From contig NC_011978.1 in the NCBI RefSeq assembly GCF_000018945.1, positions 372,001 to 436,000 of the forward strand: 64,000 bases of DNA. Direction: 5' to 3'. The position numbers and the translations under genes are program-made. The DNA comes from Thermotoga neapolitana DSM 4359 (GTDB lineage: Bacteria; Thermotogota; Thermotogae; Thermotogales; Thermotogaceae). Each line of letters starts with the position of its first letter. Position 1 is the first letter of the stretch. Below are positions 1 to 64,000 of this stretch, in pieces. The notes under the pieces were generated by a model. It ran no database searches. It was not told where the DNA came from and saw only the letters and a list, made by a program, of their open reading frames with translations.

Positions 1-1
1 C

Positions 2-1687
2 GTGAACGATCCCGGAAAGGTGGATTTCGAGATAGCAACAGAACATGTGGAAAAGGTTCAGTTCAGTGTGAAAGGAGAAACGCTGGATTACTTCGTCATT
101 GCGGGAGAAGATCTGAAAGAAGTTCTGGAACGTTACACACTCCTCACGGGAAGACCTGAACTTCCACCTGCCTGGAGTTTTGGACTCTGGCTCACAACGT
201 CCTTCACCACACAGTACGATGAGAAAACGGTGATGGAGTTCGTAGAGGGAATGAAAGAGAGGGATATCCCTCTCAGCGTTTTTCACTTCGACTGTTTCTG
301 GATGAAGGAATTTCACTGGGTTGATTTCGAATGGAACAGGGAAAACTTTCCGGATCCAGAAGGCCTTTTGAAACGGCTGAAAGAAAAAGGCCTGAAGGTC
401 TGTGTCTGGATAAACCCCTATGTATCGCAGTTCTCCAGTCTCTTTGACGAAGGAAAGAAAAAGGGCTACTTCCTGAAAAAATCAAACGGAGATGTTTGGC
501 AAACGGACGACTGGCAACCGGGCATGGCGATCGTTGATTTCACGAATCCAGAAGCCAGAAAGTGGTTCGCTTCGAAACTGGAGAAATTGATAGATATGGG
601 AGTTGACTGCTTTAAGACGGACTTTGGAGAGAGAATACCCACGGATGTGGTCTATCACGACGGATCCGATCCTGAGAAGATGCACAACTACTACACCTAC
701 CTGTACAACAAAACGGTTTTCGAAACCATTGAGAGAAAACTCGGAAAGAGAAACGCCGTCGTTTTCGCAAGATCCGCAACGGCGGGAAGTCAAAAATTCC
801 CCGTTCACTGGGGAGGGGATTGTCTTGCCTCCTACGAGTCCATGGCAGAGACCCTGAGAGGAGGACTCTCTCTATCACTGTGTGGTTTTGGTTTCTGGAG
901 CCACGACATCGGTGGTTTTGAGGACATCACAACGGCAGATCTGTACAAAAGATGGGTTGCTTTTGGCCTTCTTTCCTCCCACAGCAGGCTTCACGGTAAC
1001 TCGATGTACAAGGTTCCATGGAACTTCGACGAAGAGGCAGTAGAGGTTCTCAGATTTTTCACGAAACTGAAATGCCGACTGATGCCGTACATCTTCTCCT
1101 GTGCAGTTGAAGCACATAAGAAGGGAATTCCCGTCATGAGACCCATGATTTTAGAGTTTCCAGACGATCCCACCTGTTCTTATCTGGACAAACAGTACAT
1201 GCTTGGAGAATCGCTCCTCGTTGCCCCGATCTTCAGCGAAACTGGAGAGGTAACTTATTATCTTCCAGATGGAATCTGGACACATCTTCTCACGGGAGAA
1301 AGGGTGGAAGGAGGACGATGGAGAACGGAAAGGTACGACTATTTCGGTCTTCCTCTCTTTGTGAGACCGAACACCATCCTTCCCACGGGAAACACAGACA
1401 ACAGGCCAGACTACGACTATGCAGACGGTGTCACGCTGAACGTCTTTGAAATATCCAGCAAAACGGCGAATGTCTACAACACATCCGGTGATCTCGAACT
1501 GTCCGTGAAGGTGGAAAGGAAGGAGAATGAAATACACGTTGAAGTTCTGAGGAACTCAGGGAAACCCTGGAAATTGTTCTTCTGGAATGAAAGAGTTGAA
1601 AACTTCGAAGGAGCAGAAATAGAAGAGACAGAAAAGGGAACAGCGGTAATCCTCAGATCTCAGAAAGCCATCCTGGAAGCAAAATGA
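2..1687 (+). CDS. GH31 alpha-glycosidase, alpha-xylosidase (YicI) type, 5'-truncated by the window
   Basis: Retaining alpha-glycosidase that would release alpha-linked xylose from xyloglucan-type oligosaccharides. The protein matches the YicI branch of GH31. The nucleophile motif KTDFGE places the catalytic Asp at residue 207 of the visible part. The motif HWGGD places the likely acid/base Asp at residue 273, followed by the conserved stretch SFGFWSHDIGG-like (GFGFWSHDIGGFE). Family members are about 700-770 residues and only 561 are visible, so the N-terminal beta-sandwich lies upstream and the GTG at base 2 is not the real start. It converges on the fucose-type operon and shares a hairpin with it. 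GH31 assignment is firm; the xylosidase specificity is inferred from the YicI-like active-site sequence. Confidence 0.9.
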   Translation: MNDPGKVDFEIATEHVEKVQFSVKGETLDYFVIAGEDLKEVLERYTLLTGRPELPPAWSFGLWLTTSFTTQYDEKTVMEFVEGMKERDIPLSVFHFDCFWMKEFHWVDFEWNRENFPDPEGLLKRLKEKGLKVCVWINPYVSQFSSLFDEGKKKGYFLKKSNGDVWQTDDWQPGMAIVDFTNPEARKWFASKLEKLIDMGVDCFKTDFGERIPTDVVYHDGSDPEKMHNYYTYLYNKTVFETIERKLGKRNAVVFARSATAGSQKFPVHWGGDCLASYESMAETLRGGLSLSLCGFGFWSHDIGGFEDITTADLYKRWVAFGLLSSHSRLHGNSMYKVPWNFDEEAVEVLRFFTKLKCRLMPYIFSCAVEAHKKGIPVMRPMILEFPDDPTCSYLDKQYMLGESLLVAPIFSETGEVTYYLPDGIWTHLLTGERVEGGRWRTERYDYFGLPLFVRPNTILPTGNTDNRPDYDYADGVTLNVFEISSKTANVYNTSGDLELSVKVERKENEIHVEVLRNSGKPWKLFFWNERVENFEGAEIEETEKGTAVILRSQKAILEAK

Positions 1688-1704
1688 GGGCGCGTAGCGC
1701 CCTC
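1686..1704. terminator. Hairpin between convergent GH31 and isomerase genes
   Basis: Perfect 8-bp stem GAGGGCGC/GCGCCCTC with a GTA loop. It begins in the GH31 stop codon and reaches into the stop codon of the converging gene. T-tracts on either side are short (ATTTCA on plus, ATTTTG on minus), so it is a plausible but modest bidirectional terminator. Confidence 0.7.
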
Positions 1705-3124
1705 ATTTCATCAAAACAAAATCGATACCGGCGATCTCACAGAAGATCCTGATCTCTTCCACGTAGTCTCCATAGACACCGTGGATGTGGTTGGAGGAAT
1801 ACCTGGACAAGAATTCATCTATCGGTGTTTCCATCTTCAAAAACGCGTGCGGCCAGTTGTTCTGTATGCTGTCTGCTATCTCGTAGTTCTTCTCCTCTCC
1901 AAAGTCTACAAACTCTCCAGGAACAACCGTGAACCTGTATCTACCACCTTCTCTTGTGAGTCTTCCAAGTGTCACCCTTCCAGGAGCTGCTATGTGTTTC
2001 ACCGCAGCTCCACCTGCAGGGAAGTAGAAGGTCTGTGGGTAAAACTCCACCTTTTTCATGTTCTCATCCGGCTCGAACGATCTGACCGCAAAGTACGTGG
2101 CGTGGTTTCCTGAGTTGCACAGGTCCAGTATGTCGTACTCTTTTACGTAATGCCTCACGTCTGCAAAGAGCACCGGTGTTTTTGCGATCAGTTTGAATAT
2201 CTGCATCGTGAGTGCACCGTCGGAATCTGCTTCTGTTGCACACACGATCGGTTCGTGCTTTCCTTCCCAATCGTAAGGATCGTTCAGGAAGGCCTCTGTC
2301 ACGTCCATGGTGACAAAGTGTTCTGTGAGTTCGAGCTGACCTTTTATCCCCACAAAATCCAGTTCCATCTCTTCGATGATCTCTCTTACCGCGTGGTAGC
2401 TCTTTATCTGAAGTTCAAGTTTTTCCGGTGTGAGATATTTTCCATCGTAGTGGACCGCTTTCGCTTTTTCCTCTATCCAGAGTCTTCCTTTCCTTGCTCT
2501 TTCGTCAGGTATCTGCTGGCTTCTTCGAACGATCTCGAACTGGTCTATGTGTTCTACGTCCACTCCAAAGATCTTGTTCCACAGGTCCACGTTCGGAACA
2601 GCCGTGTACATCCCCATCGATCTTCCACCGAACACACCGTACCTTTGCCCTCTCAACTTCTTGTATGTGCTCCCTGCCCTGATGAACGCCAGAACTTTTC
2701 TGAGAACCTTTTCGTCTTCTATATCTCCCCACATCCTGTAGTGCTTTGTCCCATCCTGTTCCAGTGCTCCTGCTGCAGAAAGCATTGCCACCATCCCAGG
2801 ATACTGGGGATTTATGTTGGAAAAGAGAAGAAAAGGCCCCGGTGCAAATTTGCTAGCAAGTACTGTAAAATGTGGAAACGCCCATACCGCGTAGTTGAAT
2901 ATCGTCACCTCTGCTCCCTCTTCTGCCAGCCTTTTTGCCTCTTTTTTCGCTATCGATGGCTTCCACACGACTTCTTTTGCCCTGATGACCTCCACCTCTC
3001 CTGTCTCTTCCAGTGTCCTTGCTATTTTGTCTTCGAACCCTTTCACGATTTTCTCCAGCTCTTTGTGTACGTACTCTCTCCCGTCAGAAAAACTGATGAG
3101 TCCTACTTTGTACTTTTCCTTCAT
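1703..3124 (-). CDS. L-fucose isomerase-like protein
   Basis: Member of the L-fucose/L-arabinose isomerase superfamily, expected to interconvert a 6-deoxy-aldose and its ketose in the cytoplasm. The start is taken at ATG 3124, which overlaps the fucosidase stop as ATGA. A longer open frame exists upstream but only inside the fucosidase gene. The protein is 473 residues, shorter than E. coli FucI (about 590). The stretch ATEADSDGALT carries acidic residues in the metal-site position, and a FucI-type C-terminal beta-barrel ends with VVPGEFVDFGEE. Its place directly after alpha-L-fucosidase supports fucose as substrate. The family contains divergent members, so the exact sugar is inferred. Confidence 0.75.
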   Translation of the reverse strand: MKEKYKVGLISFSDGREYVHKELEKIVKGFEDKIARTLEETGEVEVIRAKEVVWKPSIAKKEAKRLAEEGAEVTIFNYAVWAFPHFTVLASKFAPGPFLLFSNINPQYPGMVAMLSAAGALEQDGTKHYRMWGDIEDEKVLRKVLAFIRAGSTYKKLRGQRYGVFGGRSMGMYTAVPNVDLWNKIFGVDVEHIDQFEIVRRSQQIPDERARKGRLWIEEKAKAVHYDGKYLTPEKLELQIKSYHAVREIIEEMELDFVGIKGQLELTEHFVTMDVTEAFLNDPYDWEGKHEPIVCATEADSDGALTMQIFKLIAKTPVLFADVRHYVKEYDILDLCNSGNHATYFAVRSFEPDENMKKVEFYPQTFYFPAGGAAVKHIAAPGRVTLGRLTREGGRYRFTVVPGEFVDFGEEKNYEIADSIQNNWPHAFLKMETPIDEFLSRYSSNHIHGVYGDYVEEIRIFCEIAGIDFVLMK

Positions 3125-4458
3125 TCTTCCACCACCTCTAGAACAAGGGTTATGCTGTCTGTTTCGAGGAGTTTTCGTGGAACGATGATTTCCACACCTT
3201 CTTCTGTGTTGTGGAATTTCAACCTTTCGCCCGTCAGAAAATGTCTTACCGCCCCAGATAGAGTGATATCTCTGATCGCGACTTTTTCCCCATCTGGAAT
3301 TCCAAGAAAGATGATGAAGTACCTGTTGTTCTTTCTGGTAAAGCGAATTTCCATGCCATCTTTTGTTTTCGCACAGCACTTCCTCCATACGGAAGAGCCG
3401 TATATCACATCACCGTACTTTTCAAGCCATTTTCCAAGACCAAGAAGCCTTTCCTTCTGAAGATCAGGAATGGTTCCGTCTCCCTTTGGACCTACGTTCA
3501 AAAGAAGGTTTCCACCTTTACTCACCACATCCACCAGTGTGTACACAAGTTGCTCAACAGAGAGCATGTGTTCTGGGCCCTCGTTCTGGTTGTAGCCAAA
3601 GGAAAGTCCTATTCCCCTTGTGAATTCCCATTTATAACCTGGCAGATCTTCTGGATAGTTCACATGGTACTCCGCTGTTTTGAAATCCCAGTGTGGAACA
3701 CCCCACCTGTCGTTCACGGCACCTTCCGGATGCTTGTTGTAATAGTAAGCAAAGAGATATTTCAAATCTTCTTTGCCCTTCTCGGGCCAGCCCATATCGT
3801 TCCAGAGAATATCGGGCAGATACAAATCTATGAGCTCCATGACCTGTTTGTAGGTGTAGTCTGCATACTCATAGGTGTGGGGTCTTATGTAGGAGAAATC
3901 CTCCGGATACCTTATCGGCTCGGTCGTAAAGCGCCAGTCCAGACCACCCGAGTAATAGACACCAAATCTCAAACCGGTGTCTCTAACAGCTTTTGCAAGT
4001 TCCCTTATGAGATCTCTTCTCGGCCCTTTCTTCACAGCGTTGAAATCCGTGTACCTCGTCCCCCAAAGGCAGAAACCGTCATGATGCTTTGTGGTCGGAA
4101 TGACGTACTTCGCACCCGCTTTCTTGAAAAGATCAGCCCATTCGTAAGGATTCCATCTCTCCGCCGTGAAGAGGTCTGTAAAGCGATCGTACTCAAAGTT
4201 TTCACCGTAGGTTTTCACGTGATATTCCCAGGTGGGACTTCCCTTGATTCTGAGTGAGTTCTCATACCATTCAGCGTACGGGTTCTGAAAAAACCACACA
4301 TCCATCGACACCTTTCCAAGTTCCCCGGTGGGTGTTGCCCAACCTGGAACAGAATAAAGTCCCCAGTGGATGAAGATCCCAAACTTTGCCTCATCGAACC
4401 ATTTTGGAAGAGCATGCTCTTTCAGTGATTCCCATGTGGGGTTGTAGCGGGGTTTCAT
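3121..4458 (-). CDS. Alpha-L-fucosidase, GH29
   Basis: Hydrolyses alpha-L-fucosyl ends of plant or animal glycans with retention. The 445 residues match the well-studied T. maritima enzyme (TM0306) almost throughout. The nucleophile is Asp221 in LWNDMGW and the acid/base is Glu263 in KTAEYH, each three positions lower than D224 and E266 reported for T. maritima. There is no signal peptide, so it acts on imported oligosaccharides. ATG 4458 follows an AGGTGAT Shine-Dalgarno site. It overlaps the downstream isomerase-like gene by 4 bp and lies 17 bp after the aldolase gene, so it belongs to the operon from 8.5 to 1.7 kb. Confidence 0.95.
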   Translation of the reverse strand: MKPRYNPTWESLKEHALPKWFDEAKFGIFIHWGLYSVPGWATPTGELGKVSMDVWFFQNPYAEWYENSLRIKGSPTWEYHVKTYGENFEYDRFTDLFTAERWNPYEWADLFKKAGAKYVIPTTKHHDGFCLWGTRYTDFNAVKKGPRRDLIRELAKAVRDTGLRFGVYYSGGLDWRFTTEPIRYPEDFSYIRPHTYEYADYTYKQVMELIDLYLPDILWNDMGWPEKGKEDLKYLFAYYYNKHPEGAVNDRWGVPHWDFKTAEYHVNYPEDLPGYKWEFTRGIGLSFGYNQNEGPEHMLSVEQLVYTLVDVVSKGGNLLLNVGPKGDGTIPDLQKERLLGLGKWLEKYGDVIYGSSVWRKCCAKTKDGMEIRFTRKNNRYFIIFLGIPDGEKVAIRDITLSGAVRHFLTGERLKFHNTEEGVEIIVPRKLLETDSITLVLEVVEE

Positions 4459-4475
4459 TGCTCATCACCTCTTTG

Positions 4476-5297
4476 CTATAGATCGTAGCTCTGAACAACC
4501 TCCTCATATTTCAATCCATCGTGTATGATGGATTTCAAAACCGTCAGAACTTCCTCCATGTTTTCTCTTTGCCACACGTTTCTTCCGAACATAATTCCTT
4601 TTGCGCCTGACTCTATCGATTCCTGGACTGTCTTTAAAATCTGTTTCAAGTCGTCTGACTTCGGCCCTCCCAGCACAAAGACAGGAACATGAAGCCTATG
4701 AATTATCCGAGAAAGACGGTCTTCTCCCAAGAACTGAATCTTCAGAATGTCCGCTCCTATCTCTACAGCTATTCTCGCAGCAGATTCTATGAGATCAGGC
4801 TCATTTCTTTCTGAAGAATTCTCTTCCCACAGGACCGGCTCGACTACTAGCGGCATATCCCAGCGTTCGCATTCTTCGACTGTTTCAGCAATTACCCGAA
4901 CAACCTCAGCCTGTGCACTTTTTTCCAATCCCCAGGGGAAGAGAATCTTCACGGCGTCCACTGCCATCTTCACCGCCTGCTCTACAGAGTGTATCAACCT
5001 ATGGGTGAATACTTTTTCGAATCTCCCTGGAATGGTTGAACCCACTGGGAAATCTATTGTAAGAATTCTGGCAGGGGCATTTTTCCCTTCGAACAGGTGT
5101 TCCGTCAGCTTTGCTATACCAGGGCTCAACAGAACTCCGTCCACGCCACAGGATATCGCTCTCTCTAAAGTCTTCACAGGATCTTCTAGTCCCTCTACGT
5201 TTCCAAATATTAAACCGTGATCTAGAGCAATAATAAGAGATCTTCCAGATTTCGGATTTAAAAGTTTTGAGAACCTCACTGCTTTCCCACCATACAT
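4476..5297 (-). CDS. Class I aldolase of the DeoC/LsrF/FbaB type
   Basis: TIM-barrel Schiff-base aldolase family, which includes archaeal-type fructose-bisphosphate aldolases, LsrF and sugar-acid aldolases. Lys186 in DILKIQ is the probable Schiff-base lysine. The N-terminal IIALDHG and C-terminal VFVLGGPK phosphate-binding motifs are typical. I take ATG 5297 (273 residues) because AAGGAG lies 8 bases upstream; GTG 5306 would touch the Shine-Dalgarno site. The preceding gene is a sugar kinase and the next a fucosidase, so it probably splits the phosphorylated product of the kinase. This is not the class II FucA aldolase of the textbook fucose pathway. The substrate is unknown. Confidence 0.8.
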   Translation of the reverse strand: MYGGKAVRFSKLLNPKSGRSLIIALDHGLIFGNVEGLEDPVKTLERAISCGVDGVLLSPGIAKLTEHLFEGKNAPARILTIDFPVGSTIPGRFEKVFTHRLIHSVEQAVKMAVDAVKILFPWGLEKSAQAEVVRVIAETVEECERWDMPLVVEPVLWEENSSERNEPDLIESAARIAVEIGADILKIQFLGEDRLSRIIHRLHVPVFVLGGPKSDDLKQILKTVQESIESGAKGIMFGRNVWQRENMEEVLTVLKSIIHDGLKYEEVVQSYDL

Positions 5298-5314
5298 CTG
5301 ATTCACTCCTTATT

Positions 5315-6760
5315 TTAGAACCCGTAAATTCTGTTTCTGAGTTTTAGATACTCGAGGTATTTTTTCTGGAAATACTCACCTTCGTCTGGCTGGAAATACT
5401 CGTACTCAAAATTCTGTGAAGCTTCTTTGAAAAACTCTTCCCAATTCTTTTGGCCAATCTTTGCAATTTTGGCTATCATGGCAGCACCAAGGGCAACACT
5501 CTCGTGGACAGAAAGGACCTTTACAACTTTGCCAAAGACATTTGCTTTTACCTCCAACCACTCCCTTAGTTGACTGCCACCGCCTGTTGCCACAATCTCG
5601 TAGTCTTTCAATCCCAGTTTCTCGAATCCATTCAGACAGCTTCTCATTTCAAAAGCGGTTGATTCAAGAACAGTTGAGATGATAACATCCCGATCATCCG
5701 TGTCTTTCAGATTGAAGAATGCACCGCCGATTTCTTCCCTGTCGAACGTGCCACGAAGATAGGGGAAGAAGAAGACCGCGTTCTTTTGATATTTAAATGT
5801 CCTGAAAACAGAGTAATCCTCCTTAAGAATTTTGTTGAGAAGCCAGTCGATACAAAATCCACCCGTGGGAAGCCCTGTGAGAAGATAGTATTTACCAGGG
5901 ATACAGTGAAAACCAGCCTGAAATATACTCGGAGCCTTTTTCAAGTACTTCTTTAGGGTTTCTTTGCTAACTGTCCAAAGTGCAGCCTCTGTCGTACCGG
6001 AGGAATCTAGTAACTTGGTTTCATCGTGAACACCGGCAGCATAGGAAGCGGTTATATGATCCTGCCCAGCTGTGGTCACAACTGTGTCCTTTGGAAGACC
6101 AGTCTCTTCAGAAATCTCTTTTCTTATTATTCCTCGAGAAGCACCGCTATCAACAACCTCCGGAAGATGCTCTTTCGGAATACCAGATGCCTCCACCAGT
6201 TCTTCATCCCACTTCCCGGTGAGTATATTCATCAAAAGTGTTCTTGAAGAGAGCACCCTATCCATCGCAATGTTTCCTGTCAACAAAAAGGCTATCAAAC
6301 TTGCTACATCAAGCCATTTGTAAACTTCTTTGGCCAGTTCTTTGTTGTTCTTGTAAAACCTCTTCATTTTGAACACCGAGTATATCCACGAAGGCCACAA
6401 TCCCGTTTTTTTGAATATCACATCCGATGGAACTTTTTTTAGAAACTCCCTGTATTCTTCCAGCACGTTCTTGTTGTACCACATCATCCCGTCCTGGAGT
6501 ACTTCTCCATCCTGCGAAATTGGAAACACCGTCTCTCCGAGTGAAGAGATGCCGATAGCTTTTATCTTATCTTTTGTGCTCTCTGGAATTGATTTGAGAG
6601 AACTCAGAATCTCCACAAAAAGCTTTTTTGATGACAAAAGATCCCCCTCTTTGCTGGAAATCACTGGTGTTTTGAATTTTTTCAAAAACACAACTTTGAA
6701 ATCATCATCGAACACCAGAACTTTTGTGTTGGTTGTCCCAACGTCTATTCCACAGTACAC
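5315..6760 (-). CDS. FGGY-family carbohydrate kinase, AT-rich
   Basis: ATP-dependent kinase of the xylulokinase/glycerol kinase superfamily, 481 residues. The N-terminal ATPase motif is GIDVGTTNTK. A second-domain glycine motif DSSGTTEA and a C-terminal ATGGGSQLREW adenosine motif complete the fold. The start is GTG 6760 after a GGGGGATC Shine-Dalgarno site. It probably phosphorylates a ketose for the adjacent aldolase. By hand count, 60-base stretches at 5401, 6301 and 6661 are 37, 37 and 32% GC. Stretches in the fucosidase (4021) and alcohol dehydrogenase (7081) are 57 and 48%. This suggests a separate origin. The substrate cannot be read from the sequence; L-fuculose, LsrK-type or xylulose-type substrates are all possible. 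Confidence 0.85.
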   Translation of the reverse strand: MYCGIDVGTTNTKVLVFDDDFKVVFLKKFKTPVISSKEGDLLSSKKLFVEILSSLKSIPESTKDKIKAIGISSLGETVFPISQDGEVLQDGMMWYNKNVLEEYREFLKKVPSDVIFKKTGLWPSWIYSVFKMKRFYKNNKELAKEVYKWLDVASLIAFLLTGNIAMDRVLSSRTLLMNILTGKWDEELVEASGIPKEHLPEVVDSGASRGIIRKEISEETGLPKDTVVTTAGQDHITASYAAGVHDETKLLDSSGTTEAALWTVSKETLKKYLKKAPSIFQAGFHCIPGKYYLLTGLPTGGFCIDWLLNKILKEDYSVFRTFKYQKNAVFFFPYLRGTFDREEIGGAFFNLKDTDDRDVIISTVLESTAFEMRSCLNGFEKLGLKDYEIVATGGGSQLREWLEVKANVFGKVVKVLSVHESVALGAAMIAKIAKIGQKNWEEFFKEASQNFEYEYFQPDEGEYFQKKYLEYLKLRNRIYGF

Positions 6761-6777
6761 AAATGATCCCCCACTTT

Positions 6778-7734
6778 TTAGGGAGCAAAAATTCCTTTCA
6801 TCAACGCTTTTTTATGAGACGACAGATACTCTCTTACTCCGTTGAGATCCAACCGGTCGGTGACGAGTTTCTCAAAAAGAAACTCCCCTGATTCTATGAT
6901 CTTCACTGCTTCCTTCATGGTGAACGGATTGAGATAAGAACCGAGTATCTTCATCTCCTTCCGATAGATCTCAAAGGGTGAGATGTCGATGGTTCTGTTC
7001 TTTGCTATAACACTGAACTGAAGGAGAGTTCCACCTTTTCCAACGTGATCGAAACACACTTTGAATCCCTCTGCTGTTCCAGAACACTCAACGGCAAGGT
7101 CGTATTCACCTTTCGGTTCATCCACCCTCAACTCAAACGTTTGAGTGACGAATTCTGCACGCTTTTCGTCCTTTTCTGAAAGAACAATCTCTGCACCTGG
7201 AAAGATCTTCTTGAACACCAAACCAAAGATCACACCTATACTGCCTGCCCCCACTATGAGGATCCTGTCGAAAAACCCGTGCTTTACCATCTTCACTCCT
7301 TCGAGAACACACGAGAGTGGTTCTGCAAACACCGCTCTCTCCACCGGTACATTTTTCAAGGGATAAACCTGTGAATTTTCCACAAGAACGTACTCCGCAA
7401 AACCACCCGGCTCTGTCACCCCTGTCGCCTGAAGATTTTCACAGAACTGGGGCATTCCTTTTCTACAGAAACTGCACTCTCCACAGGATCTGTTGGGATC
7501 TATCACGACCATCTGACCCTTTTCAAAAGCATCGGACTTTTCGACAACACCTGCGATTTCATGCCCTGGAACAACCGGATAGTTCGCGTTCGTTTCTCCT
7601 GAGAAGATCTTGTAATCAGTCCCACAGATGCCACAGGCAAGGACTTTCACAAGTGTCTGTCCTTTTCCAGGAACGGGCGTTTCCAGATCCACAACTTCTG
7701 AATCACCAGGACTTTCTATGAGAAGTGCTTTCAT
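6778..7734 (-). CDS. Zinc-dependent medium-chain alcohol/polyol dehydrogenase
   Basis: NAD(P)-dependent MDR enzyme, 318 residues, resembling sorbitol or threonine dehydrogenases. Catalytic zinc ligands are Cys37 (GICGTD) with His58 and Glu59 (PGHE). The structural zinc lobe has Cys84, 87, 90 and 98. A Rossmann motif VGAGSIG follows. It sits 12 bp after the short-chain dehydrogenase and 17 bp before the kinase, all on the minus strand. Two oxidoreductases ahead of a kinase and aldolase suggest an oxidative or epimerising route for a sugar or polyol. The real substrate is not known. Confidence 0.85.
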   Translation of the reverse strand: MKALLIESPGDSEVVDLETPVPGKGQTLVKVLACGICGTDYKIFSGETNANYPVVPGHEIAGVVEKSDAFEKGQMVVIDPNRSCGECSFCRKGMPQFCENLQATGVTEPGGFAEYVLVENSQVYPLKNVPVERAVFAEPLSCVLEGVKMVKHGFFDRILIVGAGSIGVIFGLVFKKIFPGAEIVLSEKDEKRAEFVTQTFELRVDEPKGEYDLAVECSGTAEGFKVCFDHVGKGGTLLQFSVIAKNRTIDISPFEIYRKEMKILGSYLNPFTMKEAVKIIESGEFLFEKLVTDRLDLNGVREYLSSHKKALMKGIFAP

Positions 7735-7746
7735 AACTTCCCCTCC

Positions 7747-8520
7747 TCACCAGATGGTATACCCTCCATCTATCACAAGATCGTGACCGGTCATATAATC
7801 AGAGGCAGGACTTGCAAGAAAGATGACAGCACCTATCAGATCATCCACCTCCCCCAGCCTTCCAAGTGGAATCATATCGAGCCAAAGGGGAACAAGATCT
7901 TTCACCTCTGGAGACTCTATGAGAGGAGTTCTGATGTAGCCAGGGCTTATGCTGTTCACCCTTATACCGTACGGTGCCCACTCGGCGGCAAGTGATCTGG
8001 TGAGGTGTATCACGCCCGCTTTTGATGCGTTGTAGGCTGTCTGTTTTTGTGGCCTGTTCACTATATGACCCGACATCGAAGCGATGTTTATGATCTTTCC
8101 GTATTTTCTCTCCTTCATTGCGTGGAACTCTGCTTTTGCAGAAAGAAAAACCCCTACCATATTCACGTCTATGACCTTCTTCCACCTTTCCACCGGATAG
8201 TTCTCTGCCTCACACCAGTCACCTATTCCTGCGTTGTTAACACCTATGTCAAGTTTTCCCCAATTGTCCAGTACCTTCTTCACCGCATGGAAACAATCCG
8301 ATTCTTTTGTCACATCCCCCACGTAGAAATCTGCTTCTTTGCCTTTTTCTCTTATCTCTTCAACTGTTTTTCGAGCCGTTTCTTCGTTGATGTCCATGAT
8401 CAAAACGGATGCTCCTGCCTCTGCCAGTGCATGTGCGATGGCTTTTCCAATTCCCTGACCTCCACCTGTTACAAGAGCAGTTCTTCCCTCGAGAGAGAAA
8501 AGTCTTTCAAGAATCTGCAT
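7747..8520 (-). CDS. Short-chain dehydrogenase/reductase, first gene of the fucose-type operon
   Basis: NAD(P)-dependent SDR, 257 residues. The cofactor motif TGGGQGIG is at 18-25, NNAG near 95-98, and the catalytic set is Ser150, Tyr163 and Lys167 (YNASK). I chose ATG 8520 rather than the upstream ATG at 8535, because GGGAGGAG lies between the two at proper spacing from the second. It is the promoter-proximal gene of a six-gene minus operon ending with the isomerase-like gene. Related SDRs oxidise fucose, gluconate or other sugars, so an L-fucose dehydrogenase-like role is possible but not demonstrated. Confidence 0.85.
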   Translation of the reverse strand: MQILERLFSLEGRTALVTGGGQGIGKAIAHALAEAGASVLIMDINEETARKTVEEIREKGKEADFYVGDVTKESDCFHAVKKVLDNWGKLDIGVNNAGIGDWCEAENYPVERWKKVIDVNMVGVFLSAKAEFHAMKERKYGKIINIASMSGHIVNRPQKQTAYNASKAGVIHLTRSLAAEWAPYGIRVNSISPGYIRTPLIESPEVKDLVPLWLDMIPLGRLGEVDDLIGAVIFLASPASDYMTGHDLVIDGGYTIW

Positions 8521-8585
8521 GGTTTCTCCTCCCATACCAATCGTTTCAACACAATATTAACACACTGCGGTTGAATCCGTGTAAG

Positions 8586-8591
8586 TATAAT
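8586..8591 (+). promoter_or_regulatory. Probable -10 box for the fructokinase gene
   Basis: A consensus TATAAT lies 32 bases before the fructokinase ATG in the 103-bp divergent interval between that gene and the short-chain dehydrogenase. No good -35 box is visible at 16-18 bp. I could not pick a promoter for the minus-strand operon in the same interval. Confidence 0.45.
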
Positions 8592-8623
8592 TGAGTTAAA
8601 GAGGCACAGGAGGTGTAAGGTGA

Positions 8624-9571
8624 ATGAATGTTCTCTGCACCGGTGAAATCCTCATAGACTTCATCTCAGAAGATCGGGGAAAAAACCTTTCCCAGAGTGA
8701 ACTCTTCAGGAAGAAAGCAGGAGGTTCTCCACTGAACGTTGCCGTTGCACTTCGAAGATTGGGAAGGCGCGTTTCTTTTCTTGGAAAACTCGGAAAAGAT
8801 CAGTTCTCCTCGTTTCTTCTCGAAGCGATGAAAAAGGAAGGCATAGACACAACACACGTAGTTGTGGATCCTTCCTGCAAAACAACGCTCGCTTTTGTAG
8901 CGAGGGACGAGATGGGGAACCCGGATTTTGTGTTTTTCAGGGAAAATCCGGCGGACACAAATTTGAGACCTGAAGAGGTGAAACTCAATCCGGAGGATTT
9001 TTCTTTCCTCCACATCGGATCTTACTCCCTCGTTGTGGAACCTTCCCGCAGCACCTATCTGAAGGTGATGGAAGAATTTCTCAAAGCGGGAAAACCCGTC
9101 TCGTACGACCCGAACGTGAGGGCATCACTGATAGAAGATAGAGAATCGTTTGTGAAAGATTTCCTTGAGATTTCATCCAAGGTCGACATCGTAAAACTCA
9201 GTGACAAAGATCTTGAATACATCTTCCAGGAAGATCTGGAAACTTCCGTTGAGAAGATTCCGATAAGAGAAGATGCAGTGCTCTTTGTAACAATGGGAGA
9301 GAAGGGATGTCTTGTGAAGTACAGAGGTAAAGTGCGTATGGTACCTGCTTTCAAGGTAGAACCAGTCGACGCAACGGGATGTGGAGATTCCTTCACGGCT
9401 GCTTTGATACACAAATACCTGGAGAAAAAACCAGAAACGATTGAAGATGCCGTTGAGATGGGAAGGTTCGCAAACGCCGTTGCGGCCATCGTCATCACGA
9501 GGGTAGGTGGGGTGGATGCGATGCCCACGTTAGATGAAGTCGAAACCTTTCTATCGAACCAGAAACGTTGA
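8624..9571 (+). CDS. Fructokinase / PfkB-family sugar kinase
   Basis: Ribokinase-family kinase, 315 residues, equivalent to T. maritima TM0296, which I recall annotated as fructokinase. It would transfer phosphate from ATP to fructose or a similar sugar in the cytoplasm. Both PfkB signatures are present: an N-terminal GGSPLNVAVALRRLG and the C-terminal DATGCGD, with the catalytic base Asp255 and anion-hole glycines before it. ATG 8624 follows AGGAGGTG. It is divergent from the fucose-type operon and is followed 98 bp later by transaldolase on the same strand. Exact sugar specificity in PfkB enzymes cannot be read from these motifs. Confidence 0.85.
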   Translation: MNVLCTGEILIDFISEDRGKNLSQSELFRKKAGGSPLNVAVALRRLGRRVSFLGKLGKDQFSSFLLEAMKKEGIDTTHVVVDPSCKTTLAFVARDEMGNPDFVFFRENPADTNLRPEEVKLNPEDFSFLHIGSYSLVVEPSRSTYLKVMEEFLKAGKPVSYDPNVRASLIEDRESFVKDFLEISSKVDIVKLSDKDLEYIFQEDLETSVEKIPIREDAVLFVTMGEKGCLVKYRGKVRMVPAFKVEPVDATGCGDSFTAALIHKYLEKKPETIEDAVEMGRFANAVAAIVITRVGGVDAMPTLDEVETFLSNQKR

Positions 9572-9669
9572 GTTGATACTTCATTAACCAAAAACCAACC
9601 GAAATTTCTAAAAATCCCCAGTTGGCTCTTAAAGAAGATGAGAGAAAATAGCCTTTGGGAGGTGGAAAG

Positions 9670-10326
9670 ATGAAGATCTTTCTGGACACGGCAAATCTAG
9701 AGGAGATCAAAAAAGGTGTCGAATGGGGAATCGTCGATGGAGTCACAACGAATCCCACACTGATCTCAAAAGAAGGAGCCGAGTTCAAGCAAAGGGTGAA
9801 AGAGATCTGTGATCTGGTGAAGGGACCCGTCTCCGCAGAGGTTGTTTCACTTGATTACAAGGGTATGGTGAAAGAAGCAAGAGAACTTGCCCAGCTCAGC
9901 GAATACGTGGTGATCAAGATACCCATGACACCCGATGGAATCAGAGCGGTGAAGACACTCTCTGCCGAAGGGATTAAGACGAACGTGACTCTGGTGTTCA
10001 GCCCGGCACAGGCCATCCTCGCCGCCAAAGCGGGCGCAACCTACGTGAGCCCCTTCATCGGAAGGATGGACGACCTCTCAAACGATGGAATGAGAATGCT
10101 CGCCGAAATAGTCGAGATCTACGACAACTACGGATTCGAGACGGAGATCATCGCTGCAAGCATCAGACATCCGATGCACGTGGTGGAGGCAGCCCTCATG
10201 GGTGTGGACATCGTGACGATGCCTTTTGCTGTGCTTGAAAAGCTCTTCAAACACCCGATGACAGACCTCGGTATAGAGCGTTTCATGAACGACTGGAAGA
10301 AGTACCTGGAGAACCTGAAGAAATAA
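9670..10326 (+). CDS. tal: Transaldolase, small TalC/FSA type
   Basis: Pentose phosphate enzyme moving a dihydroxyacetone unit between sugar phosphates. The 218 residues are the short form of the family, like bacterial TalC and fructose-6-phosphate aldolase. Schiff-base Lys83 lies in VIKIPMT. The motifs [11 protein letters not shown] and [11 protein letters not shown] are conserved. I use ATG 9670 with GGGAGGTGG just upstream; the in-frame TTG at 9655 would overlap that site. It links the pentoses made by the arabinose and xylose enzymes in this region to glycolysis. A strong terminator follows immediately. Confidence 0.95.
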
Positions 10327-10352
10327 AAAGCCCGCTTCCTGCGGGCTTTTTT
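10326..10352. terminator. Bidirectional intrinsic terminator between tal and proB
   Basis: Stem AAAGCCCGC/GCGGGCTTT around a TTCCT loop. T-runs occur on both strands (TTTTTT on plus, TTTTTATTTC on minus), so it can end both convergent transcripts. Confidence 0.9.
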
Positions 10353-11407
10353 CATGCAAGCCACATGTTGTCTATGTGAACGACCACCTTGCTTCCTTCG
10401 TAGCCCAGTATTTTCTTCAAATCGGAACTTCTGTGGCCAGATATCTTCTCAAGATCCGATGAGGAGTAGTTCACGATCCCGCGGCCCACAAGTTCTCCCT
10501 TCTCGTTCACTATCTCCACAACGTCCCCTACATCGAAGTTTCCCTCAACACGAACAACACCGACGGGAAGCAAACTTCCTCCATTCTTGAGAGCCTGTTC
10601 TGCTCCCTCGTTCACGTATATCCTCCCGGACGGCTCCGAAAGAAAAGCGATCCATGCCTTTTTTGCCCTCAGTCGCTCCCTGGGTTCAAAGACAGTACCA
10701 ACGGATTCTCCTCTCACAAACCTGGTGAGGTTGGAGAGATCGTTTCCGTTGCAGATCGTCACTTTCACACCACACCTTGAAGCCATCAGAGCGGCTTCTA
10801 TCTTGGATCTGATACCACCCGTTCCCCAGCTGCTTTTTCCAAGATCCTTCAACTCCACGGATTCGTCGAACCTTTCGACGAGTTTTCCATATTTGTCTAT
10901 AACCCCATCCACCGTTGTGAAAAGTACAAGAATATCCGCATCCCACGCTATCGAAAACATCGCGGCGAGCGTGTCGTTGTCACCGAGCGTGATCTCCTCG
11001 GTCGCAACGGTGTCGTTCTCGTTCACAATCGGTACAACGTCGAACTCAGAAAGTCCTATCAGTGTGTTTCGGAGGTTGAGGTATCTTTTTCTGTCCGAGA
11101 AGGTGTCCCTTGTGAGCAGGATCTGAGCGATCTTGATGCCGTAAAAGTCGAAGGCGTTCTCGTAGACCTTCATGAGTTGTACCTGTCCCACCGCACAGAG
11201 AGCCTGCTTCGTGTGAAGATCCTGTGTTTTTTTTCCTTTTCCGAGATAGGTAAAGCCCGCTGCGCGGGCACCGGAGGTGATGATGGCAACTTCGTGTCCC
11301 TGCTTTTTCAAATGGGCGACCTCACGGCAGAGTTCTGCGATGTAAGATTTCCTCAGGCCAGAACTTCCAACAAGAAGATTGCTTCCCACTTTCACGACGA
11401 TCTTCAT
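10352..11407 (-). CDS. proB: Glutamate 5-kinase
   Basis: First step of proline synthesis, phosphorylating glutamate with ATP. The 351 residues contain an amino-acid kinase domain (VKVGSNLL at the start, NENDTVATEE near 150) and a C-terminal PUA domain from about residue 265. The PUA domain marks the long form of the family. It is the last gene of a minus operon, with its ATG one base after the ProA stop codon. Feedback inhibition by proline is typical of the family, but I see no RNA regulatory element. Confidence 0.95.
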   Translation of the reverse strand: MKIVVKVGSNLLVGSSGLRKSYIAELCREVAHLKKQGHEVAIITSGARAAGFTYLGKGKKTQDLHTKQALCAVGQVQLMKVYENAFDFYGIKIAQILLTRDTFSDRKRYLNLRNTLIGLSEFDVVPIVNENDTVATEEITLGDNDTLAAMFSIAWDADILVLFTTVDGVIDKYGKLVERFDESVELKDLGKSSWGTGGIRSKIEAALMASRCGVKVTICNGNDLSNLTRFVRGESVGTVFEPRERLRAKKAWIAFLSEPSGRIYVNEGAEQALKNGGSLLPVGVVRVEGNFDVGDVVEIVNEKGELVGRGIVNYSSSDLEKISGHRSSDLKKILGYEGSKVVVHIDNMWLA

Positions 11408-11408
11408 A

Positions 11409-12656
11409 TCATTCCCTCACATGATAGTCACCGAGAACAACGAACTTGTACGTGGTGAGTTCTCTGAGACCAACCGGTCCTCTTGCGTGGAACCTCTGGG
11501 TGCTGATCCCAATTTCTGCACCAAAACCAAACTGTCCTCCATCCGTGAACCTAGTGGAGGCGTTCACATAGACCGCCGCAGCATCTATTTCTGAGACGAA
11601 CTTTTTTGCGTTCGAGTAGTTCTCCGTCAGGATTGACTCCGAATGACCCGTGGAGTATCTCTTTATGTGTTCGATCGCCTCATCCACATCTTTGACCACC
11701 TTCACCGCGATGATGAGATCCAGATACTCGGTGGGCCAGTCTTCTTCCGTTGCAGGGATCACGTCCGGCACAATTTCCCTTGTCTTTTCACAACCGCGAA
11801 CTTCAACTCCGTGCTTTCTCAACTCCTCCACGATTACAGGAAGGAACTCTTTTGCTACCTTTTCGTGGACAAGGAGTTTTTCAGCGGCGTTACAGGTGCC
11901 GGGCCTCTGGGTCTTTGCGTTGATGATCACGGGGATCGCCTTCTTCAAATCTGCACTCTCATCGACGAAGATGTGACAGTTTCCAACCCCTGTTTCCAAG
12001 ACGGGAACGGTTGCGTTGTCTCTGACGAAGCTGATAAGGCCATACCCTCCACGTGGAATGACAAGGGAGAGATACTCTCTGAGGCGAATCATCTCAAGAA
12101 CGAGCGATCTGTCCGTGTTCTCTATGAACTCGATGGAACTTTCCGGAATCTCAGACTCTCTGAGCGCTTCTTTCATAGCGGAAACGATGGCTTTGTTCGA
12201 GTTCAGGGCGTCGGATCCTCCTCTGAGGAGGATCGTGTTTCCACTCTTCAAAGCGAGGATGGATGTTTCCACGGTGACGTTTGGCCTGGACTCGTAGATG
12301 ATCCCTATGGGGCCTATGGGCACCCTTATCCTTGCGATTCTGAGGCCGTCTTCTCTCACCCAGGAGTCGATCACTTCTCCGACTGGATCTTTCAAACTGA
12401 TCACCGTCTCGCACGCCTTTATCATCTCATCGATTCTCTTGTCGTTCAGAGCAAGTCTGTCCACCAGGGACTCCTTCACACCACGTGCACGAGCATTCTC
12501 CACATCTATTCTGTTTGCTTCGAGGATCTCCTTTCTCCTTTCGTCGAGTTTTCTGGCAATTTTCCTTATAGCATCGTTCTTTTTTCTCGTCTCGGCGTTT
12601 CTCAGAACGTCCCAAGCCTCCCGGACCTTTCTGGCCTTTTCGAGGAGTTCTTCCAC
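11409..12656 (-). CDS. proA: Gamma-glutamyl phosphate reductase
   Basis: NADPH-dependent second enzyme of proline synthesis, channelled with ProB. Catalytic Cys255 lies in QRPGTCNAAE. I start at GTG 12656 (415 residues), because GGGGGTGAGG precedes it at normal spacing and 415 residues is the length I recall for the T. maritima protein. The GTG at 12665 would sit inside the Shine-Dalgarno site. It lies 12 bp after the LeuD-like gene and 1 bp before proB. Co-transcription with citrate synthase implies supply of glutamate for proline. Confidence 0.95.
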   Translation of the reverse strand: MEELLEKARKVREAWDVLRNAETRKKNDAIRKIARKLDERRKEILEANRIDVENARARGVKESLVDRLALNDKRIDEMIKACETVISLKDPVGEVIDSWVREDGLRIARIRVPIGPIGIIYESRPNVTVETSILALKSGNTILLRGGSDALNSNKAIVSAMKEALRESEIPESSIEFIENTDRSLVLEMIRLREYLSLVIPRGGYGLISFVRDNATVPVLETGVGNCHIFVDESADLKKAIPVIINAKTQRPGTCNAAEKLLVHEKVAKEFLPVIVEELRKHGVEVRGCEKTREIVPDVIPATEEDWPTEYLDLIIAVKVVKDVDEAIEHIKRYSTGHSESILTENYSNAKKFVSEIDAAAVYVNASTRFTDGGQFGFGAEIGISTQRFHARGPVGLRELTTYKFVVLGDYHVRE

Positions 12657-12668
12657 AGCCCTCACCCC

Positions 12669-13169
12669 CTAAACCTTCGGAAAGGTGCCGTGTTTTTTCA
12701 GATAGTTCACGATCCCGTCTTCTTTCAGGATCCCAAGGAGAAACTTTGGTATCGGATTGAACCTGTACTCCTTTCCTGTGGTGAGATTCTTCAGCACTCC
12801 ATTTTCGAGATCTATCTCCAGTTCGTCTCCCTGGTTGATCTCATCGACTTCCTTCAACTCTATGACGGGAAGCCCCACGTTGATGGCGTTTCTGTAGAAG
12901 ATCCTCGCAAAGGATTTTGCCACGATACAGGAAACTCCGGCGATCTTTATGATGCGTGCGGCGTGCTCTCTGGAAGAGCCAAGGCCGAAGTTCTTTCCTG
13001 CCACTATGATGTCTCCCTTCTGAACTTTCTTTGCAAAATCTTCCATCGCATCTTCGAGGACGTGCTTTGCAAGTTCTTCGAGGTTGTTTCTCAGGTGAAA
13101 GTACCTTCCCGGTGCTATGTGATCGGTCGATATGTTGTCTCCGAACTTCCATACCCTTCCCCTTATCAT
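12669..13169 (-). CDS. LeuD-type hydro-lyase small subunit
   Basis: Small (swivelling) subunit of the 3-isopropylmalate dehydratase/homoaconitase family, 166 residues. Seen: GDNISTDHIAPGRYF at the N terminus and the GLGSSREHA motif. The loop after PGR reads YFHL. As I recall, methanogen isopropylmalate isomerases have YLRT there and homoaconitases YERT, so this loop fits neither. It pairs with the large subunit 13 bp upstream. Because the operon holds citrate synthase and proline genes and no other leucine genes, it may act as an aconitase; this is inference. Confidence 0.85.
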   Translation of the reverse strand: MIRGRVWKFGDNISTDHIAPGRYFHLRNNLEELAKHVLEDAMEDFAKKVQKGDIIVAGKNFGLGSSREHAARIIKIAGVSCIVAKSFARIFYRNAINVGLPVIELKEVDEINQGDELEIDLENGVLKNLTTGKEYRFNPIPKFLLGILKEDGIVNYLKKHGTFPKV

Positions 13170-13182
13170 GCTCTACCCTCCC

Positions 13183-14439
13183 TCAGATGAACCTTCTGGG
13201 ATCTGCTATGTACCCGGCAACTGCTGTGGCTGCCGCTGTTGCAGGAGATGCAAGATAGATCTCTGCGTTGGGATTTCCCATCCTTCCCTTGAAGTTCCTG
13301 TTCTGAGTGGAAAGTACTCTTTCCCCATCTCCGAGCACTCCCATGTGGATTCCCACACAGGGACCACATCCCGGTGGAATGATGGCGGCTCCAAGTTCCA
13401 CGAATCTTTTGATGATACCCTTTTCTAGGGCATCCATGTAGACTTTCCTGGATGCAGGCCCAACGATGAGCCTCACATCCGGGTGCTTGCCGTGTTTTTC
13501 CAGGATCCTCAGGGCGATTTCAAGGTCCTGGAGTCTTCCGTTGGTACAGGTTCCGATGAACACCTGGTCTATCTTTATCTTTTCCTTCTCCACCTCACTC
13601 ACTTTCTTCACGTTGTCCACGTAGTGAGGCAGAGACACAAGAGGTTCAAGAGAAGATGCATCTATCTCCAGTTCCATCTCGTAGGTTGCATCCGGATCTG
13701 CCTTCAGTTCCCTGAAGTCTTCTTCTCTTCCCATTTTTTTCAGAAATTCTCTTGTTTTCTCATCGGACGGCATGAGACCTGCCTTGGCTCCCACTTCTAC
13801 CGCCATGTTGGAGATGGTGAGTCTGTCTTCCACGTCCATGTTCTCGATACAGCTTCCGTGGAATTCAAGCGCTTTGTAGGTTGCTCCATCGCTCCTCAAG
13901 ATGCGTGCGATCTCGAGAACGATGTCCTTTGCGTAGACTCCTTCCTGGAGTTTTCCTTCTATCACGATCTTTATCGTCTCAGGCACTTTGAACCAGTTCT
14001 GACCAAGGCCAAACACGATCGCAACGTCTGTGGAGCCCATTCCTGTCCCGAAAGCGCCCAGTCCACCCGCTGTACAAGTGTGCGAATCTGCACCAGTGAC
14101 GAGGTCTCCTGGTTTCACGTATTTTTCCGCAAGAATCTGGTGGGAAATGCCATCTCCCGCATCGAAGACAGTGACTCCCATCTCTTTGCCGAACTCTCTC
14201 ATCAATTTCTGTGAGTTCGAAAGCTCTTTTCTTGGACTCGGAGAGGCGTGATCGATGAACAAAAAGGCCTTTGGAACTCTCACCTCTCTGAAGCCAAGCT
14301 CTCTGAACTCCTTTATCATCAAAGGACCGGTTCCATCCTGGGCCATGGCCACATCCACTCTGGCAAGGACGATCTCTCCAGCCTTCACATCCCTTCCAAC
14401 GTGTTCGGAAAAGATCTTCTCTGCAAGCGTCTTACCCAT
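13183..14439 (-). CDS. LeuC-type hydro-lyase large subunit, possible aconitase
   Basis: Fe-S hydro-lyase large subunit, 418 residues. Three cysteines bind the [4Fe-4S] cluster: one in IGTCTNGR and two in PPGCGPC. DGTGPLMIKEF and GADSHTCTAGGLGAFGTGMG are substrate/cluster motifs of the family. I start at ATG 14439, six bases after GGAGGG; ATG 14445 is too close to that site. The first 8 bp overlap the end of citrate synthase, so the two are translationally coupled. Family members isomerise isopropylmalate, homocitrate, citrate or methylcitrate. Genomic context favours citrate to isocitrate. Confidence 0.88.
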   Translation of the reverse strand: MGKTLAEKIFSEHVGRDVKAGEIVLARVDVAMAQDGTGPLMIKEFRELGFREVRVPKAFLFIDHASPSPRKELSNSQKLMREFGKEMGVTVFDAGDGISHQILAEKYVKPGDLVTGADSHTCTAGGLGAFGTGMGSTDVAIVFGLGQNWFKVPETIKIVIEGKLQEGVYAKDIVLEIARILRSDGATYKALEFHGSCIENMDVEDRLTISNMAVEVGAKAGLMPSDEKTREFLKKMGREEDFRELKADPDATYEMELEIDASSLEPLVSLPHYVDNVKKVSEVEKEKIKIDQVFIGTCTNGRLQDLEIALRILEKHGKHPDVRLIVGPASRKVYMDALEKGIIKRFVELGAAIIPPGCGPCVGIHMGVLGDGERVLSTQNRNFKGRMGNPNAEIYLASPATAAATAVAGYIADPRRFI

Positions 14440-15535
14440 TCTCATCCCTCCGCTCGATGGGAATGTATTCGATGTTCAAAGGACCAACATATTCACTCGT
14501 TGGCCTGATCAGTTTGTTGTCGCTCACATACTCAATCACATGGGCCGTCCAGCCCACGACACGTGCGGTGGCGAACAGGGCGGTGAACATGTTCCTTGGG
14601 AACCCGAACTCCTCAAACAGGATACTGGAGTACAGATCCACGTTGGGATATATGTTCTTTATCCTGTTTGAAACTATGTAATCTTCAAGTTTACTGGCAA
14701 TTCTGAAAAGCCGGCTGTCCTGAAAATGCCTCTGTAGAACCTCCTTCAGGTAGACCGCCCTCGGATCGTACGTCTTGTAGACTCTGTGTCCAAAACCCAT
14801 GATTTTCCTTTTCTCTTTCAGACACTTTTGAACGAACTCTTCCACCCTGTCTTCGTTTCCGATCTCCTCGAGCATGGGCGGAACCTTTTCGCTTGCTCCA
14901 CCGTGGAGAGGCCCTTTGAGAGCACCGAGAGCTCCAACGATACACGAGTAAAGATCGGAGAGGGTGGAGGCTATCACGAGGGCAGCGAAGGTGGAGGCGT
15001 TTATATCCTGCTCCATCAGAAGAATGAAGGCAGATTCCAGAAGGCGAACCTTTCCGTTCATCTCTCCAAACATCATGTAGTAGAAGTTCTCCACGTGCGA
15101 CAGATCTTTCCTTGGCTTTATCGGTTCCTCTCCTTTTGAATACCTGTAGTAATACGCGAGAATGGTAGGGAAAACACTTGCGATCTTTATCGCTTTCTCC
15201 TTGAGATCTTCATCCACCCCGTCCGTTGAACCGTGTATTGAGAGAAATATCTTCAGAACATCGATGTAGTGAAGATTTCTGGGAAGATGGTAGAGTATGT
15301 TAACTGCCTCATCAGAAAGGTCTCTGTATTCTGCCATCTTCTTTTTGAACTCTTCCAGTTCGCTTTTGGTGGGAAGCTTCCCGTACCAGAGCAGGTATGC
15401 CGTCTCTTCAAAGGTCGATTTTTCCGCCAGTTCTTCGACCGGTATGCCCCGATAGTAGAGTCTCCCGTTGATGCCATCCAGATAACATATCGAACTTTTG
15501 CATACCTTGACACCTTCCAGTCCTTTTTGTATCAA
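14432..15535 (-). CDS. gltA: Citrate synthase
   Basis: Condenses acetyl-CoA and oxaloacetate. The 367 residues are the short bacterial/archaeal Si-type form. Active-site sequences include LHGGASEKVP (catalytic His), GFGHRVYKTYDPRA (His/Arg) and NVDLYSS (catalytic Asp). The start is TTG 15535, spaced normally from GGAGGTG; no ATG or GTG fits better. It is the first gene of gltA-leuC-leuD-proA-proB. In a fermentative organism this is most likely the oxidative branch supplying 2-oxoglutarate and glutamate, not a full cycle. Confidence 0.93.
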   Translation of the reverse strand: MIQKGLEGVKVCKSSICYLDGINGRLYYRGIPVEELAEKSTFEETAYLLWYGKLPTKSELEEFKKKMAEYRDLSDEAVNILYHLPRNLHYIDVLKIFLSIHGSTDGVDEDLKEKAIKIASVFPTILAYYYRYSKGEEPIKPRKDLSHVENFYYMMFGEMNGKVRLLESAFILLMEQDINASTFAALVIASTLSDLYSCIVGALGALKGPLHGGASEKVPPMLEEIGNEDRVEEFVQKCLKEKRKIMGFGHRVYKTYDPRAVYLKEVLQRHFQDSRLFRIASKLEDYIVSNRIKNIYPNVDLYSSILFEEFGFPRNMFTALFATARVVGWTAHVIEYVSDNKLIRPTSEYVGPLNIEYIPIERRDENG

Positions 15536-15551
15536 AATAACACCTCCATGC

Positions 15552-15565
15552 TGTATAACTATACA
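15552..15565. promoter_or_regulatory. Palindrome in the citrate synthase leader/promoter
   Basis: Perfect inverted repeat TGTATAACTATACA, 17 bases from the gltA start. On the minus strand it includes TATAGT and TATACA, either of which could be part of a -10 box, so a bound protein would block initiation. The rest of the 216-bp gltA/pfp interval is AT-rich with no further clear structure except the weak pfp promoter noted separately. Confidence 0.4.
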
Positions 15566-15683
15566 CCGGGATGATTAAAAATGAAGGAGGGCTTTGGGAA
15601 ATTTTATCATACGAATTTGAAGTTGAAGTTAAACCATCACACATAGAAAATCTGGCATTTTAATGCTTTGGTTTGAGAAGAAG

Positions 15684-15715
15684 CTTTAACATTTCCGCAG
15701 AAAAATTGGTAGAAT
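15684..15715 (+). promoter_or_regulatory. Weak promoter candidate for pfp
   Basis: TTTAAC near 15684 and TAGAAT near 15710, about 19 bases apart, upstream of the PPi-phosphofructokinase gene. Both hexamers have only partial matches, so the call is tentative. Confidence 0.3.
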
Positions 15716-15751
15716 ATGTTTTGAAGACATTAAGCACGGGGAGGGGTTGAA

Positions 15752-17011
15752 GTGGCTGAAAAATTAGGGATACTCGTTGGAGGAGGACCGGCACCTGGTA
15801 TCAACAGTGTGATCAGTGCTGTCACCATCGAAGCCATAAACAACGGTCTTGAGGTGATCGGCATCTACGATGGTTTCAAACATCTGGTGGAAGGAAAAAC
15901 GAACATGGTGAAAAAGCTCACCATCGAAGATGTGTCCAGAATTCACATCGAAGGAGGTTCCATCCTCAGAACCTCAAGGGTGAACCCCGCAAAATCCGAA
16001 GAGACACTTGAGAAAACCATTCAGGCCCTGAAGAAACTGGGAATAAAGTACCTCGTCACGATCGGAGGGGACGACACTGCCTTCTCCGCGAGCAAGGTGA
16101 GTGAAAGATCCAGAGGAGAAATAAAGGTGGTCCACGTTCCAAAGACGATAGACAACGACCTTCCTCTTCCAGAGAACATGCCTACCTTTGGCTTTGAGAC
16201 GGCACGACACGTGGCAACAGAACTCGTCTACAACCTCATGCAGGACTCAAGAACAACAGACAGATGGTACTTTGTGGCGATGATGGGAAGGGAAGCGGGA
16301 CACCTTGCCCTCGGCGTGGGAAAAGCTGCGAGTGCAACGATCACCATCATTCCCGAAGAGTTCAGAGAGGGTGTGACTCTCGAGGAGGTATGCGACGTTC
16401 TCGATGGAGCGATCCTGAAGAGAAAACTTATGGGAAGAAACGACGGGGTTGCGGTCATAGGTGAAGGAATCGCAGAGAAGATGGATCCGGAAGAACTTGC
16501 CAACATTCCAGGAGTGATAGTGGAAAAAGATCCACACGGCCATCTGAGGCTCGCTGAAATCCCACTTGCAACGATCCTGAAGAGGGCCATAGAGAAAAGG
16601 TTCGCTGAGAGGGGAGAAAAGATCCATATCGTCGATGTCACGATAGGTTACGAGCTCAGAAGCGCAAGACCCATTCCGTTCGACATCGTCTACACCAGAA
16701 CACTCGGATACGGCGCTGTGAGATTTCTCCTTGGAGACTACTCGGACCTTCCGGGTGGCATGGTGTGTGTTGTCGGAGGAAGGATAAAGATCCTGCCGTT
16801 CGATGCCTTCATGGACCCGAAGACCGGTAGAACCAGGGTGAGACTGGTGGATGTTCGATCGGAAGATTACAGAGTAGCAAGAAAATACATGATAAGGCTG
16901 GAAAAGAAAGATCTCGAAGATCCCGAAACTCTCGAAAAACTAGCAAAGCTCGCAAAGATGGAACCTGAAGAATTCAAAAAGAAATACTGGCACACGACAG
17001 AGCTTCCATAA
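15752..17011 (+). CDS. pfp: Pyrophosphate-dependent 6-phosphofructokinase
   Basis: Reversible phosphorylation of fructose 6-phosphate using PPi. The 419 residues match T. maritima TM0289, known to be PPi-dependent. The diagnostic GGDDT (105-109) replaces the GGDGS of ATP enzymes, and Lys131 in PKTIDND is the usual PPi-type lysine. The start is GTG 15752 after GGGGAGGGG. It is monocistronic, with a hairpin before the convergent ABC genes. Together with PPDK in this window it ties glycolysis to the cellular PPi pool. Confidence 0.95.
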   Translation: MAEKLGILVGGGPAPGINSVISAVTIEAINNGLEVIGIYDGFKHLVEGKTNMVKKLTIEDVSRIHIEGGSILRTSRVNPAKSEETLEKTIQALKKLGIKYLVTIGGDDTAFSASKVSERSRGEIKVVHVPKTIDNDLPLPENMPTFGFETARHVATELVYNLMQDSRTTDRWYFVAMMGREAGHLALGVGKAASATITIIPEEFREGVTLEEVCDVLDGAILKRKLMGRNDGVAVIGEGIAEKMDPEELANIPGVIVEKDPHGHLRLAEIPLATILKRAIEKRFAERGEKIHIVDVTIGYELRSARPIPFDIVYTRTLGYGAVRFLLGDYSDLPGGMVCVVGGRIKILPFDAFMDPKTGRTRVRLVDVRSEDYRVARKYMIRLEKKDLEDPETLEKLAKLAKMEPEEFKKKYWHTTELP

Positions 17012-17020
17012 AACTTTTAT

Positions 17021-17039
17021 GAGCCCCATCTTGGGGCTC
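17021..17039. terminator. Hairpin between pfp and the ABC exporter genes
   Basis: Perfect 8-bp stem GAGCCCCA/TGGGGCTC with a TCT loop between convergent genes. T-tracts are poor on both sides (ATTATCTTT on plus, ATAAAAGTTTT on minus), so it may act mainly as a 3'-end stabiliser. Confidence 0.65.
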
Positions 17040-17040
17040 A

Positions 17041-18834
17041 TTATCTTTCTACAACGAGACCGTATTGGCTTGTGAAGAGCTCGTAATAAAAGCCTCGCTT
17101 TTGAATCAACTCATCGTGTTTTCCCATCTCCACAATTTCTCCGTCTCTTAAAACGATGATCAGATCTGCGTTTTTTATCGTGTTCAATCTGTGAGCTATG
17201 ATGATGCTGGTCTTCCCCTCCATGAGTTTCCACATGGCCGACTGTATGCTCTTTTCTGTCTTCGTGTCGACGTTGCTCGTGGCCTCGTCCAGTATCAGAA
17301 TCTTCGGGTTTGCAATGAAGACCCTGGTTATGGCAAGAAGTTGTCTCTGACCCTGACTCAGATCTTCGCCGTTGTCTGTGAGAATCGTGTCGTATCCCTC
17401 CGGAAGGTGCTTTATGAAGTGATCCGCATGTGTCAGTTTCGCCGCCTCTTTTATCTCCTCATCCGTTGCATCGGGATTGGCGTACCTCAGGTTCTCTTTC
17501 ACGGTTGTTGAAAACAATATGGTATCCTGAAGAACGATTCCTATGTTAGATCTCAGAGAGCTCTTTTTTATCTTCCTTATGTCCACACCGTCGATGAGAA
17601 TCTGTCCCTCATCCACTTCGTAGAATCTCATGAGAAGGTTCACTATGGTCGTCTTTCCAGAACCAGTGGGCCCCACCAGGGCGACTCTTTGACCGGGTTT
17701 TATGTGGAAGGTTATGTTCTTGAGAACTGGGGTTTTTTTGTCGTAGGAAAACCAGACGTTTCTGAACTCAATTTCTCCCCTCACATCTTTCAGTTCGATG
17801 GCTTCGGGATCATCTTTTTCTTCCTCGATATCGAGAATCTCGAATATTCTCTCTGCACTGGCGAGTGCCATCTGTATCATGTTGAACTGGTTCGAAAGTT
17901 CGTTCAGCGGTCTGGTGAACTGTCTGGAATACCCTATGAAGGTGGCAATTGTACCCACCGTGATCGTCCCTCTGAGAGCGAGCCATCCTCCAAAACCGCT
18001 GATCAGAGCAAACCCGAGGTTGTTGACCATGTTCATCAGAGGTGGCAGAATCCCCGAAAAAATCTGTGCTCTTGTTCCAACTTTTCTGAGAACTTCGTTC
18101 ACGCGGTTGAACTTTTCTATTTCCTTTTCCTCACGGGTGAACAGTTTTATAACGGAAAGTCCGGAGATGTCCTCTTCTATTATCCCGTTGAGTTCGCCCA
18201 GGACCTTCTGGTTTTCGTAGAAGTACTTTCTTGTTCGGCTGGAGACAATCCTGGTGATCAGAACGGTCAGAGGAACGATGGAGAGTGTGACGAAAGAGAG
18301 GAGAACGTCGACCCTGAACATCATGATCACAACACCGATGAGGGTCACGATCCCAGAAAACACCTGGACAATGCTGTTTCCAAGAACGTTGTTTATGTTG
18401 TCCACATCGTTTATGAGTCTGCTCATGATGTCTCCGTGGGGTGTTTTATCAAAAAAACCAACCGGTATTCTCTGGAGCTTCTCAAAGAGCTCCTTTCTCA
18501 TGCGAAAGACAACGTCCTGGGAAAGTCTCAGCATGAGTTTTCCCTGAAGCCAGAAGAGAAGAGAGGTGAGCACATAGATCGATCCAAGAACAAGCGCATA
18601 CCTTGGAAGTCGATCGAACGCCCTTGGGACGAAGACCTCATCGATCGTTTTTCCTATTAGGTACGGCGAGAGTATCCCAAAAAAAGAAGATACCGTGACG
18701 AAAACAAAGACCAGTATCAGTGTGAGAGCATGTGGTCTCAGATAACCAAGAAATCTCTTCAAAGTGGCTTTTGGATTCTTCAATGTCGGCTTTTCCAGGA
18801 CAGGACCGTGTGGTCGCCTTCTGAACTCAGGCAT
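17041..18834 (-). CDS. Heterodimeric ABC exporter subunit, TM288-like (consensus ATPase)
   Basis: Half-transporter of 597 residues: six membrane helices (about 30-340) followed by a nucleotide-binding domain (about 360-590). Walker A is GPTGSGKTT, Walker B ends LILDEATSN with the catalytic Glu, and the switch His lies in IIIAHRLNT. Its signature is LSQGQ instead of LSGGQ, so the site it completes with the partner is degenerate. It matches T. maritima TM288, whose complex with TM287 was crystallised as a drug-exporter model. It overlaps its partner by 8 bp. The physiological substrate is unknown. Confidence 0.95.
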
Positions 18835-20560
18835 CGTTCACCACCCCGTTTCCAAACTGAGACTCGTATATCTCTTGATAAGGCCTGCAGTTCTTCAGGA
18901 GCTCTTCGTGAACGCCAAACCCGGCGATCTTTCCCTCGTGGAGAACCAGAATTCTGTCGGCAAGGAGCGCCGTCGGGATCTTCTGTGTGATGATGAACGT
19001 CGTGCATCCTTTTGTGTAGCGCTTTAAACCCTCCAGTATCCTCTTTTCCGTTATGGGATCGACGGAACTTGTGCAGTCATCCAGTATCAGAATCCTGGGT
19101 TTTTTCACGAGGGCCCGTGCTATGGAGAGCCTTTGTTTTTGGCCTCCCGAGAAGTTCCGCCCACCCCTTTCAACACGAGAATCGTAACCTTCGGGCAAAC
19201 TGGCTATGAAATCGTGTATCTGGGCTATCTTCGCCGCTTCGATGATCTCTTCGTCTGTGGCATCTTCTCTGCCCCACTTCAGGTTCTCCTTCACGGTACC
19301 GGAGAACAGGATGGTCTCCTGAGGAACAACGGATATGTGTTTCCTCAGATCTTTCAACTTCACTATTTTCACATCCGTCTCATCAACCTTCACACATCCA
19401 CGATCCGGATCGATGAGCCTTGGTATGAGGTTCATGAGGGTGGTCTTTCCGGAACCCGTCTCCCCCAGAACGGCAATGACCTCTCCTGGTTCTACAGAGA
19501 AGTTCACGTCACTGAGGACTGGCTCTGCCTCTTCGAAGTATCCGAACTCAACGTCTTCAAAAGAGACCTCCCCTTTCACACTGGAGAGAGCCAGAGCGCT
19601 TTCTGTCTCTTCGATTGCGGGTTTTTCGTTCAGCACCTCAAGAACCCTCTTTGCCGAAGCACCCGCTCTGACTATGAAGTTGAGTATGTTTCCGATCATC
19701 ATGAGGGAAAACATGATCTGCATGAGATAGTTCGTGTACGCCATGATGCTTCCTATCTCCATCTGGTTGTTTTTGACCAAAATACCTCCAAACCAGAGAA
19801 CACCGATCATTCCCATGTTCACTATGAAGATGAAAAGAGGCAGAGCAAAGACGATCAAAGAGAAAGCGTCGATGATAGATCTTCTCAGAGATTCGTTTGC
19901 CCTCCGGAAATTTTCATTTTCGTGTTCTTCTCTGCGGAATGCCCTGACCACCCTGATTCCCATGAGGTTTTCTCTCACAACCCTGTTCACTTCATCGGTG
20001 CTCTCCTGTATCTTTCGAAAGAGAGGACTTCCCTTTCTGGTGAGCCACACGAAAAGAAGTATTATGGGTGGTATCAAAAAGAGGAGGATGGAAGAAAGTC
20101 GGGCGTTGATGGACACCGCCATCACTATTCCACCCACAAAGAGCAAGGGAGCCCTCACAACGATTCTGAGAAGCATCATCACCAGATTTTGAAGCTGTGT
20201 AACGTCGTTGGTGAGGCGCGTGATCAGAGAAGATGTGTGGAATCTGTTCACGTTGGAGACAGAAAAGCTCATTACCTTCTTGAACAAATCTTTCCTCAAG
20301 TCGGCACCGAAGTTCTGACTGGCATAACTCGCAAAGATGGTGCAGCCAATTCCTCCAACCGCTCCTATCAGCGCCACCACAAACATCAGCGTTCCTGTCT
20401 TCAGAACCATAGAAAGATCTCCTCGGGCTATTCCCTCGTCGACGATGCGCGCCAGAAGCGTTGGCTGTGCAAGATCACATATCACTTCCACGACCATGAA
20501 GAGGGGTGCAAGAACGGCGAACAACCAGTAAGGCTTAAGATAGCCTGCAAGCGTTCTCAT
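18827..20560 (-). CDS. Heterodimeric ABC exporter subunit, TM287-like (degenerate ATPase)
   Basis: Half-transporter of 577 residues with the same helix and nucleotide-domain order. Walker A (GETGSGKTT) and the signature FSGGQ are intact. The Walker B glutamate is Asp (LILDDCTSS) and the switch His is Gln (IITQKIPT). These are the features that make the TM287 site non-hydrolytic in the published structure. It overlaps the PadR gene by 4 bp (ATGA) and the second subunit by 8 bp, giving a padR-TM287-TM288 operon. Export of lipophilic compounds is the family role. Confidence 0.95.
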
Positions 20561-21009
20561 TTTTCATTTTTCCCTCCATAAACGATGCTGTACACCTTCT
20601 TTTCGAACTCTTCTGTGATCTGTTTTAGTTTGCTTTTCTGGTCTGAACTCAGGTTCTTCACGTTCTTGAAGATCACATCCATCACATTCCTTATGGAAGA
20701 TCCGCATATTTCAGAGAACATCCTGAACCTTTCGGCAAACTCCAGCGCTTCTTTTATCTCCTTTTCATGTTCTTTCAGAAACTTTCTTCCTTTCTCGCTC
20801 AAGCGGTAGATCTTCTTTTTTCCCTCTTCGTGTGTCTCTATGTACCTTTGTTTCCTGAGAGAGGAAAGAACGGGATACAGTGCACCGGGACTTGGCGGCT
20901 CTGCCCCCATGATCTGAGAGATCTTCTTCATTATGTGGTACCCATGAGATGGCTCCTGGGAGATGACATGAAGAACAAGAAACTTGAGGTGTCCTTTGAT
21001 ATCTCGCAT
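20557..21009 (-). CDS. PadR-family transcriptional regulator
   Basis: Winged-helix regulator of 150 residues. The N-terminal PadR domain has HGYHIMKKI and [13 protein letters not shown], with a wing and a basic [11 protein letters not shown] helix. The C-terminal half is helical, for dimerisation (PadR-s2-like). I start at ATG 21009, placed after GGTGAT; GTG 21018 is part of that site. It leads the operon of the ABC exporter, so it most likely represses exporter expression until a ligand binds, as LmrR does for LmrCD. The ligand is unknown. Confidence 0.9.
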
Positions 21010-21051
21010 GATTATCACCAGATATATCTTTAGATTATTCGTTCAACAGAA

Positions 21052-21080
21052 ATTATAACCGATATCCAGGAACGTTTCAA
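21052..21080 (-). promoter_or_regulatory. Near-consensus sigma-70 promoter of the padR-ABC operon
   Basis: On the minus strand, TTGAAA (21080-21075), a 17-bp spacer, then TATAAT (21057-21052). The -35 overlaps the stop codon of the upstream araM gene. Just downstream, AGATATATCT (21020-21029) is a perfect palindrome near the expected transcript start and Shine-Dalgarno site, a candidate operator. Confidence 0.85.
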
Positions 21081-22288
21081 AATATCTCTCTGGAGAAACT
21101 CTTCAAAAGTTTCATTTCGTCGAAAACATCCAGGATGGTGAACCTGTCTCTGATGGTGTTTGAGAGTCTCACGATCTTCGAGAGAAATTCTCTTCTGTAC
21201 TTTCTGATCATCGAAGTCACATCTATCGTTTCAAGGGCTTTTTTGAGAAGCGGGAGAAATTCACTGTAGATATCCTCCAGTGCTTTTCTGATCTTTTCCA
21301 GATCGACTCTTTGAAATCTTTTCCCTTCGTAGGTCTTCAGAAATTCCATCACTTTCTTCTCATCGAAAAGCTCCAGAAGTTCTTTTCTTCTCTCGTCTAT
21401 GGGGAAATCCTCCACGGGTAGGTTCTTTTCTTCCATCAACACCTCGTACGCCTTCATGGAAACAAAGACCCCTATCATAACGGTCAGACCATGGAACGGA
21501 GGGAGTTCCCCCCTTTCTTCATGGAACATCTCTATGAGATGAGATACCATGTGCTCGGCACCGGATGCTGGTCTTGAACTTCCCATGATCACCATGTTCA
21601 AACCAGAGACGAGTTGGGCATTCATGAGAGTCCTGACAGCGATCTTTTCTCTTTTCAGGATGTCTTCGGATCTCAGCAGGACTTCTTTCAGAAGGTCCTT
21701 TATATCATCCCAGACGAAATCGCAAATGTACTCGTTGTTTGTGATATGTGAAAGAATCCAGTCCATTCTCGCCGGGACCTTCGCGATGATGTCTCCGACA
21801 CCTGCTCTCAGAAGATCGATCGGTGCATTTCTCAAGATATCAATGTCGATCAGGATCTTTCTTGGTGGTATCGCCTTGAACGTCTTTTTCACACCATCCA
21901 CCAGAACGGGGGCAACGGTGGAAGTGTACGCATCGACGGAGGGAGCCGTGGGAACACATGAGAACTGTTTCCCGGAAAGGTACGCAGCGTACCTTGCTAT
22001 GTCGGTGAGGCTGCCCGATCCGATCGAGACGATTTCCGGAAAGTCACCGGACTCTTCGATCACCCTATTCACGTTTTCCACGGTGGTGAGAGGCCTTTTC
22101 TCTGCAAAGACAAAAGACCGCCTCTCTGGCAGATTCACCAGAGAAGCGGTGTTCAGATCCGCTATGAAAAACGCTTCCGGGAAGATGTCCGGTGCGCTTT
22201 TTATGGACGACTCCACGATTTCTATGTCTGGAACCTCATGAATTCTTCCGCAGGTGCACTCAAAGGTCTTACCGAGAATGTCCTTCAT
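21077..22288 (-). CDS. araM: AraM-like sn-glycerol-1-phosphate dehydrogenase
   Basis: Iron/zinc-dehydrogenase superfamily, 403 residues, resembling Bacillus AraM and archaeal EgsA, which reduce dihydroxyacetone phosphate to sn-glycerol 1-phosphate. The NAD-binding motif is GSGSLTDIARYAA. Metal ligands look intact: Asp in PTAPSVDAYTS, His in GAEHMVSHL and His in PFHGLTVM. It starts 4 bp after the kinase stop, at the end of the abfA-galM-araD-kinase-araM series. Its role in arabinose use is unclear. Supply of G1P for ether-type lipids is a possibility from family knowledge only. Confidence 0.85.
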   Translation of the reverse strand: MKDILGKTFECTCGRIHEVPDIEIVESSIKSAPDIFPEAFFIADLNTASLVNLPERRSFVFAEKRPLTTVENVNRVIEESGDFPEIVSIGSGSLTDIARYAAYLSGKQFSCVPTAPSVDAYTSTVAPVLVDGVKKTFKAIPPRKILIDIDILRNAPIDLLRAGVGDIIAKVPARMDWILSHITNNEYICDFVWDDIKDLLKEVLLRSEDILKREKIAVRTLMNAQLVSGLNMVIMGSSRPASGAEHMVSHLIEMFHEERGELPPFHGLTVMIGVFVSMKAYEVLMEEKNLPVEDFPIDERRKELLELFDEKKVMEFLKTYEGKRFQRVDLEKIRKALEDIYSEFLPLLKKALETIDVTSMIRKYRREFLSKIVRLSNTIRDRFTILDVFDEMKLLKSFSREIF

Positions 22289-22292
22289 TTTT

Positions 22293-23813
22293 TCACAGCC
22301 TCGCCATCAGATCTTTTGTTCTCTCGTAGAGCTCCCTGTATATCTCGTAGTACCTGTCGTATACCTTCTTGTTCTCTGGATCTGGCTCCACAGGATCTTT
22401 GTACTTCACCCACTCTTTTATCCTCTCCGGTCTGTCTATGACTCCTGTTCCAAGTCCCGCAAGGAAGGCATCTCCGTAGGGAGCCTCCACAAGGCTTGCC
22501 ACCTGTCTCATCTTGAAACCGGTGACGTCCGCGAATATTTTAACCCAGACGGAGGATTTCGAAACACCACCGACGATCCAGCATTCGTCGTTCAGTTTCA
22601 GACCAGCCTTCAGTCCCTCTTCCATGTTGTGTCTCAGAGCGTACGCTCCACCCTCCATCAGCGCTCTGTAGAGGTGCGCTCTTTTGTGGTACAGTGTGAC
22701 TCCAAAGAACACACCCCTTGCGGTGGGATCCCAGATCGGTGACCTCTCTCCCATGAAGTATGGAAGAACAACGATGCCTTCACTTCCGGCGGGAATATCC
22801 TTCACTTCTTTATCGAAGAGTTGATACGGTGATATACCCGTTCTTTCGCCGACGATCGTCTCGCTTTCTCCGAACTGCTCCTTGAACCATCTTGCAAGAG
22901 CTCCCGTTGTAGCGGATCCTCCGAACGTGTAGATCCTCTCGGTATCGTAGACCACGTACGGATAGTTCACAAGCCCAAAAGCAAGTTTTGATCCATCGTG
23001 CACGGTTCCCCAACAGGTGGATGTTCCCACCATTGCCACGTGTTCTCCTTCCTCGAGTGCACCGGCAGAAAGCTGTGCCACAGGAGCGTCTATTCCCCCC
23101 GCAACCACAGGTGTTCCCTCGAGAAGACCACACAGTTCAGAAGCTTCCTTCGTTACCCTTCCAACCACGTCCGAAGATTTCACGATTCTTTCTGGTAGAA
23201 GCTCGATCGGAATGCCCAGTATGTCGCACATCTCCTTTGACCAGTTGAGTTTTCTGATGTCGAAAACGCCTCCGAGGTTTCCCGCAGAAGAATAATCTAT
23301 GACGACTTCTCCTGTCATCTGGTAGATCACGTAATCTTTTGGGGTGATGAACTTGTAGATCTTCTTCCATATCTCGGGTTCGTTGTTTCTGATCCACATG
23401 ATCTTGGTGAAGCCAAAGTAAGAATCCACATAGTTTCCTGTGATCTCGAAGAGTTTTTCCCTGGGAACGTTCTGTTTCACCCACTCTGTTTCCTTCACCG
23501 CCCTTCTGTCCATCCAGATGAGACAGGGCCGCAGAGGTTGCATGTTTCTATCGACGGGTATACCGGATCCCCCGTAGAGTCCACTTATTGCGATCCCGGC
23601 GATCTCCTTTTTTGGAACACCGGACTTTTCCACCACTTCCTTCACTGTTTCAAACACTGCCTTCACCCACACATCAGGCCACTGCTCCGCCCAGTTCGGC
23701 CTTGGTGTGATCACTTCGTACTCCCTGAGGGCTTCTGCAAGCACTTCTCCTTTTTCGTTCACAATAACAGACTTTGTTCCCTGCGTTCCTATATCACTTC
23801 CGATGAGGTACAT
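22293..23813 (-). CDS. FGGY kinase, probable L-ribulokinase
   Basis: ATP-dependent sugar kinase, 506 residues, equivalent to T. maritima TM0284. The ATPase motifs are GSDIGTQGTKSV, MVGTSTCWGTV and WIVGGVSKSSVW. I start at ATG 23813, because the longer frame (23828) begins with the Shine-Dalgarno GGGGGAG inside it. The sequence is nearer xylulokinase/gluconokinase than E. coli AraB, yet the position between araD and araM and the presence of araA make ribulose phosphorylation the likely job. It starts 11 bp after araD. Confidence 0.82.
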   Translation of the reverse strand: MYLIGSDIGTQGTKSVIVNEKGEVLAEALREYEVITPRPNWAEQWPDVWVKAVFETVKEVVEKSGVPKKEIAGIAISGLYGGSGIPVDRNMQPLRPCLIWMDRRAVKETEWVKQNVPREKLFEITGNYVDSYFGFTKIMWIRNNEPEIWKKIYKFITPKDYVIYQMTGEVVIDYSSAGNLGGVFDIRKLNWSKEMCDILGIPIELLPERIVKSSDVVGRVTKEASELCGLLEGTPVVAGGIDAPVAQLSAGALEEGEHVAMVGTSTCWGTVHDGSKLAFGLVNYPYVVYDTERIYTFGGSATTGALARWFKEQFGESETIVGERTGISPYQLFDKEVKDIPAGSEGIVVLPYFMGERSPIWDPTARGVFFGVTLYHKRAHLYRALMEGGAYALRHNMEEGLKAGLKLNDECWIVGGVSKSSVWVKIFADVTGFKMRQVASLVEAPYGDAFLAGLGTGVIDRPERIKEWVKYKDPVEPDPENKKVYDRYYEIYRELYERTKDLMARL

Positions 23814-23824
23814 GCTCTCCCCCC

Positions 23825-24463
23825 TCACTTCTGCCCGTATTTGGTGTGGTACTGGTTGTAAAGACGATCGACCTCTTCAGAAGGTAGAGGTTCTGGTTTT
23901 CCTGCAAGTGTTGCAAAGTATGCCGCTTTTGCAACTTCTTCCAGAAAGATGGCCTTCTTCACAGCGTCCTCTATGGAGGTTCCCACGACCATCACACCGT
24001 GTTTTCTGAGGAGAACGGCACCGGATCTTCCGATCACCTTCAAAACGGCTTTCCCTATCGCCTCAGATCCAACGGGAGCGTACTCCGTCAGGGGAATCTC
24101 CTCACCGAACACGTCCGCGTGGGCTGTGCAGAGGACGGGAATGGGTTTTTCGAGGATCGCCCACACCATGGCGAACGTGGAGTGGGTATGGATCACAGAC
24201 CTTGCCCAGTCCAGGTGTCTGTACAGATAAAGATGGGTGGCCGTGTCGACGGATGGTTTTTTCTCGCCTTCTACCACGTTCCCCTCCAGATCCACCACGA
24301 CGAAATCTTCCGGTTTCAAGACGGTGTAGGGAACACCAGAGGGCTTTATCAGGACATGTTCTCCTATTCGCACACTCACGTTCCCGCTCGTGTAAGCAAC
24401 AAGACCGTATTTCTCCAGTATCATGTGGGCATCGTAAAGATCTTTCCTTTCCTTTTCGTACAT
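23825..24463 (-). CDS. araD: L-ribulose-5-phosphate 4-epimerase
   Basis: Converts L-ribulose 5-phosphate to D-xylulose 5-phosphate. Class II aldolase fold, 212 residues. Substrate and zinc motifs: TSGNVSVR, KPSGVPY, His pair in IHTHST and a third His in LLRKHGV. I start at ATG 24463 after AAGGAGGT; the longer frame adds 12 unsupported residues. An 81-bp gap to galM suggests a secondary promoter here. It completes the araA-kinase-araD route present in the window. Confidence 0.93.
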   Translation of the reverse strand: MYEKERKDLYDAHMILEKYGLVAYTSGNVSVRIGEHVLIKPSGVPYTVLKPEDFVVVDLEGNVVEGEKKPSVDTATHLYLYRHLDWARSVIHTHSTFAMVWAILEKPIPVLCTAHADVFGEEIPLTEYAPVGSEAIGKAVLKVIGRSGAVLLRKHGVMVVGTSIEDAVKKAIFLEEVAKAAYFATLAGKPEPLPSEEVDRLYNQYHTKYGQK

Positions 24464-24484
24464 GGTTTTTACCTCCTTTATGGG

Positions 24485-24516
24485 TAAACGTACGGTCAAA
24501 ATTTTTCGTGCGAAAA
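24485..24516. promoter_or_regulatory. Possible operator/attenuator upstream of araD
   Basis: The 81-bp gap between galM and araD holds a CGTACG core (24489-24494) similar to the GTACGT of the AraR boxes near 32.3 kb. Next to it is a perfect palindrome TTTTCGTGCGAAAA (24503-24516). The palindrome could also form a weak hairpin followed by ATTTTT on the minus strand. Confidence 0.35.
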
Positions 24517-24544
24517 GTTCTCATTCTTTATCAACCTGCTACTT

Positions 24545-25615
24545 TCATTCTTCCGTTGAAAATCTGTAAACAGTAACCTGCCTGTACTCTTCCCCCGGTC
24601 TCAGGATGGTAGTTGGAAAGTTTGGATGATTCGGAGAATCAGGAAAGTGCTGAGTCTCAAGGCACAGACCGGAATAGGAACCGTAGTATCTTCCACATTT
24701 TCCTTTTACGTCAAGGAAGTTCCCCGTGTAGAGTTGAAGACCAGGTTCCGTTGTGTACACCTTCATGACGCGGCCGGATTTTCTGTCCTTCAAAACGGCC
24801 GCTAGTTTCAACTCTCCATCTTTGCCGTTCAGAACGTAGTTTATGTCAAATCCTCTGACTGGTGTGTCTTTCAGCGGTTCGATCGCATCTTTCAGTCTTC
24901 TGAAAGACCTCAGATCGTACGGTGTCCCTTCGACCGGTGTGATCTCTCCCGTGGGTATGAGATTTTCATCAACGGGGGTGTAGTGATCGGCGTTTATCAT
25001 GAGTTCGTGGTCCAGAATCGTTCCTTCGCCAGAGAGATTGAAGTAAGAGTGGTGTGTGAGGTTCACAATGGTGGGTTTGTCCGTTGTGGCATGGTATTCT
25101 ATCCTCAACTCGTTTTCGTTCGTGAGAGTGTAGATAACGGTGAGATCCAGGTTCCCAGGGTAGCCCTCCTCACCATCGTGACTGAGATACTTCAGAACGA
25201 GAGAAGGCCCATCGGGTGTCTTCATGGGAATTGCTTTGAAGACCCTCGTGTAGAACCCCCTCACGCCACCGTGGAGGGCGTTCGGCCTGTCTCCATCGTT
25301 CAGTGCGAGTTGATACGTGACCCCGTCGATTTCGAACCTTCCACTGGCTATCCTGTTTGCATACCTTCCCACGATTGCCCCAAAGAAGAAATTGGAATTC
25401 TTCTCCTCGTACTCCTGAAAGGTATCGAACCCCAGCACAACATCAGAAAGGGTGCCAGATTTATCTGGCACCCACAGCTCTCTCACTATCGCACCATAGG
25501 TGATGATCTTCACCATCGCACCGTTTCTGTTTATGAGTGTGTACTGATGAACGGGTATTCCCTCAGATGTTGTCCCGAAGAACTCCTTCTCGATATGGCA
25601 CATCAGATAGTCCAT
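24545..25615 (-). CDS. galM: Aldose 1-epimerase (mutarotase)
   Basis: Interconverts alpha and beta anomers of aldoses. The 356 residues carry the galactose-mutarotase motifs: GRYANRI near 95, NLTHHSYFNL with the catalytic His, and GLCLETQHFPDS with the catalytic Glu. ATG 25615 follows GGGGGAGAAGG. It lies 28 bp after abfA and before araD, so it probably supplies the right arabinose anomer to AraA. Confidence 0.93.
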   Translation of the reverse strand: MDYLMCHIEKEFFGTTSEGIPVHQYTLINRNGAMVKIITYGAIVRELWVPDKSGTLSDVVLGFDTFQEYEEKNSNFFFGAIVGRYANRIASGRFEIDGVTYQLALNDGDRPNALHGGVRGFYTRVFKAIPMKTPDGPSLVLKYLSHDGEEGYPGNLDLTVIYTLTNENELRIEYHATTDKPTIVNLTHHSYFNLSGEGTILDHELMINADHYTPVDENLIPTGEITPVEGTPYDLRSFRRLKDAIEPLKDTPVRGFDINYVLNGKDGELKLAAVLKDRKSGRVMKVYTTEPGLQLYTGNFLDVKGKCGRYYGSYSGLCLETQHFPDSPNHPNFPTTILRPGEEYRQVTVYRFSTEE

Positions 25616-25643
25616 TGCCTTCTCCCCCTGAAAGCAGATTTCT

Positions 25644-27098
25644 CTACTCCAATTCTATCTCAATCACACTGCAGGAGAAAGGTTTAAAAGTATGTTCAAA
25701 TTCGGTGTCAACCGTGATGGTCTCAGAGGTGATGTCAACGACGTTTGGATTCTCCATGGTGTTTCTTGCGTTCACATCTGGTCCTGTGAGCGTGTAAACT
25801 GTGGCTTTTTTCTGTCCCAGACCTTCCACTCTGATAGGAACTTTCAGGGCATCTTCCTTCCTGTAATTTACAACGGCTATGACGAGTTTTTTACCGTCTT
25901 CCGAGACGGAGGCAGCCGCATCCAGGAAGGGAACGTTTTCAACGGAGAAGGGCATCTTGTTGATGAACATGACTCCCTCTACACTGTATGTCTCCGATTC
26001 AACGTGGGTCTTGACGAGTTTTTCTCCGGAATGATTCACGATGAGTTCGAAGGCCTTGTAGACAGGTGTGAGAATGAGACCGTCTTTTTCCGTGTGTATG
26101 GCACCGAGGGCGTTCACAAGCTGTGCGAGGTTGGCAAGCGGTACGATGTCACTCATCTTCTGAAGGAGTACGAGTACCCCGCACGCGAAGATACCGTCCT
26201 TGAGATCGTAAGGTTCTTCGAGTTTGTTGTCGGAAACTCTGTACCACACGTTCCACTCGTCCAGGGCGATCTTCACACCCCTCTTTCTTGCAACCTCCAC
26301 CGTGTCGATAAGCTTCTTTACTCCGATGAGTCTTTCTTTGAGGAGATAGACCGTGGAAACCGTTTCGTAGTAGTCGTCAGATCCCGTGTAGAAGTGATAG
26401 GATATGTAATCTATCACATCACCTGCTTCCTGGAGAACCTTCAAGTTCCAGATGGGATCATCACAGCCGACGGCGATTGCTTTGATGGTCGGATCGAAAA
26501 CCTTCATCCATTTTGTGTATTCTTTGGCAGCCCTTGCGTATTCGTCTGCCGTCATGTGGCCTATCTGCCACTCGCCCCACATCTCGTTTCCTATTCCCCA
26601 GAACTTCACGTTGTAGGGTTCTGAATGTCCGTATTTTCTTCTGAGTTGAGCGTAGTAGGTGTTTCCTTTCCCGTTGCAGTATTCAAGCCAGTGAAGGGCC
26701 TCATCGAGCGTTCCCGTGCCCATGTTGATACAGATGTAGGGTTCTGCTCCTATCTCCCGACAGTATTCGATGAATTCGTCCGTTCCAAACCTGTTCGGTT
26801 CTTCCTGCTGCCACGCTAGGTCGAACCTGACGGGTCTTTGATCCTTGGGACCGATACCATCCTCCCAGTGGTAGTTCGATGCAAAGTTTCCACCCGGCCA
26901 TCTCAGATTCGGAACCTTTATCCTCTTCACCGCTTCCAGCACATCCTTCCTGAAACCCCTCTCATCCGAAAGCGGTGAACCTTCTTCGTAGATTCCTCCG
27001 TAGATACATCTTCCCAGATGTTCCGTGAAATGACCGTAGATGTGTCTGCTGATCGGCTTAACGATCTTTTTTGGATCGACAACGATCCTGTAGGCCAT
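25644..27098 (-). CDS. abfA: Alpha-L-arabinofuranosidase, GH51
   Basis: Retaining exo-enzyme that removes arabinofuranose from arabinan and arabinoxylan. The 484 residues equal the known T. maritima enzyme. Acid/base Glu172 is in GIGNEMWG and nucleophile Glu281 in LDEWNV. There is no signal peptide, so it works on imported oligosaccharides. I use ATG 27098 after GAGGAGGG; the 28 upstream codons run over the remnant of a lost gene. It is the first gene of abfA-galM-araD-kinase-araM. I see no convincing promoter hexamers in the 50 bases upstream. Confidence 0.95.
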   Translation of the reverse strand: MAYRIVVDPKKIVKPISRHIYGHFTEHLGRCIYGGIYEEGSPLSDERGFRKDVLEAVKRIKVPNLRWPGGNFASNYHWEDGIGPKDQRPVRFDLAWQQEEPNRFGTDEFIEYCREIGAEPYICINMGTGTLDEALHWLEYCNGKGNTYYAQLRRKYGHSEPYNVKFWGIGNEMWGEWQIGHMTADEYARAAKEYTKWMKVFDPTIKAIAVGCDDPIWNLKVLQEAGDVIDYISYHFYTGSDDYYETVSTVYLLKERLIGVKKLIDTVEVARKRGVKIALDEWNVWYRVSDNKLEEPYDLKDGIFACGVLVLLQKMSDIVPLANLAQLVNALGAIHTEKDGLILTPVYKAFELIVNHSGEKLVKTHVESETYSVEGVMFINKMPFSVENVPFLDAAASVSEDGKKLVIAVVNYRKEDALKVPIRVEGLGQKKATVYTLTGPDVNARNTMENPNVVDITSETITVDTEFEHTFKPFSCSVIEIELE

Positions 27099-27145
27099 AC
27101 TCTTTTCCCTCCTCACTCCAAAAAAGTTGGTGTTATCGAAATACC

Positions 27146-27205
27146 TATGATCGACCATTGACGGCGGAAGAAGTGAAGGCACTGTACTATCAGGGAAAAA
27201 AGTAG
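27146..27205 (+). pseudogene. Remnant 3' end of a LamG/concanavalin-like domain gene
   Basis: Plus-strand codons spell YDRPLTAEEVKALYYQGKK and then TAG. This is the typical last strand and tail of LamG-type carbohydrate-binding domains (R-x-L-s-x-E-E-v-x-x-L-Y). Upstream of the Tyr codon the similarity stops and the sequence becomes the abfA leader. A full terminator follows 22 bp later. Related Thermotoga carry an endo-arabinanase near abfA, as I recall, so this is probably the tail left by a deletion. Only 19 codons remain. Confidence 0.7.
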
Positions 27206-27227
27206 AATTTCTATACCTTGAAAAATC

Positions 27228-27250
27228 AAAGGCCCCATTTTGGGGCCTTT
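27228..27250. terminator. Strong bidirectional terminator
   Basis: Ten-bp stem AAAGGCCCCA/TGGGGCCTTT with a TTT loop and T-runs on both strands (TTTTTTT on plus, GATTTTT on minus). On the minus strand it ends the GH127 transcript. On the plus strand it follows the gene remnant at 27146-27205, whose terminator it probably once was. Confidence 0.9.
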
Positions 27251-27251
27251 T

Positions 27252-29117
27252 TTATGACTTCAATAACCACACCACCATAGCACCGGGCTGTCTGTTCGCC
27301 CACATGTGGTAGGGAACAAGGGTGAATTTCGCCACCTTTTCTTTAGGTTCAGATATCTTTCTGTACAGCGCTCCTTCCCAGTCGGAAGTGACAAGTGCCT
27401 TCCCCGTTCCCCTGAGAAACACAGCATCTCTGTCGAGTATCTTTGCTCTTTCTTCTTCCAGATCCTCTGAGCCCACCCCAAGCGTCCACACGTGAAAGTT
27501 CGGATTGTCCACCTGCTCAGCACAGTAGATAACTGGCCCTCTCTTCACCGCCACTTTCCCCAAATTGTCCCTCACGAACGGATGAGATTCTACGAGTTCT
27601 ACCCTCATAGGAAGTGAAAGTTCTATTCTATGGCCTCCCTTCCAGTTTCGATTCAGTTTCACATAACCGTTCTGTGGCTCAAGATCGAGAGTTTCTCCAT
27701 CCACTCTGATAGAGAAATCATCTGCCCAGGTGGGAATTCTGAGATAAATGGAGAAAGGCTCTTCGATCTCAGTCTCGATCGAAAGAACTATCTCACCACT
27801 CCAGGGGTAATCCGTTTCCTGCTCTATCTTCACAGTTGATCCTTTGAATGACACCTTTGCTGTGCTTTTTTCGTACAGATGGACCTGCACTCCATCGTTT
27901 GATGTGGTGTACATGTATCCCGGGAAGGAGGCGATAAATCTTGCAAGGTTTGGAGGGCAGCATGCACAGTCGAACCACTTCTGTCTTCTTGTTCTTCCAG
28001 AATCCTCCAGCGGATTGAAATAGAAATAATGTTTCCCATCGAGGGATATTCCTGAGAGAAGGCCGTTGTAGAGAACCTGTTCCATCACATCTGCAAATTT
28101 TCCATCGCCTGTTGCAAGAAGCATCCTGAAGTTCCACATGAAATTCGCTATGCTGGCACAGGATTCAGCATAGGACCTTCTGTTTGGAAGCTCATACTCT
28201 TCACCGAAAGATTCCCAGTCGTGTCTTGAACCAGCACCCCCTGTGATGTACATCTTCTTCGTCACGAAATTCTCCCAGAGTCTGTTGAGAGCCTGCCAGA
28301 TCTTCTCGTCACCCGTCTCAAGATAAAGATCGGTGGCACCAGCACAGAGGTAAAGTGCCCTCACAGCGTGTCCTGTGATCTCTTCCAGTTCCACAAATGG
28401 TTTATGATCGATGAAATATTCTGGCCCAGGGTTTCTTGGTACACTGGCTAGCCCTTTTCCACGTGCGTAGATGAAGTATCTTGCAAGATCCAGATATTTC
28501 TTCTCTCCTGTTTCTCTGTAGAGTTCAACGAGTGCCATTTCCACTTCGGGATGTCCTGGTGCTCCTTCCTTCTTTCCAGGTCCAAAGGTGTTGTAGATAT
28601 GATCCGCAAACCTCTTTGCCACATTGAAGAGTGAGTCCTTACCGGTTACCCTTCTGTGGGCAACGGCAGCCTGAATCAGGTGTCCTGCGTTGTAGAGTTC
28701 GTGGTTCCATGCAAGGTTCGTCCAGCGCTCTTTTTTCCTTTCTCCAGAAAGGTATGTTCCAAGGTAGCCGTCTTCATCCTGTGCTGCTTTCACCTCTTCT
28801 ATCACGCTGTCAAGGATCTTCTCCAGTTCTGGTAGTTCTCTGTTTGCCAGAGCAAAAGAAACCGCCTCGGACCATTTGTAAACATCTGTATCATCGAAAG
28901 GAAAGAAAGTTTTGTAAGAACCTTCCATCTTTCCGGAAGCGATCCTGAAGTTGTCCAGTCTTCCTGTGCTTTCCAGAAGATCGTATTGAGTGGGAAGGGT
29001 GACGTTGACAAGAGTTTCGAAGTACTTCCCCATGAACCCTTTCACCTTTACAGAACCAACAGGTACTGTTTTGAGTTTCGCATAAGGACTTCTGGAAACG
29101 TTGACGATCCTGGACAT
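27252..29117 (-). CDS. GH127-family beta-L-arabinofuranosidase-like enzyme
   Basis: Formerly DUF1680; 621 residues of (alpha/alpha)6-barrel type. Residues align with the zinc-cysteine active site described for Bifidobacterium HypBA1. Glu318 and Cys320 are in AESCA, and Cys386 and Cys387 are in CACCPPN, with Cys386 as the nucleophile equivalent. Glu302 is the acid/base equivalent. The spacing matches HypBA1 with an offset of 20 for the first three. ATG 29117 follows AAAGGAGGT; the longer frame starts inside the permease gene. It follows the arabinose transporter genes by 20 bp, so it likely acts on imported arabinose-containing glycans. Confidence 0.88.
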   Translation of the reverse strand: MSRIVNVSRSPYAKLKTVPVGSVKVKGFMGKYFETLVNVTLPTQYDLLESTGRLDNFRIASGKMEGSYKTFFPFDDTDVYKWSEAVSFALANRELPELEKILDSVIEEVKAAQDEDGYLGTYLSGERKKERWTNLAWNHELYNAGHLIQAAVAHRRVTGKDSLFNVAKRFADHIYNTFGPGKKEGAPGHPEVEMALVELYRETGEKKYLDLARYFIYARGKGLASVPRNPGPEYFIDHKPFVELEEITGHAVRALYLCAGATDLYLETGDEKIWQALNRLWENFVTKKMYITGGAGSRHDWESFGEEYELPNRRSYAESCASIANFMWNFRMLLATGDGKFADVMEQVLYNGLLSGISLDGKHYFYFNPLEDSGRTRRQKWFDCACCPPNLARFIASFPGYMYTTSNDGVQVHLYEKSTAKVSFKGSTVKIEQETDYPWSGEIVLSIETEIEEPFSIYLRIPTWADDFSIRVDGETLDLEPQNGYVKLNRNWKGGHRIELSLPMRVELVESHPFVRDNLGKVAVKRGPVIYCAEQVDNPNFHVWTLGVGSEDLEEERAKILDRDAVFLRGTGKALVTSDWEGALYRKISEPKEKVAKFTLVPYHMWANRQPGAMVVWLLKS

Positions 29118-29137
29118 GAACAAACCTCCTTTGCCTT

Positions 29138-29989
29138 TTATCCCTTCACCGCACCGAAGGTGAGTCCTCTGATGAGATATCTCTGGGCGATGAGGGCGAA
29201 AACCACAACTGGAAGCATGGTGACGATACCCGCGGCTGACAAAGGTCCCCATGCAACCCTCCAGCCCGTGATGTATCTTCCAAGGAAGATGGGAAGCGTC
29301 TGTGCCCGGGCGTCGTTGGTCAACACGAGAGCAAGAAGGAACTCTCCCCAACTCTGAATGAGCGAAAGAACAGCGACCGCTGCGAGCCCCGGGGCACTGA
29401 GGGGAAGAACCACGTAGAAGAAGGCCTGAAACGGCGTTGCTCCATCGACATAGGCTGCTTCGTCTATCTCTCTTGGAATCTCCCTGAAGAAGCTTATGAG
29501 AAGCCACACACCAAGGGGTACCACTATAACAAGATGGGAAAGTATGAGTGCCCACCAGGTGTTTATGAGTCTCAGCTTTGTGAATATCACGTACAGCGGA
29601 ACGGCAGAGACGATGGGTGGAAGCATCCTGATGGAAATGATCCACTCCGCAAGGAACGGTCCCCCAACCCTGTACCGGGCGATGGCGTAAGCAGCAAGGG
29701 CACTGATCACCGTTCCTATGAGAGCCACGGAAACACCGACAACGATGCTGTTCCTAAGGTACGGAAAGATGTTCTCAATAGAACCCGTCGTACCACCGAA
29801 GACTTCTGTTTCTTTTGCTCCAAAGAAGTTGGAAAGGGTGGGTCTTGTCGGAAAGAACTTTGGTGGCATGGTGAACCACTCGTTCGAAGGCTTGAAAGCC
29901 GTGATAACAAGCCAGTACACGGGAAACAGAAAGAATATCAGACAAACAGCAACAAGGATGTATCTTACAACTTTAAAGATTTTCCTCAT
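29138..29989 (-). CDS. Sugar ABC transporter permease, MalG type
   Basis: Inner-membrane subunit of 283 residues with six hydrophobic segments. The EAA loop is near 185-200 (AAYVDGATPFQAFFYVVLP). It overlaps the preceding permease by 1 bp (TAATG). With the binding protein and MalF-type permease it would import arabinose or arabino-oligosaccharides. No ATP-binding subunit is encoded anywhere in the window, so a shared MsmK/MalK-like ATPase must serve it. Confidence 0.92.
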   Translation of the reverse strand: MRKIFKVVRYILVAVCLIFFLFPVYWLVITAFKPSNEWFTMPPKFFPTRPTLSNFFGAKETEVFGGTTGSIENIFPYLRNSIVVGVSVALIGTVISALAAYAIARYRVGGPFLAEWIISIRMLPPIVSAVPLYVIFTKLRLINTWWALILSHLVIVVPLGVWLLISFFREIPREIDEAAYVDGATPFQAFFYVVLPLSAPGLAAVAVLSLIQSWGEFLLALVLTNDARAQTLPIFLGRYITGWRVAWGPLSAAGIVTMLPVVVFALIAQRYLIRGLTFGAVKG

Positions 29990-30873
29990 TATTCTTCACC
30001 CCCGAATCCCAGTTGCTGCCTCATCCTCACAAGTCTGAAGACCACATTCACAAGAACTATGGCCACAATCAAAAGCAACACACTCAACGCTGAAGCATAG
30101 CCAATGTTCCATCCAAACGAGATTCCAACTTTGTATATGTAAAAGCTGTAGGTGTGGGTTGCAGAACCCGGGCCACCCCATGTTGTCATGAAGACAATAT
30201 CGAAGGTCTTCAGACAGTCGATGATCCTCAAAACAAGAGCAACAAGAATCAAAGGCCTTAGAAGGGGAAACTCCACGTGAAGAAACACCTTTCCCCAGTC
30301 AGCACCATCCACACGGGCTGCATCGATGAGATCCTGAGGGATGGACTGAAGGCCTGCATAGATCATGAGGAAGATGAAAGGAGTCCACTGCCAGATGTCT
30401 ATTATTATGATTCCAAGCTGTGCGTAGAACGGATCACCAAGCCACGAGATCTTGGGAACACCAAAGAGCGATAAAAACCAGTTCACTGGACCAAAAGCGA
30501 AATTGTAAAGCATCTTCCAGGCAACACCAGAAACGGCAGGTGGAATCATCATGGGAATGAGAAGAGAGGACCTGATGATCTTTTCTCCCCTAACTCCTCT
30601 TATCAGGAAGGCTATGAGAACACCGAGGACAAGTTCCACAGGAACTGCTATCGAGAGAAGTTTTATGGTGAACTTCATGGATTCTATAGCGGTTGAGTCT
30701 TTGAAAATCTGGAAGTAATTTGAAAGACCTATGAAGTGTGTTTCGGCACTTCTGGACAGGTCGTAGTCTCTGAAGGAGGCCCAGATCATGAAGCCAAAGG
30801 GATATATCGTCATCGCAAGAAAGAGTGCAAGGACAGGAAGGACCATCAACCAGGGAACGACTCTTCGCTTCAT
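29989..30873 (-). CDS. Sugar ABC transporter permease, MalF type
   Basis: Inner-membrane subunit, about 294 residues from ATG 30873. It has six predicted helices starting with VVPWLMVLPVLALFLAMTIY, and the EAA loop reads ARVDGADWGKVFLHVEFP. No Shine-Dalgarno site lies directly before this ATG. The nearest, AAGGAGGT (30902-30909), is 28 bases upstream and overlaps the stop of the binding-protein gene. An 18-base hairpin fills most of the gap and would bring the site to about 10 bases. A TTG at 30942 in the same frame would need to overlap the binding-protein gene. Confidence 0.9.
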   Translation of the reverse strand: MKRRVVPWLMVLPVLALFLAMTIYPFGFMIWASFRDYDLSRSAETHFIGLSNYFQIFKDSTAIESMKFTIKLLSIAVPVELVLGVLIAFLIRGVRGEKIIRSSLLIPMMIPPAVSGVAWKMLYNFAFGPVNWFLSLFGVPKISWLGDPFYAQLGIIIIDIWQWTPFIFLMIYAGLQSIPQDLIDAARVDGADWGKVFLHVEFPLLRPLILVALVLRIIDCLKTFDIVFMTTWGGPGSATHTYSFYIYKVGISFGWNIGYASALSVLLLIVAIVLVNVVFRLVRMRQQLGFGGEE

Positions 30874-30879
30874 ATGGAA

Positions 30880-30897
30880 AGGGGGCAGACGCCCCCT
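30880..30897 (-). other. Intercistronic stem-loop between binding protein and permease genes
   Basis: Seven-bp stem (AGGGGGC/GCCCCCT) with a 4-base loop, lying between the binding-protein stop and the permease ATG. There is no T-run, so it is not a terminator. It could protect the upstream message, giving more binding protein than permease, and shorten the distance between Shine-Dalgarno site and start codon. Confidence 0.75.
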
Positions 30898-30907
30898 CTT
30901 CACCTCC

Positions 30908-32218
30908 TTATTTGCCGAGAATCTCTTCCCACTTCTTTGCAAGATCGTTCAGCGTTTCCATGGAGAGTGGAAGTTCTCCAGAGAGGATCTTGGAGAAGGT
31001 CTCAACGGTGATGTCTTCGAGTCTTGGTTCTTCCGGAATCCTTGGTCTGTGAGTCTGCGTGACGTACGTCACCTCAAGGGCTGGTACCCTGGGATCAGCA
31101 GCCCTCACTTCTGGATCTTTGAGCGTCGAGATTCTGGCTGGTGCGACGGCAAATTTCAGGAACTTGTTCTTGTCAGCCCATTTGCTGGTGGCAAAGACGA
31201 TGAATTTGAACGCCGCTATCTTCTTCTCTTCGGGTATGAATTTGTTGATACCGAGGGCCCACTGACCGCTCACGGAACGACCCGGCATGGGAATGATGCC
31301 AACTTTGTCTTCACCGAGTGTGCTCTTGAAGATCAGATACGGTCCTGTCCATTGAGGAACCATGGCAACGAGTCCCTGGTTGAAATATTCGATCGTTTCA
31401 CCGTAGTCGGATCCGAGAGGATCCGGACTGTACGGCATGAGTTTCTTCATCATCTCGAGTGCCTTCAGTCCCTCTTCACTGTTGAAAGCAGGTTTATGGT
31501 CGGCGGTGAAGTACTCTCCGTACTCAAGATCGGCGGTTCCGTGTCTCATGATACCAAGAGGTGCGTTCCTGTATTCTCCAAAGAACAACAGGTACATGTA
31601 GAAGAGTGTGTGGGTTCTCGGGAACATGAGGGCGATTCCGTATTCAGTTGGAGAGTTCTTGTTGTATTTCTTGGTGAAAAATTCGGCTATGTCCACAACT
31701 TCCTCCCAGGTTGTCGGCAGTGTGAGTTCTCTACCGTACTTTTCCTTGAAGGCCTGTCTGATCTTTGGATCTTCGAACAAATCCTTTCTGTAGTAGAAGA
31801 GCATCGTGTTGTTGTAGAACGGAAGACCAATGAGTTTTCCCTGCCACTTTCCGGATTCTTCAAGAACCTGCGGTATGAAGTCGTCCAGGTCATAATCTTC
31901 TGGAACAAGCTCTGGATGTTGTTTCATGAATTCTCCGAGATCGACCAGACCAAAAGAGACGGCTCCCGTTGTCATCACGTCGTAGGTGAACGCATCAAAT
32001 GAACCTGCCTGGGATCTCAGATCCTGAAGCAGTTTTGGATACAACACTTCCCACGAAAGTGGAACGATCTCTACCTGGATATCCGTGTTTTTCTTCATGA
32101 ACTCCTGTGCAAGCCACTTCAAGGCATCTGCGTTGTCTGGAGAACAGAGAACCGAAATCTTGACCGAGAAGATGAAAGATGCGACAACGAGTAAGACCAC
32201 CAGGAAAAGTTTTTTCAT
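30908..32218 (-). CDS. Sugar-binding protein of the arabinose ABC transporter
   Basis: Family 1 extracellular solute-binding protein, 436 residues. Signal peptide: MKKLFLVVLLVVASFIFSV, probable cleavage after FS near residue 18; no lipobox at the right place. Later motifs such as WEVLYPKLL and QWALGINKFIPEEKK fit the MalE-like fold. ATG 32218 follows a run of GGGGGGG; the longer frame is only 5 codons more. It is the first gene of the transporter-GH127 operon, and the AraR-like box lies 34 bp upstream. Substrate inferred from position opposite araA. Confidence 0.9.
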   Translation of the reverse strand: MKKLFLVVLLVVASFIFSVKISVLCSPDNADALKWLAQEFMKKNTDIQVEIVPLSWEVLYPKLLQDLRSQAGSFDAFTYDVMTTGAVSFGLVDLGEFMKQHPELVPEDYDLDDFIPQVLEESGKWQGKLIGLPFYNNTMLFYYRKDLFEDPKIRQAFKEKYGRELTLPTTWEEVVDIAEFFTKKYNKNSPTEYGIALMFPRTHTLFYMYLLFFGEYRNAPLGIMRHGTADLEYGEYFTADHKPAFNSEEGLKALEMMKKLMPYSPDPLGSDYGETIEYFNQGLVAMVPQWTGPYLIFKSTLGEDKVGIIPMPGRSVSGQWALGINKFIPEEKKIAAFKFIVFATSKWADKNKFLKFAVAPARISTLKDPEVRAADPRVPALEVTYVTQTHRPRIPEEPRLEDITVETFSKILSGELPLSMETLNDLAKKWEEILGK

Positions 32219-32251
32219 GGAAATCCCCCCCACTCAAAAATGGTTGATATC

Positions 32252-32276
32252 GGTACGTACCAGTTGAAGTATATCA
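32252..32276 (-). promoter_or_regulatory. Promoter and AraR-type operator of the arabinose transporter operon
   Basis: Minus-strand extended -10 TGATATACT (32276-32268). Just downstream, at the expected transcript start, is the perfect palindrome GGTACGTACC (32252-32261). Its core resembles the GTACGT centre of Bacillus AraR boxes. A repressor here would block initiation. Confidence 0.75.
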
Positions 32277-32343
32277 CATCTGTCAATAAAGAATCACCCT
32301 ACAGTCAATTTGTTAACATTCACTTCCCTGGTGTTGTGTTAGG

Positions 32344-32377
32344 ATACGTATAAAGGTACGTACTTTTGTGTTATACT
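32344..32377 (+). promoter_or_regulatory. araA promoter with two AraR-type boxes
   Basis: TATACT (32372-32377) is a good -10, with no strong -35. Upstream lie two palindromes, ATACGTAT (32344-32351) and GTACGTAC (32356-32363), with centres 12 bases apart, covering the -35/-10 spacer. A third box is about 100 bases away at 32252, which would allow looping between the two divergent promoters. Confidence 0.75.
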
Positions 32378-32411
32378 ATGAAGATGAACACATCGGAAGG
32401 GAGGTTGGAGA

Positions 32412-33902
32412 ATGATCGATCTCAAACAGTATGAGTTCTGGTTTCTTGTCGGCAGCCAGTATCTCTACGGTCTGGAGACGTTGAAGAAGGTAGAGCAGCA
32501 GGCAAGCAGGATAGTTGAGGCACTGAACAATGATCCCATTTTTCCCTCAAAGATCGTTCTGAAACCCGTTCTGAAAAATTCCGCCGAGATCAGAGAGATC
32601 TTCGAAAAGGCAAATGCAGAACCAAAATGCGCCGGTGTCATCGTGTGGATGCACACGTTCTCACCTTCGAAGATGTGGATAAGAGGCCTCTCCATCAATA
32701 AAAAACCCCTGCTTCACCTCCACACCCAGTACAACAGGGAGATCCCGTGGGACACGATCGATATGGACTACATGAACCTGAACCAATCTGCCCACGGTGA
32801 CAGGGAACACGGATTCATTCACGCGAGGATGAGACTCCCAAGAAAGGTCGTGGTGGGACATTGGGAAGACAGAGAAGTCAGGGAAAAGATCGCAAAATGG
32901 ATGAGAGTGGCCTGCGCGATACAGGATGGAAGAACTGGACAGATCGTGAGATTCGGCGATAACATGAGAGAGGTTGCCAGCACCGAAGGAGACAAGGTGG
33001 AGGCACAGATAAAACTCGGCTGGTCCATAAACACCTGGGGTGTCGGAGAGCTCGCCGAGAGAGTGAAGGCGGTTCCAGAAAACGAAGTGGAGGAATTGTT
33101 GAAGGAGTACAAAGAAAGGTACATCATGCCAGAAGACGAATACAGCCTCAAAGCGATCAGAGAACAGGCGAAGATGGAGATTGCACTGAGAGAGTTTCTG
33201 AAAGAGAAGAATGCCATCGCCTTCACCACCACCTTCGAGGATCTTCACGATCTTCCCCAGCTTCCCGGTCTTGCAGTCCAGAGGCTCATGGAGGAAGGGT
33301 ATGGATTTGGAGCGGAAGGAGACTGGAAGGCAGCCGGGCTTGTGAGGGCTTTGAAGGTCATGGGAGCTGGTCTTCCCGGTGGTACATCCTTCATGGAGGA
33401 CTACACCTACCATCTCACACCGGGAAACGAACTCGTGCTGGGAGCGCACATGCTAGAGGTGTGCCCCACGATCGCTAAGGAAAAGCCAAGAATAGAGGTG
33501 CATCCTCTCAGCATCGGTGGAAAAGCAGATCCTGCACGCCTTGTTTTCGATGGACAAGAAGGTCCCGCTGTCAACGCCTCCATCGTTGACATGGGAAACA
33601 GGTTCAGGCTGGTAGTGAACAGAGTGTTGTCTGTTCCCATTGAAAGGAAGATGCCCAAACTTCCAACGGCAAGAGTTTTGTGGAAGCCGCTTCCTGATTT
33701 CAAGAGGGCGACGACTGCGTGGATTCTCGCTGGAGGATCCCATCATACTGCCTTCTCAACAGCGGTGGATGTGGAGTACCTCATCGACTGGGCGGAGGCT
33801 TTGGAGATAGAGTATCTTGTCATCGATGAAAATCTGGATCTGGAGAACTTCAAAAAGGAACTGAGATGGAACGAACTCTACTGGGGACTTTTAAAAAGAT
33901 GA
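32412..33902 (+). CDS. araA: L-arabinose isomerase
   Basis: Converts L-arabinose to L-ribulose with Mn/Co. The 496 residues equal the known T. maritima enzyme. Conserved stretches include EFWFLVGSQYLYG at the start, HTFSPSKMWI, the metal-ligand region TTTFEDLHDLPQLPGLA (Glu) and the His-containing SHHTAFS. ATG 32412 follows GGGAGG and TTGGAG. It is monocistronic and ends at a clear terminator. Expression is presumably controlled by AraR through the two boxes upstream. Confidence 0.97.
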   Translation: MIDLKQYEFWFLVGSQYLYGLETLKKVEQQASRIVEALNNDPIFPSKIVLKPVLKNSAEIREIFEKANAEPKCAGVIVWMHTFSPSKMWIRGLSINKKPLLHLHTQYNREIPWDTIDMDYMNLNQSAHGDREHGFIHARMRLPRKVVVGHWEDREVREKIAKWMRVACAIQDGRTGQIVRFGDNMREVASTEGDKVEAQIKLGWSINTWGVGELAERVKAVPENEVEELLKEYKERYIMPEDEYSLKAIREQAKMEIALREFLKEKNAIAFTTTFEDLHDLPQLPGLAVQRLMEEGYGFGAEGDWKAAGLVRALKVMGAGLPGGTSFMEDYTYHLTPGNELVLGAHMLEVCPTIAKEKPRIEVHPLSIGGKADPARLVFDGQEGPAVNASIVDMGNRFRLVVNRVLSVPIERKMPKLPTARVLWKPLPDFKRATTAWILAGGSHHTAFSTAVDVEYLIDWAEALEIEYLVIDENLDLENFKKELRWNELYWGLLKR

Positions 33903-33904
33903 AC

Positions 33905-33930
33905 GAGGGGCGAAAGCCCCTCATTTTTTT
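33905..33930. terminator. Terminator between araA and araR
   Basis: Stem GAGGGGC/GCCCCTC with a GAAA tetraloop (33905-33922), followed by ATTTTTTT on the plus strand. It is clearly a terminator for araA. The araR stop codon overlaps the 3' arm. Confidence 0.92.
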
Positions 33931-34976
33931 GGATACGTGACGGATTCTCTCATGATGAGCCTTGGCTTGAAAACGTACTTTTCAGGTTTTTCGCCATCGA
34001 TCATTTTCAAAAGGATTTCCACTGCCTTCTTTCCAACTTCCTCTTTTGGATGCTCGAACGTGGTCAGGATTTCTCTGATGTCACCTATGGGAGCATCGTC
34101 GAATCCTATGACAGAGACATCGTCCGGTATCTTCAGTCCCATTCTCCTGGCTGCAAGAAAGAACTGCAAAGCCGTTGCGTCGTTGTAGCAGAAAACGGCT
34201 GTGGGACGCTGATCCTTGGGAAGTGAAAGAAGCTCGAATGCACTCTGCATAACAACACCGGTGAACTCGGAAACGTGGAAGGATTTTTCATGGATCTTTT
34301 CAAAACCGAGTTCTCGTCCTCGCTTTAAAAACGCCTGAGCTCTGACAACACTGGGAAGGTGTATGGTTTTGTAGAGGACTGCCACGTTTCTGTGGCCGTA
34401 TTGATAAAAGATCTCTGCGGCCTTTTCTCCACCATACCAGTCGTCTAGAACGACACTTCCCGCACCTTCTATATCCCAGTTGGTGTGGACAAGAACCACC
34501 TTCGTTCCCTTCCGTACAATGTCTTCTATGAGATCTCTGTTGGAACGCCTGGTGGCACTGCACACAGGATCTATAATGAGACCATCCACACCGATTTCAA
34601 GCCACTCGTTTATGATCTGCCTCTCTTTGTGCGGATCTTCGGATGCGTTTCCAAGAAGCATCTTGTAACCATTGGTGAAAAGAACCTCTTCAGCGCCAAG
34701 CGTTATGTACGGAAATATGTAACTCGTGATCTGCTGAACGAGGATTCCAACGACTTTGTTTCTCCTTTCGATGTTCACGAACGTTCCAAGCCCTGGCTTT
34801 CTGATGACCAGGTTCTTCACGACCAGTCTTTCGAGGGCCTTTCTCACCGTCTCCCGACTGGCGTTGAACTTTTCCATCAGTTCCTTTTCCGTCGGAAGTT
34901 TGTCTCCGTGTTTGTACTTTCCCGATTTTATCTCTTCGATCAAGAACTTCTCTATGATTCTGTACTTTGGAAGAAT
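33921..34976 (-). CDS. araR: AraR-like GntR/LacI-type repressor, apparent ATT start
   Basis: N-terminal GntR winged helix (KYRIIEKFLIEEIKSG, then LPTEKELMEKFNASRETVRKAL) joined to a LacI-type sugar-binding domain from about residue 75. This is the architecture of Bacillus AraR. An in-frame TGA (the ackA stop) lies 6 bases upstream, so the start must be ATT 34976 or TTG 34943. ATT follows AGGTGAT at 5 bases and keeps the whole first helix (351 residues). TTG (340 residues) would cut that helix and lacks a good Shine-Dalgarno site. It likely binds the GTACGTAC boxes near 32.3 kb. Confidence 0.88.
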   Translation of the reverse strand: MLPKYRIIEKFLIEEIKSGKYKHGDKLPTEKELMEKFNASRETVRKALERLVVKNLVIRKPGLGTFVNIERRNKVVGILVQQITSYIFPYITLGAEEVLFTNGYKMLLGNASEDPHKERQIINEWLEIGVDGLIIDPVCSATRRSNRDLIEDIVRKGTKVVLVHTNWDIEGAGSVVLDDWYGGEKAAEIFYQYGHRNVAVLYKTIHLPSVVRAQAFLKRGRELGFEKIHEKSFHVSEFTGVVMQSAFELLSLPKDQRPTAVFCYNDATALQFFLAARRMGLKIPDDVSVIGFDDAPIGDIREILTTFEHPKEEVGKKAVEILLKMIDGEKPEKYVFKPRLIMRESVTYPKK

Positions 34977-34982
34977 ACAGGA

Positions 34983-36197
34983 TCACCTCTTTCCGAGCCT
35001 TTCAACTATTTCTTTCGTATCCCTTGCGATCATGAGTTCTTCGTTCGTGGGAACAACCAGAACCTTCACACGAGAATCTGGTGTTGAGATTATTCCCTCT
35101 TTTCCCCTTATGGTCTCCTCGTTCTTTTGTTTGTCGAGTTTCACTCCGAGGAACTCCAGATAGGAACAGACATCTTCTCTTGTTATTGGGGAATTTTCTC
35201 CAACACCGGCTGTGAAGACTATGGCATCGACTCCGTTCATCGCCGCAGCGTACGCACCAATGTACTTGGCGATCCTGTAGTCGTATATGTCGAGGATGAG
35301 CTTGCACCACTCGTCTCCCTTCAGAGCAGCCTCTTCAATATCTCTCATGTCAGAACTGAAACCCTTCGAAAGACCGTAGACACCACTCTTTTTGTTCAGT
35401 ATATCGTACATCTCCTGGGGAGAGATCCCCTCTTTCTCCATGATGAAGAAAGGAATGGCTGGATCCAAATCACCAGATCTTGTACCCATGACGAGCCCCT
35501 CAAGAGGAGTGAATCCCATGGAAGTGTCGACGCACTTTCCATGTTTCACAGCCGCTATGGAGGCTCCGTTTCCTATGTGACAGGTGATGATCTTGAGTTC
35601 TTCCAGTTTTTTCCCGAGGATCTCTGCTGCCCTTTTTGAGACGTACCTGTGGCTTGTTCCGTGGAAACCGTAGCGTCTAACTCCGTACTTCTCATAGTAC
35701 TCATAGGGAATAGCGTAAAGATAGGCCTTTTGAGGGATCGTCTGATGAAACGCTGTGTCAAAGACTGCAACGTTGGGAACTCCAGGAAGAAGTTTCATGG
35801 CTGCCTTTATTCCCATGAGATTTGCCGGGTTGTGAAGCGGAGCAAGCGGAGATACCTCTTCGATTGCTTTGATCACTTCTTCGTTTACAAACACGGATTC
35901 TTTGAACTTCTCACCACCGTGGACCACCCTGTGTCCAACGGCATCTATCTCTTTGAGATCTTTTATAACACCGAGGTTCTCATCAACCAGGGTGTTCAGA
36001 ACGAGTTTCAACGCTTCTTCGTGATCGGGAAGGTCTTTTTCTATCACGTGCTTTTCTTCGTTTACCCTGTGAACGAGCCTGCTACCATCGAGTCCAATTC
36101 TTTCGGCGATACCCTTACAGAGGACCCTTTCGCCCTCCATCTCGATGAGCTGGTATTTTATCGACGAACTTCCAGAGTTTATCACGAGTACTTTCAT
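34983..36197 (-). CDS. ackA: Acetate kinase
   Basis: Makes ATP and acetate from acetyl phosphate, the final energy step of acetate fermentation. The 404 residues start with [15 protein letters not shown] and contain [16 protein letters not shown] and [10 protein letters not shown], typical of acetokinases. ATG 36197 follows AGGTGAAAG; the longer frame begins before that site. It lies 10 bp after fba and 6 bp before araR. I see no phosphotransacetylase in the window. Confidence 0.97.
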
Positions 36198-36207
36198 TTC
36201 TTTCACC

Positions 36208-37149
36208 TCACGCCTTTCCACTGGATCCGAAGATTCTGATTCTCTCTTTGACTATCTCTTTCACGTGTTCGAACACGGGTTTGAAGATCTTCCTTGGGTC
36301 TATCTGCGACTTGTCTTCGGAGAGTACCTTCCTCAAATAAGCAACAAAGGTGATTCTCAAATCGGTGTCCGTGTTGATCTTGTTGATTCCAAGTTCTATG
36401 GCCTTTTTCAACATGTCCTCGGGTACACCTTTTGCTCCGGAAAGTTCTGCTCCGTACTCGTTTGCCAGTTTTACAACATCCTGAGGAACCATGGATGCCC
36501 CATGGAGGACAAGAGGAATCTGGGTGTACTCTTTCACTTTCTTGAGTCGTTCAAAGTCAAGTTGCGCTTCTCCCTTGAACTTGAACGCTCCGTGGCTCGT
36601 TCCAATGGCGGGAGCAAGGAAGTCCACTTCTGTTTCTTTCACAAAGATCTTTGCCTCTTCGGGATCGACGAGGACGGATTCCTTCTCCACAACGTTGTCT
36701 TCTATTCCCTTGAGTTTTCCAAGTTCTGCTTCCACACTGATACCAACGGCATGAGCGATCTCCACAATTTTTTTGGTTTCTCTGAGATTTTCTTCAAACG
36801 GCAGGTGAGACGCGTCTATCATCACCGAAGAATAACCGGCCTTTATGGCGGTCATGATTATTCTGAAGTCTCTTCCATGGTCCAGATGGAGAGCCACGGG
36901 AACAGAGAGTTTCTCCGCGTAGGTTCTGACCATCTCAACGGCGAGTTTTGCACCGGTTTCTATGTCACCCTTTCCTATGTACTTTATCGCACCTTCGGAT
37001 GTGGCAACTATGACAGGGGCTTTTTCTTCCTCCGCTGCCTCAAGGATCGCCTGAAGGAATTCCATGTTGTTGAAGTTGAACGCACCGATGGCATAACCTT
37101 CCCTGCTGGCCTTATCCAGTATCTCTTTCGTATTCTTCACGTAGGGCAT
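36208..37149 (-). CDS. fba: Fructose-bisphosphate aldolase, class II
   Basis: Zinc TIM-barrel aldolase of glycolysis, 313 residues. Zinc ligands lie in ALHLDHG and later GTSHGAFK and [20 protein letters not shown] carries the active Asp/His region, and NTDTDLR binds phosphate. ATG 37149 follows AAGGAGGTG. Forty-eight bases containing a GC hairpin separate it from ppdK. Together with PPi-PFK and PPDK in this window it supplies three central glycolytic steps. Confidence 0.95.
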
Positions 37150-37172
37150 TATCGCACCTCCTTCAAGGTAAA

Positions 37173-37191
37173 GGCCGGGACAAGCCCGGCC
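37173..37191 (-). terminator. Hairpin between ppdK and fba
   Basis: Seven-bp stem GGCCGGG/CCCGGCC with a 5-base loop, followed on the minus strand by TTTACCTT. The short T-tract suggests partial termination or processing, which would make fba less abundant than ppdK on the shared message. Confidence 0.6.
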
Positions 37192-37197
37192 CAATTG

Positions 37198-39843
37198 TTA
37201 CTGTTTATTCTTCAGAGCCGCCTGGGCTGCTGCAAGTCTGGCAACGGGTACCCTGTAAGGAGAACAGGAAACGTAATCAAGACCCACTCTGTCGAAGAAC
37301 AGGATCGATCTTGGATCTCCTCCGTGCTCTCCACAGACTCCGACTTTGAGGTCCGGTCTTGTGCTTCTTCCTTTCTCCGTTCCCATCCTCACCAGTTCTC
37401 CCACACCATCGTAATCGAGAGATTTGAACGGATCGTGTTCGAGGATGCCCTTTTCAAGGTACTCCGGCAAGAACTTTCCAACGTCGTCTCGGCTGAATCC
37501 GAAGGTCATCTGCGTGAGGTCGTTCGTTCCAAAGCTGAAGAATTCAGCCTCTTCTGCGATCTGATGTGCGGTGACAGCAGCTCTTGGAACTTCGATCATG
37601 GTTCCTATCTTGTAGGTGAGATCGACTCCTGCCTCTTTGATCAGCGCATCGGCTGTTTCTTTGATGATCTTCTTCAAGTACCTGATCTCGTTGACGTGTC
37701 CCACAAGAGGAATCATGATCTCGGGTATGACATCTATTCCTTCCTCTTTCTTGAGTTCGATGGCCGCTCCGATGATCGCTTTAGTCTGCATCACAGCGAT
37801 TTCAGGGTACGTGATGGTGAGCCTACATCCTCTGTGTCCAAGCATTGGGTTGAGTTCTCTGAGATTCTCTACGACGTTCTTGAGTTCTTCGAAGGAAACT
37901 CCCATCTGTTCTGCGACCTCTCTGATCTGCTCGTCCTCCTGCGGGAGGAACTCGTGAAGAGGAGGATCTATGAGCCTTATTGTGACCGGAAGGCCTTTCA
38001 TCACCCTGAAGAGTCCCTTGAAATCCTCCTTCTGAAGTGGCAGAAGTTCGTTCAGGGCCTTTTCTCTTTCTTCCTTTGTCTTGGCAAGGATCATTCTTCT
38101 CACTTTGGGTATCCTGTCTTTTTCGAAGAACATGTGTTCTGTTCTGCAAAGACCGATTCCTTCAGCACCGAACTTTCTGGCAACCTCAGCGTCCCTTGGA
38201 ATGTCTGCGTTGGTTCTCACACCGAGTCTTCTGATTTCGTCAGCCCACTGGAGAAGTTCGGCAACTGGTCCTTCGAGTCCCTGTGGTTTTATGGTCGTCA
38301 CCTTTCCAAGGAGAACCTCTCCGGTCGTTCCATCGATGGAGATCCATTCTCCTTCTTTCACGGTGACATCTCCGACTTTGAAGTACCCTTCCTCTGGATG
38401 AACCTCTATGGATTCTGCTCCGACAACGGCGGGCTTACCCATTCCTCTTGCAACAACGGCAGCGTGAGAGGTCATTCCTCCTCTGGAGGTGAGAATTCCC
38501 TGTGCTGCTGCCATTCCACCGACGTCTTCGGGGCTTGTTTCCGGTCTTACAAGGATGACGAGTTCTCCGGCTTTTCCGAGTTCTTCCGCTTTCTTGGCAT
38601 TGAAGACAACCTTACCAGTTGCGGCTCCAGGTGATGCTGGAAGACCCTTTGCAATGACCTTCGCCTGGGCCTTTTCTTTCGGGTCGAAGACAGGGTGAAG
38701 CACCTGCTCAACATCCTCTGGCCTGACTCTCAAAATGGCCTCTTCCTTGGTGATGAGTCCTTCATGGACCATATCAACGGCAATTCTTATAGCAGCCTGA
38801 GATGTTCTCTTTCCGCTTCTTGTCTGGAGGATGTAGAGCTTGCCTTTTTCGACTGTGAACTCGATGTCCTGCATGTCTCTGTAGTGCTTTTCAAGTTTAT
38901 CCATTATTTCAAGGAGCTGATTGTAGACTTCGGGCATTCTGTTCTTCAGTTCTTCGAGTTTCAACGGAGTCCTTATACCGGCAACGACGTCTTCACCCTG
39001 AGCGTTGGGCAGGAACTCTCCGTAGGGCTTCTTTTCTCCTGTGTTCGGATCCCTTGTGAACGCAACACCTGTTCCGGAATCCTCACCCATGTTTCCAAAA
39101 ACCATTGCAACGATGTTCACGGCCGTTCCGAGAAGATCTCCTTCTTTGATTCCATGGATTTCCCTGTACTTTATAGCCCTTTCGTTCATCCAGCTACCAA
39201 ACACAGCATCGATGGCGAGCCAGAGCTGTTTCCAGGGATCCTGCGGGAACTCTTTACCCTCTTCCTTGTAGATCTGCTTGTACCTCTCGACGAGTTTTTT
39301 GAGATCCTCCGCGTCGAGTTCTGTGTCGAGTTTTACACCCTTTTCCTTCTTGATTTCTTCGAGGGCTTTTTCGAATTTTTCGTGAGGTATCTTGAGAACG
39401 ACGTCACCGAACATCTGAAGGAATCGTCTGTAAGCGTCGTAAGCGAACCTTTCGTTGTTGGTCAGCTTGGCGAGTCCCTTCACTGTTTCATCGTTCAACC
39501 CGAGGTTGAGAACTGTATCCATCATTCCAGGCATCGAAATGGCCGCACCGGATCTGACGGAAACAAGGAGCGGATTGTTGGGGTCACCGAACTTCTTTCC
39601 GGTGACCTCTTCGAGTCTTCTCATTGCTTCTTCAACCTGTTCCTTGAGTTCTTCTGGATAGGTTCTTCCGTGATCGTAGTAGTACTTACAAACCTCTGCG
39701 GAGATGGTGAAACCGGGGGGAACGGGTATACCAAGGTTGGTCATTTCAGCAAGGTTGGCACCTTTTCCACCGAGGATATCTTTCATGTCTGCCCGGCCTT
39801 CTGCTTTACCGTTTGCGAAGAAGTACACGTATTTCTTGGCCAT
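37198..39843 (-). CDS. ppdK: Pyruvate, phosphate dikinase
   Basis: Interconverts PEP, AMP and PPi with pyruvate, ATP and Pi. The 881 residues match T. maritima PPDK. Domains in order: ATP-grasp (about 1-340), swivelling phosphohistidine domain with catalytic His in GGMTSHAAVVARG, and PEP-binding TIM barrel (about 520-881) with CGEHGGDP carrying the active Cys. ATG 39843 follows AAGGAGGGAG; the longer frame adds 26 codons without family similarity. It is the first gene of ppdK-fba-ackA-araR. Confidence 0.97.
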   Translation of the reverse strand: MAKKYVYFFANGKAEGRADMKDILGGKGANLAEMTNLGIPVPPGFTISAEVCKYYYDHGRTYPEELKEQVEEAMRRLEEVTGKKFGDPNNPLLVSVRSGAAISMPGMMDTVLNLGLNDETVKGLAKLTNNERFAYDAYRRFLQMFGDVVLKIPHEKFEKALEEIKKEKGVKLDTELDAEDLKKLVERYKQIYKEEGKEFPQDPWKQLWLAIDAVFGSWMNERAIKYREIHGIKEGDLLGTAVNIVAMVFGNMGEDSGTGVAFTRDPNTGEKKPYGEFLPNAQGEDVVAGIRTPLKLEELKNRMPEVYNQLLEIMDKLEKHYRDMQDIEFTVEKGKLYILQTRSGKRTSQAAIRIAVDMVHEGLITKEEAILRVRPEDVEQVLHPVFDPKEKAQAKVIAKGLPASPGAATGKVVFNAKKAEELGKAGELVILVRPETSPEDVGGMAAAQGILTSRGGMTSHAAVVARGMGKPAVVGAESIEVHPEEGYFKVGDVTVKEGEWISIDGTTGEVLLGKVTTIKPQGLEGPVAELLQWADEIRRLGVRTNADIPRDAEVARKFGAEGIGLCRTEHMFFEKDRIPKVRRMILAKTKEEREKALNELLPLQKEDFKGLFRVMKGLPVTIRLIDPPLHEFLPQEDEQIREVAEQMGVSFEELKNVVENLRELNPMLGHRGCRLTITYPEIAVMQTKAIIGAAIELKKEEGIDVIPEIMIPLVGHVNEIRYLKKIIKETADALIKEAGVDLTYKIGTMIEVPRAAVTAHQIAEEAEFFSFGTNDLTQMTFGFSRDDVGKFLPEYLEKGILEHDPFKSLDYDGVGELVRMGTEKGRSTRPDLKVGVCGEHGGDPRSILFFDRVGLDYVSCSPYRVPVARLAAAQAALKNKQ

Positions 39844-39882
39844 CTTCTGACTCCCTCCTTTTCTCTTCGTAATCCAAGATCT

Positions 39883-39888
39883 ATTATA
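39883..39888 (-). promoter_or_regulatory. Probable -10 of the ppdK operon
   Basis: Perfect TATAAT on the minus strand, 39 bases before the ppdK ATG, in a 74-bp gap. The -35 region (GTTAAT at 16 bp) is weak. Confidence 0.55.
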
Positions 39889-39917
39889 AGCACAAAAACT
39901 CACGATTAACTTCGGTA

Positions 39918-41156
39918 TCATTTCACGTTAACATAGAGAACCATTTTTCCATCATCGTAGAATCCTCTCACAAGTACGTACGCTTCTTCACCCTCTCCAA
40001 CGAGTGCCTCCATCACAGCTTTCATATCGAGAAAGAGGAAGAATACGTCCTTTTCGCCAGGGTGCTCACCAGGAGTCTTCGGTGTGAACTGTTCACTCTT
40101 CAAAACGACCGTGCCGTTTTCTAAAACAAGACGCAGGTTGTTCTGCAGAATGAATTCTTTTCCTCTCTTTTCGTACTGAACGTTGGCTTCTTTCAAGGCC
40201 TCTTCGATGGCTTTGGGATCTTTTATCCTGGCCTTTGCCACAAGTTCAAGAGTGGTGGGTGTCGAGCCTGAAATCAGGTCCATGAGCGACGAAGAGATGT
40301 TGGCACTGATAAACATGGGAGTGTCCAGTTTCTTCGAAAGATTCTCCATTGCTTTTCCGAGTTTTTCGTCTGGAAGCTGGACGGGGACTTCCACACTTTC
40401 ACTGGAGAGGCTGATACCTGCGTTGGAAATCAGATCCATCAAACCGTCGTAATTTGCCGTGTTGAATATGAGCGTCAGTTCACCGTACACGTAGTAGTCC
40501 TGTGGAATGTTCCTTGGCTGGCCAACTTCTCTCAGGAAATCTCCGGAGATGTCATCATTGGGAATTATTTCTGTCTCTATGGTAAGATGATCCTCAACCG
40601 GTTTTTTCCTGCTCACAATCGTGAACGAATAGTCTTTCACATGAACTCTGGCGTAATTGAAGAAATCGAGACTCTTCAACTCCTCAGGAACACTTCCTCC
40701 ACCCTTCAAAGCAGCGCTCACCGCTTTGCTCGTACCTATGAAAAGATAACCATCCTTTTCCATCGTGACGACGCTTTCTGCTCCAAAAAGATCGGCCAGA
40801 AGGGATTTCACACTGTCTTTCAGAGTCTTTGCCTTGCTGGACGGTCCCAGGATAAAACAGTTGTCTTCGTCGTCGAGCTGTACGTAAAGGAGCTCATGGG
40901 AGAGAAGATCGTAGAAATCTGAAGGTTCTATGTTTCTGCTGAGAAGCTGGGATTCCAGAACACCCTGAACCATCATCTCCAGGCCAAGAGTTTCTGTGAG
41001 GAATCTTCCGGTAGGAAGGTTTTTGAGTTCACCGTAGAAGTCCGAGAGATTTTTCACATATCGAATCGCCTTGAAATCGGTCGGGACATAGTTTAATATT
41101 TGTGAAAAAGAAAGGACAGCGATCAACACCGAAATGAAAACGAGCCACTTTCTCAT
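39918..41156 (-). CDS. Secreted or periplasmic protein of unknown function
   Basis: I do not recognise a family with confidence. The 412 residues begin with a clear signal peptide (MRKWLVFISVLIAVLSFS, cut probably before Q19). The rest is rich in Leu, Lys, Glu and Asp, without Cys clusters or repeats. Phrases such as DGYLFIGTSKAV and GPSSKAKTLKD recall DUF3352-like extracytoplasmic proteins, but this is a weak impression. ATG 41156 follows GGAGGAGG; the longer frame upstream is unsupported. It lies between ppdK and, divergently, metF. It matches T. maritima TM0271 by position. Confidence 0.8.
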   Translation of the reverse strand: MRKWLVFISVLIAVLSFSQILNYVPTDFKAIRYVKNLSDFYGELKNLPTGRFLTETLGLEMMVQGVLESQLLSRNIEPSDFYDLLSHELLYVQLDDEDNCFILGPSSKAKTLKDSVKSLLADLFGAESVVTMEKDGYLFIGTSKAVSAALKGGGSVPEELKSLDFFNYARVHVKDYSFTIVSRKKPVEDHLTIETEIIPNDDISGDFLREVGQPRNIPQDYYVYGELTLIFNTANYDGLMDLISNAGISLSSESVEVPVQLPDEKLGKAMENLSKKLDTPMFISANISSSLMDLISGSTPTTLELVAKARIKDPKAIEEALKEANVQYEKRGKEFILQNNLRLVLENGTVVLKSEQFTPKTPGEHPGEKDVFFLFLDMKAVMEALVGEGEEAYVLVRGFYDDGKMVLYVNVK

Positions 41157-41192
41157 AATGAGGACCTCCTCCTTGTTTTTCTTCCCAACTTC

Positions 41193-41202
41193 TATGATAA
41201 CA
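41193..41202. promoter_or_regulatory. Overlapping divergent -10 boxes
   Basis: TATGAT on the plus strand (41193-41198) for metF overlaps the minus-strand extended -10 TGTTATCAT (41202-41194) for the secreted protein. Only 65 bp separate the two start codons, so the promoters should compete. Confidence 0.45.
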
Positions 41203-41221
41203 CAGGAAAGGAGGTAGCAAG

Positions 41222-42067
41222 TTGAGAAAATCTCTTGAATCAGGAAAGTGTGTGGTTCTGGAGGTTCTGACACCGCGAGGGACGAATCTAAAAAAGTTTC
41301 TGGATTTCACTGAAAAAGCCTGGGAAACCGGCATCGACGCGTTCACGGTGACGGACATGCCCATGGGCAGGGTGAGAATGGCACCATGGGCGGTCTCTCA
41401 TCTGCTTGTGGAGAGTGGAAAGGAGGTTCTCATGCATTTCACAAGGAACACCAGAAACATGATAAGGATACAGTCCGACCTTCTGGGGTGTCACGCCCTC
41501 GGAATAGAGAATCTTTTGCTCCTCTCTGGAGACGATCCGTCCCACGGGGATTATCCACAGACAACTTCCGTGAACGACGTGGATATACTGGATCTTATAC
41601 GACTCACAAAACTTTTGAACGAAGGAACAGATCTTGCGGGAAACAGGATGTATGGGAAGACGAATTTCTTCGTTGGAGGTGCGTTGAATCCATTCAGCGA
41701 AAAAGATCTGGAGAGGGCAAAGCAAAAAATAGAGGCTGGAGTGGATTTCCTTGTCACACAACCTCTTTTCCAGAGGGATGTAGCACAAAAGATCAAGGAG
41801 AAATTGAGCACGAAAATCCTTGTTTCGATAGCATTCTTCGAAAACGCAAAGCAAATGAATCACTTTTCTGGTGTTCCGGGAATAGAAATACCAAAAGAAA
41901 TAATCGAGTCAGCAGAAAAGGGCGACGAACATGTGAAGGAGAGAAGCTTCGAGGCTGTTCTGAGGTTCGTCGAGGAAACCAGAAACATCGTCGACGGTTT
42001 CTACATAGTGGCCGTCGTAAAGGATCTCGAAAAAATAAGGATGGTGGTGGAGGTTGCCAAAGGTTGA
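41222..42067 (+). CDS. metF: 5,10-methylenetetrahydrofolate reductase
   Basis: Reduces methylene-THF to methyl-THF for methionine synthesis. TIM-barrel flavoprotein of 281 residues. Seen: VVLEVLTPRG (catalytic Glu), LLLLSGDDP and NFFVGGALNP, and DFLVTQPLF. The start is TTG 41222 after AAAGGAGGT. It leads metF, the MetH reactivation gene and metH, and overlaps the next gene by 14 bp. There is no separate MetV gene beside it. Confidence 0.93.
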   Translation: MRKSLESGKCVVLEVLTPRGTNLKKFLDFTEKAWETGIDAFTVTDMPMGRVRMAPWAVSHLLVESGKEVLMHFTRNTRNMIRIQSDLLGCHALGIENLLLLSGDDPSHGDYPQTTSVNDVDILDLIRLTKLLNEGTDLAGNRMYGKTNFFVGGALNPFSEKDLERAKQKIEAGVDFLVTQPLFQRDVAQKIKEKLSTKILVSIAFFENAKQMNHFSGVPGIEIPKEIIESAEKGDEHVKERSFEAVLRFVEETRNIVDGFYIVAVVKDLEKIRMVVEVAKG

Positions 42068-42663
42068 ACTGAATCCGGAGGAAATAAAGATTCCAGACAA
42101 CGTGTTGAAAGCAAAACTTGGATTTGGAAAGGCCAGGGAAATTCCGGAGCATTTCAGAGAATACGTGATGAAGGCTTACGAAGAGTTACTCAAGGTTGCA
42201 GAACCTGTTGTTCTGTGGAAAGATTTCGAAACAAAGGGATCCCTTTCTTTCAACGACATAGAGATCACGGGTGATCTGGCAAAGAAGCATCTGTCGGGTA
42301 GCAAGATCATCACCGTTTTTCTTGCCACGCTGGGAAAAGAGGTGGATAAGAAAATAGAAGAGTGCTTCAAGAAAGGAAACGATCTTCTTGGCTTTTTCAT
42401 AGACGGTATCGCATCGGAGATGGGTGGAGTACGCCCTCAGAAAGGTCGACTCCGATCTGAGAACGAAACGATCTCACCTTGAAGGAAGTTTCAGGATATC
42501 ACCGGGTTATGGGGATTTGCCACTTTCGCTGAACAAAGAGATAGTAAAACTCTTCAAAGACGAAGTGGATGTGGACGTACTCGAAGATTCCTACGTTCTC
42601 GTTCCCAGAAAAACCATCACAGCACTCGTGGGATGGAGGGAAAAGAATGAGGAACAGGCGTGA
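42054..42663 (+). pseudogene. MetH reactivation-domain protein, split by a frameshift
   Basis: Stand-alone homologue of the AdoMet-dependent activation domain of methionine synthase, like T. maritima TM0269, whose structure is known. The first part (42054 onwards) reads through FFIDGIASEM, then leaves frame. The second part resumes as VEYALRKVDSDL and continues to 42663. Removing one G from the GGG at 42422-42424 restores a single protein of about 202 residues. Its start is TTG 42054 inside the end of metF. As given, the first frame ends at 42482 after 142 residues. The cause may be a true mutation, sequencing error or slippage. Confidence 0.85.
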
Positions 42664-44953
42664 AGTCGCAAAAATGTTGTCGGAAAAGGTGTTGCTCCTG
42701 GATGGGGCGTATGGAACGGAGTTCATGAAACTGGGACACGAAGAACTTCCAGAAGAACTCAACATAAAAGCACCTGAGGTGGTTTTTAAGGTCCACAGGA
42801 CGTACATAGAAAGTGGCTCCGATGCCGTGTTGACAAACACCTTCGGTGCCACAAAAATGAAACTGAGAAAGCACGGACTGGAGAACGAACTGGATTCTAT
42901 CGTCAGAAACGCAGTGAGGATCGCAAGAAAAGCCGCCGGTGAAAGACTTGTGTTCGGTGACATCGGTCCAACGGGAGAGCTCCCTTTCCCGCTTGGAAAC
43001 ACCCTGTTCGAAGAGTTCTACGAGAATTTCAAAGAAACAGCCAGGATCATGGTGGAAGAAGGTGTGGACGGCATCATTCTGGAGACGTTCTCCGACATTC
43101 TGGAACTGAAAGCGGCGGTTCTCGCGGTGAGGGATGTTTCAAAGGATGTGTTCCTCATAGCGCACATGACGTTCGACGAGAATGGAAGAAGTCTCACGGG
43201 GACGGATCCGGTGAACTTTGCCCTCACCTTCGATGAATTGGATGTCGATGCCCTGGGTATAAACTGCTCACTCGGACCGGAGGAGATCCTTCCCATCTTT
43301 CAAGAACTGTCTCAGTACACCGACAAGTTCCTCGTCGTAGAACCGAACGCCGGAAAGCCCATTCTGGAAAACGGAAAGACGGTTTACCCCCTGAAACCAG
43401 AAGACTTTGCAGTTCACATCGATTCCTACTACGAGGCAGGCGTGAACATCTTTGGTGGCTGCTGTGGCACCACTCCAGAACACATAAAGTTGTTCAGAAA
43501 GGTGCTCGGAAGCAGAAAACCACTTCCAAGGAAAAAGAAAAAGATCATCGCCGTTTCTTCCCCGTCTAAACTTGTGACGTTCGACCACTTCGTGGTGATA
43601 GGGGAGAGAATAAATCCTGCGGGAAGAAAGAAGCTGTGGAAGAAAATGCAGGAAGGAAACCTGGATGTGGTGGCGAACGAGGCAAAGGATCAGGTGGAAA
43701 AAGGTGCAGAGGTTCTCGACGTCAACTTCGGCATAGAATCCCAGGTGGATCCATCTTATGTGGAAAAAGTGGTGCAGTCACTTCCCTATACAGCAAGCGT
43801 TCCCCTGTCTCTGGATGTGCAGAGTTTAAACCTTGCAGAAAGATCCCTGAGAGTATACCCCGGAAGACCCCTGTTCAATTCATCAAAAGTCACGGAAAAA
43901 GATCTCGAAGAGAAGATAAACATGCTGAAAAAATACGGTGGAGTTCTCATTGTTCTTCTCATGGAAAATGACGTTCCAAAGACCTTCGAAGAGAGAAAGA
44001 AAAACTTCGAAAAAGCCTTGAAGATCCTGGAAGAACACCGTTTTCTGGACAGAGTGCTGTTCGATCCGGGAGTTTTGCCCCTTGGAGCAGAGGGAAAGCC
44101 CACCGAGGTATTGAAGACCATAGAGTACATCTCGAAGATGGATTTCAAAACGACTGTTGGTCTTTCCAATCTCTCCTTTGGGCTGCCCGACAGGAGTTTT
44201 TACAACACGGCTTTTCTCGTTCTTGGAATATCAAAGGGATTGAGTTCAGCCATCATGAACCCGCTCGATGAGAACCTGATGAAGACCCTGGACAGCACGC
44301 TCGTGATTCTTGAAAAGAAAGATCTTCCAAAAGCCGAGGTAAGAGAAGACAAACTGGTGGAAGCGATACTTTCAGGAAGAAGAGAGGACGTTGAAAAAGA
44401 GGTGGAGAACCTCCTGAAAGAGAAAGATCCTCTCTCGATAATAGAGGAACACCTGAGACCGGCCATGGAGAAAATCGGTTTGCTTTACGACAAAGGAAAA
44501 ATATTCCTTCCTCAACTCATTCTTGCTGCTCAGACTGTAAAACCCGTCTTCGACAAACTGGCATCGATGCTTTCATCCGAAAACCAGGGAGAAACCTTCG
44601 TCATAGCGACCGTGAAAGGAGACGTACACGACATAGGAAAGAACATCGTGGCGTCCGTTATCAGGAGTAGCGGTTATCGAGTGGTAGACCTGGGAAAAGA
44701 CGTCGATACCGAAAGAATAGTGGAAGCGGTAGAAAAAGAAAAACCGGTTGCACTGGGACTTTCTGCCATGATGACGACCACCGTGGGAAGGATCAAGGAA
44801 GTCGTTGAAAGCCTTAAGAAGAAGGGATTGAAAGTTCCGGTTATAGCAGGTGGCGCATCTTTGAACGAAAAATTGGCGAAAGAACTTGGAGCCGATTATT
44901 ACGCAAAGAACGCTTCTGAAGCTGTGAAGATATTGAAGTCTCTTGGGAGATGA
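42647..44953 (+). CDS. metH: Cobalamin-dependent methionine synthase without activation domain
   Basis: Transfers the methyl group of methyl-THF through cobalamin to homocysteine. The 768 residues contain the homocysteine domain with zinc ligands Cys207, Cys272 and Cys273, the pterin domain (about 320-560, VIGERINPAGR), a helical cap and the B12 domain with His661 in DVHDIGKN. The usual C-terminal activation domain is missing and is encoded by the preceding gene. ATG 42647 follows GGATGGAGGG and overlaps that gene by 17 bp. I see no cobalamin or SAM riboswitch upstream. Confidence 0.96.
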   Translation: MRNRREVAKMLSEKVLLLDGAYGTEFMKLGHEELPEELNIKAPEVVFKVHRTYIESGSDAVLTNTFGATKMKLRKHGLENELDSIVRNAVRIARKAAGERLVFGDIGPTGELPFPLGNTLFEEFYENFKETARIMVEEGVDGIILETFSDILELKAAVLAVRDVSKDVFLIAHMTFDENGRSLTGTDPVNFALTFDELDVDALGINCSLGPEEILPIFQELSQYTDKFLVVEPNAGKPILENGKTVYPLKPEDFAVHIDSYYEAGVNIFGGCCGTTPEHIKLFRKVLGSRKPLPRKKKKIIAVSSPSKLVTFDHFVVIGERINPAGRKKLWKKMQEGNLDVVANEAKDQVEKGAEVLDVNFGIESQVDPSYVEKVVQSLPYTASVPLSLDVQSLNLAERSLRVYPGRPLFNSSKVTEKDLEEKINMLKKYGGVLIVLLMENDVPKTFEERKKNFEKALKILEEHRFLDRVLFDPGVLPLGAEGKPTEVLKTIEYISKMDFKTTVGLSNLSFGLPDRSFYNTAFLVLGISKGLSSAIMNPLDENLMKTLDSTLVILEKKDLPKAEVREDKLVEAILSGRREDVEKEVENLLKEKDPLSIIEEHLRPAMEKIGLLYDKGKIFLPQLILAAQTVKPVFDKLASMLSSENQGETFVIATVKGDVHDIGKNIVASVIRSSGYRVVDLGKDVDTERIVEAVEKEKPVALGLSAMMTTTVGRIKEVVESLKKKGLKVPVIAGGASLNEKLAKELGADYYAKNASEAVKILKSLGR

Positions 44954-44957
44954 GAGT

Positions 44958-46310
44958 ATGGACACGATAGTGGCGGTTGCCACGCCACCCGGAAAGGGAG
45001 CGATAGCGATTTTGAGATTGAGTGGCCCTGAAAGCTGGGACATTGTAAGAAAACACTTCAAAACCCGCTCAAACATCGTCCCAAGAAAAGCGATCCATGG
45101 CTGGATACGAGAAAACGGAGAAGACATTGATGAAGTGGTAGTGATCTTTTACAGATCTCCAAGGAGTTACACCGGAGAAGACATGGTGGAAGTGATGTGT
45201 CATGGTGGGCCATTCGTTGTGAAAAAGCTCCTTGATGTGTTCTTGAGTGCAGGGGCGAGGATGGCAGAGCCAGGTGAGTTCACAAAGAGAGCCTTTCTGA
45301 ACGGAAAGATGGATCTCACCTCCGCCGAGGCAGTACGGGATCTTATAGAAGCAAAGAGTGAAGCGAGCCTGAAGCTTTCTCTGAAAAATCTGAAAGGTGG
45401 CCTGAGACAATTTGTTGAAACACTGAGGGAAGAACTCATAAACGTCCTCGCGGAGATCAGGGTGGAACTGGACTATCCCGATGATGTGGAGACGGATGTG
45501 GAAAGTGTCAAAACAAAGATCGAATCGATTCATGAAAGACTGAAAGAAGAACTGAAAAAAGCGGACGCAGGAATCATGCTGAACAGGGGTCTCAGGATGG
45601 TGATAGTGGGAAAGCCTAATGTGGGAAAATCCACTCTTCTGAACAGGCTTTTGAAAGAAGACAGAGCGATCGTCACCGACATACCTGGAACCACAAGGGA
45701 CGTGATAAGCGAAGAGATCGTGATAAAAGGCATTCTGTTCAGAGTTGTGGATACAGCGGGAGTGAGATCCGAAACGAGAGATCTGGTGGAAAGGTTGGGA
45801 ATAGAAAGGACTTTTCAGGAGATAGAAAAGGCCGATATCGTTCTCTTCGTGCTCGACGCATCATCACCGCTGGACGACGAGGACCGATTGATTCTCGAGA
45901 GAATAAAGCACAAAAGATACCTTGTGGTGATAAACAAGGTGGATATTGTCGAGAGAATAGACGAGGAAGAGCTGAAAAGGAAACTCGGAACCGACAGGCA
46001 CATAGTTAAGATCTCAGCGCTGAAAGGTGAAGGCCTGGAGAAACTGGAAGAAGCCGTCTACAGGGAAACACAGGAAATATTCGAGAAGGGTTCCAGTTCT
46101 CTGATAACGAATCTTCGCCAAAAACAGCTGCTTGAAAACGTGAAAAAATCTCTGGAAAGTGCCATCGAATCTTTGAAGAACAAAACACCTATCGATCTGG
46201 TATCCATCGATCTAGAGAGGGCACTTCATGTTCTCGACGAAGTCACCGGCAGGAGTTTCAGGGAGGACCTTCTGGACGCGATATTCTCCACCTTCTGCGT
46301 GGGAAAATAA
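44958..46310 (+). CDS. mnmE: tRNA modification GTPase MnmE
   Basis: With MnmG (also in this window) it installs the carboxymethylaminomethyl group on U34 of tRNAs. The 450 residues match T. maritima MnmE. Order: folate-binding N domain (VAVATPPGKGAIAI), helical domain, inserted G domain with GKPNVGKST, DIPGTTRD, DTAG and NKVD, and the C-terminal CVGK. ATG 44958 lies 4 bp after the metH stop, so it is the last gene of that run and ends at a terminator. Confidence 0.97.
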   Translation: MDTIVAVATPPGKGAIAILRLSGPESWDIVRKHFKTRSNIVPRKAIHGWIRENGEDIDEVVVIFYRSPRSYTGEDMVEVMCHGGPFVVKKLLDVFLSAGARMAEPGEFTKRAFLNGKMDLTSAEAVRDLIEAKSEASLKLSLKNLKGGLRQFVETLREELINVLAEIRVELDYPDDVETDVESVKTKIESIHERLKEELKKADAGIMLNRGLRMVIVGKPNVGKSTLLNRLLKEDRAIVTDIPGTTRDVISEEIVIKGILFRVVDTAGVRSETRDLVERLGIERTFQEIEKADIVLFVLDASSPLDDEDRLILERIKHKRYLVVINKVDIVERIDEEELKRKLGTDRHIVKISALKGEGLEKLEEAVYRETQEIFEKGSSSLITNLRQKQLLENVKKSLESAIESLKNKTPIDLVSIDLERALHVLDEVTGRSFREDLLDAIFSTFCVGK

Positions 46311-46311
46311 A

Positions 46312-46333
46312 GGGGAAGGGATTCCCCTTCCCC
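46312..46333. terminator. Hairpin between mnmE and hup
   Basis: Nine-bp stem GGGGAAGGG/CCCTTCCCC with an ATTC loop, between convergent genes. T-runs are weak on both sides, but stem stability should be high even at Thermotoga growth temperature. Confidence 0.75.
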
Positions 46334-46334
46334 A

Positions 46335-46607
46335 TCACTTGACCTTTTCTTTGAGAGCCTTTCCAGGTCTGAACTTCGGAACTTTCCTTTCGGGAATGGT
46401 GATGGGTTTCTTGGTCTGCGGGTTCACGCCTTTTCTGGCGGCTGCCTTTCTCACTTCAAAGCTTCCAAATCCAACCAGCTGGACCTTCTCGCCCTTTGCG
46501 AGGGCTTCTGTGATCGTTTCGAGAACAGCATCGAGGATCACTTTCACGTCCTTCTTCTTCGCACCCGCTTTCTTCGCCACCCTGTCAACGAGTTCCTTCT
46601 TGTTCAT
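46335..46607 (-). CDS. hup: DNA-binding protein HU
   Basis: Nucleoid protein of 90 residues that bends and compacts DNA as a dimer. It begins MNKKELVDRVAKKAG and has the beta-arm GRNP-like region AARKGVNPQTKKPITIP, all typical. ATG 46607 follows GAAGGAGGG. It is monocistronic with its own strong promoter. Confidence 0.97.
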   Translation of the reverse strand: MNKKELVDRVAKKAGAKKKDVKVILDAVLETITEALAKGEKVQLVGFGSFEVRKAAARKGVNPQTKKPITIPERKVPKFRPGKALKEKVK

Positions 46608-46656
46608 GAAACCCCCTCCTTCCTAGGGTTGTGAAGCGATCTCCTCACTGCTTGTA

Positions 46657-46686
46657 AATATACCATTTTGTACGAGGGGTTTGCAA
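46657..46686 (-). promoter_or_regulatory. Strong promoter of hup
   Basis: Minus-strand TTGCAA (46686-46681), an 18-bp spacer, and extended -10 TGGTATATT whose hexamer lies at 46662-46657. The leader is about 45 nt. High expression is expected for HU. Confidence 0.75.
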
Positions 46687-46760
46687 GTCTCTACACAAAA
46701 GCATTTCGAAGATTTTGAATTCCAGAACCAGCATCAGAAGCGGATTTGGATATCACAAAG

Positions 46761-46787
46761 AAAAAAATTGGACTTTTTACTAAAAGT
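46761..46787 (-). terminator. Weak terminator after uvrC
   Basis: Directly after the uvrC stop, ACTTTT/AAAAGT forms a 6-bp AT-rich stem, and a T7 run follows on the minus strand (46767-46761). The stem is weak for a thermophile, so the call is tentative. Confidence 0.45.
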
Positions 46788-48461
46788 TTACAATCTCTCC
46801 AGAATTCTCCTTGCCACCTCAGCGCTTCCTATTACTCTTGCTATTTCTTCCACAGAAGCAGAGCGAATGCTCTCTATGGAACCAAAGTGCTCAAGAAGCT
46901 TCTTTTTTCTGATAGGACCCACTCCAGGAATCTCGTCCAGAACAGATCTGAGAGACTCTTTTTCCCTTCTTCTTCTGTGGTAGTTGACGGCGAATCTGTG
47001 AGTTTCGTCCCTCACCTGAATGAGAAGCCTCAAAACAGGATGATCCTGCGGGAGTACGATATCTTTGTCCTCAGTCACGATGATCTCCTCTTTCTTCGCA
47101 AGACCAACAACGGGACATGCTTTTCCCAGATCTTTCAACGCTTCCAGGGCAGCGTTTACCTGTCCCCTTCCACCGTCCACGAACAGAAGGTTCGGAAGAG
47201 GATGTTTGCTGTACCGTCTTCTTACAACTTCCCTTATAGCTTCGTAATCGTCGGGCCGTTCCAGATTCAATCTGTACCGTCTGTACTCGCTCTTTTTCGG
47301 GAGGCCATCCTCGAACACCACAAGGGAAGCAACGGTGTGTTTGCCCTGAAGATGAGAAACATCGATTCCCTCTATTCTATAGACGAATTCTTTCAGGTTC
47401 AACAGTTTCATCAACTCCTTCAGTGCTTCTTTTTTAAGCCCTCTCATACTCAGCTCGGTTTCGAGATTTTTCCTGGCCTTTTCCAGCAGATCCTTTTCCA
47501 GCTGAGATCGAGGTTTTCCAACATACTGGAAACCCAGTGAGGTGTAGTCCATTTCTTCCAGGTCGCTTTCCACTACGAGAGAATTTGGCACATCTCCCCT
47601 TCCAGACACGTAGTATTCTCTTATGAAGTCGTCCAGGTTTCCTCCTTCCATCTCAAAGGAGATCTTTCCTATCAGATAACCATCCCTTACCCTCAAAACC
47701 ACGAACAATCCCTGAGCGTGAACTACAACGTCACAGTTGATCTTCTCTTCAAAAGCAACTCCCTGCGACTCCAGAACACTCGAAAGGTTCAAAAGCAGAT
47801 CCCTGTACTTTGCAGCATTCTCAAAATCCAGCATCCTGCTGTGAAGTTCCATCTTCCTGCGCAGATAATCGAAAACGTCCCGCATGTTTCCAGAGAGGAA
47901 GTCTCTCAGTTTCTCTATCGCTTCTTCGTGCTGATCAACGTTACCAGCACACGGTCCAACACACCTTTTCAGATGGAAAAGAAAGCAGGGTCTTTTCACC
48001 CTGTTCAGATCGAACTTGCACGTTCTAAAACCCAGTATCCTTTGAAGCGTCTCAAGAAGATCTCGAACAAAACGGACCGTCGTGTAGGGGCCGAAGTAGG
48101 TACCATCCTTCAGCCTTCTCTTCACGATTTCCACATAGGGGATGTCATCATTCGATATCCGGATGTAAGGGTAAAACTCCGTGTCTTTCAGTCGAACGTT
48201 GTACTTTGGCCTGTATTTTCTTATGAGATTTGCCTCCAGAAGAAGCGCTTCCTTTTCGGTTGTTACCACGATCGTCTCCAGATCGTCCGCCTCTTCCACT
48301 ATCCTTTCAACCTTCTCCGAGGAGGGATTGAGATAACTTTTCAGTCTGGAAGAGAGCCTCTTTGCCTTTCCTATGTATATGGGAGTCTCACCCTTTTTGA
48401 ACAGGTAAACTCCCGGATCATCCGGTGCCAGTTCGATCTTCTTTCTGATCGTTTCCTTCAA
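46788..48461 (-). CDS. uvrC: Excinuclease ABC subunit C
   Basis: Makes the two incisions in nucleotide excision repair. The 557 residues equal T. maritima UvrC. Order: GIY-YIG nuclease (PGVYLFKKGETPIYIG), a Cys-rich stretch (RPCFLFHLKRCVGPC), UVR domain, RNase H-like nuclease (GIDVSHLQG) and tandem helix-hairpin-helix (LDEIPGVGPIRKKKL). Its first 44 bases lie inside the pseudouridine synthase gene. Confidence 0.97.
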   Translation of the reverse strand: MKETIRKKIELAPDDPGVYLFKKGETPIYIGKAKRLSSRLKSYLNPSSEKVERIVEEADDLETIVVTTEKEALLLEANLIRKYRPKYNVRLKDTEFYPYIRISNDDIPYVEIVKRRLKDGTYFGPYTTVRFVRDLLETLQRILGFRTCKFDLNRVKRPCFLFHLKRCVGPCAGNVDQHEEAIEKLRDFLSGNMRDVFDYLRRKMELHSRMLDFENAAKYRDLLLNLSSVLESQGVAFEEKINCDVVVHAQGLFVVLRVRDGYLIGKISFEMEGGNLDDFIREYYVSGRGDVPNSLVVESDLEEMDYTSLGFQYVGKPRSQLEKDLLEKARKNLETELSMRGLKKEALKELMKLLNLKEFVYRIEGIDVSHLQGKHTVASLVVFEDGLPKKSEYRRYRLNLERPDDYEAIREVVRRRYSKHPLPNLLFVDGGRGQVNAALEALKDLGKACPVVGLAKKEEIIVTEDKDIVLPQDHPVLRLLIQVRDETHRFAVNYHRRRREKESLRSVLDEIPGVGPIRKKKLLEHFGSIESIRSASVEEIARVIGSAEVARRILERL

Positions 48462-49140
48462 AGACCTGCCTCACCTCCTCTTCGCTGAGGAACCTGTACT
48501 CACCCGGTTTCATCTCCTGGGGAAGTCTGAGTCCACCTATTCTGACTCTCTTCAAATGGATCGTTTTCAAACCAACCGCCGCCATCATTCTTTTCACCTG
48601 ATGATACTTCCCCTCCGTTATGACGATCTTCACCGTATCATTCGAGATTTTCTCCACGTGTTTTGCCTTTGCAAAGAAACCATCCCTTAAACTCACACCT
48701 CTTCTCAGTTTTTCCAGTTTATCCTCCGTTATCTCTCCTTCCACTTTGACCACGTACTCTTTCTCGACCTTCCATCTCGGAGAGATCACCCTGTGGGCGA
48801 ACTCACCATCGTTGGTCACCAGAAGAAGCCCCTCTGCATCCTTGTCGAGTCTTCCCACAGGGAATATACCCTTTATATCCGGTAAGAATTCCATGATAGT
48901 TTCCGAGTGAGGATCTCTGGTGCTTGTAACGTAGCCGGCAGGTTTGTAGAAGAGGATGTAAACTTTTTCGGGAAGATCGATCACCTTTCCATCGACTTTC
49001 ACCACATCTTTATCCGAGAGTTTGTAAGCGGGATCGAGGACTGTTCTGTCGTTGACGGTTACCCTTCCGTGTTTTATTAACGCCCTTACTTCTTTCCTTG
49101 TTCCTATTCCCCTGTTTGAAAGATATCTATCCAGTCTCAT
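48418..49140 (-). CDS. RsuA/RluB-family pseudouridine synthase
   Basis: Isomerises a uridine in rRNA. An N-terminal S4 RNA-binding domain (MRLDRYLSNRGIGTRKEV) precedes the catalytic domain with GRLDKDAEGLLLVTNDG, whose Asp is catalytic. 240 residues. It overlaps mnmG by 4 bp (ATGA) and uvrC by 44 bp. Which rRNA position it modifies cannot be told. Confidence 0.92.
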   Translation of the reverse strand: MRLDRYLSNRGIGTRKEVRALIKHGRVTVNDRTVLDPAYKLSDKDVVKVDGKVIDLPEKVYILFYKPAGYVTSTRDPHSETIMEFLPDIKGIFPVGRLDKDAEGLLLVTNDGEFAHRVISPRWKVEKEYVVKVEGEITEDKLEKLRRGVSLRDGFFAKAKHVEKISNDTVKIVITEGKYHQVKRMMAAVGLKTIHLKRVRIGGLRLPQEMKPGEYRFLSEEEVRQVFEGNDQKEDRTGTG

Positions 49141-51017
49141 TTTTTCCTTCCATCCAGGTAGATGATGAGGTTGGATATATCGGAAGGATTGATGCCCGGG
49201 ATCCTCATGGCTTGTCCTATCGATCTTGGTCTGATCCTCTTCAATTTGTCCCTTGCCTCGGTGGAGAGGTTTGGAACAACGTCGTAGTCTATGTCTGCAG
49301 GTATCTCGTAACTTTCGTACTTTTCGAATATCGCCACCTCTTCAAACATCTTCTGGATGTATCCCTCGTACTTCACGTTGATCTCCACCTGTTCCGCAAC
49401 CTCTGGATCGTCTATGGGATTCGGATCGAATCTCTTCAGCACCTCGTAACTCAACTCTGGTCGCTTCAAGAGCTGGTAGAGAGAGGTTGCTTCTTTCAGA
49501 GGAGTTGTGCCTTCGGCCATCAGAATGTCGTTGATTCTGTCTGAAGGTTTGATCACAACTTTTTTGAGCCTCTCTATTTCTTCCTTGACTCTTCTCTCCA
49601 GACTAAGCACCTTTTCGTAGAACCACTTTGGGATCAATCCAACACGATAACCGTGTTTTGCCAGTCTGAGGTGAGCGTTGTCGTGTCTTAAGAGAAGGCG
49701 ATACTCTGCCCTTGAGGTGAGAAGTCGATAGGGCTCGTCGACACCCCTTGTCACCAGGTCATCTATGAGAACTCCGATGTAGGCTTCCGATCTTTTCAAA
49801 ATCAGGGGAGGTTCCCCTCTCAACTTCAAGGCGGCGTTTATACCGGCTATTAAGCCCTGCCCGGCCGCTTCTTCGTAGCCGCTCGTTCCGTTCACCTGCC
49901 CTGCGAAGAACAGGTTCTCCACGATCTTTGACTCGAGTGTTGGATAGAGTTGCCTTGGATCTATGTAGTCGTACTCTATGGCGTAAGCAGGTCGTGTGAT
50001 GATGGCGTTTTCTAGTCCCTTCACGCTCCTTATCATCTTTATCTGGGCTTCATACGGGAGGCTCGTACTCAGACCGTTCAGGTAGTACTCTTCCGTGTCT
50101 CTGCCCTCTGGTTCAACGAAGACCTGATGGGATTCTTTGTCCCTGAATTTGATCACCTTGTCCTCTATCGATGGACAGTACCTTGGTCCAACACCCTCTA
50201 TGAGTTTTACCGTTCCGTAGAGTGGCGAAAATTCCAGGTACTGCCTTATTATGTTATGGGTTTCGGGATTTGTTCTGGTCAGCCAGCAGGGATAATCTTT
50301 CGGAAGGACTTTTGGCTCGCTGAAGAAAGAAAATGCAAGGGGCTCATCTGACGTGTCCTGCCTCTCCATGACAGAAAAGTTTATGCTGCGCTTCAAGACC
50401 CGAGCGGGAGTGCCCGTTTTGAATCTTCCAACCTCAAAACCCAGTTCGATCAGACTCTGCGTGAGTTTTGCGGCCGGAAACTCCCCCATTCTACCTGCAG
50501 GAAAAACCGATCGACCTATGAATATCTTTCCCCTCAAGAACGTGCCGGTTGTGATGATAACGGCCTTCCCAAGATAGTCTATCCCGTAGTTGTCAACAAC
50601 TCCGACGACTTTGCCTTTCTCCACAAGAAGCCTTTCAACGATTCCATGTCTCAAAACAATGTTCGGGTTGGTTTCGAGTTTTCTTTTCATGGTTCTGCTG
50701 TACGAGATCTTGTCTATCTGAGCCCTCAGAGCTCTTACAGCCGGTCCTTTGCTCACGTTCAGCATTCGTACGTTGATCATCGTCTCATCGGTGGTTTTGG
50801 CCATCTCGCCCCCGAGAGCGTCTATTTCACGAACAACAACACCCTTTGCGGGACCACCTATGGCTGGGTTGCAGGGAGCCCAGCCTACCGTGTCGGGATT
50901 CACAGTGAGCACCAGTACCCTGAAACCCATTCGAGCAGAAGCCAGAGCCGCTTCTATACCGGCGTGACCGGCACCCACCACTATGATGTCATAGACTCTA
51001 TCATCGTCTGGCCTCAA
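49137..51017 (-). CDS. mnmG: tRNA uridine 5-carboxymethylaminomethyl modification enzyme MnmG
   Basis: FAD protein partner of MnmE, 626 residues. Rossmann motif VVGAGHAGIEAA, the PCNPAIGGPAKG stretch with the conserved Cys, and a helical C-terminal tRNA-binding domain with RPRSIGQAMRIPG. The start is TTG 51017 after GGTGAG. It starts 9 bp after the dnaN stop. The older name is gidA. Confidence 0.96.
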   Translation of the reverse strand: MRPDDDRVYDIIVVGAGHAGIEAALASARMGFRVLVLTVNPDTVGWAPCNPAIGGPAKGVVVREIDALGGEMAKTTDETMINVRMLNVSKGPAVRALRAQIDKISYSRTMKRKLETNPNIVLRHGIVERLLVEKGKVVGVVDNYGIDYLGKAVIITTGTFLRGKIFIGRSVFPAGRMGEFPAAKLTQSLIELGFEVGRFKTGTPARVLKRSINFSVMERQDTSDEPLAFSFFSEPKVLPKDYPCWLTRTNPETHNIIRQYLEFSPLYGTVKLIEGVGPRYCPSIEDKVIKFRDKESHQVFVEPEGRDTEEYYLNGLSTSLPYEAQIKMIRSVKGLENAIITRPAYAIEYDYIDPRQLYPTLESKIVENLFFAGQVNGTSGYEEAAGQGLIAGINAALKLRGEPPLILKRSEAYIGVLIDDLVTRGVDEPYRLLTSRAEYRLLLRHDNAHLRLAKHGYRVGLIPKWFYEKVLSLERRVKEEIERLKKVVIKPSDRINDILMAEGTTPLKEATSLYQLLKRPELSYEVLKRFDPNPIDDPEVAEQVEINVKYEGYIQKMFEEVAIFEKYESYEIPADIDYDVVPNLSTEARDKLKRIRPRSIGQAMRIPGINPSDISNLIIYLDGRKK

Positions 51018-51026
51018 ATTCTCACC

Positions 51027-52127
51027 TCATGCCAATCTTATGGGCATGACAATGTAGATGTAGCCGGAGATATCGAGAGGATTTATCTGACAGGGACTGG
51101 TCGAGTCGACAAAGTTCATCTCCAGTTCTTCCGTTTCAATGCGCCTCAGAGCATCCACTATGAACTTCGGATTGAACGCTATGATGAGGTCTTCACCCTC
51201 TTTCTGAACCTCCAGCTCATCGATGACTTCACCGTAGTCCGGACTCCTACTCACAAGTCTCATCGTGTTCTCTTCTATCTCAAACTTCACGGATTCGCTT
51301 CCCTTGCTGGCGATCACCATCACCCTTTTCAAAGACTCCTGAAGGGACTTCTTCGAAACAACCACCTTCGTTTTGAAGGTCTCGGGTATCACTCTTCTGT
51401 AATCGGGGAACTCCGCGTCCACCACTCTCATCACGGTTTCAACATCGTTCGTTGTGAGGGAAACCCTTCGTCCATCGTATCTCACAACCACCGTCGGTTC
51501 CGTTGTGTTGTTCAAAACGTTCTGGACTTCCTTCATGCTCTTCAGAGAAAGCAAAAAGTTCGTCTCCTCTTCGTTTTCTATTTGCTCCTCAGCCAGTGCC
51601 AATCTGAAACCGTCGCTTGCCACGAGCCTGAGAAAACCTTTGTGAAGCTCCCAGAACACACCGTTCAGGTTTCTCATGAACTCATCTGTCGCCGCCGCAA
51701 ATATGACTTTCTCAACCATCTCCTCCAGAAGTGATGTGTCGATTTCGAAGGATATTCCAGATTCCGCCGGAGCAATGTCCGGGAATTCATCGGCCGGCAT
51801 GGTCGTTATCCTGAAAACAGTACTTCCCGACGTGATCACCAGATTGTCTCCTTCGAGGGAAAGCTCGGTGGTCTCATCCGGCAAAACCTTCACAAGTTTT
51901 TGAAGAACATCCCCTGGCACTACAAATCGAGCATCCCCAGAAATCTCGGCGCAGTTAACTGACGCCTTAACACCCGTTTCAAGATCTGTGGCACAGATGA
52001 AGAAGTTTCCGTTCTTCACCTCGAAGAGAAAGCCAGCAAGAACCGGTTTGACCGATTTCTTTGCGAGTGCCTTTGATGCTATTGTTACCTTGTCCTTCAG
52101 TTCCAGTGTGGTGGTCACGATCTTCAT
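51027..52127 (-). CDS. dnaN: DNA polymerase III sliding clamp (beta subunit)
   Basis: Dimeric ring that tethers the replicative polymerase. The 366 residues equal the T. maritima beta clamp, built of three similar domains. MKIVTTTLELKDKV at the start, and the C-terminal VMPIRL motif lines the binding pocket. ATG 52127 follows GGGGGTG. It is not next to dnaA here. It sits in a run with the phosphate transporter upstream and mnmG downstream. Confidence 0.96.
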   Translation of the reverse strand: MKIVTTTLELKDKVTIASKALAKKSVKPVLAGFLFEVKNGNFFICATDLETGVKASVNCAEISGDARFVVPGDVLQKLVKVLPDETTELSLEGDNLVITSGSTVFRITTMPADEFPDIAPAESGISFEIDTSLLEEMVEKVIFAAATDEFMRNLNGVFWELHKGFLRLVASDGFRLALAEEQIENEEETNFLLSLKSMKEVQNVLNNTTEPTVVVRYDGRRVSLTTNDVETVMRVVDAEFPDYRRVIPETFKTKVVVSKKSLQESLKRVMVIASKGSESVKFEIEENTMRLVSRSPDYGEVIDELEVQKEGEDLIIAFNPKFIVDALRRIETEELEMNFVDSTSPCQINPLDISGYIYIVMPIRLA

Positions 52128-52140
52128 CTTTACACCCCCA

Positions 52141-53349
52141 TTAGAATTTTAACACGAGTTTCAAAATAGAATACACACCCGCAGAGGTCGCAGCGACGGT
52201 GGGAACGATCAGAAACCAGGAAATAACTATGTTCTTGAGAACACCGACGTTCACAACCTCAAGCCCTCTGGCCAATCCAACACCGGTGACCGCTCCCACG
52301 ACCACGTGCGTGGTGGAAACAGGAAGACCCAGTGAGGACGCAAGAAGAACCGTCGTTGCGGTTGAAAAGTCAACGGTGAATCCCCTTGAGTTCGTCAGGG
52401 TGGTTATCTTCTCACCCACCGTTTCCATGACCTTCTGCCCGAGGAAGAAAACCCCCATGGAGATACCGATTCCACCCAAAGCAAGTGCCAGAAAGGGAAT
52501 TTCAACGGTTTTGGGGATAACACCCGTTGATGCAACCATCATGACTGCGGCTATTGGACCGGCAGCGTTTGCCACGTCGTTTGCACCGTGCGAAAAAGAA
52601 ACATAGCAAGAGGTCAGAATCTGAGCACGTTTGAATACATTTTCTACCACATCGTACTCGTTCTTGCTGTTTCGGATCAATCTCTTGACGATCAAATGCA
52701 GTGAGATAAAAGTCACTACGGCGAGGACCAATCCCAAGATCAAGGATTCAGACAATGGTTGTTTCAGAGTTTTCCTCACAAAGAGGGATGCCATGGTGAA
52801 GATGGCCAGAGATATGAAAAAGGGAACGGCGAAAACAGAGGATCTTTTCGGGTTTTTTGTGTGAAATATGGTGAAAGAGATCAGTTTGAAAACGACAAAG
52901 GACAGTGCTCCACCCAGGAGAGGAGAAATGATCCAGGACAGGACTATGAAGAGAAACACCTTCCAGTTTATTCCATCGAAACCCGCTGCTACAATTCCAA
53001 ATCCCAGCATGCCACCAACTATCGAGTGCGTCGTGGAAACGGGATAGCCCCAGTTTGTGGCGATCAGGATCCACAGAGAAGCCGCTATCAGCGCCGAAAG
53101 AGAACCGTACATGAGTTCGACCGGTTGTATCCTTTCGATCTCCACGATTCCCTTCACTATCGTCTGCGAAACATGAGATCCAAACATCACAGCCCCCAGA
53201 AACTCAAGGAACATGGCTATCAAAGCAGCTTGCCTTACGGTGATGGCTCTGGCACCCACAGCAGTCGCCATGGAGTTTGCAACATCGTTGGCTCCTATGG
53301 AGAACGCCATTATGAATCCGAGAACTCCAGCCACAACGAGTATTAACAC
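52141..53349 (-). CDS. pit: Low-affinity phosphate permease, PiT family
   Basis: Metal-phosphate:cation symporter, 402 residues with about ten hydrophobic segments. The family's two inverted repeats are visible as GANDVANSM near the start and SHGANDVANAAGP in the second half. Start GTG 53349 after AAAGGAGGGAG. It lies 13 bp after a PhoU-like gene, a common pairing for PiT regulation. Confidence 0.93.
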   Translation of the reverse strand: MLILVVAGVLGFIMAFSIGANDVANSMATAVGARAITVRQAALIAMFLEFLGAVMFGSHVSQTIVKGIVEIERIQPVELMYGSLSALIAASLWILIATNWGYPVSTTHSIVGGMLGFGIVAAGFDGINWKVFLFIVLSWIISPLLGGALSFVVFKLISFTIFHTKNPKRSSVFAVPFFISLAIFTMASLFVRKTLKQPLSESLILGLVLAVVTFISLHLIVKRLIRNSKNEYDVVENVFKRAQILTSCYVSFSHGANDVANAAGPIAAVMMVASTGVIPKTVEIPFLALALGGIGISMGVFFLGQKVMETVGEKITTLTNSRGFTVDFSTATTVLLASSLGLPVSTTHVVVGAVTGVGLARGLEVVNVGVLKNIVISWFLIVPTVAATSAGVYSILKLVLKF

Positions 53350-53362
53350 GACACTCCCTCCT

Positions 53363-54034
53363 TTATTTCAAAATTGCAGAGTTTATCCTCTTTGTTATGT
53401 CCTTTCCCTGGTCCGCAATCTTCGAGACAAGACGTGCTATCTTGTTCAGAAAGATGAGATCGACCGGATTCATGGAATTCTTCAAAGAGTAGAGTTTCTT
53501 TCCAAGATCTCTGGAGATGGTGTCCACCTCTCTTTCCTCCATTGAGACGTCAAACACTTCCCTCCTTTCCTTCTCCTCTTCGATCGGGGAGAAATCCGTT
53601 TCTGCCAGAACCTTCAGTTGCTCAACAGCCTCCACCGTTTCTCTGATCGTGCTGAGAACACTGTCAACAAGTTCCAGGAAGCGGTCTTTTACTTCCTCTG
53701 GCACATCATCAACTCTGTTCATGTCGAGCATAATGACCACATCTCTCACGATGTCGAGTATTTCGTCCGATTTGTGCACTATGTAGAGGAAATCATCCTT
53801 TTCGAAGTAGGAGTATTTGATCTTCTGGTAAATTCTCTTCAGCTTCGCTTTCAACTGGTCAGCATCTCTCTCCAGATCGATGACACGGTTGAGGTGTCCT
53901 TCACCGAACTTCTTTTCAAAATAGTCCTGGATAGCATCCTTGAGCAGGACCACCGCTGTTTCTCCACGCCTAGCAAGACCAACGAGCAACTGGATCGGAG
54001 ATTCTTCAGGTATCATCTTTTCTATGAACCTCAT
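53363..54034 (-). CDS. PhoU-like DUF47 protein
   Basis: Helical protein of 223 residues of the DUF47/YkaA type, related to PhoU. Acidic metal-binding patches such as DLERDADQLK and EEREVDTISRDL are characteristic. It precedes pit, so it likely modulates phosphate uptake. It starts 4 bp after ddl. Confidence 0.88.
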   Translation of the reverse strand: MRFIEKMIPEESPIQLLVGLARRGETAVVLLKDAIQDYFEKKFGEGHLNRVIDLERDADQLKAKLKRIYQKIKYSYFEKDDFLYIVHKSDEILDIVRDVVIMLDMNRVDDVPEEVKDRFLELVDSVLSTIRETVEAVEQLKVLAETDFSPIEEEKERREVFDVSMEEREVDTISRDLGKKLYSLKNSMNPVDLIFLNKIARLVSKIADQGKDITKRINSAILK

Positions 54035-54038
54035 GGCC

Positions 54039-54944
54039 TCACTCTCCTTTCAAAAAGGCACTCTTTATGATTATATCTATCAACTCCTCAAATTCGATGC
54101 CAGCTGCCTTTGCACTCGCGGGAAGGTCGCTGAGTTCGGTGAGTCCCGGGACTGTGTTTATCTCGAGAAAGAAAAACTCTCCGTTGAAGAAGATTCCATC
54201 CACACGTCCAAAGCCCCTGCAGCCTGCTTCAGTGAATGCCCTGAGGGCAGTTTCTTTCACTCGCTGTTCTTCTTCTGGTTTCAGCGGGGCTGGCAGCAGA
54301 AATTCCGTTTCACCTTCTGTGTACTTCGCGATGTAATCATAGAACTTCCTTCTCTTTGGTCTCAGTTCCAGTATGGGTAAAACTTTGAAACCTTCTTCGG
54401 TCTCTATTATCGATACCGTCATTTCTCGCCCCGGGATGTATTCCTGAACGATCACACTGCCGTAGAGCGGTAGATCTTCTTTCAGCGCCCTCTGGAATTC
54501 CTCATCCGATTCACAGATGAAAACACCGATACTGGAACCTTCTCTTCGTGGCTTCACCACACAGGGATAACCAACAGGAGATGAATCGATGTGTTCCTTG
54601 ACTTCGACGAAATTCGGTATCTTAACAAAATCCTTCAGGAATCTGTAGGCGAGAAGTTTGTCGAAGCAGAGCATGCTGGAGAACGCATCAGAACCCGTGT
54701 ACCGAACCCCGAGGAAATCCAGTATGGACTGGAGTGAACCATCCTCTCCGAACGTTCCGTGAAGCACGTTGAACACCAGGTCGAACTCCTTCAACTTTGG
54801 AGCCTCTTCCAGGAAATTTCTGCCAACGTCGAAGACGACGTATTCGTACCTCAGAGCATCAAGAGCTTTTTTTACCCTTTCTCCGCTTCTCAGTGAGACT
54901 TCTCTTTCTCTTGACGTTCCCCCCATCAGAAGTGCTATCTTCAT
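54039..54944 (-). CDS. ddl: D-alanine--D-alanine ligase
   Basis: Makes D-Ala-D-Ala for peptidoglycan. ATP-grasp protein of 301 residues. MGGTSREREVSLRSG, NVLHGTFGEDG, VVKPRREGSSIGV and FFLEINTVPGLTELS are the standard motifs. ATG 54944 follows GGGAGG, which lies within the topA gene. The first 86 bases overlap the end of topA. Confidence 0.95.
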   Translation of the reverse strand: MKIALLMGGTSREREVSLRSGERVKKALDALRYEYVVFDVGRNFLEEAPKLKEFDLVFNVLHGTFGEDGSLQSILDFLGVRYTGSDAFSSMLCFDKLLAYRFLKDFVKIPNFVEVKEHIDSSPVGYPCVVKPRREGSSIGVFICESDEEFQRALKEDLPLYGSVIVQEYIPGREMTVSIIETEEGFKVLPILELRPKRRKFYDYIAKYTEGETEFLLPAPLKPEEEQRVKETALRAFTEAGCRGFGRVDGIFFNGEFFFLEINTVPGLTELSDLPASAKAAGIEFEELIDIIIKSAFLKGE

Positions 54945-56757
54945 CGTTCTTCCTCCCGATGAACATCTTTCCGTTCTCTATGACGGCAACCTCATCGTTT
55001 CTTACACTTCTGCTTTTTCCACATTCACACTTCAGGTAAAACCCATACCTTCCAAAAGAAAGAACCATGTCCTTTCCACAGGAACATTTTTGATCCGTTG
55101 GGTAATTGATGATGATCCTGTCGTTCTCGTTGAAGACCTTTGAAAAGGTTCGATAGAAATCCTGTAAAACTACTTTGTCTGTTTTCTTTCCCTGTTCTAC
55201 CTCGTCGAGTTCTTTCTCCATCTCGGCGGTGAAAGAAATATCCACGATGTCGGCGTACTTTTTCTCCAGGTAGTCCATGACAACACTTCCGATAACCGTG
55301 GGATAGAGGTATCCCCTGATTTTCTTCACGTATTTTCTGGAAAGAAGAAGTTTTATCGTAGATGCATACGTGCTGGGGCGTCCTATTCCGAGTCTTTCCA
55401 TTTCCTTCACCAGAGTACCTTCAGTGTATCTGGGTTTTGGCTTTGTTTCCAGTTCCTTTATCTCCACTTCCACCGGTTTTACGATCTCACCCTCTTCGAA
55501 GGGAAAATCACCGACGTTCCTCTCCGTTTTCCATACTCTCTCGTAACCATCGAAGATCCTCTTCAGAATCGAACCTTTGAATCGGTATTTCCCGTCTTTC
55601 GATCTCAACACAAAGCGAGTCTCTTCGTACTCTGAGGGTTTCATTTGAGAAGCAAAGAACCTTTTCCATATCAGTTCATAAAGCTTTCTCTGATCTGGGT
55701 TCAAATACTTGCTGATCTTTTCGGGCGTCATGAAAACATCCGTAGGGCGTATGGCTTCATGAGCATCCTGTATCCTGGCAGTCCTGCTCTTTTTTCTTCT
55801 TCCAGTTCCGATGTATTCCTTTCCAAAATCTTTCTCTATCAGCTCACGAGCGGCCTCTTTAGCGTAGTCTGAAACTCGGGTGGAGTCCGTCCTCATGTAG
55901 GTGATGAAAGCGATGTGACCTTCTTTCGTCTCCACTCCTTCGTACAGCTGCTGGGCGAGTAACATGGTCTTTGCTACAGAAAAACCCAGTTTCGCGTAGG
56001 CTTCCTGTTGGAGTGAACTGGTCTTGAAGGGATCCGGTGGTGAGAACTTCTTTCTGGAGACGGTCTTTTCCTCCACAACCAGTTCCTCTATGGACTGCAG
56101 CTCTTTGAGTACATCCTCTTCCAGAAAGGTCTTTTCCTTCGTTATCATCTCGGCTTCCAGACCATGGAACTTAACGACAACGCGATGGTATTTCTTCGGT
56201 ACAAATCTCAGTATTTCCCTTTCCCGGTCACACACGAGTTTCAAAGTGGCAGACTGTACTCTACCGGCGCTCAAGTTGGATTTGAAATTCTTCCACAACA
56301 CAGGGCTCAGAGAGTAGCCAACGATTCTATCCAGAATCCTCCTTGCAAGCTGGGCATGAACCTTGTTCATATCTATTTTCCGGGGATTTTTGACCGCTTC
56401 CTTTATGACCCTGGGGGTGATCTCAGAGAAGATGATTCTGTTTCTCTTTCCAAGGGTGTTCGTGAGTCTGGCCACATGCCATGCGATGGCTTCACCTTCT
56501 CTGTCCATGTCGGAGGCGATGAATATCTCTCCCACTTTCGAAATAGCCTTTATCTTTTCGACGATCTTTTCCTTTCCTTTTATCACGGTGAACTGTGGTT
56601 CAAAGTCGTTCTTCAAATCAACACCGAATTTGCTCTTTGGAAGGTCCACAATGTGTCCCATCGAAGCGAAAACCTCGTACTCGGGCCCCAGAATTCCCTT
56701 TATCGTCTTTGCCTTCGCCGGAGATTCCACTATTATGTACTTCTTTTTTTTACTCAT
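54859..56757 (-). CDS. topA: DNA topoisomerase I
   Basis: Type IA enzyme relaxing negative supercoils, 632 residues. Toprim domain (YIIVESPAKAKTI; SDMDREGEA with the metal acidic triad), catalytic Tyr287 in TYMRTDS, and a single four-Cys zinc finger near the C terminus (CSCG...CECG), as in the T. maritima enzyme. The tail after the finger is basic (KRRKGKKSS) and is encoded in the part that overlaps ddl. It overlaps the preceding gene by 8 bp. Confidence 0.96.
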   Translation of the reverse strand: MSKKKKYIIVESPAKAKTIKGILGPEYEVFASMGHIVDLPKSKFGVDLKNDFEPQFTVIKGKEKIVEKIKAISKVGEIFIASDMDREGEAIAWHVARLTNTLGKRNRIIFSEITPRVIKEAVKNPRKIDMNKVHAQLARRILDRIVGYSLSPVLWKNFKSNLSAGRVQSATLKLVCDREREILRFVPKKYHRVVVKFHGLEAEMITKEKTFLEEDVLKELQSIEELVVEEKTVSRKKFSPPDPFKTSSLQQEAYAKLGFSVAKTMLLAQQLYEGVETKEGHIAFITYMRTDSTRVSDYAKEAARELIEKDFGKEYIGTGRRKKSRTARIQDAHEAIRPTDVFMTPEKISKYLNPDQRKLYELIWKRFFASQMKPSEYEETRFVLRSKDGKYRFKGSILKRIFDGYERVWKTERNVGDFPFEEGEIVKPVEVEIKELETKPKPRYTEGTLVKEMERLGIGRPSTYASTIKLLLSRKYVKKIRGYLYPTVIGSVVMDYLEKKYADIVDISFTAEMEKELDEVEQGKKTDKVVLQDFYRTFSKVFNENDRIIINYPTDQKCSCGKDMVLSFGRYGFYLKCECGKSRSVRNDEVAVIENGKMFIGRKNDEDSTSDGGNVKRKRSLTEKRRKGKKSS

Positions 56758-57772
56758 TCAACTCCTCACCTCTTATGAATATCCTTCTTTTGAGATTCTT
56801 GTCGTACTCCGTCCACACCTGATCCGAATCGGCGTTCTCTATGATTTCAAAGAACCTTGCAAGTTTTGAGTCAAGATTTTCCACATGGTGAACGATCAAC
56901 GCCTCTATGGTCTTCGGTACGACGGGAGATCCCCATTCCAGCTCTCCATGGTGAGAAAGGATGATGTGTTCCACCTCCAGCACCTTTTTCTCAGGAAGGC
57001 CAAGTTCTTTTGCCTTCTCCCTCACCATCATGGCACCTATCGATATGTGCCCCTTCAACTCTCCCTCCGTGGTCACATCGATTCCAGACTCCGTCACAAC
57101 GTACTCTCTCACCTTCCCTACGTCGTGGAGAAGAGCCCCGGTTATGAGAAGATCACGATCCACCGGATAATACCTGCTGATTTCCCTGCATATTTCTGCA
57201 ACCGTAAGGCTGTGTTCCAGAAGTCCTCCTATGTAGGCATGATGAACCCTCATCCCCGCAGGCGATTTGAAGAACTTTTCTGAGAACTCCTCATCTTCTA
57301 CGAAAAATGCCCTCAACAGTCTTTTGTAATCTCGATCTTTGATCTGATCTATCAAAGAGAACAATTTTTTCTTCATAACCTCAAGATCTTTCTTCGATTG
57401 GGCCACGAACTTCGAGAAGTCGTATTCATCTTTCTTCAAAACCCTGATGGCGTTGTAGTCGTTTTCTACGTTTATCTGGATTCTGTTTTCAAAGAAAACG
57501 ACCCTTCCCTTCACCTTGACGACACTTCCTTCTTTCAACCTCTGATCGTTCAACTCAGCGTTGTACCAGTCAACGGCCCTCACCGCCCCTGTTCGATCCT
57601 CCAGGGTCATTATCAGAAACTTCTTGTTGTCTTTAGTTTCTTGAAGCTTTTTGCTTCGAATTTTCAGAACGATTTCGACGTTGTCGTTGATGTGATCCTT
57701 GAGATCCTGAACGAAGAGTTCCTGACCAAGCAGATCCTTCGGCATCAGATCTCCCAGTTTCAATTCACTCAC
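56750..57772 (-). CDS. YhaM-type OB-fold/HD-domain 3'-5' exonuclease
   Basis: 340 residues. The N-terminal OB fold (about 30-110) has FLIMTLEDRTGAVRAVDWYN. The HD domain (about 175-310) has HHAYIGGLLEHSLTVAE and LLHDVGKV with the metal His/Asp pair. This matches YhaM, which trims RNA or single-stranded DNA ends. It overlaps topA (8 bp) and the small membrane protein gene (8 bp). Confidence 0.88.
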   Translation of the reverse strand: MSELKLGDLMPKDLLGQELFVQDLKDHINDNVEIVLKIRSKKLQETKDNKKFLIMTLEDRTGAVRAVDWYNAELNDQRLKEGSVVKVKGRVVFFENRIQINVENDYNAIRVLKKDEYDFSKFVAQSKKDLEVMKKKLFSLIDQIKDRDYKRLLRAFFVEDEEFSEKFFKSPAGMRVHHAYIGGLLEHSLTVAEICREISRYYPVDRDLLITGALLHDVGKVREYVVTESGIDVTTEGELKGHISIGAMMVREKAKELGLPEKKVLEVEHIILSHHGELEWGSPVVPKTIEALIVHHVENLDSKLARFFEIIENADSDQVWTEYDKNLKRRIFIRGEELNE

Positions 57773-58139
57773 TTCCTTTCTCGACGATCAATTTCTTCAA
57801 AAAGTCGAAGTCCTCAACAGGATGAGGAAAAACAAAAGATGTCCCATCTTCAAAATAAAAAACTACAGATAGAGCTCTCTTCTCTACACTCTTCACCGAA
57901 GAGAGCCTGAAGACTTTTTTTCCCAATCTCAACGCGTCTGCTTCCTGATCGACGACGATTTCTCTTTTGAATATGGAAAGTACCCATACACCAAAGATTA
58001 TATCCAGAATCAGGAAGAGATACCTCAGAAGAGCCAAGAGGGGTTTGTATAAAAGGAAAATTGTGAGATCAAAACTCACAACCCATAAGGCGAGCAAGGC
58101 AAACTTGTACCAGAAAGGTGTTCTGAATCTTATTGTCAT
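57765..58139 (-). CDS. Small membrane protein of unknown function
   Basis: About 124 residues. Two hydrophobic segments (about 10-30 and 35-55) form a hairpin, followed by a soluble domain of about 65 residues with alternating beta strands (KVFRLSSVKSVEKRALSVVF) that looks PH-like. I start at ATG 58139; no Shine-Dalgarno site precedes it, and the rpmB hairpin ends 8 bases upstream. Equivalent to T. maritima TM0256. Function unknown. Confidence 0.7.
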   Translation of the reverse strand: MTIRFRTPFWYKFALLALWVVSFDLTIFLLYKPLLALLRYLFLILDIIFGVWVLSIFKREIVVDQEADALRLGKKVFRLSSVKSVEKRALSVVFYFEDGTSFVFPHPVEDFDFLKKLIVEKGSE

Positions 58140-58146
58140 GAACAAC

Positions 58147-58163
58147 GCGGGCGAAACGCCCGC
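58147..58163 (-). terminator. Hairpin directly after rpmB stop
   Basis: Seven-bp GC stem GCGGGCG/CGCCCGC with an AAA loop begins one base after the rpmB TGA. The following GTTGTTC is a poor T-tract, so it may act as attenuator or 3' stabiliser before the membrane-protein gene. Confidence 0.6.
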
Positions 58164-58376
58164 TCACACCTCCGAAACCTGACCTACGTATTTCTTCACC
58201 TTTCCGGCTTTCAAGCAAGAAGTGCAGACTCGCATTCTCTTGATGGTTCCATCCGGGAGCACGACTCGTACCTTTTGAAGATTCGGTCTGAACCATCTAC
58301 CGGTCTTTTTGTTGGAATGACTCACGTTGTTTCCAGATCTGGGCGCCTTTCCGCACACTTCACACCTTTTTGCCAT
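58164..58376 (-). CDS. rpmB: 50S ribosomal protein L28
   Basis: Ribosomal protein of 70 residues. Zinc-ribbon cysteines: CEVCG at the start and CTSC near 55. ATG 58376 follows AGGAGGT; two earlier codons belong to the spacer. It has its own promoter candidate upstream and a hairpin right after its stop codon. Confidence 0.96.
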
Positions 58377-58414
58377 GATCACGACCTCCTGTGGATCTGT
58401 TTTTTCTCTTCATG

Positions 58415-58423
58415 AGTATACCA
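58415..58423 (-). promoter_or_regulatory. Extended -10 promoter of rpmB
   Basis: Minus-strand TGGTATACT (hexamer 58420-58415) in the 50-bp gap after smpB. The -35 region is poor, as is common with extended -10 promoters. It would allow ribosomal protein synthesis independent of upstream genes. Confidence 0.5.
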
Positions 58424-58426
58424 CAG

Positions 58427-58876
58427 TTATCTGGAGTACTTCATGTACTCTCTTATTTTCCTTTCCATCTCCCTTCTCTTTATCGCCTCTCTCTTGTCGT
58501 ACTTCTTTCTTCCCCGTGCAACGGCTATCTCTACCTTCGCTATTCCCCTATCGTTGAAGTATATCTTCAAGGGGACTATGGTGATTCCTTCCTCCTGCAC
58601 TTTTCCCATGAGCCTTTTGAGTTCCCTCTTGTGAAGAAGAAGTTTCCTGGGTCTTTCTGGATCGTGGTTGTGTATTCCGCCATGACTGTACGGTGGTATG
58701 TGGAGGTTCAAAAGATACAGTTCTCCATCTTTGAACCGGCAGAAAGAGTCTTTGAAATTGACTGAACCGTTCCTGAGAGACTTCACTTCGGTTCCGGTGA
58801 GAACGATGCCCGCCTCGTACGTCTCAAGAATCTCGTAGTCCGTGTAGGCCTTTTTGTTGGTGGCCACGATCTTCAC
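58427..58876 (-). CDS. smpB: tmRNA-binding protein SmpB
   Basis: Partner of tmRNA in rescue of stalled ribosomes. The start is GTG 58876 (150 residues), giving the usual [13 protein letters not shown] terminus after GGGGTGAG. The longer frame would run into yraN. The OB-fold core ([12 protein letters not shown]) and the basic C-terminal tail ([20 protein letters not shown]) are typical. The tmRNA gene is not in this window. Confidence 0.95.
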
Positions 58877-58880
58877 TCTC

Positions 58881-59204
58881 TCACCCCAGCCAGAGACCTT
58901 CAAAGTGGTCAATCCCTTTCGGTGTTACCCTCACAAAATCCACCCTCACAGGTCCTTTCAATCCTTTCTGAAGCATGTACAGTTTTGCCGCTTTCTCTAT
59001 GTTTCGAACCTTCTTCATATCGATCCTTTCAAGGGGATCCACCTTTCCTCTCCCACTTTTGACCTCCACGAACACGGTTTCTTTTCCACAGCGCGCTATT
59101 ATGTCTATTTCTCCGTACTTTGTTCGGTAGTTTCTTTCCAGAATCCTGTATCCTTTCTTTTTTAAAAAGTCACACGCGAGGTCTTCAGCCGCTCTCCAGT
59201 CCAT
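58881..59204 (-). CDS. YraN/UPF0102 family endonuclease-like protein
   Basis: Holliday-junction-resolvase-like fold, 107 residues. The family pattern is present: [17 protein letters not shown] and VFVEVKSG, with the acidic/Lys metal site. Function in the cell is unknown. Its ATG overlaps the gatC stop by one base (TGATG). Confidence 0.88.
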
Positions 59205-59494
59205 CACCGATGAATCCCGGGAACCTTTATGTGACCGTCTTTTTCTTCGGGGAAGTTTTTCTTTATGAGATCTCTACCCTCGAAAAATCTGGGCCCACCT
59301 GTTCTGAGTTCAGCAACATCCTCGACCGGTGTGTACATCGGTTCCACACCTTCAACGTCCACTTCACTCAAAAGTTCCACATAATCGAGTATCTCCTGAA
59401 AATCCTTCATGAGGCTTTCTCTCTGTTCTTCAGAAAGTTCGAGTCTTGCCAGATTTTCAAGATGAAGGACCAGGTCTTTTGTAACCTTTATCAT
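59204..59494 (-). CDS. gatC: Glu-tRNA(Gln)/Asp-tRNA(Asn) amidotransferase subunit C
   Basis: Small scaffold of GatCAB, 96 residues. [19 protein letters not shown] and [15 protein letters not shown] are characteristic. gatA and gatB are not adjacent. ATG 59494 follows AAGGAGG, which lies in the end of csrA; the genes overlap by 38 bp. Confidence 0.92.
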
Positions 59495-59708
59495 TCTTCC
59501 ATACCTCCTTGAGATCGTCCTTTGATACGCTGGCTGCCTTTACGTTCTCATTTTTGAGTTCTTCGTAGAGTTCTTCCCTCAAAATTTTCACATGCTTTGG
59601 TGCCTCTATTCCGATTTTAACAGAATTTCCCTCGATTTTAAGAACAGTTATAACTATATCATCACCGATCACGATCCTTTCTCCGACCTTTCTTGTGAGA
59701 ACCAGCAT
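59457..59708 (-). CDS. csrA: Carbon storage regulator CsrA
   Basis: RNA-binding dimer that controls translation, often of flagellin. 83 residues starting [16 protein letters not shown], with [19 protein letters not shown] at the RNA-binding edge. The C-terminal 20 residues extend beyond the usual core. ATG 59708 follows GGGTGATAG, 4 bp after dprA. The partner FliW is not in this window. Confidence 0.95.
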
Positions 59709-59712
59709 ACTA

Positions 59713-60726
59713 TCACCCCAGTGTTCTGTAGATACCCCCAGTGAATTCAACAAGGCCCATGAGTTCCAGTTCAGAGATCACCCTGAGAACCTCCGACACA
59801 TCCCATTCCAGTTCCTCTACCAGATCATCCACAGATTTTGGAGAAACCTTCAGATATTCGTAAACCGTCCTCTGTGCCGGTTCGAGTGAAAGATCTTTTT
59901 TTGAGGCAATTCCAAAATAAAGTCTCAAGTCTTCTTCGTCCGTGAGGGGATACGCTCCAGACCTGACGAGATAGTTCGTTCCCTCACTCGTCTTCCTGTC
60001 TATATCACCGGGGACCGCAAACACATCCCTTCCGTTTTCCAGAGCAAACTTCGCCGTTATCAGAGCACCACTTTTTATGGGAGCCTCTGTGACGATGATC
60101 ACCTTGGAAAGGCCCGCTATGATACGATTCCTCGCCGGAAAGTGATGTTTTCTAGGCTTTGTTCCCATCGGGTACTCACTCACAACACACCCGCTCTCCA
60201 ATATCCTGTAAAACAAACCTTCGTTCGATCTTGGATAGATCACGTCCACCCCGGCTCCAAGAACCGCAACGGTTTTTCCACCGCTTTTCAGAGTTTCTCT
60301 GTGGGCAACAGAGTCTATCCCAAGAGCCATACCCGAAACAATCACAAAGCGCTCACACAAAAGCCTCACAAAACGCTTTGTTACACTGATTCCATAACCG
60401 GTCGGCCTTCTCGTTCCCACAACTCCTACACAGCTTTCTCTGAGAAGACTGTCATCCCCTCGAACGAAGAGAACAGCAGGTGGAAACTTGCTTCTTCTCA
60501 GAGACTCCGGATAGGAATCGTCCCAGAAAGAGATGAGTTTCACATCGTATTTCTCTATGAGGAATTTCTGTCTTTCAAACTCTTCTTCATCACACTTTTT
60601 TCGAAACCTCTGTGCTTTTTTTGGATCGGAGTTTTCCAGAAAGTCTTCCAGTTCAAGATGAGGTTTCAGTTCAGAAAATCTGAACCCTCCGTGGTGAACG
60701 AGTAGAGCTATCTCAAGAGGCGTCAC
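59713..60726 (-). CDS. dprA: DNA processing protein DprA/Smf
   Basis: Loads RecA on single-stranded DNA taken up in transformation. 337 residues: helical N-terminal domain, Rossmann core with [21 protein letters not shown] and [12 protein letters not shown], and a C-terminal winged helix. Start GTG 60726 after GGAGCAC, overlapping the rnfB end by 14 bp. Confidence 0.95.
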
Positions 60727-61012
60727 TTTTGTGCTCCTCGAGTATTTTTTTTATCTTCTCTTCCACGCCCTGCGGTCTTCCTGGAAGACATCTGTTGGTT
60801 TCTGCCTGTCCTTTAACTATCGCCTTCGCGTAGGCTTCACAACCGGCAAACCCACAGGCACCGCAGTTTATACCGGGAAGAACCTCCACTATCATCTTCA
60901 CACGTGGATCCTCTTCCACCCTGAACCTCTGTGCAGAATAGGCAAGAAAAACTCCGAATCCAAATCCCAGGATAGCGAGCAGAAGTGTAGAGTAAAGAAC
61001 AACCAACTCCAT
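60713..61012 (-). CDS. rnfB: Short RnfB subunit of the Rnf complex
   Basis: RnfB normally has a membrane helix, one four-Cys cluster domain and a two-cluster ferredoxin domain. Here only 99 residues occur: the helix (3-27) and a cluster motif with Cys50, 53, 58 and 75. The ferredoxin part is absent, and the next gene is dprA. ATG 61012 is only two bases from AGGAGG, so TTG at codon 3 may also serve as start. It follows rnfA by 7 bp. Confidence 0.88.
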   Translation of the reverse strand: MELVVLYSTLLLAILGFGFGVFLAYSAQRFRVEEDPRVKMIVEVLPGINCGACGFAGCEAYAKAIVKGQAETNRCLPGRPQGVEEKIKKILEEHKSDAS

Positions 61013-61019
61013 CACCTCC

Positions 61020-61595
61020 TCACAGCTTCACCATGCCCTGGAAACCCATGAACGCCAGAGAAAGAAGACCGGCGGTGATCAGAGCGATAGCGGTTCCTTT
61101 GAAGGATTCTGGAAGATCGTACAGATCGAGTTTTTCCCTTATACCGGCAAAGATCACTAGCGCAAGGGCAAATCCCAGTCCAGAACCCAGGGCGTGAAAG
61201 ACGGCCTCAACAAAGGTCAGTTTCATGAGACTGTTCAGAAGCACCATTCCAAGAATTGCGCAGTTCGTTGTGATGAGAGGAAGAAATATTCCAAGGGCTT
61301 CGTACAGATCGGGACTCGACTTCTTCAGGAAGAGTTCAACGAATTGAACAAAGGAGGCAATGACCAGGATGAAGACGATCGTTCTCAGAAATTCCAGACC
61401 CGTGGCGATGAGGAGTCTGTCCAGAAACCAGCTGATTGCAGCAGAAACCGTCATGACGAAGGTAACGGCGATACCCATTCCCGTCGCCGTTTCCAGCCTC
61501 TTGGAAACCCCAAGGAAGGGACATATTCCCAGGAACCTGGCGAGAACAAAGTTATTCACGAAAATGGCAGAGAAGAAGAGCAAGAACACCTTCAT
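61020..61595 (-). CDS. rnfA: Rnf complex subunit A
   Basis: Integral membrane subunit of 191 residues with six hydrophobic segments. The conserved FVNNFVLARFLGICPFLGVS and ITTNCAILG motifs are present; homologues share an intramembrane Fe-S site with RnfE. It overlaps rnfE by 4 bp. Confidence 0.95.
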   Translation of the reverse strand: MKVFLLFFSAIFVNNFVLARFLGICPFLGVSKRLETATGMGIAVTFVMTVSAAISWFLDRLLIATGLEFLRTIVFILVIASFVQFVELFLKKSSPDLYEALGIFLPLITTNCAILGMVLLNSLMKLTFVEAVFHALGSGLGFALALVIFAGIREKLDLYDLPESFKGTAIALITAGLLSLAFMGFQGMVKL

Positions 61596-62194
61596 TTGGC
61601 TTCACCTCTCTTCTTCCTTCTCAGGCCGACATAAGAAAAGAGCGCTGAAAGGAGTCCAAGTGTTATGTAAGCGCCGGGGGGCAGTATTTCCAGGAAGATC
61701 TTGACCTTCCAGATCTCGTATCCGAATATCGTTCCGTTCCCAAAGAACTCTCTCACACTCCCGAGCAGAACGAGAGAACCAGTGAAACCAAGACCCATTC
61801 CCAGACCATCGAGGAAAGAGTCGAAAACTCCGTGTTTTGAAGCAAAAGCCTCTGCCCTTCCCATGATTATACAGTTGACGACGATGAGCGGGATGAAAAG
61901 CCCCAGCGTTTTCCACAGTTCGTAGGTGAAACCGTGCATGAGAAGATCTATCATGGTGACAAAGGACGCTATGACAACGATGAATATGGGAATTCTGATC
62001 TTTTCAGGAACGAGTTTTCTTATGAGAGAAATGACCACGTTCGACATGGTGAGAACCGCCGTGGTGGCAAGCCCCATTCCCAGACCGTTGATCGCACTCG
62101 TGGTGACAGCAAGAGTGGGACACATTCCAAGGACCTGAACATATGTCGGGTTTTCCTTTATGAAACCCTTTGTAAACTCCTTAAGACGGTTCAT
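61592..62194 (-). CDS. rnfE: Rnf complex subunit E
   Basis: Integral membrane protein of 200 residues, paralogous to RnfA. It contains NPTYVQVLGMCPTLAVT and IVVNCIIMGRAEAFA, the mirror of the RnfA motifs. It overlaps rnfG and rnfA by 4 bp each. Confidence 0.95.
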   Translation of the reverse strand: MNRLKEFTKGFIKENPTYVQVLGMCPTLAVTTSAINGLGMGLATTAVLTMSNVVISLIRKLVPEKIRIPIFIVVIASFVTMIDLLMHGFTYELWKTLGLFIPLIVVNCIIMGRAEAFASKHGVFDSFLDGLGMGLGFTGSLVLLGSVREFFGNGTIFGYEIWKVKIFLEILPPGAYITLGLLSALFSYVGLRRKKRGEAK

Positions 62195-62868
62195 TTCAGC
62201 ACCTCCTCGGTCAGATACCTGTACATGAGGTTCAGAGCCACCGTGACCGCCCTTGGAGTGATGGTCGCACCCGTCATGACATCGCTCACCTTCACGATTC
62301 CTTTTTGCTTCAGTTCCTCTGGAGACCCCTTCGGAAGACCGGCATCTTTGTCCACTTTTAGTCCATTCTTCAGACCCTCCGGTGGGATGGGAAAGAACCT
62401 CTTTTGAATGTCTTCCTCTCCTATCTTCGCTCCAAGACCTGGTGTTTCCTGAGAGTAGTCGATCACCCTCACGGAGTTGAGCATCAAGCCGCTTTCAGTT
62501 TCAAGAAAACAGGCCACAACGGTTACGTTCCCTCCGAAACCCGGTGCATAGCCTGACAGAACGTACGCCTTTTTTCCACCGTTTGTTCTGAACTCATAAA
62601 CCGGTCCAAGAACGGTACCTTCTCTGTACTCTTTCAAAACGATCGTTTCTATTCCAGTTTTCTTCACCACTTCTTCGATCGTTTTTTCGTTCACCAGATA
62701 TTCACCACTGATGGGATCTTTCAGAACAAATTTGATAGCGTCCAATTTAGCCGCGTTGTCTGCCTCCTGAATCTTTCCTTTGACCCCCATGTACACGAAT
62801 CCCAGGAAAAGACCAGAGATGGCCGTGAAGATCATGAGAATCAGCCCTGTTTTGATGATGTCCTTCAT
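62191..62868 (-). CDS. rnfG: Rnf complex subunit G
   Basis: One N-terminal membrane helix and an FMN-binding domain outside the cytoplasm; 225 residues. FMN would be attached to Thr204 in TGATIT. GFGGNVTVVACF and ETPGLGAKIGEE are the usual surrounding motifs. Confidence 0.95.
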   Translation of the reverse strand: MKDIIKTGLILMIFTAISGLFLGFVYMGVKGKIQEADNAAKLDAIKFVLKDPISGEYLVNEKTIEEVVKKTGIETIVLKEYREGTVLGPVYEFRTNGGKKAYVLSGYAPGFGGNVTVVACFLETESGLMLNSVRVIDYSQETPGLGAKIGEEDIQKRFFPIPPEGLKNGLKVDKDAGLPKGSPEELKQKGIVKVSDVMTGATITPRAVTVALNLMYRYLTEEVLK

Positions 62869-63821
62869 TCTTTCACCTCACCGAAAATACGGGGTCTGGT
62901 GTATCTGTCTATCAGAGGAACCAGCGCGTTCATGAAGAGAATGGAGAACGAAACACCCTCAGGATACGCCCCAAAGAGTCTTATAGCCATGGTGAGAACA
63001 CCACATCCCACACCGAAGATCAACTGACCCTTTGCGGTGATCGGGCTCGTCACCATGTCGGTGGCCATGAAAAGGGCACCGAGCATGAGGCCACCGCTGA
63101 GAATATGGAAGAGAGGATCCCCAAATCTCGGATTCACCAGATAGGCTATTGAAGAGAACAGAAAAACAGTTCCTATGTAAGAAATGGGGATGAAGATCTT
63201 AACTCTCTTTCTCAAAAGAAGATAGAGAAATCCTACAAGGAGAAGAAGAGCGCTCGTTTCACCAAGAGATCCCCCAACGTTCCCTATGAACAGATCCCAG
63301 TAGGAAGTGATCACACCATGTTCTTTGAAGAGGGCAAGTGGGGTGGCTGCCGTCATCACGTCCGCCGGGGACTTCCAGAACCCTGCGCCGGGTACAACCC
63401 ACGTGGTCATGTAGGTGGGAAAGGAGATGAGAAGAAAAGCCCTTCCAACGAGCGCTGGATTGAACACGTTCTGTCCAAGACCTCCAAACGCGTGCTTACC
63501 CAATCCCAGTGCGAAAACAAGTCCCACCAGAAAGGCCCAGAAGGGAAGTCTTGTACTCACGTTCATCGCAAGAAGCAATCCGGTCACGGCTCCACTCCCG
63601 TCAGGGACAAATTCCTTTATACCCCTCAGGTACCTCATGACGAATATGTCGAAGAGTTCCCCAAGCAACGCCCCTGAAACGCAAAGAAACAACGCGTACC
63701 ACCCGAAAAAATAGGCCGCTCCGACAACGGCAGGTGAGAGGGCGATGAGAACGTCTATCATGACCTTTCTCACATCGTCGTTTTCCCGAAGATGGGGTGC
63801 ATAGGCGCTCGCCAACTTCAT
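62865..63821 (-). CDS. rnfD: Rnf complex subunit D
   Basis: Multi-helix membrane subunit, 318 residues, carrying a covalent FMN, probably at Thr160 in MTAATPL. SGAVTGLLLAMN and GGLGQNVFNPALVGRAFL are conserved. It overlaps rnfC and rnfG by 4 bp each. Confidence 0.95.
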   Translation of the reverse strand: MKLASAYAPHLRENDDVRKVMIDVLIALSPAVVGAAYFFGWYALFLCVSGALLGELFDIFVMRYLRGIKEFVPDGSGAVTGLLLAMNVSTRLPFWAFLVGLVFALGLGKHAFGGLGQNVFNPALVGRAFLLISFPTYMTTWVVPGAGFWKSPADVMTAATPLALFKEHGVITSYWDLFIGNVGGSLGETSALLLLVGFLYLLLRKRVKIFIPISYIGTVFLFSSIAYLVNPRFGDPLFHILSGGLMLGALFMATDMVTSPITAKGQLIFGVGCGVLTMAIRLFGAYPEGVSFSILFMNALVPLIDRYTRPRIFGEVKE

Positions 63822-64000
63822 TTTCTACCCCTCCTTGTGGCCCGATAGACAGTTTTGGCAAGTTTTATGTATCTCACATGCTCTATCTTGGACGGACAGG
63901 TGTACGTGCATGATCCGCACTCTATACAGTCCATGAGGCCGTTTTCCACTGCCTCGTCGTATTTTCTCTTCGTGGAAAGAAGATAAAGCAGATAGGGCTG
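63818..64000 (-). CDS. rnfC: Rnf complex subunit C, C-terminal end
   Basis: The last 60 codons enter from the right edge. They include the [4Fe-4S] motif CIECGSCTYTCPSKI and a basic tail that ends RRGRK. The TGA overlaps the rnfD ATG (ATGA). RnfC is the peripheral NADH-binding subunit. The first gene of the visible rnfCDGEAB order lies outside the window. Confidence 0.93.
   Translation of the reverse strand, partial: QPYLLYLLSTKRKYDEAVENGLMDCIECGSCTYTCPSKIEHVRYIKLAKTVYRATRRGRK

Follow-up and report, generated by a model that had tools for sequence, protein, structure and literature searches.

A single extra base splits the TM0269-type MetH reactivation gene in the Thermotoga neapolitana genome sequence

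Stand-alone reactivation proteins of the TM0269 type for the cobalamin-dependent methionine synthase MetH are already known. The title of the study by Huang et al. (2007, Protein Sci 16:1588), which is cited in PMC7857596, states that the reactivation of Thermotoga maritima MetH requires TM0269. The gene for TM0269 (1J6R in the PDB) lies between metF and metH, and its partner MetH (TM0268) has no activation domain of its own. The genome G005 encodes a protein that does not differ from 1J6R in the part that was aligned, and it is therefore taken as T. maritima. In T. neapolitana DSM 4359, we found a gene in the same slot, called act here, in the 64,000-nucleotide stretch of DNA that was analysed (the window). 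The T. maritima partner and the T. neapolitana MetH are alike in lacking an activation domain, and the T. neapolitana act product is 77% (5′ part) and 82% (3′ part) identical to TM0269 at the protein level. Unlike TM0269, the T. neapolitana copy has one extra base, so that the full protein cannot be read in one frame. The features of the region are as follows.

41222 to 42067, plus strand: metF, methylenetetrahydrofolate reductase, intact (open reading frame list; Pfam MTHFR, E=2.3e-23); overlaps the start of act.
42054 to 42482, plus strand: 5′ part of act (TM0269 orthologue), residues 1 to 123, then a 19-residue out-of-frame tail that ends at a TGA (match to 1J6R_A).
42422 to 42424, plus strand: the frame break, GGG, with one base fewer in relatives (DNA, three-way and genome-to-genome alignments).
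42424 to 42663, plus strand: 3′ part of act, read in the +1 frame; includes the conserved segments RISPGYGDLP and PRKTITALVGW (match to 1J6R_A; invariant alignment columns).
42647 to 44953, plus strand: metH, 768 aa, without an activation domain (Pfam); preceded by GGAGG at 42635 to 42639; its first 17 nt are shared with the end of act.

Translation of the first frame of act begins at TTG 42054 and reads MPKVEL through to FFIDGIASEM, then continues out of frame with GGVRPQKG and on to a stop at 42480 to 42482. The +1 frame reads from 42424, beginning VEYALRKVD and ending WREKNEEQA before the TGA at 42661 to 42663. As sequenced, the gene would therefore give pieces of 142 aa and 79 aa, compared to about 202 aa expected of the intact protein, and it does not have the one unbroken frame of about 200 aa that a TM0269-type protein has. 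The 5′ piece matched residues 13 to 136 of the 1J6R_A chain (E=1.9e-58) and the 3′ piece residues 136 to 213 (E=1.8e-39), so that the two jointly span 1J6R_A 13 to 213 at full length, without a gap and with no residue lost. Such a two-piece match to one PDB chain is far beyond chance, and it bears out the identification of a stand-alone MetH activation protein that had been made in an earlier, sequence-only reading of this DNA. The extra G in GGG at 42422 to 42424, to which that reading had attributed the break, was likewise found in an alignment with 13 relatives: the aligned DNA differs by this single extra base, with no compensating indel and no other lesion. From its sequence, 42054 to 42663 is a TM0269 orthologue by descent that is broken as sequenced. 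Neither fragment was recognised by Pfam or NCBIfam models, and Rfam gave no match in the window or around metE.

The surrounding genes form an ordinary metF-act-metH operon in which neighbouring genes overlap, the linkage that goes with a TM0269-type protein. The same neighbours stand beside act in nearly all relatives; it lies directly 5′ of metH in Thermotoga and close relatives, and the order metH-metF-act was seen in more distant Thermotogaceae (L009-L013 and L057-L061). The start of MetH should be placed at ATG 42647, in keeping with its domains and a Shine-Dalgarno sequence, rather than at 42569, where the longer open reading frame begins. The Pfam content of this protein (S-methyl_trans, Pterin_bind, B12-binding_2 and B12-binding, the last domain ending at residue 760 of 768) agrees with the earlier statement that MetH lacks its own activation domain. 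Because metH has its own GGAGG (42635 to 42639) before ATG 42647, it could be translated even if ribosomes quit act early.

The lesion is restricted to the T. neapolitana genome. A profile scan of contigs gave 12 relatives, and a profile search found the act protein in 38 of the 45 genomes of the order; among these 38, only that of T. neapolitana had two pieces in overlapping frames. One open frame of 203 to 219 codons runs across act in all 13 other genomes of the family. In 25 other loci, the residues that flank the break are immediate neighbours or almost, and no odd base separates them. The alignment with TM0269 orthologues, proposed as a check in the sequence-only reading, thus placed the site in frame in all relatives; GGG together with two separate proteins is not common to the orthologues. 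A pattern scan of viral contigs for another strain's copy gave no match.

Relative to the nearest relative (G008), dN/dS was 0.095 for the 5′ part of act and 0.068 for the 3′ part, values similar to those between intact relatives, and it was 0.038 for metF and 0.058 for metH. Therefore, both halves of act are under strong purifying selection, and since no decay is seen, the event either happened too recently for any trace to be left or is not real. The metF gene is 96% identical to that of the nearest relative. At the nucleotide level, act is 85-88% identical to that of G008, metF and metH are 90-91% identical, and the surrounding 90 kb block is about 93% identical, with act still under purifying selection.

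To gauge the background of similar lesions, 424 kb of T. neapolitana sequence was set against stretches of G008 (400 kb) and T. maritima (440 kb). About six clean single-base frameshifts were found in the 424 kb, in ilvA, an AIM24-family gene, an MFS transporter gene, act, a histidine kinase gene and an HD-domain gene, each backed by one or both of the comparison genomes. Five of the six are +1, and in act, the AIM24 gene and the HD gene a two-base run of G or C is extended to three. In ilvA (threonine ammonia-lyase), the +1 frameshift is seen against G008 as well as against T. maritima and lies at about 278430 of G000:C1 (locus L032), G000 being the T. neapolitana genome. The frameshifts in the AIM24-family, MFS transporter, sensor histidine kinase and HD-domain genes, all intact in relatives, lie near 289096, 289946, 494520 and 657906 of the same contig; these five sites are outside the window. 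Two further genes, encoding a Ppx/GppA protein and a periplasmic binding protein, differ near the C terminus only. Frameshifts were about as dense in the T. maritima assembly, where gpsA and a nuoE-like gene (both named from sequence, not by family search) are among the genes affected; it is hard to believe that the breaks in these two genes are true nulls. Frameshifts or small indels were seen at about 397797, 241738, 266639, 291738 and 344233 of G005:C1, where G000 and G008 are intact.

We think the chances are a little better than even that the extra G at 42422 to 42424 is a base-calling or assembly error and that the organism itself has an intact Act. Such an error is somewhat more likely than a recent mutation because similar single-base frameshifts recur in the assembly. 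Replication slippage prefers long runs, and so the extension of two-base runs leans towards an error of base calling or assembly. Real frameshifts, however, also occur in lab-passaged strains, which counts against an error, and none of the broken genes of T. neapolitana is clearly essential, so that these genes do not prove assembly errors. The smaller number of such lesions in G008 fits errors in the T. neapolitana sequence and equally fits more pseudogenes there. The competing account, to which we give rather less than an even chance, is a real and recent null mutation, in which the 142-aa product, without the conserved RISPGYGD segment, would be inactive, the reactivation of MetH would be impaired, and MetE would carry methionine synthesis when MetH fails. 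This is consistent with the presence of an intact MetE (a 737-aa open frame at G000:C1:1247844), with the whole act gene in G009, the one other Thermotoga in which no MetE was detected, and with the good Shine-Dalgarno sequence of metH, which need not be lost with act. Against it, neither half of act nor metH shows relaxed selection, which would require a very recent event, and a two-base run is no mutational hotspot. Sequencing error and recent mutation, both named in the earlier reading, remain the two live options.

It is very improbable that the extra base is real and that the overlapping frames still yield a working protein, either by recoding or as a complex of two pieces with a start at GTG 42424. 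Programmed +1 ribosomal frameshifting or transcriptional slippage could in principle give some full-length Act, and the conservation of both frames and a GGAG just 5′ of the break, superficially like that of prfB, point in this direction; the selection on both frames is equally explained by an event too recent for a trace. The slippery site that had been suggested earlier did not hold up: there are only three Gs, no codon is slip-prone (AUG to UGG and GGU to GUG re-pair poorly in the P site after a +1 move), and close relatives share the flanking bases minus the extra one, so that the site is not conserved. Programmed frameshifting would be expected to show a slippery site and a stimulator that orthologues share; none was found, and the extra base is present in no relative; we consider recoding most improbable. 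A functional split, in which the 3′ part would start at GTG 42424 by means of the GGAG at 42416 to 42419 and the two pieces would assemble, seems to us just as far-fetched. It is true that no start codon precedes GTG 42424 in the +1 frame and that the GGAG lies four bases 5′ of it, but both are ordinary in-frame codons that are also present in close, intact relatives, and therefore they have not evolved for initiation. Furthermore, the 5′ open reading frame still carries its 19-residue out-of-frame tail, and the break lies within the conserved DGIASEMVEYALRKVD stretch.

If the extra base is an error, Act would work as it does in T. maritima, as a separate, AdoMet-dependent reactivation protein, and would supply the domain that allows the reduction and remethylation of oxidised cobalamin on MetH, a role assigned by analogy with the T. 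maritima orthologue. If the mutation is real, the truncated product, which lacks the invariant SPGY-D segment, should be inactive; this segment corresponds to the RxxxGY motif of E. coli MetH, which binds AdoMet. The earlier reading held that the loss of this partner would leave oxidised cobalamin unrepaired. The physiological effect was overstated, as an intact cobalamin-independent MetE is also encoded, and because of it a real loss of act would be unlikely to make the organism a methionine auxotroph. The act gene is not discussed in an RNA-seq paper on T. neapolitana. The main value of these results is as a caution for annotation: since the act fragments go unrecognised by the models, pathway reconstructions could wrongly infer that MetH cannot be reactivated. 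With a true mutation, Thermotoga would offer a natural case of MetH deprived of its reactivation partner, to be compared with the MetE-dependent route.

TM0269-type proteins are proposed to share the role of the activation domain that is fused to MetH elsewhere (PF02965, Met_synt_B12), to which the TM0269 family is weakly similar (E=0.047; 8g3h_A, E=0.35). A search of the T. neapolitana genome with PF02965 gave no match, a weak negative because intact TM0269 proteins are also missed. Unlike the fused domain, TM0269-type proteins are separate, small and below the Pfam cut-off, and the T. neapolitana copy is, in addition, frameshifted. In this last respect, act resembles the single-base frameshifts of legacy genomes, such as those found at similar density in T. 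maritima, in which a one-base indel interrupts an otherwise pristine conserved gene.
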